Notes under the pieces: model-generated
Told to the model about the DNA's origin: nothing
The model's database searches: none
The model's input: the letters and a program-made list of their open reading frames with translations, nothing else
Shown: one piece after another, positions 1 through 35,684 of the stretch
Position numbering within the stretch: position 1 is the stretch's first letter
Layout of the letters: each line of letters opens with the position of its first letter
NCBI GenBank assembly: GCA_903953935.1
Contig: CAJBLF010000016.1
Span: 1-35,684 of the forward strand
Origin: an uncultured bacterium
GTDB lineage: Bacteria; Patescibacteriota; Gracilibacteria; Absconditabacterales; Absconditicoccaceae
Length of the DNA: 35,684 nt
Direction of reading: 5' to 3'
Position numbers and translations under genes: made by a program

Positions 1-37
1 ATAAATGTCAATAGTATTGTATTTATATACCATTACT

Positions 38-523
38 CTAATCTATAAAAATTCATGCTTGTATCAATTGTTTCTTTAGCTCTTCTTGATAGCTATCTCT
101 AGAAATTTCTTTACTGGAAAATACTATAGTTGTAGTTGGTTTTTTACCTACTATGTTTGCCATTTCTTGAATAGCTGTTTCAGCTCACGAACTCGCTTGT
201 GTACAAAAAAAAATGAGCGATGCAGGCAATTGTTTTTCGTACATTGTGAGATATGTTCTCACTGCCGCGGACATCGCAAAATCCCACACAGGAGTTCAAA
301 TACACACAATATCATAGTCAGATGGATTTGATATCATTCTTTGTATAGTAGTTTGTCTTTTTAGTGCAGCATCTCTTCCTGCCCTGATGTATCATAGTAA
401 TCATGCTCTGTTTTTGGTATCAACAATCTCTTCACCATCAGCACTGAGAAAATCGACAATAGAGCGTGCAAGTTTTTTTGTTATTCCTGTTCTAGAATAA
501 TAGACAACTAATATTTTTTTCAT
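38..523 (-). CDS. Flavodoxin-family protein
   Basis: A 161-residue protein that opens MKKILVVYYSRTG, the flavodoxin first beta strand followed by an FMN phosphate-binding loop (S-R-T-G near residues 10-13). A later strand reads DIVCIGTPVWDF, the usual second flavin loop region with an aromatic residue. Flavodoxins are cytosolic FMN electron carriers, and shorter relatives act as NAD(P)H oxidoreductases; the partner here is unknown. Five of its nine glycines are UGA, so the standard code would cut it into pieces. It ends in TAG and starts 20 bases after the dihydrofolate reductase stop on the same strand, so the two are probably cotranscribed. No Shine-Dalgarno sequence is visible. The family is fairly certain; the exact role is not. 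Confidence 0.8.
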
Positions 524-543
524 GAATATATATTTCAAATAAA

Positions 544-1008
544 TTACGTCTGTTTTCTTTTGTATACCACAAAATCCATTTCTTCTGTTTCTTCTCTTTC
601 TACCTCAGCAAATTCATGTTCAAATTCAGGAAAGCTTGTGTCTCATTCATAAGCCTTTTTTATTTCCGTCAAATAGATGACATCCGCTATTGGAAGAAAT
701 TGACGATAAATACTGGCTCATCCAATGATAAAAATCTGATCAATATTTTCTGATTGGAGCTGTTTCATCATATCTTCAATACTTGGATACCATTCCATGT
801 CTGCGACTGGTTGTTTAGATAGAATGATGTTTCTCCTATTGGGAAGTGCCCTACCTATTGAAACAAACGTATTGTATCCCATCACGACAACATGTCCGCT
901 CGTAACTTTTTTGAAATGCTGTAGGTCTGCAGAATAATGTCGAGGAAGCTTATTGTCTTTTCCTACAATCCTATTTGAAGCCATCGCGGCGATCATATTA
1001 ACTATCAT
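544..1008 (-). CDS. folA: Dihydrofolate reductase
   Basis: A 154-residue protein, normal for the family. It reduces dihydrofolate to tetrahydrofolate with NADPH in the cytosol and supports thymidylate and purine synthesis. The N-terminus MIVNMIAAMASNRIVGKDN matches the first strand and Met20-type loop. KLP..SADLQHF carries the catalytic Asp. VVVMGYNTF, SIGRALPNRRNIILS and QIFIIGG match the cofactor-binding segments. The Trp usual just after KLP is Arg here, and the common MGRKTF is MGYNTF. Two of the C-terminal-half glycines are UGA, including one in the conserved IGG pair. It is the first gene of a two-gene unit with the flavodoxin-like gene and has a promoter-like sequence upstream. Confidence 0.95.
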
Positions 1009-1046
1009 GCGATATGATTAAAAGATTAAAATAGTGAAATAGTAAA

Positions 1047-1074
1047 AGATTAGTTTTCCGGTCATATTTTTCAA
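1047..1074 (-). promoter_or_regulatory. Candidate promoter of the folA unit
   Basis: On the minus strand a -35-like TTGAAA (1069-1074) and a -10-like TAATCT (1047-1052) are 16 bases apart, giving a leader of roughly 30 bases before the folA start. It lies in the 147-base divergent spacer between folA and the plus-strand gene. Judged by eye only. Confidence 0.4.
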
Positions 1075-1091
1075 CATATAAAAAACTTCGG

Positions 1092-1119
1092 TTGCTTTTT
1101 TTCCTTGCTTCTGTATATT
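1092..1119 (+). promoter_or_regulatory. Candidate promoter for the IleRS C-domain gene
   Basis: TTGCTT (1092-1097) and TATATT (1114-1119) are 16 bases apart, about 37 bases before the chosen start at 1156. This is a weak match, supported mainly by its position in a divergent spacer. Confidence 0.3.
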
Positions 1120-1155
1120 TCAATACACATTTTATACCCTTATTTTTACTATTCT

Positions 1156-1776
1156 ATGACTACATCAGCTCAGGCACTTCTCAAAAAATACGGCGATATC
1201 ATCAAGGAAGAAGTAAACGTAAAACACATTGAAGAACTCGATGACTCCATAAAAATACAAAAAATATTTAAGCCTATTGGCTCTCAACTTTCTGCAAAAT
1301 TTGGGAAAGATACGGGAAAGATTATCCAGTATGGAAAACAAGGAAATATCAAAGCTACTGGTGATGGAAATATGATCATTTTCGATAACGAGTGAAATGA
1401 ATGGACATTAGAAAGCAGTGAATACGAGATAGCCTACGAAGGATTAGAGTGAAATACCACAGCAGTCGATCAAAACATAATAGCGAAACTGGATCTTGAA
1501 TTGACTCCTGAACTTGAGAGAGAAGGAGTTGCTCGTGAAATTTCTAGATTTTTGAATCAAATGAGAAAAGACGCAGATTATAGTGTGGATACTAAGGTTG
1601 TAATGTTCTTTTCCACACAAGACGAGTATTTGGCAAATATTATAAAAGAATTTACAGATTTTTTCAAACATGAGGCATTGATTTCTGATATACAATCTAC
1701 GGATACACCCGAAGGAAATATCGTTGCACTCTTTACAAGCAACGAATCGACTATAAACTTTGCACTAAAAAAATAA
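1156..1776 (+). CDS. Free-standing isoleucyl-tRNA synthetase C-terminal domain
   Basis: A 206-residue protein resembling only the extreme C-terminal part of isoleucyl-tRNA synthetase (the DUF5915-type region after the anticodon-binding helices). EEVNVKHIEELDD, KPIGSQLSAKFGKD, and above all DLELTPELEREGVAREI followed by FLNQMRKDADY match the usual order of motifs in that tail. There is no Rossmann core, HIGH or KMSKS motif, and the gene upstream lies on the other strand, so this is not the end of a frameshifted full gene. It may act in trans with a shortened IleRS encoded elsewhere, or be a remnant with another use. I chose ATG 1156 because an in-frame ATG at 1105 would add a hydrophobic stretch unlike the family. 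Three UGA glycines; TAA stop. Confidence 0.75.
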
Positions 1777-1790
1777 TTGAAATCTTTATG

Positions 1791-1896
1791 TCCCTTTATA
1801 AAAGGGAGAGGTATCCGTATTTACGAATGAGGGATTTCGTTTCGCACGATTTACATCCTCCCCCACTTCGTTGTTCTCCTCCTTTTTACAAGGAAA
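1791..1896 (+). repeat. Palindromic intergenic repeat, copy A
   Basis: A spacer element built of hairpin-forming blocks: CCCTTTATAAAAGGG, then GAGGTATCC, a GAGGGATTT block, CCTCC..CTTCG, and CTCCT..AAGGA. The same blocks recur in the same order, inverted, at 2381-2486. It fills the spacer between the IleRS C-domain gene and recX. It resembles the short non-coding palindromic elements scattered between genes in many bacterial genomes. Confidence 0.6.
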
Positions 1897-1936
1897 ACAA
1901 AACAACTAAAATCTTTTAATCTTTTTGTGAAAATTT

Positions 1937-2368
1937 ATGCAATGTTTTGACTATGCGCTTAAATACATCTATCGTTATCCCAAGACTGAAAAAGAGTTGA
2001 AGATTCAGCTCTATACAAAATGATATAATACTAAAGATATCGATCGAGCTATAGATGAACTTAAGAAAAAAAACTACGTAAACGATGAAATGTTTGCAGA
2101 AAGCTACATCAGAAGTGAAGTTGTAAACAAGGGAAAACCTGCCATTAGAATAATACAAAAACTCCAGCAAAAATGAGTCCCGCAAGAAATAATAAAGGAT
2201 CTTCTAAAAAAATATGAAAATGAAATGGGAGAAGGTATCTATGATAAAATCAAAAAAGATATCGCAGCATATAAGAAAAAAGAGGTAGATGGATTTGATA
2301 TCATCCAGAAATTAATGAGAAAATGATATAAATTAGCAGATATCAAAAGAGTTATTGAAAACAAATAA
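1937..2368 (+). CDS. recX: RecX family regulatory protein
   Basis: A 143-residue protein, typical size. RecX proteins are small, all-helical and made of three-helix repeats; they bind RecA filaments and limit recombinase activity. The opening DYALKYIYRYPKTEKEL is the characteristic 'al..l..r..te.EL' start. ELKKKNYVNDEMFAESYI matches the 'gyldD..fa..y' helix pair, and NKGKPAIRIIQKLQQKGV the second repeat. The C-terminus repeats the pattern (IIQKLMRKGYKLADIKRVI). Three glycines are UGA, two of them in the conserved KG turns. recA is not adjacent. Inverted intergenic repeats lie on both sides of the gene. Confidence 0.87.
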
Positions 2369-2380
2369 ACTGAAAGATGT

Positions 2381-2486
2381 TCCTCCTTTACTGGAAGGAG
2401 GTGCCGAAGGCGGAGGATTTTCGTAATCAGTATAAGCAAAATCCCCCATCCTAAAGGATACCTCCCTCTTTCAAATAAAGAGGGTA
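2381..2486 (-). repeat. Palindromic intergenic repeat, copy B (inverted)
   Basis: Read on the minus strand it shows the same block order as copy A: CCCTCTTT..AAAGAGGG, GAGGTATCC, GGGGGATTT, CCTCCGCCTTCGG, CTCCTT..AAAGGAGG. Identity outside the blocks is low. It occupies the recX-yebC spacer, and its hairpins could also end transcription. Confidence 0.6.
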
Positions 2487-2523
2487 CGTCTTATTTATCT
2501 TTAAATCCTTAAGTAATAAGAAG

Positions 2524-3276
2524 ATGGGAAGACGGCATAGTATCGCAGCTAGAAAAGCATCATGAGATGCAAAAAAATCACAAGCGTATGCAAAGGTAGG
2601 AAAGATCATTCAAATCGCAGCTAGAAAATGAGCTGATCCAAAAATGAATCCTGGCCTCGAACTTGCGCTCAGCAAAGCTAAACAATATAACCTTCCAAGA
2701 GAAGTGGTAGAAAAAGCAATTTTGAAATGATCTGGTCAATTGGAATGAGAAAATCTTGAAGAAATATTTTATGAGGGATATGGCCCAGAATGAATTGCAT
2801 TGCTTATAAAAGCACTTACGCCAAATACCAATAGAAGTGCAACTACTATCAAAAATATCATACAAAAACATTGATGAACACTAGGAGCAATAGGTTCTGT
2901 AGCATGGCAATTTAAAGAGCAAGGTGTTATTGTCATCGATGGTATCAGTGAAACCATACAAGATAAATGAAAGACCGTAGAAAGAGTTTTACCGTTGAAT
3001 AAAGATGAACTTGAGGAACGTGCTATGGAGCTTCCTATAGCTGATATTGAGGTAGATGAAAACACGGTCATTATCTATGTAGATAAAAAAGATTTTGCTA
3101 TTGTACAAAACGCACTTGAAAAATTTCACTATCATATGGTTGAATCAGATATCCAATTTATTCCAGAAAATATGGTAAAGCTTGGTGAAGAAGCCATGAA
3201 CAAACTCTATGCCTTACTTGATGCATTAGATGATGATGAAGATGTAGATCATGTTTGGCACAACCTTGGAAGCTAA
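2524..3276 (+). CDS. yebC: YebC/PmpR family protein
   Basis: A 250-residue protein of the YebC (DUF28) family, close to the usual 240-250. It keeps the N-terminal pattern: MGRRHSIAARKASGDAKK corresponds to 'HSKW.nik..Ka..DakR', followed by IIQIAARKGADPKMNPGL and AKQYNLPREVVEKAI. Domain two contains YEGYGPEGIALLI and NRSATTIKNIIQKHGGTLG, and QFKEQGVI follows. Family members bind DNA as regulators or, by more recent work, the ribosome to relieve stalling at proline stretches. Many conserved glycines (KGSG, YGPEG, HGGTLG) are UGA, strong support for the alternative code. The aldo/keto reductase gene follows after 19 bases. Confidence 0.93.
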
Positions 3277-3295
3277 TTTAGAATTTAGAAAAACC

Positions 3296-4162
3296 ATGGA
3301 ATATAAAATATTAACTGGAAATTTTAAAATTCCGGTTATAGGTCTTGGTACTTTTAAAATTGGCGGTTCTTCTACGGAACCGGATTTTTCTGAAGATAAG
3401 GAATCTATTCAAGCTATCAAAGATGCTATAGCATTATGATATTCACATATTGATACTGCAGAATTGTATGGAGCTACTCACACAGAAGAATTGATTGGTG
3501 AGGCAATAAAAGATTTTGAGAGATCAAAACTCATAATCACAAGTAAGGTTTATAAAACACATTTACATTATGACGATGTTATTACTTCATGTAAAAAGAG
3601 TTTAGAGAGACTGCAGACAGCATATATTGATATCTATCTCATCCACGCACCAAATCCAGAGATACCATTACAGGAAACAATGGAAGCATTAGATTTTCTT
3701 CTTGAACAAGGATTTATAAAACATATCGGCGTAAGTAATTTTTCTGTTGAACAAATGAAAGAAGCTCAAAAATATTCAAAATATAAAATCGCAGTCAATC
3801 AGATACCCTACAACCTAAGTGCAAGAAACGAAGATTACAAAGGAGGAGGATGTAGCGATATGGAATCTGAAATCATCCCGTATTGCCAAGAAAACGACAT
3901 ATTAGTAATGGCATACAGACCCATTGAAAGAGGATTTTTATTGCAGTCACATCCCCTGCTTGATACCTTATCTGTAAAATACGGTAAAACAAAAGCACAA
4001 ATCGCAATACAACGACTGATATCTAAAAAAAATATTGTTACCATATGTAAAGCCACTCAAACAGCACATATCAAAGAAAATTTGGGTGCGATGTGATGGA
4101 CCTTAGATAATGAAGATATAGAAGCATTAGACGCTACTCAGTTTGGAACACCCAACACATAA
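3296..4162 (+). CDS. Aldo/keto reductase
   Basis: A 288-residue NADPH-dependent oxidoreductase of the aldo/keto reductase superfamily, a TIM barrel. The catalytic tetrad is visible as D53 and Y58 (HIDTAELYG), K84 (ITSKVY) and H117 (IYLIHAPNP). IGVSNFSVEQM and QIPYNL are the conserved segments of later strands. RLISKKNIVTICKATQ corresponds to the cofactor-binding region, although the usual 'iPG' is absent. The substrate cannot be read from sequence; relatives reduce small aldehydes and ketones. I chose ATG 3296 because translation from 3251 would run into yebC and lacks family similarity. Its stop lies only 3 bases from the stop of the convergent gene at 4166, with no terminator between them. 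Confidence 0.9.
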
Positions 4163-4165
4163 GCA

Positions 4166-5701
4166 TTATTTACAAAGTCCTGCTTCAGAAAGCATCCTGT
4201 ATAACTCAAAGAGTTTTATGGTCTTTTTGTAATTACTAAGTGTAGGAAACTCCTTATCGAGATTTTCTATGAGGCCTTTCAACTCCCAAAGACTATCTGC
4301 ATAGGCTTTATCTATTTGAGTGACATTGGAAATCTTAACTATAGCGCTTTGTATCAAAGCTAATCCATCCTGAGTTGTGATTGGTTTATCTTCTCCCAAA
4401 CATTTATTCCCCAATACCTGAGCGATCTGATTTACCTCTTCTGTTGTTGCGCTTCTTCCATATACAACAATAGTTATCTTACCCTTATATTTACTATTGC
4501 TTACATCAGAAATAGTCGGTGATTTTATCTTATCAAATTCAAATCATTTGATAGCGAATATTGGTGGTAACTGTTTCATAAATTTCTTGAGATTTTCAGT
4601 ACCATTACTTCCAACGTTTGTACCAAGCAAATATCCGAACGTAGGAATGTTTCTATATCTTTCTCTAAATTTATAATAACACGCCTCATCAACATCATTG
4701 TCACATGAGATAATATTTTTAATCGTCTTATTGATAATACTATCATCTATCAATGTGTTTACACCACTATTGAAAATCCAATTATAGAGTGCATATCCTA
4801 TTACCTTATCTTGGTCTATCTTTCCAGTTTCTACAACTCCTGATCAAAATATCTTCCCATAATCAGCCTCCAATGTCTGTATTTCTTTTTGTTTATCTTT
4901 CTTAATTTCTCATCGAAGATAATAGAAGAACTCATTGATAAGTGAAATATTCTCTTTATTGGAAGTCATAGAAAGCTTATCTGATAACAACAAGAATGCA
5001 CGTTTGGAATTTGCAACAAAAGAAACGGTTATAGGCATACTAAAAAATCATTTATCATCTTCAGTAAATTCTCCTATATTCATATCAAGGATATCGTTTG
5101 ATTCATTATTATCACCCAGATTTTTGAAAAAATCTCCCCATTTCTGAAGCAATGTTATGTCGTTGTACGGATTATTCTCAAGAAATTTTATTCAGATAAG
5201 GTTAGTGTCGATTTTATCGGTATAATTTTCTTTCCATACATTGAGGGAAGGAAGATAGATATATTTTAGTAAGTACGTATAAGGTATCTGTAATGAATGA
5301 AGATAATCTGTATATTTATTTATCTCTGATTGGGTGTTTTTGTTTTCTTCTAAAAGATCTTTTATACTTTCCGTACTTTTGAGTATCCCCTTTATGTCTG
5401 GATCGCTCTGTAAAGCACGTATATCATATGTAGAAGTACTAAACAACTGACTAGATTTTGCATTGAGTAAGGTAATATCATTATATAGTTGCATACCGAA
5501 ATATATCGCTAATGCTGTTGTTACAACTGCTACAACAAGCATTACTTCTCCATTGTTTTTGTCTTCTCTGAAAAAATTCAAGAATCAGCGTGTATATTTT
5601 TTTATCACTATAAGAAAAGCATTTACCTTATCGGAATTTTTATCTCCTTGGTGGTTCTCTACGTTTTTATCAGCCATCTTTTTTGTCTCTTTATCTGTCA
5701 T
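4166..5701 (-). CDS. Large single-pass membrane protein, PilO-like layout
   Basis: A 511-residue protein of unknown family. A charged cytoplasmic N-terminus of about 50 residues is followed by one membrane segment (MLVVAVVTTALAIYFGMQL, around residues 53-71) and about 440 mostly polar residues predicted outside, beginning with coiled-coil-like stretches. One part (FSMPITVSFVANSKRAFLLL) faintly recalls the ferredoxin-like domain of type IV pilus PilO, but length and sequence differ greatly from PilO (about 200 residues). The gene begins 7 bases after the stop of the similarly built gene upstream, so both probably belong to one operon and one complex. Several UGA codons are joined in frame; TAA stop. 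The gene and its topology are secure, the pilus link is speculative. Confidence 0.72.
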
Positions 5702-5708
5702 ATGCGCA

Positions 5709-7136
5709 CTATGGCGAAGAAGTAAAAATAGGATCTACATAATCACTAATTTCTCTTTCTGATCCTTTCTGTATAGGAAGTACAAAATTCATTGTTGAAT
5801 TGTTTACATTGAACGTTGATGTTCCAATCTTTATAGTTTTCGGTGATATCTTAATAGATTTAGCATCGATATTTTCTGAAACCACAAATACACTCTGCTT
5901 AATTAGGTTTAATAAATTGCTAAGAATGAAGATATGTGGACTGATGATTCATTTTTTAATTAATGCAATCTCATCTTGTTTAAATGTATTCACATCGAGC
6001 GTAAAACTTATTTGCTTCTGTGTTGGATCATATCTCTTGAATGTAATAGAAAAACTTGGTAAATCTGTCTGTTCTAATTTTGTATCTACATAAAACATCA
6101 TCTTTTTGAAAAAATTAGTATCAAATGGTTTTTTCTCTTTATCTATAAGCGTATAATATCTATCAAAATCACCAACCAAATTACAATCATAATCTACTTC
6201 ATATGGATTAAGATAACAATTGTTAAGATATGTAACAATATCCTTTTCTCCTCTATCAGCCAATGTATGCATTTCAGTCTCGACGTCCGTAGGAGTCTTA
6301 CTAAGCGCGTTAGATAAACTAGAAACAAATGTTTCTAAATAGCCAAACACTTTGACTGCACTACTGAATTTTATGATTTCGAGCGATAATAGATATTTTT
6401 TTATAGAAGTAGAATAGTCCTGGTTCTCTAACATGTTATATAATTCCTCAGAGAAAAATCCGTATTTAGAAATATCTTCCTTGAGATTAGCAAGCTTCTT
6501 AGTGTTGGGGATGAATATATTTACAAATCTATTGAGTGCCTGTTGGAGAATATCTTTTTTCTGAATATAACTCAATCTTTTTTCATTGACTACTTTATCA
6601 ACATTACTCTCTTCTCCACTCCCCGCAATCGACAAGCCTATATACTGTTGATAATTACTAAGATTCAATGTTTGATCTACAAATTCTTGTCATTTTTTAT
6701 AATTATTTATATATTTTTGATAGTTTATATCTGGTATAGCTTGTGAAGCAAAATAGAGATATTGACTATAAAGACGCAATACTACAGATGTCGCACCCAT
6801 CAAAAGCATCACAATAAACGATATAATAAACATTTTCCAATAATTGGTATGATGTTTCATCATTTCTTTTCCTACAATCCCACTAGTACCCAATACTATC
6901 TCAGCCTTTTCTCATTCATTCCCTTGTTTTCCCATCTCGAGATTTTCTATTTTCACTTCTTCTTTTTTAGACAATAGACTCTCTTCAGCATTGAGTTTGG
7001 ACATAGGACTGAGTTCACCTGAACTAACTTCCAAATCCTGAAGCTTAAGATTCCCCATTCATCAAAAACCAGGTCCTGATGACCCTTGATTATTTGAGGC
7101 TATTGTTTGATTATCTTTTTCTTTTTGTTGTTCCAT
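5709..7136 (-). CDS. Large single-pass membrane protein, PilN-like layout
   Basis: A 475-residue protein of unknown family. Residues 1-90 are hydrophilic, with a Gln/Asn/Gly-rich start containing SSGPGFGGMGNLKLQDLEV. One membrane segment follows (MFIISFIVMLLMGATSVVL, near residue 100), then about 350 outside residues with helical stretches, ending in a strand-rich region and DYVDPIFTSSP. Two consecutive UGA codons encode the GG of GFGGMG. The start ATG 7136 is the first in a frame open back to the promoter, and lies about 25 bases after its expected transcription start. The partner gene at 5701 follows directly. The pairing recalls PilN-PilO inner-membrane proteins of type IV pili, but I see no sequence motif that proves it. 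Confidence 0.72.
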
Positions 7137-7167
7137 CGAGACCATATGAATAAAATCCCATAGATTG

Positions 7168-7196
7168 ATTATATTCAGAACTTTTAAAAAAAGCAA
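7168..7196 (-). promoter_or_regulatory. Candidate promoter of the two-gene membrane protein operon
   Basis: On the minus strand TTGCTT (7191-7196) and a perfect TATAAT (7168-7173) are 17 bases apart. The expected start of transcription is about 25 bases before ATG 7136. The rest of the spacer to 7350 is AT-rich and shows nothing else I recognise. Confidence 0.6.
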
Positions 7197-7361
7197 AAAA
7201 AAATGACTCTATAGGCATTTTTAATTGACAAATCAAATAAAAATGATGCTTTGCGGCCTGGTAAAAACCTAAAAAACCATATATTTTTTTAAAAAATATT
7301 TAATTTGGATATTGTAAAAAATATCGATACTTCAACTTTTTATTACGTTACGTCTCAAATA

Positions 7362-7391
7362 TAAAAAAAAACCGGGGCGAATCTCGTCCCG
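7362..7391 (-). terminator. Intrinsic terminator after the 7415 gene
   Basis: An 8-bp hairpin, CGGGGCGA/TCGTCCCG with one G-U pair and a 3-base loop, is followed on the minus strand by a run of about ten T. It ends the unit containing the two small unknown genes. Confidence 0.8.
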
Positions 7392-7414
7392 ATTGTAGTG
7401 GTATATACTATTTT

Positions 7415-7795
7415 TTACTCTTGTGCCGTCATACTGAAGCCCAGATGGTGTCTGTATTTTGCCGAATGCAATTTGTTTTGCAATTTCTGCATTGCTTCAG
7501 TGTCTCCAGCTAAAATATGATCTCTCCAATGCACCTTGATGACTTGACCCTCGATGACTACGATTGCCAAGATTCTCGAAAGGTCACGGAAACATTTTCT
7601 GACCAAGGTTTCCATGGTTTCAAACTTTTTGGTTTCGATACGATGTACCAAAGGAAATAAGTCTGAACCTATCACATGAGATAGTACTATCTTGAGATTT
7701 GCCGCATCATGCAATGTTGTTGCTAACACAGGCGTTGATCCCCTTTTGATTTCATTCTGGCCGAAATCACTTTCCAAATACAGTAAGACTTTCAT
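7415..7795 (-). CDS. Unknown 126-residue protein
   Basis: I do not recognise this family. It begins MKVLLYLESDFGQNEIKRG, has no signal peptide or membrane segment, and looks like a mixed alpha/beta soluble protein with a basic, His-rich tail (KLHSAKYRHHLGFSM). All six glycines are GGN and none is UGA, unlike most neighbours. It starts 12 bases after the stop of the 7808 gene and is followed by a strong terminator, so the two form a compact operon. The intact frame, tight spacing, promoter and terminator argue for a real gene. A nucleic-acid-related role is possible from the basic character but not shown. Confidence 0.65.
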   Translation of the reverse strand: MKVLLYLESDFGQNEIKRGSTPVLATTLHDAANLKIVLSHVIGSDLFPLVHRIETKKFETMETLVRKCFRDLSRILAIVVIEGQVIKVHWRDHILAGDTEAMQKLQNKLHSAKYRHHLGFSMTAQE

Positions 7796-7807
7796 ATTCC
7801 CGGATTT

Positions 7808-8242
7808 TTACCATTTTTTCTGGATGAATTCCATTGCTTCTTTTGAAGGTCTGGCACGTTGTGTGCTGTAATCCGTACAGAAATCGGAATCACATTGGCC
7901 AAGCTTATGAAGCAGTTTGTCAACCTTGGTAAAAAGCTTTTTAATTGATTGTCTTGTTTCTTTGTCAAATCTAATAGCTTCGTCCTGAATACTCAAGAAA
8001 ACGGCTTTTTCGATGATTTCCATACTTATTCCAATTTCATTGGTAAGTTGGTGTTTTGACATTTTCAAAGCGATATATTTTTCGCCTTTTTTTTTGTCTT
8101 TACTTCTCGCGAAGCGAACAAGAGTACGGTTAACAGATATAATGCTTGTTTCTACGAGGTCTTTCAATGATTCAACATCGAAGTGAAACCCTACATTAAT
8201 TTCGTTCCCATACATAACAGAAACAACGATTGGTGTGTACAT
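7808..8242 (-). CDS. Unknown 144-residue protein
   Basis: No family recognised. The first half is strand-like (PIVVSVMYGNEINVGFHFDV), the second helical and charged, with several Lys/Arg clusters (RSKDKKKGEKYIALKMSK). No signal peptide or membrane segment is seen. Two Cys occur close together near the C-terminus (CDSDFC). All five glycines are GGN, with no UGA. It is the first gene of a two-gene unit with a clear promoter about 45 bases upstream and precedes the 7415 gene by 12 bases. Possible explanations are a recently acquired pair or strong expression with avoidance of UGA. Confidence 0.65.
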   Translation of the reverse strand: MYTPIVVSVMYGNEINVGFHFDVESLKDLVETSIISVNRTLVRFARSKDKKKGEKYIALKMSKHQLTNEIGISMEIIEKAVFLSIQDEAIRFDKETRQSIKKLFTKVDKLLHKLGQCDSDFCTDYSTQRARPSKEAMEFIQKKW

Positions 8243-8285
8243 AATTTTGGTGTATTTGTAATGATTATTTTTTTGTTTGTTATTT

Positions 8286-8315
8286 ATCTTATATCTATTT
8301 TATATAAAATGTCAA
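8286..8315 (-). promoter_or_regulatory. Promoter of the 7808-7415 unit
   Basis: On the minus strand a perfect TTGACA (8310-8315) and TAAGAT (8286-8291) are 18 bases apart; an overlapping TATAAG gives 16. It lies about 45 bases before ATG 8242. Confidence 0.65.
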
Positions 8316-8326
8316 CACTTACTTTT

Positions 8327-8336
8327 CACCCGAATG
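8327..8336 (-). promoter_or_regulatory. Degenerate copy of the CACCCGGGTG box
   Basis: On the minus strand CATTCGGGTG matches 8 of 10 positions of the palindrome seen at 12169, 15746, 15800 and 18644. It sits 11 bases upstream of a TTGACA hexamer, similar to the other promoter-linked copies. It is the weakest member of the set. Confidence 0.3.
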
Positions 8337-8351
8337 TACAGCTAAACAAAC

Positions 8352-8379
8352 AAAAAAAATCCTCACTTTTGGAAGATTT
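8352..8379 (-). terminator. Intrinsic terminator after the FemAB-like gene
   Basis: On the minus strand AAATCTTC/GAGGATTT form an 8-bp stem (one G-U pair) with a 7-base loop, followed by a T run. It lies 29 bases after the stop at 8408. Confidence 0.65.
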
Positions 8380-8407
8380 TTATAAAATATATCTTTTGAT
8401 TATCCTT

Positions 8408-9397
8408 TTATCCTCTTAATTTATATCGCAATTTAAACACTCGATATAAAGATCTATTCAACACAACATCGTAACTTCCATACAGTTCGCTCTTTGTTCC
8501 ACCCAACGATTCCTTAAATTCACTGACGCCAGCAAGCGGATGCTTAGGAAAACCTGTTGGTGCTCCTCCACCCGTATCGACTGTTGTATATCCATTTTCT
8601 CTCGCTCGTGAGAAGAGTTTAAATTTCAAAAAATGCTGCACACCGATAGTATTATATTTTCTATCGAAAAACCCATACGGACAGTAAATCATTTTATCGT
8701 CGAACAAACAGATGGTTCACGCAATCATCTCACCATCAAGAAATGCGCCTATCAAGATTCATTTCCCGTGATCGATATAGTTCAACAATCCATCATATTG
8801 AGACTTGGAGATCGTGTTGAATCATTTAGCGTCTGCCGTTTTTTGTCGCTTTGCAAAAAATAGTTCGTAGTCTTTTTTATCAACGATACGATATTCTATA
8901 CCACCTGCGATAGCCTTCTTAATACGTTTTCTACAGCTTTCATTCATATCTCTCAAAAACTCTTCATCTGCTTTCGTCGTATCATACGTAATTCAAGCAG
9001 TCGGCATATTTTCTCTAAATGCTGGTAGTATGCTATAATCTAGCTGCAAAACATTTTGTAATCCAAGTCTAAATGTTTTCATATCTTCTTTAAATTCGTC
9101 GCATTTCAGCATTCTATTTTCGAAACTAACAATCTCATTGATGATTCCTAATTGAAAGAAAATTCATTTCCCTCTGAACCCTTTTCTCAGATTGACCATC
9201 TCTTTTTGGACATACTCCTTATCAGCGGGAAGTTCGATTCCCATGATTTGATATCGTCTCGTAACGAAAGGTCAGATTTTTTTTTCTTTGATAGTGCCAA
9301 AGTATTCTTTACCAAAAAGCTTAACCGTAAACATTGGTTTACGATATATCTCGTGCTGAATATCCTTCCGTAGTTTGGATTGGTAAAGATTGTACAT
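8408..9397 (-). CDS. FemAB-like peptidyltransferase (GNAT fold)
   Basis: A 329-residue protein resembling the FemAB family, which adds amino acids from aminoacyl-tRNA to the lipid II stem peptide, or related GNAT-fold transferases. Family-like features are the middle segment NESCRKRIKKAIAGGIEYRI (compare 'rr.i.kA.k.Gv.v') and the last third with GAFLDGEMIAGTI, IYCPYGFFDRKYNTIG.QHFLKF and the end TGGGAPTGFPKHPLAGVSEFKESLGG, where FK..LGG is typical. Several glycines are UGA. TAG at 9401-9403, in frame just upstream of ATG 9397, fixes the start. It follows valS by 48 bases and may share its transcript. Substrate specificity, and whether it builds an interpeptide bridge, cannot be told from sequence. 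Confidence 0.8.
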
Positions 9398-9445
9398 GTT
9401 CTACTACATATTGAAAGATTGAAAGATTTTTTTTTCATATTTCCA

Positions 9446-12094
9446 TTATTTTTTCAACAGTTCTAGATTCTTTTTAAGCTTTTCTATCTTTCCTATATAT
9501 TCAGTTTCATTATTTTTTTCTCTTTCTATAACTTGTTCAGGCGCCTTGGAAATAAAGGTCTCATCTGCCAACTTTTTTTTACATGAAGCGAGTCATTGTT
9601 CCAACTTTTCTATCTGATCGGTAATCTTTTTTGTCTCTGCTTCGATATCGAGCAGTCACGCTAATGGAATATAAATCTCTGATTTTCATGCAACTCTAAA
9701 TCACGCCAAGTCAGGCTTTATTATGTCTTTTCCTGCTTCTATCGTATCAAGTTTTGCAAGCTTCATGATGAATGATTTGTTTTCTTCTATGATTGCTAAT
9801 TCGTTTTTGTCTGCAGATTTTATCAAGGCCGTAACATTTTTCGCTGGAGAAACATTAGCTTCTGCCCTAATATTTCTGATAGATGTCGTTACTTCTTGAA
9901 TATAAAGCATCGCATTTTCTATGTCGGCTGATTGTTTTGTTTTATCACTTTTTGGATATTCTTCGAGCATGATAGTTTTCTTTCCCGTGTTGAGTTGTTG
10001 TCGACATTCCTCAGTTACAAAGGCCATAAATGGATGAAGTAACCTCAATGATTGTTCGAGTACATCTCGTAAAACATATTGTGCAGTTGTCTTGGTTATT
10101 GTGTCTTCGTTGTTGTATAACCTTACTTTTGCCATCTCCACATACCAATCACAGAAATCTCATTTAATAAATTCATATACCGTCTTTGCTGCTTCGTCTA
10201 ATATATATTTATCTAGTTTCTCGTTGATCGTATCAATCGTTGTTTGAAGTCTAGAATATATTCGTTGGTCAACCAATTCAAGTTTGAGATCAGACTTTTG
10301 TGTTTTGGTGTGGTCAAATCCTTCTAAATTCATAAGCACAAAATTGCTTGCATTTCGAACTTTGTTGGCGAAATTTCTTCCCATCTCCAAAAGTTTGTCA
10401 GAGAAGTGAACATCTTGTCCTTGAGAAGTATTGTAGATCATAGTAAATCTAATTGCATCTGCTCAGTAATCTCTGATCAGATCCAAAGGATCAGCTGAGT
10501 TACCCAGTGATTTGGACATTTTACGTCCTTGCTCATCTCTTACAATTCCATGGAGAAACACATCATGAAATGGAATTTCTTTCATCTCATACATACCCAT
10601 CATTACCATTCTCGCAACTCGAAAAAAGATAATATCTGCTGCAGTTACTAAAACTGCAGTTGGATAAAACATATCAAGTTCCTTCGTTTTTTCTGGTCGT
10701 CCCATCGTGGAAAATGGTCGTAACGCAGAGCTAAATCGTGTATCTAATACATCTTGTTCTTGGATTAATGTTACTACTTTCCCGTAATGTTTATCTGCCT
10801 GTGCTTGCGCTTCAGCATCATTTCTTGCTACAAATACTTGATCGTCTGGTCAATATCGAGCAGGGATTCTGTGTCATCGCCAAATCTGTCTGGAGATACA
10901 TCGATCACGGATATTCTCCAATCGATGATAATATACTTTTTCCCATCTCTTTGGTTGTATAGTTATTTTTCCGCTTTTTACTGCTTCCAATGCTGGTTGT
11001 GCAAGCGGCTTCATTTTAACAAATCGTTGTCTGGAAATTCTTGGTTCCACGATAGTGGAACATCTATAACAATGACCAACCGCATGCGTATGTTTTTTTA
11101 TAGCACCCATAAATCCTCCTACCTTGAGATCTTCAATAATCTGTTTCCTTGCTTCAAATCTATCCAATCACGCATATTTTCCTCCGTTTTCATTTATCTT
11201 TGCATCAGGCGTAAAAATATTTACCACCTCCAATCACGTTCTTTTCGCAACTTCATAATCGTTAGGGTCATGTGCTGGCGTCATTTTCACTACGCCTGTA
11301 CCAAATTCCATATCTACATATTCGTCAGCTACGACTGGAATTTCTTTGTTTACCAAGGGCAACAATACTTTTTTTCCGATTAAATCGGTATATCTCTTAT
11401 CTCTCGGATTGACAGCGATTCATGTGTCACCAAGCATCGTTTCTGGTCTCGTTGTTGCGAGCGTTACGAAATCTTTGGTTCCGACAATAGGATATTTTAG
11501 GTCTCGAAAAAATCAATCTTCATCTTCATGGTCGACCTCATCATCAGCCAAAGCTGTTCCACATCTAGGACATCGATTGACCATATATTCTCCCTGGTAG
11601 ATTAATTTGTCGTTATACAGTTTAATAAAAATTTCTTTCACCGCATTGGAAAGCCCTTCATCCATAGTAAATCTTTCTCTATCTCGATCGAGTGATGCTC
11701 AAAGTTTTTTCAACTGACTGGTAATAAGTCATCCATGCTTCTCTTTCCATTCTCGTGTCTGTCTGATAAATTCCTCTCTTCCTATATCTTCTTTGGTTTT
11801 TCATTCATCAGCGAGTTTCCTCTCTACCTTATTTTGTGTAGCGATACCTGCATGATCAGTTCCTGGCATCCGAAGTGTATTGTAGCCGCTCATTCTTTTT
11901 CGTCTGATAAGTACATCTTGGATACTGTTGTTCAATACATGACCCATATGTAAAATTCCCGTGACGTTTGGTGGTGGAATCACGATGCTATAATTTGGTT
12001 TATTAGGATCCATAGTAGCTGCAAAACATTTGTTGTCTTCTCGAAATTTTTCCCATTTCGCTTCTATCTCCTGATGACTATATGCATTGGCCAT
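9446..12094 (-). CDS. valS: Valyl-tRNA synthetase
   Basis: An 882-residue class Ia synthetase that charges tRNA-Val and edits misactivated threonine. The HIGH motif is HMGH at residues 49-52 ([16 protein letters not shown]), followed by [17 protein letters not shown] stands at about 525-529 ([20 protein letters not shown]). The valine-type anticodon-binding domain and the C-terminal coiled-coil arm ([20 protein letters not shown]) complete the protein, so length and order are normal. UGA-glycine codons break it into several fragments under the standard code, with one frame throughout. A promoter-like sequence lies upstream, preceded by a GC-rich palindrome. The FemAB-like gene follows. Confidence 0.97.
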
Positions 12095-12127
12095 TTTTTT
12101 TTGATAACAATAAAATAAGGTGTTTTG

Positions 12128-12155
12128 TATATACTCAGTTGTTTGATAAATTCAA
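12128..12155 (-). promoter_or_regulatory. Candidate valS promoter
   Basis: On the minus strand TTGAAT (12150-12155) and TATATA (12128-12133) are 16 bases apart, with about 33 bases between the -10 element and the start codon. The box at 12169 lies 13 bases upstream of the -35. Confidence 0.45.
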
Positions 12156-12168
12156 GTTTAAAGGTGTA

Positions 12169-12177
12169 CACCCGGTG
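12169..12177 (-). promoter_or_regulatory. CACCCGGGTG box upstream of valS
   Basis: On the minus strand TTTGCACCGGGTGTACACC: the palindrome with one C missing from its centre. It shares the flanks TTGCACC and GGGTGTAYACC with the copy at 15746. Possible operator or other protein-binding site. Confidence 0.5.
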
Positions 12178-12183
12178 CAAACT

Positions 12184-12209
12184 AAAAAACAAGTCACCTG
12201 AGTGACTTG
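12184..12209 (-). terminator. Intrinsic terminator after gpmI
   Basis: A perfect 8-bp stem, CAAGTCAC/GTGACTTG, with a CTGA loop is followed on the minus strand by TTTTTT. It lies 32 bases after the gpmI stop. Confidence 0.9.
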
Positions 12210-12241
12210 CCTTTCTTATATGTTGTATATACTGATATCGC

Positions 12242-13783
12242 TTATTTTGACTCGATAATACTTTCTCCTGTCATCTCTTCTGGTTTTTCTATTCCCATAA
12301 GATCCAATACCGTAGGAGCTAAGTCTTGCAATCATTTACCTTCCTTCAATTTCAACTCTTTATCATCAGACACTATGATGCAAGGTACCTTGTTCATTGT
12401 GTGACTTGTTCTCCGTTCGTCCGTTTGATCTTCTGCATTTCCATGGTCGGCAGTTATGATTGTTGTATAATTATGTTCCAATCCTTTCTCTACTATTTTT
12501 CACACACATGCATCTACTGCTTCCAATGCTTTTTTAATAGCTTCTGGATTACCAGTATGACCTACCATATCTCCATTTACTAGATTGGTAATTATCAAAT
12601 CATATAACTCGCTCTCTATCTTTTTGGTAAGCTCTTCAGTGATTTCATAGACACTCATCTCTGGTTTGAGATCATAAGTTTCTACTCTTGGTGATGGGAT
12701 AAGTATTCTATCCTCATTATCATTTGGCTTTTCATCTTGTCCGTTAAAAAAGAATGTTACGTGAGCATATTTCTCTGTTTCGCTTATTCTGAGCTGTTTG
12801 CGTCATTCCTTAGCTACGACTTCTCCCAAAAGATTGTCCAATGATTGTTCTTTGAATGCCACATCTGCTGGCATACCTTCATAGAACTGTGTCATAGCTA
12901 CATAATGGATGTCTTTCTTTTTTCTTTCAAATCCATCAAATGTATCTTCTACTATTGCTTTTGTGAGCTGTCTTGTTCTATCTGTTCTAAAATTAAAGAA
13001 TATAGCACTGTCTTTGTCCTGCATACCTTCATATCATTTCTTTATTCTTGGAGCTATAAATTCATCAGTTTCCTGCTGATCATAACACGCCTGTACCATA
13101 GCATCTACACTATCAAATTCTACGGGAACATCAGCCTTTTCATCTGGAGATACTTTTGCATCGACGATTGCCTCATATCCTCTCTGGGTCCTTTCTCGTC
13201 TATTATCCCTATCCATAGTGAAAAATCTTCATGAAACGGTAGCTATCTCTCCTACTCCTATTTCTTGAATTTTGGTTTCCAAATCCTTGAGGTTTTTGAG
13301 TCACTCCATACTCGGAGCATCTCTTCCATCAGTTATCGCGTGAATATATACGTCTTTGAAATCCTGCCTTTTACATAATTCTAATAATGCATAAAGGTGG
13401 TCTAAGTGCGCATGTACACCTTGTGTTTGAATCAATCCTATTAAATGTAATTTTGAATTATTTTCTTTACAATTATCTATCGCTTTCAAAAATTCCGGTA
13501 TTGTAAAAAACTCTCCATCCTCGATGGATTTGTTTATCTTCACAAATGATTGGAACAATATCCTTCATGATCCTATGGTCATATGTCAGACCTCAGAATT
13601 CCCTTGATAGCCTTCGGGCAATCATACAGACTCTCCACACGTATCCAACAAAGTATTTGGATATTGTGCCATAAGATTATCGGTAATCTGTGTATTAGCG
13701 TCGTGGATAGCATTTTGTTCTTTTTCATCTCTTTGTCATCGTCAATCACGAACGACCATAATTACTTTTTTGTTCATATTCAT
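12242..13783 (-). CDS. gpmI: 2,3-bisphosphoglycerate-independent phosphoglycerate mutase
   Basis: A 513-residue Mn-dependent enzyme of lower glycolysis that converts 3-phosphoglycerate to 2-phosphoglycerate. The phosphoserine nucleophile is in GNSEVGHMTIGSGR. Metal and substrate residues appear in VVRDGRG (usually DGxG), [37 protein letters not shown] and [10 protein letters not shown]. Length equals the usual 510 or so. Many conserved glycines are UGA, including the G of EVGH. Two starts are possible, 13783 and 13777 (ATG AAT ATG); I give the longer, and the difference is two residues. The first strand is usually 'LVILDGWG', so VVRDGRG is somewhat unusual. It has its own promoter and terminator. 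Confidence 0.95.
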
Positions 13784-13816
13784 TTTGGGGTTATCATTAA
13801 AAACATATTTTTATAT

Positions 13817-13844
13817 ACTATAACAATATGGTTGACATTTTCAA
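13817..13844 (-). promoter_or_regulatory. Candidate gpmI promoter
   Basis: On the minus strand TTGAAA (13839-13844) and TATAGT (13817-13822) are 16 bases apart, about 33 bases before the start codon. Confidence 0.45.
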
Positions 13845-13887
13845 GTTATTTATTTTTATTGTTGTTTGTTATAAAAGCTTATGTAGC

Positions 13888-13923
13888 AAAAAAGCACCAT
13901 AAAGATTTTACCCTACATGATGC
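13888..13923 (-). terminator. Intrinsic terminator after the HIT gene
   Basis: On the minus strand GCATCAT/ATGGTGC pair over 7 bp (one G-U) around a 16-base loop and run into six T. It lies about 10 bases after the stop of the HIT gene. Confidence 0.65.
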
Positions 13924-13932
13924 CCCTTGGTA

Positions 13933-14361
13933 TTATATATTTTTCAATATTTCCTGTTTCACCTGATCCAAGACATCCTGAGATGGAGAATCTTTGACTG
14001 GTGTATTGGGTCATGGCCGTCATTCGTCGGTCCGATTCATTCATGCAAATGTTTTTTCCTCTTTATATCTAGGTAAGATATGCGTATGTACATGCTCATC
14101 TACCATCATAAGTGTCAGATAATTTATCTTATCATAATCAAAAGCTTTTTTGAGCGCTGATTCTACTTCTTTGATAATCGCAAAATATTCCTTGGCTTCC
14201 TGTTCGTTCACTTCAGAAACTTCAGCTAGATCGCGTTTTGCTACCAGCACACAATTTCAGAGTGTTGAATTTTTATTCCTTATCAGCAATTTTCGATTAT
14301 CATATTCTTTGATAAGATTGTTCTTTTCATCGAAAGTATCTCGTATGTTTGATTTTTCCAT
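13933..14361 (-). CDS. HIT family hydrolase
   Basis: A 142-residue protein with the histidine triad signature near residue 90: DEHVHTHILPRY, fitting H-x-H-x-H-x-x. HIT proteins hydrolyse or transfer nucleotides on phosphoramidates or dinucleoside polyphosphates through a covalent histidine intermediate. Upstream motifs are partly conserved: NCVLVAKRDLAEVSEVNEQE corresponds to the '.vlvipk.H....... l' strand, with Arg-Asp in place of the usual His. Three UGA codons near the C-terminus extend the frame beyond the standard-code stop at 14041 by about 36 residues to TAA at 13933. It starts 11 bases after the guanylate kinase-like gene, forming an operon of nucleotide-handling enzymes. Confidence 0.85.
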
Positions 14362-14372
14362 GTAGATTTTGA

Positions 14373-15224
14373 TTATTCAGACAAATGTTTTTTGATAACA
14401 GATACGATATTGTCTCTGAAGTCTCCTTCAGTAAGGAAGTTACTTCCTGCTAATTCATCTTTCTCTAAACTGCGAACAATAATGTGATCAAACAATTTTT
14501 CGTTTTCTCCTTTTTTCGTATTGTTTCTGATCATCTTAAAATATTCTTCAGTAGCTTCTTTTGCAAATTTATCTTCTCCTACCAATCATAGGAAATACTC
14601 TTCCATTTTATTTGCTGCTTCAGCGTCATCACTTGCTGATGTAAAAATCTCTTCGTAAATTTCATATCCCTTAGGATCGATCATCTTCGACAACATTTCT
14701 CCATCATCTCATGAAAGTTTGCTTGCAATATACAGCTGAACATCTCCTTCGATAACCCTTTTATTCACTTGTGATTCTTCTTCTGTACCTCTTCCATTCA
14801 TTCTTACTTTTCTGTATTCTGTATCAGCAGCTATAAGCACAACTACCAATCTGTCTTTGAGGTGAGCCTTCATTACTGATAAATGATGAATACTTGGTTC
14901 TGCAACCAAAATATCGGCTTCTTGATTCAATTCATCAACGTGATATGCATATTTTGCTCCGTTGTTAGTCAAGATGTATTCTCCTACGTACTTTTCTTTG
15001 TTGGTGGTAAAATCCTCTTCTGGTATCCCAGACCTCTTGAGTCTATCATCAGCTCATCTATTTGGTCTTGAAGTATCTTTTTTAACAACACCAACAGTTA
15101 AATCATTTTCCAATCAAAGTGTTTCTTTGATGTTTTTGAGATTTTCTGGATGCTCTGCTATATTCATAGCGACTGTCTTTCATAGTCCAGGAGCTCACAT
15201 AAATCAATAAATTTTGTTCTTCAT
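14373..15224 (-). CDS. Guanylate kinase-like P-loop protein with C-terminal extension
   Basis: A 283-residue P-loop kinase. Walker A is GAPGLGKT at residues 10-17, where G10 and G15 are UGA. The GMP-kinase signature TSRPNRGADDR follows, then EEDFTTNKEKYVGEYI (the usual '.eF...i..g.flE'), KYAYHVDEL in place of 'g..YGt', a strand ADILVAEPS, and a lid-like RMNGRGTEEESQVNKRV close to guanylate kinase 'R...Rgtd..e.i..R'. Guanylate kinases make GDP from GMP and ATP. This one is about 80 residues longer than the usual 200 because of a helical C-terminal region (about 205-283) that I do not recognise. Some binding residues differ, so the substrate is not certain. First gene of the operon with the HIT protein. 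Confidence 0.72.
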
Positions 15225-15257
15225 ACTATTTCTTAACGAATAAAAACATGATTGTGT

Positions 15258-15285
15258 ACTTTAACTAAATTAAGAATAAAGTCAA
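15258..15285 (-). promoter_or_regulatory. Promoter of the guanylate kinase-HIT operon
   Basis: On the minus strand TTGACT (15280-15285) and TAAAGT (15258-15263) are 16 bases apart. The leader would be about 25 bases. Confidence 0.55.
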
Positions 15286-15475
15286 CTAAAAAAATATATT
15301 TATGTCCTATCATTTTCCCTGATTGATTTGACCCTGATAGCATAGAAAATGACACTATAGTCATAGAGAAATATCTGTAATATACCAGTATATATTTATT
15401 TTCTTTTATTAATAACGTATTCATTATGATATTTTGATGTCCGCATGAACTATTCACAACAATTTTTTGAAGTAT

Positions 15476-15509
15476 AAAAAAAAGCCCATCTCGCAAAACA
15501 GAGTGAGGC
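15476..15509 (-). terminator. Intrinsic terminator after the 44-residue membrane protein
   Basis: On the minus strand GCCTCACTC/GAGATGGGC pair with two internal mismatches, followed by eight T. It lies 21 bases after the stop at 15531. Confidence 0.6.
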
Positions 15510-15530
15510 TTTATACCTATAAGAAATACC

Positions 15531-15665
15531 CTATAACATGATCACCCCTAATGTCAATCCGTAAATTTGTAACGTCAAAACTGGAACAAGAACAAGAAAT
15601 CCTATACGAATGATAGATACATCATGCGCAAGAAATCTGAGCGCCATTTTTTCTATGTTTGCCAT
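15531..15665 (-). CDS. Small membrane protein, 44 residues
   Basis: The reading frame MANIEKMALRFLAHDVSII continues into one long hydrophobic segment of about 25 residues (residues 20-44, with GFLVLVPVLTLQIYGLTLG) and ends in TAA. A longer reading from the 15758 side would begin inside the upstream palindrome and before the predicted transcription start. I therefore chose ATG 15665, about 28 bases after the likely start of transcription. It has its own TTGACA/TATACT promoter and a terminator 21 bases downstream, a complete one-gene unit, which is the main reason to accept so short a gene. No family is recognised. It may modify a membrane complex, or may be a toxin-like or stress peptide; none of this is shown. 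Confidence 0.5.
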   Translation of the reverse strand: MANIEKMALRFLAHDVSIIRIGFLVLVPVLTLQIYGLTLGVIML

Positions 15666-15699
15666 AGTATGGAACGTATCAAATAAAATACTTAGCATA

Positions 15700-15727
15700 A
15701 GTATATTCAAAAAAAAATATTTGTCAA
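15700..15727 (-). promoter_or_regulatory. Promoter of the small membrane protein
   Basis: On the minus strand a perfect TTGACA (15722-15727) and TATACT (15700-15705) are 16 bases apart. The GC-rich palindrome at 15746 lies 18 bases upstream of the -35. Confidence 0.6.
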
Positions 15728-15745
15728 ATTTTACAATGAGGTATA

Positions 15746-15755
15746 CACCCGGGTG
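15746..15755. promoter_or_regulatory. CACCCGGGTG box, perfect palindrome
   Basis: A perfect 10-base palindrome in an AT-rich spacer, between the divergent small membrane protein and prepilin peptidase genes. On the minus strand the flanks read CTTGCACCCGGGTGTATACC. A second copy stands 44 bases further on. Confidence 0.55.
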
Positions 15756-15799
15756 CAAGAGTCACTTAATTGCTTCTGAAGCCAAACGACAAAAAACCG

Positions 15800-15809
15800 A
15801 ACCCGGGTG
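15800..15809. promoter_or_regulatory. CACCCGGGTG box upstream of prepilin peptidase
   Basis: AACCCGGGTG, one base from the perfect palindrome; on the minus strand TTTGCACCCGGGTT. It lies 13 bases upstream of the -35 of the prepilin peptidase promoter. Confidence 0.5.
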
Positions 15810-15822
15810 CAAACTAAACTGC

Positions 15823-15850
15823 TTGATTTTTTCACAATCTATCATATACA
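15823..15850 (+). promoter_or_regulatory. Promoter of the prepilin peptidase operon
   Basis: TTGATT (15823-15828) and TATACA (15845-15850) are 16 bases apart, with about 26 bases to the start codon at 15877. Confidence 0.5.
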
Positions 15851-15876
15851 TATACCGTTTATATTGAAGAAAAACT

Positions 15877-16710
15877 ATGCGAATACTTATGCTCTTTCTC
15901 TGACTTATCTTTGGCTCTCTCGGCTCTGTCATGATGACTAGATTTTCTGATGGTATAACTTTGAAAAAGCTTCGCGGATTTTTTTTTGGTCGTTCTGAAT
16001 GTCCTCATTGTAAACACGTATTACAAGCAAAGAATTTAATTCCCGTAGTAAGCTATTTAGTTCAATGAGGGAAGTGCGCATATTGTAAGAAGAAAATCAG
16101 TCGAATATATCCTGTTTTAGAACTTTTATGTGCGTGAATTTTTGTAGTAACATATTTTTTACTCAAAGATTTCTGAATTGAGAGATTGGTTTTTTGACTT
16201 TTGATGAACCGATTCTTGATTCTTCTTTTGATTTACGATTTGCAGAAATATGAATTACACATGGTACTACGAGTACTTTTTATGGCATTGGGTATTGTAG
16301 CAAATATCAATGTATCTGGAGGAAACGATTGAAATGCCTTGATGAGTGCTGTTATGTTTGGAGTGACGTTTTTGTTGATCTATTTTTTTGCAAAACGATA
16401 TGTACACATGAGATTTAAAAAAAACGAAGAATGATTTGGTCAAGGAGATGTTTTTTTAGCAGTAAGTATATGAATACTATTCCCCATCATTCTCTCATTT
16501 CACCACCTGCCGTTTTCACTCATGATGTTGGTAAATGTCTTGATTTTGTTTATCCTGATGAGTAGTATTATCGGGTTAATTCGAGCATGATTACACTATC
16601 TGATCACCAAAAAAACCACTAAAATAATTCCTTTTTTTCCCGCAATGATAATCGCTTTTCGACTCTTGGCCTGGAAAGCAGCATATTTTATACCCCTAAT
16701 CTTTTGATAA
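15877..16710 (+). CDS. pilD: Prepilin peptidase (A24 aspartic protease)
   Basis: A 277-residue integral membrane enzyme that cleaves the leader of type IV prepilins and usually N-methylates the new N-terminus. The N-terminal hydrophobic segment is followed by the cytoplasmic zinc-type domain with two CxxC pairs, C42/C45 (ECPHCK) and C67/C70 (KCAYCK), and the NLIPVVSYL segment typical of PilD. The catalytic aspartates are D121 (IYDLQKYEL) and D191 in the GxGD motif (GFGQGDVFLA), where the first G is UGA. About seven to eight membrane segments are visible, as expected. It shows the cell makes type IV pilins or related pseudopilins, none of which lies in this window. The next gene starts directly after its stop. 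Confidence 0.95.
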
Positions 16711-17673
16711 ATGAAAAAAAAACATATACCGATAGATAGGACATCGCCGCTCAAAGCTACGGAAAAAAGATTACATTGACGAAAATTCTGGACCTTCGGC
16801 TCTTTGTGTCTTATCGCATATGGACTCATAATTTTCAGATTATTCTGACAATTTCTTGCGGTAGAATCCATGATCTATGTTATGATCCTCTTTCTTTTCT
16901 TTCATTTTTTCTATCTTGAAATCCGTAAATTACCTATCAAATATTTGGGACTCTTTATGCTTGCAATTACCCTTTTAGAATTTTTATTTATCGGGTTTTC
17001 AAATATCCTCCTAGCCGCATCCATGGTTACCATCAATTTTGGTGTGGTCTATCTGGGTTGGCTCCTCCAGTGATGATCCTATGATAAAATCAAACGAGAT
17101 ACGTGGAGCTATTTAAATACTTGATGATATATGTTCACGGTATTTATTACCATCGGATATAGTTTATTCGTCTTGTGATATTACGCAAAATTCCCCTTTA
17201 CCTGCCAAGATCTCTCTGACGCATCCAACCGCGTCATTAATGTTTTCACTCGTCCTGTTGCTGCTGGAGTACAGAAGATCAAAATTGACACGACAGATCT
17301 CTTTAATACAAAAATAAAAGAAGTGGTAACTATAGGACAAAATGTTTCTTTACAAACAAAACAATCTACTTACTCTACAATGATCCAAAAATTTAATGCC
17401 TACAAAAAAAATCTTATCGACCAGACACTCAAAGACAATACTTCCGTCAACATGGGAATCTGTGATTATATTCTCATACAACTCAATACTATCTATGAAA
17501 ATCCCGCATTTAAGACATCAGTTATCCTGCTCATGTTCCTTATATTCTATGGATTTATAAGAATCGTATTATGGGTAATGACGGGTATAGCTTTTGTCCT
17601 TTTCAAAATATTATTACTCTCCAAAGCATATCATATCAAAACCGTACTCAAAGAGGTTGAAGACATAGAATAA
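16711..17673 (+). CDS. Polytopic membrane protein of unknown function
   Basis: A 320-residue protein with about seven hydrophobic segments: one near residue 35, a cluster of five between about 55 and 160, and one near the C-terminus (VILLMFLIFYGFIRIVLWVM). A soluble stretch of about 100 residues lies between the cluster and the last segment, on the outside by alternation if the count is right. I recognise no family motif. Its ATG follows the prepilin peptidase stop with no gap (TAAATG), so the two are translationally linked and may work together. Several UGA glycines, one pair (GG) near 17072. A role beside pilin processing is inference from the link alone. Confidence 0.7.
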
Positions 17674-17799
17674 TTATGGAAAGATTGAAAAATGGAAATG
17701 TTGAAATATGGAAACATGGATATTTTTTGTTGATATTTTTCCGTAAATCGATATTGATTAGCCCAATCACACTACTGTGAGAAACAAAAACATATACGT

Positions 17800-18069
17800 A
17801 TGCATACCTACACATGTGAAAACAGATTCACCTCAAGCCGTGGAAAAAATTATGGCTATGGTGACAAAATCGATCAGAATGACTATGATAGATTATCTGC
17901 TAGTGAGCAGTTACATTTCAAAAAAAACAGCTCCACATCATTTTCTTCTGGATCATCTGATGACAATCAACTATTTGGAACGAATATTTCTGGATCTATA
18001 GCTATGGGCGATATGCTTGGAACAGGCATCCCCGGTGGTATGGATATGGATTTTACCACACCCCTGTAG
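17800..18069 (+). CDS. Unknown 89-residue protein
   Basis: A small hydrophilic protein. The first half contains a GYGDKIDQNDYDRL segment and a single Cys (HTYTCENRF). The second half is rich in Ser, Gly and Met and ends in a low-complexity tail (GDMLGTGIPGGMDMDF). No signal peptide or membrane segment is seen and I recognise no family. The frame contains no UGA and ends in TAG, and an intrinsic terminator follows 21 bases later, which supports a real gene. A second frame at 17777-18001 overlaps it but lacks such support. It follows the membrane protein gene after 126 bases of repetitive AT-rich spacer and could be the last gene of that unit. Confidence 0.6.
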   Translation: MHTYTCENRFTSSRGKNYGYGDKIDQNDYDRLSASEQLHFKKNSSTSFSSGSSDDNQLFGTNISGSIAMGDMLGTGIPGGMDMDFTTPL

Positions 18070-18090
18070 TTTTTTATGAAAGAACAGATC

Positions 18091-18117
18091 ACTCCCGTTA
18101 TACGGGAGTCTTTTTTT
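18091..18117 (+). terminator. Intrinsic terminator after the 17800 gene
   Basis: A perfect 7-bp stem, ACTCCCG/CGGGAGT, with a 5-base loop is followed by C and seven T. Confidence 0.9.
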
Positions 18118-18143
18118 ATAATAATTTCTCTCTTTTTGTTGTG

Positions 18144-18173
18144 TTGACTTTATTTTTAATATATGTATATTAT
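18144..18173 (+). promoter_or_regulatory. Promoter of the 18194 gene
   Basis: TTGACT (18144-18149) and TATTAT (18168-18173) are 18 bases apart, 20 bases before the start codon. Confidence 0.6.
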
Positions 18174-18193
18174 ACAAAAAACAAAAATTAGCT

Positions 18194-18511
18194 ATGTACA
18201 AAAAAACTAAATTTATACGAATGCGCATCAAAATACTTCAATTTTTTGAGCTTATTGTCCTACCTATCGCTATTGCTGCAGTAATTATGCTTTTTCTTTT
18301 TGGCTTTGCCGTCAATATCTTGGGTGTCAGATTTTCTTCCCCGGCGCAGATGATTACGATACTCGTACTTATTGTGATTTTTATTGGAGGAATTATCTTT
18401 GAATTATCTAGGGTTATAATCAAAAAGATTCTTCATTACCCCACATTAGATTTCTTTGAAAGGCTATTCAAAAAACTTTTTAAGAAATGAAACTGGCTTA
18501 TGTATATGTAG
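18194..18511 (+). CDS. Small two-pass membrane protein
   Basis: A 105-residue protein with a basic N-terminus, two membrane segments (around residues 20-44, LIVLPIAIAAVIMLFLFGF, and 53-75, MITILVLIVIFIGGIIFEL) and a basic tail (FERLFKKLFKK). No family is recognised. Under the standard code it would stop at TGA 18488-18490. With UGA as glycine it continues for GNWLMYM to TAG at 18509-18511. This extension overlaps the rising arm of the terminator hairpin. The start at 18194 fits the promoter; an internal ATG at 18221 is an alternative. The gene stands alone between a promoter and a terminator. Confidence 0.6.
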
Positions 18512-18523
18512 GTCAGTTTTTTT
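18490..18523 (+). terminator. Intrinsic terminator overlapping the end of the 18194 gene
   Basis: AAACTGGCT pairs with GGTCAGTTT (two G-U pairs) and runs into seven T. The left arm lies inside the last codons of the gene when UGA is read as glycine. Confidence 0.65.
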
Positions 18524-18621
18524 ATTTGAAATATTCATCGGGTATCGTATAAGTGACGAAACGTTGAATCATTGAAACTGCGTTACTACAACCTCTTCAT
18601 TTATTCATATAATAATTTATT

Positions 18622-19863
18622 ATGCACAAACCAACAATAGTTGCACCCGGGTGATCACATGACAAAGCTATGGTGGCCAGTCACTACTGAGCTGAAGAAG
18701 TGTATGTAGGTGTACCATTCACCTCATTGAGAATGAGACAAAATAAAATTTATAATTTTGATGATCTCAAAAAAACCGTTGATGATTTACACAAAAATGG
18801 AAGCAAAGCATTACTTACCATGAATATCTTTCCAAGAAATATGGATATCAAAATCTTTGAAAAGGCTGTAGAAAAAATAGCAGATGTCGGTGCAGATGCT
18901 ATCATTTTTTCTGATCCTGGTACCTTTCATATCATCAAAAAACATCTCCCCAATACACCATTACATTTGAGCACACAATCCTCTACTATGAATTATGCCG
19001 CTGTTCAATTCTGGAAAGACATGGGTGTGAAGAGAATCGTTTTCGCGAGAGAATTGAATATCGAAGAAATCAAAGAAATTAGAGAAAAAGTGCCTGGTAT
19101 GGAAATAGAGGTTTTTGTTCATGGTGCAATGTGTATGAGTTATTCATGACGTTGTTTGCTTGGTGATTATATGAGTTGAAGGCCAGGTAATAAAGGTGAA
19201 TGTTCTCACGCATGCAGATTTAAATATAAGGTACGACTCGAAGAAGAACGCAGACCAGGAAAATTATTTCAACTTGAAGGAGATGAAAATGGTAGTCATA
19301 TTTTATCATCCAAAGATTTGTGCACTATAGAAAGATTAGAAGAAATATTGCCGTATGTCGATGCCATCAAAATAGAATGAAGAAGCAAATCAGAATTTTA
19401 CGTGGGAGCTATAGTAAAAGCATATAAACATGTTCGCGACGCAATTATCGAAGGCAAAAAAATAGATGAACATGTAGCGAATCTCGTCAATGTAATACCT
19501 CATAGAGCATATCGAGAATGATTTTTGTTTAACAAATTAAATGAATTCCCTGAATGAGAAACTCCTGTCGGCTCAACGACTTTGGATAGTGCTTGACCAT
19601 TATTTAACAGAAACTACTTCTGAATATTTTCGGATAAACACATGGAAAAAGATGGAAAAAAATATTTTCACATCGAACCAAAAGAAGTTATCACTCCAGG
19701 TATGAAGATCAAATATTTGAGCCCCACAAAAATGGGAGAATTAGAAGTCTTAGATATCTTGGATGCTAAGGGGAATCACGTAGAAAAAGCACATTGTAAT
19801 AGTTGAGAAATGTATATACTCACCGATATACAACTTGAAGGCTGGGAAATTTTATATGCATAG
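18622..19863 (+). CDS. Peptidase U32 family protein (TrhP/YegQ-like)
   Basis: A 413-residue U32-family protein. It begins IVAPGGSHDKAMVASHYGAEEVYVG, the usual 'LlaPaGs.e.l.aA...GAdaVY.G' barrel start. QSSTMNYAAVQFWKDMGVKR and ELNIEEIKEI follow, then the diagnostic VHGAMCMSYSGRCLLGDYMSGR..N.GECSHACR with four cysteines (C171, C178, C194, C198), likely an iron-sulfur site. IKIEGRSKSEFYV is also typical. Family members are linked to tRNA uridine hydroxylation (TrhP) or collagenase-like activity; the length and Cys pattern favour the tRNA-modification group. The GR of SYSGRC uses UGA. Codons 8-11 (GCA CCC GGG TGA) contain a perfect CACCCGGGTG palindrome, unusually GC-rich for this genome. Confidence 0.9.
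18644..18653. promoter_or_regulatory. CACCCGGGTG box inside the U32 gene
   Basis: A perfect palindrome 22 bases after the start codon, in the context GTTGCACCCGGGTGATCAC. It shares the 13-mer TTGCACCCGGGTG with the copy at 15746. It also encodes the conserved APGG, so selection at the protein level could explain part of it. Confidence 0.35.
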
Positions 19864-19937
19864 AAAAACCCCTATACTACTACATTATGTATAAAAAAAA
19901 GTAATAAACATATACAATAATTTTACCTTTACACAAT

Positions 19938-19969
19938 AAAAAAGACGTAACATATGCGTCTTTTTTTTT
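19938..19969. terminator. Bidirectional terminator between U32 and MFS genes
   Basis: AAAAAAGACG/CGTCTTTTTT around a 9-base loop, with A and T runs on both sides. It can end transcription of the two convergent genes in both directions. Confidence 0.85.
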
Positions 19970-19983
19970 ATTAGTATATTTTT

Positions 19984-21267
19984 TTATTTTAATCTTTTTT
20001 TGAGCAGACCATATCTTCTTGCTAGTCATACATTAGCAACGATAAAAATCATTATTCCTACCAATATAAATGAAGTTTGAATTCCAAATAACGCCGAAGA
20101 TATTCCAAACAGTATAATCCCTATCATTTCTCATCATCTAGCAACAAATTCCTCTACTCATGAAATAGTTCATTCATCTTCCGTATTTGTGCAATCCGAA
20201 ATAAATGCTGAAATAACAGGACGCATAAGCGATAACCCAAGAGATATTGCAAACGTAATGATGATAATACTCCAGAAATTTTCATTATATCCAAGTAACA
20301 TATAGAGGAAGGAAACGAAGAGCAATACAAAGAACAAGAATTTTCTTTTACTCGCATTATCGGCAATATTTCCCGTGAAAAAATCTATTAAATAAGGAAC
20401 CCTCATGACTGCAAAAATGAGAGCAATCTGTGAAAGCGTTAGATTGTTTTTTACTGAAATTATAGGTATAAATATAAATCATATGTAATTGAGTACATTA
20501 AATAAGAATTCGAATCCAAGCGCGTAATACATCCTGAAAGAATATGTTTTCATCTTTATAATCACTTTTTTAATAGCATAGAAGGAAAATACCTCAACAA
20601 AAAACTTGTGAATGAAGGTGTCTTTTCAGATGAATTTACGTATTTCTTTTTTACTTAAACTAGGAAGCTTCTGATCAGTGAAAAATGAAATCACTGAAAA
20701 CAATGATACAAATAGGAAAAGATATGGTAACGAAATATATCCTATAATCACTGATGCAATCAATGCTCCAACAACATAAGCGAGATTGAGACTAGAAAAA
20801 TATAATCCAAATATCGCACCTCTGATATTCTTTTTACTATGCTTACGTATAAATGCTTGATAGGTTGTCAGCAACGATGCGGTTGCAAAACCATTAAGTA
20901 CAACTGCTATAACAAGCAATGTGGGAGACGCTATTATCCCAGCAATGAAATACAAAATTCATGTAACTACATATGCTCATTTACTCAAAAACAATACGGA
21001 TTTTAAATTTGCATGATCATCTATTTCTCACACAGGGATTGCAAAAAACATTTTTCCTAACGACAATATTGCTCAGATTACCGATACCCAAAATACATTA
21101 TTTACGATATCTTTTATATAAAGAGAAAAAAATGTATCGGCACCTAACCCTCGTCAGAAGATAAATAAAAATAAAGAAAAAGAAACGATCCTGATTGAAA
21201 TCGGAACCGAAAAGAATTCTTTTTTTATGATCTTGATGATACCATTGTGTTCGTGGTTTTTTTGCAT
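19984..21267 (-). CDS. Major facilitator superfamily transporter
   Basis: A 427-residue protein with about twelve hydrophobic segments in two halves of six, the MFS layout. The loop between segments 2 and 3 carries FAIPVGEIDDHANLKSVLFL, a variant of the MFS 'G.l.Dr.grr' motif. The equivalent in the second half is FFTGNIADNASKRKFLF, and SLMRPVISAFISD matches the motif of the middle helix. A central cytoplasmic loop of about 50 residues (KLPSLSKKEIRKFI onward) separates the halves. The substrate is unknown; the pattern is nearest to drug or metabolite exporters. Many UGA glycines. It has a promoter about 60 bases upstream and shares a bidirectional terminator with the U32 gene. Confidence 0.85.
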
Positions 21268-21329
21268 ACTAAGATATGAAACGATGAAATGCATACTATA
21301 TAGACTTGATTCTGTCACAATCTTCTCTT

Positions 21330-21357
21330 ATTGTAACCAAAAATATTTTTTTGTCAA
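21330..21357 (-). promoter_or_regulatory. Candidate promoter of the MFS gene
   Basis: On the minus strand TTGACA (21352-21357) and TACAAT (21330-21335) are 16 bases apart, giving a leader of about 56 bases. Confidence 0.5.
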
Positions 21358-21386
21358 AATTTCGAAAACAAAATTTCTGTCACAAT

Positions 21387-21416
21387 AAAAAAAAGGCTAC
21401 CTAATTATGGTAACCT
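21387..21416 (-). terminator. Intrinsic terminator after the protease gene
   Basis: On the minus strand AGGTTACC/GGTAGCCT form an 8-bp stem (one G-U) with a 7-base loop, followed by eight T. It lies 20 bases after the stop at 21436. Confidence 0.85.
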
Positions 21417-21435
21417 TCTTACGTTGAGAAAATTT

Positions 21436-23025
21436 TTATTCTAGACCAAATATTTTATATGCTAAAGTAACCACTTCCTGCTTTGTACTCTCTGAGGTAA
21501 GCTGTGCACTCACATGAATAAAAACAGTATTTGATCAATTTTTTTTCAATCCTAATATATTTACTGACATAGTATCATTTTCATCGATTACACTAAACAC
21601 AGAGGCTTTAGTAGGATATTTTGATGTTTCAGACTTTGTAGTATATCATAAGCCATCATAATACTCTAGGAATTGTTTTGTAAAGCTTCTTAGCGTATCT
21701 CATTTTTCTCATATATCTATATGCACATCAGCTGCATATTTTCCATTCACAGGAAATATATTGATAGTGAGCCCCTCGTTCCTTATCCATTTCACAATAC
21801 TGATATCTCGTTTTGATGACAGCTTAATTATGGGGATATTGAATGGTTGTGGTTTAATAGATGATTTTTTTATGGTCGTATCTTCTACAAATGCTAACAG
21901 ATCAGCTAGATCAGATTTTATATCTTCTTTGTCTACAAGCACGGTGAACTCGAGGTATGTTTTATTGTTACTTGATGTTTGGATATAATCATATCCTATC
22001 CAATCTGCATCTCAAAACATAATAACTGTCCATGATGTATTTCCTATCTTCTTGGTACTCTTTGTTGGATTTAATTGACTTTCCTTGAGCTGCTTCATAA
22101 CACTACTTATATATCTTGTTACCGCGACGTTATCCGTAGCTATGAGTGATATCATATCCACGATACTATCGTTTGCGTTTCTGAACGAATAATTATAGAG
22201 ATTATTTGCTTTTTTTTCTACTATGAGATCTAAATTTAGTCCTAACACACTGTAATCCGGCGTAGTGAATAATGGATTATCAACACTAGTTTTTTCTTGT
22301 TGTACGTATGTAGACTTAAGCCACTTATCAAATGCTGTCGCATATTTAACTTTATATGTTGTACCGATTGATCATGCTAAAAAACTTTTGATGGTATCTG
22401 TTGGGATAATATATCATAATGTTGTCTGTCCATTTACGACGAATGTCGGAATACCAATAAACTCTCCTGCACTATCGAAACTTCATCATCATGAATTTCC
22501 CTCATCAACGTTAGCGTCTGTTTTATAATAATTATTTTCAAATCATGCAATGGTTCATTGTGTTGTTGTTATTGTCTGTCCTCCATTTGCCGGATATCCG
22601 ATGATACTGATATTGCTACCTACATCCAGCCTCCCTGATCATATAGTTACAGGATCGGGCATATTACTTGATGGATTTACAATTTGTAATAATGCTAAAT
22701 CACTGTTTTTATCATATTTCATCAATTGCAAAGTAGAAAAACATTTTGGTGGTTCTTGATCGGAAATTGTCTGGCATGCTTCGTACTGCAAAGTGAAGGC
22801 ATCGTTATTGTCAGTAACCACATGCGCATTGGTGAGCAGCATATTATCTGCGACCAAAACTGCACTTCCATATTGTTTCAATACATACATATCAGAGATG
22901 TTGTCATATGCATATCCTTGAATTTTGAATACTGCATTCATCATGGTGGTGTCTGCAGCATGTACTTTTGCATACAGAGAAAACATGGTCCATACTAGGA
23001 GAGAAACCATTACAATTTTTTTCAT
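21436..23025 (-). CDS. Exported trypsin-like serine protease
   Basis: A 529-residue secreted protease. A signal peptide (MKKIVMVSLLVWTMFSLYA, cleavage likely after VHA at about residue 23) leads into an S1-type chymotrypsin fold. The triad is visible as H68 (LLTNAHVV), D109 (NSDLALLQI) and S178 (DEGNSGGGSFD). The three glycines after the catalytic serine are three consecutive UGA codons, so the active site exists only under the alternative code. GYPANGGQTITTTQGTI is also typical. No PDZ domain is recognised. The C-terminal half (about 250-529) is an unknown region with two similar-looking parts. It starts 25 bases after the small basic protein gene and should share its promoter. The substrate could be host or own-surface protein; this is inference. 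Confidence 0.88.
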
Positions 23026-23050
23026 TTTATGTTTTAGTGATAAAAGACGA

Positions 23051-23395
23051 TTAACGCTTCATGGTTGTCGCTTTTCTGAGTCTTGCTCTTGTCCATCCAG
23101 AGCTTGGTGCATCTACAACTTCTGATCCACCTGATGGTGTTCTAATAAATCTATATCCGTCAGGATCTGTTCTGAGTCTTGTTTCTCGACATATCTTTCT
23201 TCCTCTAAGAAATCGGGTATATTCGTGATTTTTAGGGTTTTTTACTACACCGACTATACCAAGTTCTTTGGCTTCTTCCATCGTAAGTTTTCTTTTGGGA
23301 TACTCAAATCTCTTGTTACCTCTAAGTCTGGTAGCTTGTCTTTGTTGTTGAGATTTTTTCTTTGCTATCCCTTGTTTGTTTGTTCTGCTTGCCAT
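23051..23395 (-). CDS. Small basic protein of unknown function
   Basis: A 114-residue, strongly basic protein. The first 35 residues are Lys/Arg/Gln-rich and probably disordered (SRTNKQGIAKKKSQQQRQ); a more structured part contains RKLTMEEAKELGIVGVV. The C-terminus is again Arg-rich (SSGWTRARLRKATTMKR). It looks like a nucleic-acid- or ribosome-binding protein, but I cannot assign a family. All of its glycines are GGN with no UGA. It has a good promoter just upstream and precedes the exported protease by 25 bases; a functional link with a secreted enzyme is not obvious. The single Cys is in GRKICRETR. Confidence 0.65.
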   Translation of the reverse strand: MASRTNKQGIAKKKSQQQRQATRLRGNKRFEYPKRKLTMEEAKELGIVGVVKNPKNHEYTRFLRGRKICRETRLRTDPDGYRFIRTPSGGSEVVDAPSSGWTRARLRKATTMKR

Positions 23396-23418
23396 TTTAC
23401 AATGATTATAAATGATAA

Positions 23419-23447
23419 ATTATAGATGATAGATTATGGAAATACAA
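23419..23447 (-). promoter_or_regulatory. Promoter of the basic protein-protease operon
   Basis: On the minus strand TTGTAT (23442-23447) and a perfect TATAAT (23419-23424) are 17 bases apart. The leader would be only about 15-20 bases. Confidence 0.6.
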
Positions 23448-23459
23448 TATAAATGCAAG

Positions 23460-24662
23460 TTAGACCGTAAACTGGCCATTTTGGTAGATAACTTTTTCTG
23501 TACCATCAGACAATGTCGCTGTCACCTTTCTTCTTTTGGTTGAAATAATGTCGGTATGTTCAGCACTTTGATTGAATCATAAATCAGCCAATTCTTGTTC
23601 CGTCAACTTACTCGCATCGCCAGCAAACGTCTCATTATACGCACTTCCTATAGCGATATGAGTATTACCCTCTGGTCCTCACATATTTTCATCATACAAA
23701 GTTTCTCCCATAAATTTGGTGATATGAGAAAATCTTCCATCCGTCAAAGAAAATTCTCAGACTTTATTTGCGTTGGGAATTTTTATCATTTCTTCGAGTC
23801 CTGACTTGTTGTGACTCGCATCGAAATCTACGATAAGTCCGTTCTCAAATTTCAGATAAATGTCTTTTATGATTTGTCCAAAATGATAGAGTGGCTGATT
23901 AAATCTTATTCGACCATTTGTTCCTCTTCGATCTGGTGAAGTGAAAATTTCAAAGGAAGGAATGTTGCGTCATGATCATCCCAATCGTTGTCTATTCGTT
24001 CAAATTTTTACTTTAAGATCAACATCTTCTCACTCTACATGTACCCATTCTATCGGCAAAGCATTGAGTTTGCTTTTTATAATTGAGATATTTTCTTCTG
24101 TCTTTTTTCGTTCAGCGATAGGGTCATCAAAATCGAGATAACATGCTTTGATGATTTCGTCTCGATATTCTTCGAGTGACATCTTTGCTTCATCAGCCAT
24201 CGCTTGTGTGCCGTATAATCCGAGTGTCCACGTCATCTTTCCATCCATCTCTTTCTTCATACGTTTCTCTTTATATTCTTTGCGAGAATGAATTCTTGCA
24301 GCTAATTTTTTGGGATCGATATCCTTGAGTTCATATTTATCAGCTTCTGCAATCACGGAAATTACATGGGTCATCTGTTCGACCTTACCGTGAAAAAAGT
24401 GGCTTGGGTAAAAGACTATCTGATCGTCATTGGCATGATCGAAAAAATGTCTAGCTACACCATCCGGTAAATATTCCATAATCGGATGTGCACCAACCTC
24501 GAGAATTGCCTTTTGAAGTGGTAGATAAAATGGCTTTGCACATTCAGGAATCTGAACAAAAACCACATCATCTTTTTTAACTCATTCTCCTGATCGGAGA
24601 GCGAATTTTACCAATACGTCAGCGTATTTTTTGAGGAGTTCGTATGATGGTTCGTATGTCAT
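23460..24662 (-). CDS. Aminopeptidase, M29 family
   Basis: A 400-residue metallo-aminopeptidase of family M29 (aminopeptidase T/S type), a cytosolic enzyme that removes N-terminal residues from peptides. Residues equivalent to the known metal and catalytic ligands appear in order: E in SFEIFTSPDR, E in FMGETLYDENM, H and Y in NTHIAIGSAYNET, and H and D in GFNQSAEHTDII. The N-terminal domain begins MTYEPSYELLKKYADVLVK and contains ARHFF and FYPSHFF segments. Length is normal (about 400-410). Conserved glycines such as that in LGFNQS are UGA. ATG 24662 extends the frame 32 codons beyond the first standard-code Met and restores the family's N-terminal helix. Stop TAA. Confidence 0.9.
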
Positions 24663-24755
24663 CTGTAGATATCCAATAAAAAATAAAATCACAAAAATCA
24701 GCGTATGTATTTTATTCTCATTTTCAATCTTTTTGGGTGAAAACCAACGATATTT

Positions 24756-24784
24756 TTGACAAAAATCATATATTTATATATAAT
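24756..24784 (+). promoter_or_regulatory. Consensus sigma70-type promoter
   Basis: TTGACA (24756-24761), a 17-base spacer and TATAAT (24779-24784): a perfect match to the consensus, 29 bases before the start at 24814. A GGGTG half-box lies 16 bases upstream of the -35 and may be chance. Confidence 0.85.
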
Positions 24785-24813
24785 CATGATGTTTATTTTA
24801 TCTGTATGATAAT

Positions 24814-26076
24814 ATGAGCGATCTCAATATTCATGACAATGAGAATACTCCTGTCCAGCATCCGGAATCTTCTATTAATGATACCAATGCTTCGCTTTTG
24901 GACGAATTGACCATAGCTGATACGATTGACCAGGAGATTAAAAAAAACCTACAAGAAAACAGAAAAATCAAAAACTACAAAGAGCTTTTTGCAGATTCAG
25001 ATATTAAAAAAAACGTAGAAGTAACCCAAAAAATATTGGACCGTCTTTTTCATCCTAAAGGAAGATATGCAAACATACAACGTGAAACAAAAGAAGAAAT
25101 AATTGATAAATTCAAGCAAGAGGGAGAAGGAAAAATAAATGAATACCGAGAAGCCATCCGTAAACAACAAATATTCTTATCATGCGCCTATACCAAACAA
25201 GAAGCTCTTGCTCTCATACAGACGAAACTCTCTGCAGAAAAAATCCTATATATGTACCAGAAACAAAGACCTAAATCCACTGATTTTCCACATCGAATAA
25301 ACAAAATAGCAAGATTTACCCAAGAAAACGTTGACGAAGAACTCATCAAAAAAATTGATGTTCATACCATTGATGATGCAGTACAAAAACTCTTAAAACA
25401 GACCTTCATCTACAAGATACATTTCCCTCATTTCTGCTGACATGCACCTAATCTTTTTTTGCTCAGCCTACGAGGATATGATGAAGAATGAGAAACCCAC
25501 AATAAACATAAAACACCTAATGGATTTTTTGTGACCAATAAAGATCATTCGCAAACCTTTTATTACAAAGCTGCACACAACAAAAAAACCGTCTTATGAT
25601 TGGATGATAATCAATTTGGAAGACTTAATGATTTTGATAATATCCTCTTGAGAAACATTTCTGAAAGTATAGCAAAAAAACTAGGAAACGAATATAGGTA
25701 TGATTATACAAAACTTTCAGAACACCACATTCAAGAACTGAACGATGAATATTGAACCTACTGTTCTCTTCAGATGAAAGCAGGAAAAATTCTAATAACT
25801 ATACAAACAGACACTATCGCATTTGAAGAACCTAATATCAGCGAACCGGAAATCGATGAATACAAAGAATATACAAATGATGAGATAGAAAAAATTATTA
25901 ATGAACATTGTACCTATGAATCAGACCGATATCCAGGTACATGGCTCCAAAAACGAAAATATGACTTAACAGGAAAGACCAGATGAATTCAATGATGATC
26001 CTTTGATGATGTTCAGAAAAAATTCGACCAAGCGTTGTCGTTTGCCAAAAAAGAATACAGCGTATTTGAAAAATAA
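24814..26076 (+). CDS. Unknown 420-residue soluble protein
   Basis: No family recognised. The N-terminal 35 residues are polar and probably disordered (NIHDNENTPVQHPESS). Residues 35-210 are helical, with charged coiled-coil-like stretches (QETKEEIIDKFKQEGEGKI is typical of the style). The rest is mixed, with GYDEEGETHNKHKTPNGFF and DDNQFGRLNDFDN. Three Cys/His-containing spots (FPHFCGH, GTYCS, EHCTYES) could bind metal but form no known motif. No signal peptide or membrane segment. It has the strongest promoter in the window and stands alone, so it is probably well expressed. Several UGA glycines; TAA stop. Function unknown. Confidence 0.7.
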
Positions 26077-26082
26077 ACATAT

Positions 26083-26105
26083 AAAAAAAGACGATACTCT
26101 CGTCT
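26083..26105 (-). terminator. Intrinsic terminator after tRNA-Thr
   Basis: On the minus strand AGACGA/TCGTCT form a 6-bp stem with a 5-base loop running into seven or more T. It lies about 30 bases downstream of the tRNA. Read on the plus strand it also follows the stop of the 24814 gene but has only a weak T run. Confidence 0.75.
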
Positions 26106-26134
26106 CTTATATTTGTTTTTATGTCATTAAACTT

Positions 26135-26207
26135 AGCCACGAACGGGAATCGAACCCGTGACCTCTCCCTTACCATGGGAACGCTCTACCGGCTGAGCTA
26201 TCGCGGC
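26135..26207 (-). tRNA. tRNA-Thr (anticodon GGU)
   Basis: A complete cloverleaf of 72 bases plus discriminator U: acceptor GCCGCGA/TCGTGGC (one G-U), D-arm GCTC/GAGC with AGCCGGTA loop, anticodon stem TTCCC/GGGAG with loop ATGGTAA (U33, anticodon GGU, A37), 5-base variable loop, T-arm ACGGG/CCCGT with TTCGATT. GGU reads threonine codons ACC and ACU. The 3' CCA is not encoded and must be added after transcription. Confidence 0.95.
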
Positions 26208-26222
26208 ATATTTAACTTTAAT

Positions 26223-26255
26223 GTCCAACTCTTGTAGTTATTGGACGTTTTTTTT
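26223..26255 (+). terminator. Plus-strand terminator behind the tRNA
   Basis: GTCCAA/TTGGAC, 6 bp around a 12-base loop, followed by G and eight T. It faces the opposite direction to the tRNA and would stop read-through from the 24814 gene before the large operon. Confidence 0.65.
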
Positions 26256-26341
26256 CAAGTCTATATATCCAGCACCAACAAACATATTATATTATATTTT
26301 TTTAATAATGGTACATCAAATACCATCAAAAAGAGTACAAA

Positions 26342-26371
26342 TTGGGAAAATACCACTTCTCTGAGTATTAT
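26342..26371 (+). promoter_or_regulatory. Candidate promoter of the large surface-protein operon
   Basis: TTGGGA (26342-26347) and TATTAT (26366-26371) are 18 bases apart, about 38 bases before the start at 26410. Confidence 0.45.
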
Positions 26372-26409
26372 AGTATATGTAAACTTTTATTTCGAGTAGC
26401 CTCGATAAT

Positions 26410-29400
26410 ATGGCCATTATAGGGAATAGTAACGTCGAATATAAAAAAGACGAAAAAACTAGGTATCATGAAGCCGAAAACATTAAGGACATTACACAAA
26501 CAGACTTAAAAAAATTGAAAACAGAGTTGAAACCTGAGACAGAAACAGACCTAGATTCAAAACTTACAAAAATCAACGAGCATGTTGAAACATATTTCGA
26601 TTGATTTCTTTCTAGAGATCGAGAAAAATCTATTACCCTGGATGTAAACTGAGTTCAGATTACCGATATAGTAAAAAATATTGTCGCTTCTTGAGATAAA
26701 ACTAAACTTGATGCACTAGCTAATCATGTAATCAATCAAGTGTGATATGAGAAGGATATATTAGAAATAAAGGATATTGAAATACAAAATGTTCTTAAGG
26801 GATATAAATTTGAACTCATCGATATATGGAATCAAGTCAAAGAATCCTCTACTGGACAACCCGATCAGCCATTTAATAAAGATTTAGATAATGGAAAAAA
26901 TGATTCTGATCATCCATTTAATAAAGATTCGAATGATGGTAAAACAGACAACTATCAAAAACAGGATGACTATATCGATCCCTATAAACAGACGGGATAT
27001 ACTGATGTAAATAAAGATAGACAAATAGAAAATATTTACAGAGACAACAAGGTTTCCAAAGTACTAGAAAGGATTTTTGATAACGAACAATGAGGAGAAG
27101 AAATTCGTAGAGGAATGTTTAACATAAATCTAGATAAAGAAGATGGTCTTGCTGGTATCATCATCGCTATCCGTGAGGCAATAGTAAACAAAGATAATAA
27201 TGACTCAAATAATGTCCATAAAAAGTTATATAATAAACTTATCGAGCAAGGGATATTGCGTATTTCTGGAAACACCATTGATCTTGAATTTTCTAGAAAA
27301 AATTTAGTTGAGCTTCTTGATTCCAATGATCTTGTATATACAAGAAAATGATGACTTGATGATGAAAAAGCAAAAATTGCTAAACTATTGAGTAGAGCAC
27401 AACGAGCTGATCTTGATACGTTTGCATCACTTCTTCAATCTAAGGACGATGTAGTTATGGCAGTCAAAGAATGGAACAACACACTAGAAATGACCTGACA
27501 AAATAGAGAAAAATCAGAAAGAAGAGAAACACAGACCTCACTCATTACTGATACTAATGTCTTGGAGTTTTTATGTGACTTCAATAGTGACTGAGAAATA
27601 TCCGCAGAATATAAAAGAAAAAACAATAAAGAACAAAGAAATCAATGAGATGTTTGAGTCCTCTTTTGACAACAAGTTCTGTTTACTGTTGACCAAGCAA
27701 TTGCAGTTAAAGAGGTCGAACTCGGTACACCACAATGAGAACAAGTGGTTATCTCCAGCATCATCAAGAACATGAACATAGCAGATAGTAGAAACCTAGA
27801 AACTACACATCTCATAACTATGCAGAAAGATCCAACAAAATGCACCAAAGCAAATCTCACAAAACTCATCAATGGTGATGTTACTCAAGGCATCTATCCT
27901 ATGCCTGAGATGAAGATTTTCTTTCTCGATGCTATCAAAAAAATAAATGGCTGAAACCAAGAAGTCCAACCAGATTTGTATGATACCCTCGTAGGCAAAG
28001 AAGCTGAATCATTTCTTTCTGAAAGAACAGAATTGCTTTCTCTCTATGAAACAGAAATTGCACTCAAAAATAAACTTGATGAGATACTTGCTGCTTCCCA
28101 AGAACCAACAACAAAAGAAATGATTAGAAAAAATGGACTTGTACGCGTCAGAGAAACTGTATTTACTCAAATCATGACTGTTATCGATCATGTAGAAATA
28201 ACCACAAATGATGGTGCGAAAACTCAACTCCAAGCAGCAGGCGTAGATAAATGACGAGAGACTCGCACACTCAAAAAAGAACTTCTAGAAAGCACAATCA
28301 ATAGCCTCATACAAACATGAATCCATTATAGCGAGACATGATGATGGAGATTTATGCTAGGATATGGTAAAGAAGGAACAAGTAAATCTGGTAGGACTAA
28401 GCGAGCACGAGGTGCTGGTGGATGACTTATCATCTCATGAAGCAATATCGAACTTGCTATCAATCTTACGTGAGAAGTCGCTGAACAATATAATTATCAA
28501 AGAGTTATCAATGCCAATCTTTCAAAGGTAAAAAGCGCTAAATATGTCGGTATTGAATGATGAGTACTCGCTGGTATCGGAACGCAAGATCGATGAGTAG
28601 ATGTAGAATGATATGCGGGCATAAATTGGCAGCAAGATCCTGTGGCTGGTATCAACCAAATTAACAAACAATATGAATCAGTATCACAAGAAATTTTTGA
28701 TATCAGAGAAGCGTCTCCTGATATTCTTTCTGATAAAGTATGATTCACAAATTATATGCTTGGAAGAATTACAGGAAAAAAAACTGATAAGGTATATGGA
28801 AAATTTATTGCAAATAATGAACAACACCTCATCGACAATCTTGCTTTCATAGTAAGATATATGGATGCCAACAATTTCTTTTGAGACAATAGCATACTCA
28901 AAAAATATCCACAAATAAATACTCCAAATGCAATCAACACATTACTCGACATCATCCAATCAGGAAATATCGAATCACGAAGATCAGATATTATTGCATG
29001 ACTTCACGGTAAAGTGGCACTCACCAAATTATCTTTTGGCGTGACAACAAATGCACTGACTTTGAAATCATGATCAGGAGTATGATCTCCAAATGCCCCA
29101 ACACCAGGATCAACTTCTGGAGAAACTACAGGACAATGAAATACAACCACAGGAAATGGAGGCAATGAATCTTGAGGAAATGAGTCATGAGGAAATCTTG
29201 GTGAAAGTAGATTTGGCGTCGCTGGTGTATATATAGGACTCAGAATCTCAACATGGAAAAATATTTATGTCCCAAATGAAGCACAATATCTCTTCACACA
29301 ATACGAAACATGACAAGGTATCTGAACCGAATACATCACCAATCCTCTCAAAGACCTCAATAAATATGGAGAATATTTAATTGCACTTTACAACGATCCA

Positions 29401-31266
29401 CAAAAAAGATTATGATATAGTATACATGGAAAAACATTGGTGATTACCTTTGACTCAAAATGATCCGATCTTACCCTTGCAAAATTTCTCAATATTCATG
29501 CAACCACAGATGCTCAACCATGATTCTCACTTAAAGGCAATGTTCTAACCATAGGAAATGTCGGGGAGATGGGTGCATATACTATTACCGAAGCTAAGGG
29601 TGTCCGTAGAATACTCTGTCTATGAAGCAAAAAACTTGATGATGCAGAACGCCTTACTTGAGATAATGCGACTATTGATGTAGATCCTATGAAACCACAA
29701 GAAACTGGCAACAATCTTCCATGGACACAGACAAGAATACAAACCGAGATTATCGACAAGATGACAGGTACCTGAGCATGACTCGATATTGCAAAAACAG
29801 AAACAGCAGCATTTATCAGTTCAGAAGCAAAGCTTCAAAAACCTACAGGCAAAGAACGAGCAACAACAACGATCACCTTTGAACCCACAACTATAGAAGG
29901 ATCACTTCTCACACAATGAGCATTGACCATTACCAAAAACGCTGACGATAGCTATACTGTTGCGCTTGATGATACAAATCCTACCGACAAGCTTATCATC
30001 AATTATATCGATCAAAAAGCCTATCAAGAAGCAAAAAATAAAGCAATACACAACAAAGAAAGTCGGAGTGTTACCACAACTTTTGATGAAGAAGGTATAA
30101 AAAAAGAATTTGCACTACCAACAAACATCAGCACGGTATTTGCCCAAGATACTGAAGAAGCACTCTCTGTATTTGACAATTACAATAAGACACTCTATAG
30201 AGAGTTTATGGAAAGTATAGTCGATAAAAACATTGATTCTTTCATCAATGCCACTGATTATGGGAATGCATTTGAAGCACTCAAAAAAATACTAACAACT
30301 AACAAGAAATATAATGAATTACCCGATCTCAAAGCACTCATAGAAAGAACTGATTTAACGCCCAATGAGAAAATGCTCATCGTGGATAAATTCAAAACAA
30401 TTTTTTCCTATGTTATCGAACTTACTGATGGAAAAAATGACGGAAAAAAATTAAGCTCACTCATATCCGTAAGAAAACTTACCTATACCACCATGAAGTG
30501 ACCTAATGGAGAAAAATTTCCTACTATGGATGATTATAGGACAACTATTGTAAATAATCTCAAGAATGAAAATACATTGGAACGTACATCTGTACCTAAT
30601 CTTATAGGATTCACTGCATTTTATAGATTAAAAGATGACAAAGGAAGAAAATATGCCATGACTCCTGTGGGATGAACTAATGTACTCTCATCATGAGATC
30701 TCGAAACAGCTATGCTTCCACTCAATAACTGAGATATCCCAAAAGCAAAAGATTGGTTTATCAAAAATCTTAACGTTAATAAAGACAACAAAAAAATGAT
30801 ACTCGAGAAAATCGTCAACCTTCTTAATAAAAATGGTATTAATATACCTATAGATAGCCTTGAACCAAAACTTGAAAAACTTCTTAAAACTAACGAACTC
30901 ATTCTTCAAGATTTAACACTTGACTCTTTTAAGAAAATAAGTATAGATATTAATCGAGTATTTTACCTTTTGGGTGAATGCGGAAATGAATCCCTCGGAA
31001 TGAATATTAAGGGAATCAAAATACATGACGTCAATGTTCCTGAAGCAAACTTTACAGGAAGTGGAATCCCTGAAAAAGAATTGGAAGGCGGTATGGATCT
31101 AAATATCAAGAGCCATTCTATCGCTAGTAAAGTACTGACACAAGAAAAGAGGGTCGGCATAAAACACCACCAATCAAATATGCCTATAAAACCTAAGGGC
31201 AGTAGTACTGCAGGAGAAACAACAGACCCATGAGAAATAACTACATGAGAAGGTGGTAACGAATAA
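26410..31266 (+). CDS. Giant protein of unknown function, 1618 residues
   Basis: One open frame of 1618 codons once UGA is read as glycine; the standard code breaks it dozens of times. No family recognised, and no signal peptide or clear membrane segment. The first 250 residues are polar, Asp/Asn/Lys-rich and repeat a PFNKD-type unit (QPFNKDLDN, HPFNKDSND). At residue 390 DFNSDGEISAE resembles an EF-hand-type calcium loop, though the last acidic ligand is one position early. Residues 640-700 are Gly-rich and strand-like (RGAGGGLIISGSNIELAINL). A Gly/Asn/Ser/Thr linker lies near 898-935. The C-terminal half is helical and acidic, ending in a Thr/Gly/Glu-rich tail. It leads an apparent operon with two exported DUF11 proteins 45 and 51 bases apart, suggesting a surface or contact function. 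How it would leave the cell is unclear. Confidence 0.8.
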
Positions 31267-31311
31267 GCAATCTCTACCCTATAATACTTTTAATCTCTTT
31301 AGACCAATATC

Positions 31312-34290
31312 ATGACAACAAGAACACATCTTGTAGCAATCATCGCAATCATAGCCGCTGCTACGCTCGGTACTTTTTGATATGCTGATCGAATAGATAA
31401 TATCCTTCCGATAGAAAGTATGTCGAATGTTAATTCTTGTTCTAGTATTGGAAAAATGTACCTCAATCAAGATAATGATGCTGATGGTAAATCAGATTAT
31501 TTTCTCTATCTTAATAGTAATTTCATCCTAAGCTGAACGACAAATGATTATACCGCTGGACAGATTCTTATGACAGATGCATGAGTCACCTATAGTAAAG
31601 TGAGATATTACAAACCACTAACAGACATGCTCTACAAAGTAGATGTAAACAATACTCCTGCAGCACTTGATAATAGTACCTTTTATAGAGCAAGTCGAGT
31701 TTTTCCTTACAATACTCCACTCAGAGGTATTGCAACCACACCAAACAAAGTAGTTTTCGAAAGACCTACAGATAATGATCCCACAAAAAACATTATCAGT
31801 ATCATCTATGATTATAGATATAAATATGCAGTAGGATTTAATGGCACAAGCACTTCATCTTACTGGTACAACCAAATTCCTGATATGGGATATATGGGAA
31901 ACAGTCCAACGTATATGACTACACTTCCTTGAACATATGGAAATAGAAAAAGAAGCCGATCAACAGATATACCTACCAGCTCTAGTTGTAGAAACTATGA
32001 ACTTCATCGATGTGGAAATGGGATAGTAGAGACCTCCAATTCTTCATATCTCAACACATTCACTTCAGAACAATGTGATGGTACTGCATGAGTGCCTTCT
32101 GGATATACTTGTACCAACACATGTACACTTCAAGCGGTTGTTGTGAAACCTACATGTACACTTTCCGTCTCTTCGTGATCTTTTGCTTTATGAACTTCCA
32201 TACAAAATTCATGGACCATTAGCGGTACCTATACTAATAGTCCACAAATAACGTATACGCCTACTACACGACCTATCACCTGACTTCCCTATACGGTAAC
32301 TACCGCTAACGGACAACATACTATCACTCCGACACATACAGGAAATTATGCTTTGAGCATGACTGTAAGTAATAGTGCATGATCATCAGTTTGTACTTCA
32401 GCGATTGCAGTAATTCCTGTAGTACCGCCACAAAACCTCAGCTGTACATTGACTTTGAGTCCCAATCCTAGCTCTCCAAACCAAGCAGTAAACGTTGCAT
32501 GGAATGTGACTGGTGGTACTTTTTACGGAACCTATATTTTTGTCACTCCTTCGCTTACATGAGCATGGCCACATGCTATAAATGCCAATCAATATAGTTG
32601 ATCTACGTCTGCACTACCAACACAAGCAGGAACATATACCTTTAGTATGATTGTAAACAACAATCAATCAACTGCTGCGTGTACATGAGTACTCACGGTT
32701 GCAGCAAACCCTCCTCCGACATGTTCGTTAACAACTATTACTCCGACTATATATTCTTGACAATCAGCGATCCTCAGCGGATCATATACGAATGCAACCT
32801 CAGCAACTATGACACCTAGTATTGCTGGATTAAATTTTATCTATCCAACACGAAATAATAACAATATATCTGTACATCCAACAACAACTACTACTTATAT
32901 ACTAACCGTCAATGGTCTTTCGGGAACAACTCCTGCAATCTGTCAAAAAACCATTACGGTAACTACTGTTCCTACACCGACTTGTTCATTGACAACAACA
33001 ACTCCTACTATCAGTTCTGGACAAACAGCAATACTTAACTGATCGTATACCAATGCAAGTTTAGCAACTATAACACCTAACATTATTTGACTTAACTTCA
33101 TCTATCCAAATCGAAGCAACAGCAACATATCTGTACAACCTACAGCTACCACAACATATACACTCACTACGTTATGATTATGATGAAGTTCTTGAGTAAG
33201 TTGTACCACTACGGTAAATGTAACAAATGTTGGACTTACGCTCAACAAAACACTAATCAACAATATCCTCTATCATTCTGGTGATCTCGTAGGTTTTAGA
33301 ATAGACTTTGCCAACAACTGAACAACCATTGCAAACAATGTCGTCCTTTCTGATTATCTTCCCGTATCACTTGAATATGTAAGCAATCAACTCTTCGGTG
33401 TATCTCCCTATACGTTTGGAACATGAATGCAATGACCAAATCAGTTCATTGAATATTCATGATTTAGCCTAACTCCTGGACAACAATGATATATGATACT
33501 TACCTGAAGATTTAAATGATATCAGTACGCAGCACAAAGACTCAATAATTCATTTATTCAAGCGACCAATGTTCCTACTATCAACTCTTCAGCGTTATTT
33601 TATGTGTATACACCTTCAGCAAACGCAACCATCACCAAAACCGCAGATAAGAGTTCTTATTATCTTGGTGAAAATGCAAGATATACGATAGCAGTGACCA
33701 ACAACGGCCCTGATACTATAGATAATGTACAAATTATAGATACTCGACCAAACCCATCTTGTATCACTATAGATCCACTTCGAACATCAAGTTTACCTAT
33801 GACAATGACCACTGCCAATAATCCTTATACTCGAAATTTAAATAGCTCCTTGTCTGTCGGACAGACAGTAAACCTATATCTCACCTGACATATTAGCAAT
33901 GCTTCAAATTGTGTAGGTACCTATATCAACAATGCTGATCTTAGATATATGGTCAATGGCCTTCTCAAAACAGGACATTCAGATGTCACTATCAATGTCT
34001 CTACCGTACCTACTGCCTCTATGAGCATAGATAAATATATCATAACCTATGGAAATACTCAATGATCCAAAGTAACATTTGGTATCACCTACCAGAACAA
34101 TTGAAATTCACCGCTCTCCAATTATGAAATTGTGGATTACTGGCCAGGCACATTAACATTTAATTCTGCTAATCCAACGCCTACTACCCAAACACCCACC
34201 TCATGATGACTCCTCTTGCGCTGGATATTTCCTGGTACTATTGCACCTAATGGTTCAGGAACAATCATTCTTACAGGAACAATTAACTAA
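31312..34290 (+). CDS. Exported repetitive surface protein with DUF11 repeats
   Basis: A 992-residue exported protein. A signal peptide (MTTRTHLVAIIAIIAAATLG, to about residue 24) is followed by a calcium-loop-like DNDADGKSD (54-62) as in thrombospondin type 3 repeats. A Cys-rich module (from C234, RCGNGIVE..EQCDG..CTNTC) resembles DUF4215. Four Ig/PKD-like modules of about 87 residues span 279-640; the last two are near-duplicates. Three DUF11-type modules span 641-992 (LNKTLINNILYHSGDLVGF, ITKTADKSSYYLGENARYT, SIDKYIITYGNTQGSKVTF). Such domains build stalks and adhesins on bacterial surfaces. No LPXTG or other C-terminal anchor is visible. It is Thr/Ser/Asn-rich and uses UGA heavily. Second gene of the operon. 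Confidence 0.85.
32713..33234 (+). repeat. Tandem duplication of one Ig-like module
   Basis: Two in-frame units of 261 bases (32713-32973 and 32974-33234) encode 87-residue modules sharing C-S-L-T-T, TPTI.SGQ, GSYTNA, GLNFIYP.R and T.TTTY.LT. The Cys positions are residues 471 and 558. The neighbouring modules are more divergent, so this pair is a younger duplication or has been homogenised. Confidence 0.8.
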
Positions 34291-34341
34291 CATTATTATA
34301 ATCAAGTATCTCATCATCTTTACATTATTATGGTTACGGAA

Positions 34342-35684
34342 ATGAAAAAAACATTTTATATCATCGCCCTCGGACTCTTATGATTCTTGTGAATCACATT
34401 TGCCGATGTAAATAGCCTGAATATTGCACCTACAACGCAATCAGCTATTTCTGGTTCGTTGGTAACATTCACGGTTACATGAACCAATACCACAGGTGAT
34501 GTATATCTCAAATATATTTTGCCAAACACGGCAAACTATTCTGTCATGTATCAAAACGCAACCATGACACCACTGAATGTTGCGCTTTTGACGCTCGGTA
34601 TCGAACATGATCCATTGTTTTTGATTCCTGCAAACAGTAATTTTTCCGTAACAGTTACTGGCAAGATGATAACTACCACACGAGCGTTTCCTCTACTATA
34701 TACTACATGACTTTTTGCTACTGATATGCAGATGACTTCTGTATTTACGTCAGCAATTGCTCAGATACTACCTGTTTCTGATCTCCTTATAAGTAATATT
34801 TTGACGTGATTTAATCCTATTTCTTCCGGAGATATCGTATCCTATTATATAGTACTACAAAATATCTGATCTGATATAGCGACCGGCATTACTTTCATCA
34901 GTACCTTCCCTATTCCTACCTTAGGCACTCCGATTGCGACATTCAATAATGTTCCGTACACATATACCTATATCAATTATCCACAGGATTTTGTATGGAC
35001 ATGATTAAATAATTTGAATCCATGAACAAGCACAATAATTACCTTATCAGCTCCACTGACACAAAATTTTCCTGTAGGTACTCCCTTTAGCCAGATTGCA
35101 AAAACCACTACTATCGCTCCTGAATATACAACGGGCAATAATTTTGCTACAGCAACAGGAAGTGTAACATGACGTCCTGATCTTCGAGTAACAAAAACAT
35201 TTCTCCAACCATGGCCATCATTTTCTTGAGATAAAGCAATCTTTGTCATCACGTATGGAAATAGTTGATATACTATAGCAAATGGAGTAATGCTTCATGA
35301 TACCGTTTCACCTCAAATTTCTCGATCATCATTTGGTTCATTATGATCTGGACAAGGAAGTGCATCTCTATCTTTATGAAATATACCAGCAGGTAGTGGA
35401 GGTACTATCATCATGACTGGATATCTTAATGGCACTTATCCAAGCCCCGGAACAACAATTACCAATACGGTAAGTATTGATATGACGGGCCAGGAAATAA
35501 CTACTTGAAACAATTATAGCACCGTAAGCTGATGGGTCATAAGCAAACCTCGAATAGCAATAGATATCCTAGCTAACAATCTTTCAAAACCACAGATGGA
35601 TACTCCTCCATACTGATCATGATCACAAATTATGATTCAAGCAGTTTCTGGTGATATCGTAAAATTGACGATGAATTATATTAA
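34342..35684 (+). CDS. Exported DUF11-type surface protein, 3' end beyond window
   Basis: The first 447 codons of a protein that continues past the window. From ATG 34342 it has a signal peptide (MKKTFYIIALGLLGFLGITFA, where two G are UGA), then a strand-rich, Thr/Ser/Asn-rich exported part. Segments such as SNILTGFNPISSGDIVSYY and LRVTKTFLQPWPSFSGDKA followed by FVITYGNSGYTIANGVML are DUF11-type repeats like those of the preceding protein. An in-frame ATG at 34330 would add four residues; I prefer 34342 because MKK is a normal signal peptide start. It lies 51 bases after the preceding gene in the same operon. Function is probably structural or adhesive at the cell surface. Confidence 0.82.

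Follow-up and report, generated by a model that had tools for sequence, protein, structure and literature searches.

The window analysed here, 35,684 nucleotides long, is a complete contig from a draft genome of 1.30 Mb in which TGA is read as Gly (translation table 25); long frames appear only with this code and are shattered with table 11. A preliminary description had proposed three adjacent genes at one end of the window, a giant gene followed by two others, and all three frames are indeed open under table 25 (Table 1). The giant gene is separated from the second by 45 nt, while the second gap is either 39 or 51 nt according to the choice of ATG: the third frame is open from 34330 or 34342 to the contig end, with the first 447-451 residues present, and homologues, which begin MKKTFYII..., favour the start at 34342 and hence the gap of 51 nt. 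In several close relatives the 992-residue partner exists as two separate genes (about 345 and 890 residues). Upstream of the giant, some 330 bases and a tRNA-Thr encoded on the opposite strand intervene before the next gene, so that the operon would start with the giant itself. A promoter and terminator scan of the locus produced counts at chance level and no strong signal; spacing and synteny suggest a single transcription unit.

Table 1. Features of the three-gene locus (positions are those of the window).
Feature	Position	Strand	Remarks
Giant protein, 1618 aa, new family	26410..31266	+	no signal peptide or TM helix; 49 in-frame TGA
Calcium-loop-like DFNSDGEISAEY (DFNSDGEISAE, residue 390) in giant	27577..27612	+	
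Gly-rich region, long beta strands predicted, residues 640-1090	28327..29679	+	homologous to same region in families f14/f22
Low-complexity GSTSGETTGQGN... linker within strand region, residues about 885-932	29062..29205	+	variable among close relatives
Conserved C-terminal domain of giant (FTAFYR, FYLLGECGNES motifs)	30127..31089	+	
Disordered Ser/Thr/Gly/Pro tail of giant	31162..31263	+	similar low-complexity tail in most homologues
First exported partner, 992 aa	31312..34290	+	Sec signal, Cys domain, PKD-like repeats, three DUF11 copies; 31 in-frame TGA
Partner signature CRNYELHRCGNG in first partner	31987..32022	+	pattern C-x2-[YFLIV]-x-[IVLFA]-...CG[DN]G
Three DUF11 copies of first partner	33238-33525, 33631-33942, 34054-34308	+	last match overruns stop codon
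Second exported DUF11 partner, cut by contig end	34342..35684	+	orthologues 1167-1279 aa, ending in LPPGAxEF domain

Sequence and profile searches with the giant against Pfam, NCBIfam, PDB, PHROGs and PADLOC gave chance matches only and no phage record was matched, in line with its initial reading as a protein of no recognisable family. Neither DUF11 (PF01345) nor any toxin family was matched, no RTX nonapeptide-repeat family occurs among the Pfam matches, and neither an SLH domain nor a Por_Secre_tail (the C-terminal domain of type IX secretion, T9SS) was matched in the giant or in its two partners. The giant has neither a signal peptide nor a TM helix. That a signal peptide had been missed through a wrong start codon was considered and ruled out, since the stop-to-stop frame extends the gene by no more than 9 codons, and the earlier statement that none is visible thus holds. 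The PFNKD repeats (two copies, at residues 154 and 169), DFNSDGEISAE loop, Gly-rich strand region (most clearly described by residues of about 640-970) and low-complexity linkers (one within that region, one at the C-terminus) that had been picked out from the sequence could all be located. A D-x-[ND]-x-[ND]-G loop is present in 27 of 44 giants and many homologues carry the canonical 12-residue form ending in D, as in the pattern D-x-N-x-D-G-x-[IV]-x3-D that is typical of dockerin-type calcium loops; unlike a dockerin, the giant has a single loop, no Pfam dockerin match and no cohesin. AlphaFold models computed with six sequences reached a pLDDT of 44.9 for residues 1-640 and 39.7 for residues 420-1618, too poor for fold assignment, and a Foldseek search with the latter model returned nothing at E<=0.001. 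The strand pattern of the Gly-rich region, which derives from this model of pLDDT 40, is correspondingly tentative.

The two downstream genes had been described as exported DUF11 proteins, and both have Sec-type N-termini and score 71.5 and 48.7 bits for PF01345, beyond the Pfam cut-off of 24.6; in the genome of the window DUF11 is found only in these two genes. The Cys-rich N-terminal domain of the partner ends in C-x2-[YFL]-x-[IVL]-..-CG[DN]G..E.CD. At the other extreme the last partner of each locus terminates in a domain of about 275 residues, finishing ...RR..I.NGASVLIEYSP.L...LPPGA.EF..., whose mean identity of 39% is far above that of the rest and which is neither in Pfam nor in the PDB. 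The window itself lacks this domain because the contig stops within the second partner. Most genomes of the window's family (SR1, f1 in what follows) that have any copy have one, and the partners of two further families of the class, f14 and f22, end in a related version (97.3%). Weaker relatives end large exported proteins in other families of the class, with a giant-like gene upstream in L182 and L183 and none upstream in L172, L173 and L177. Since the domain sometimes stands without a giant-like neighbour, the stalk domain appears to be older or wider in distribution than the giant. Two additional observations concern this domain. Genome G173 has extra LPPGAxEF copies away from its giant (L187:9472-18813, minus strand, and L188:1-10284) that end proteins of 3113 and at least 3427 residues. 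In families that use the standard code, exported proteins bearing a related C-terminal domain have as their next downstream neighbour a conserved protein, related to L118_02, of about 935-1011 residues (L172:10590-13397, L173:5105-7990, L177:6213-9041 and L182:10398-13433).

A first scan of the genome contigs with the single giant protein gave no match, and a single-sequence search recovered homologues in 16 of the 192 genomes of the class, all within f1. With profiles built from two regions of the giant, homologues appeared in the majority of the 49 f1 genomes and also in families f14 and f22. When the f1 giants were compared with those of f14/f22 by hhalign, probabilities of 99.2% for the C-terminal domain and 98.9% for the strand region were obtained and, given profile-profile homology in more than one region, we regard all of these giants as one family. 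Its members, some of them from genomes recorded as candidate division SR1 or Gracilibacteria, including Lac Pavin MAGs, range from about 500 to 2350 residues (some are cut by contig ends) with a mean identity of 18%, and alignments A1 and A3 of the homologues proved too divergent for peptide patterns. The giant is therefore specific to a lineage, as had been suggested, namely the SR1 family of the window plus two further families of the class. By the crude hydrophobicity rule used for judging signal peptides (a few partners were accepted by eye), a Sec signal is present in 1 of 49 giants, the other 48 having no recognisable export signal or TM segment. The signal-bearing homologue is L154_05 (L154:9479-12286, minus strand) of genome G145 in family f22, with the clear signal MKNSHGSSLSKVAITTGSLLVALSGNAGA-EEG, which may reflect a change of location in that lineage. 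Behind L154_05 lies another exported protein, with Ig-like domains.

In order to establish whether giant and partners are linked, we considered the neighbourhoods of the 49 giants, 46 of which include downstream sequence. In 45 of these 46 the gene at position +1 or +2 lies on the giant's strand and encodes a large exported protein; in the sole exception, L159, the contig ends after one gene. The partner-signature pattern, run over the 471 ORFs of the first 46 neighbourhoods, was found in 36, of which 35 are directly behind a giant and the 36th is at the start of a contig that holds a giant's end. When a profile of the partner N-terminal domain was run over whole genomes, the strong matches either adjoined giants or fell in six genomes that both giant profiles had missed, and in 6/6 of these a signal-less giant (1399-2009 residues, the shortest cut by a contig end) was located directly upstream of the partner. 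This blind search is, in our view, the strongest evidence that the giant-partner pair is real, and it indicates that a giant's absence in searches is often a loss of detectability. Distances among giants and among partners also correlate (Mantel r 0.62, 0/2000 permutations), which is what co-inheritance predicts. Giants unlinked to DUF11-type genes, which would have spoken against the proposed grouping, were thus looked for without success, and the linkage is conserved across f1 and beyond. The proposal that DUF11 proteins are the companions of the giant stands in part: the exported neighbour is constant and DUF11 is its usual stalk, but DUF11 itself is not constant. Judged from these comparisons, what remains constant in the partner is its export, together with the Cys-rich N-terminal CG[DN]G domain and the conserved C-terminal domain.

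It could be argued that the genes are mere neighbours, with unrelated functions, kept together by vertical inheritance. In many f1 genomes the locus does occupy a conserved place, beside a conserved gene of 400 residues, so that shared ancestry explains part of the synteny. The surroundings differ among f1, f14 and f22, yet the pair persists, and where an f1 genome has no giant, the partner domains are mostly absent too. We consider simple neighbourhood to be improbable, and the conservation of the locus supports the view that the three genes belong together.

A picture that would accommodate these observations is one in which the operon encodes two obligatory halves of a single lineage-specific cell-surface assembly. 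The partners would exit via Sec and form repeat-built stalks, with a Cys domain, Ig/PKD/DUF11 repeats and, on the last of them, the conserved C-terminal domain. The signal-less giant, a Cys-poor, multidomain protein with a calcium loop, would be their companion, most likely exported independently of Sec, and would sit with the stalks in an outer layer through which other cells are contacted. We assign a probability of roughly 45% to a surface assembly in which the giant leaves the cell by a Sec-independent route. Within it, binding between giant and stalks, a position of the giant outside the cell and a role of the outer layer in host contact would each follow by inference. A location outside is favoured by the low Cys content, the dockerin-like loop, the disordered Gly/Ser/Thr/Pro tails and the one homologue with a Sec signal. 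Cys accounts for 0.23% of residues in the giants vs 0.99% in other signal-less ORFs, although the homologues are not independent samples and large proteins of a disordered or structural type are often poor in Cys as well.

A location inside is favoured by the lack of a signal in 48/49 homologues and by a charge that resembles that of cytosolic proteins (27% DEKR in the giant of the window, 8% in the partners). The giant could then stay in the cell as an assembly factor or scaffold for the stalks, acting as a chaperone or, on the inner side of the membrane, as a platform for their sizing or docking, a role that would also fit its place always upstream of a putative client with short gaps. The same low Cys, calcium loop, disordered tails and Sec-signal homologue of G145 argue against such a cytosolic factor, as does the much faster evolution of the giant (18% identity) relative to the C-terminal domain of the partner (39%), which would be unusual for a chaperone; we hold this to be an unlikely, if serious, alternative.

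A barrel of the outer membrane and type IX secretion were also considered. Omp85/BamA was matched in 0 of the 49 f1 genomes vs 7 of 14 control genomes. An outer-membrane beta barrel of the cell's own is thus unlikely, and we reject it. A T9SS of the cell's own was rejected as well, none of the three window proteins or of the partners scanned having a T9SS tail; in the corresponding search for SprA no control genome was matched. Por_Secre_tail (PF18962) was found beyond the Pfam cut-off elsewhere in 30 of the 49 f1 genomes (for example at G000:C32:19463-19672, G000:C13:917-1114 and L026:7420-9504) despite the absence of Omp85 from all 49, so that sorting tails typical of outer-membrane Bacteroidota occur here in bacteria without barrel machinery.

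The long strands predicted for the Gly-rich region, together with the improbability of an own barrel in genomes that lack Omp85, raise the question of whether the giant is targeted to the host, entering its cell or settling on it as an effector or as a pore-former with amphipathic strands, with the stalks keeping the host in place. Relatives are described as consuming the cytoplasm of their hosts (PMC8080830). The strand prediction comes from a model of pLDDT 40, alternating hydrophobic windows are in weak excess in the giant (z 0.9 and 2.7) and no toxin family was matched; we regard a host-directed giant as quite improbable.

How does a surface assembly with a Sec-independent giant compare with known systems? 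S-layer proteins of the Caulobacter RsaA type, which leave the cell by type 1 secretion, resemble the giant in being large, signal-less and low in Cys, with a calcium-binding motif; in contrast to them the giant matches no RTX repeat family. DUF11/B_ant_repeat surface proteins (PF01345, TIGR01451) resemble both downstream partners, which carry DUF11, but the giant has none, and the partners have two domains in addition, the Cys-rich one at the N-terminus and one at the C-terminus that Pfam lacks. Closer in lineage is Vampirococcus lugosii, for which giant membrane proteins with DUF11 and a proposed role in host contact are described (PMC8080830). The likeness lies in the common lineage, the very long proteins and the presence of DUF11 among the lineage's large proteins; the V. 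lugosii giants are described as localised to the membrane, and the parts of that account used here describe no obligatory gene pair. The signal or TM segment that defines the giant membrane adhesins of Absconditabacteria is absent from the giant of the window, and 1/49 homologues has a signal. Two MAGs of the Absconditicoccaceae epibiont Strigamonas methylophilicida encode 31 proteins of >1500 residues, 16 with and 15 without a signal or TM segment (PMC13059738), and members of the giant's family may be among the latter, which the portion of that report consulted neither treats as a family nor links to neighbours. Large extracellular proteins and S-layer domains have been described for a Gracilibacterium (PMC6851277).

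The locus would thus belong to a known kind, the lineage-specific surface systems of these epibionts; the portions of the literature on them considered here do not describe exported stalks with a signal-less giant as their obligatory partner. If true, the principle by which a signal-less giant is exported or assembled would be categorically new. The lineage comprises very small bacteria whose presumed way of life is attachment to other bacteria, and attention to how Absconditabacteria/Gracilibacteria grip and drain them has so far been on type IV pili and on giants with membrane signals. What the present locus offers is a defined, testable pair, carried as a single locus by most family members, one half of which, the giant, would pass through automatic annotation as a hypothetical protein of the cytosol. 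Where the fast-evolving giant escapes sequence search, the conserved domains of its partner can lead to it. A class-wide two-part system, in which Sec-exported stalks and a giant that leaves by some Sec-independent route make up a layer that holds the host, is a more doubtful extension.

Finally, some features of the surroundings recur. In family f14 (L115:5929-8270, L117, L155, L156 and L159-L161) the genes ahead of the giant are rnpA-like and YidC-like, together with one for a conserved exported protein that has a Cys-rich N-terminus and a length of about 240 residues. In a number of close relatives (L026:2152-4395 and also L029, L030, L106 and L107) the cluster is adjoined by an exported right-handed beta-helix (NosD-like) protein.
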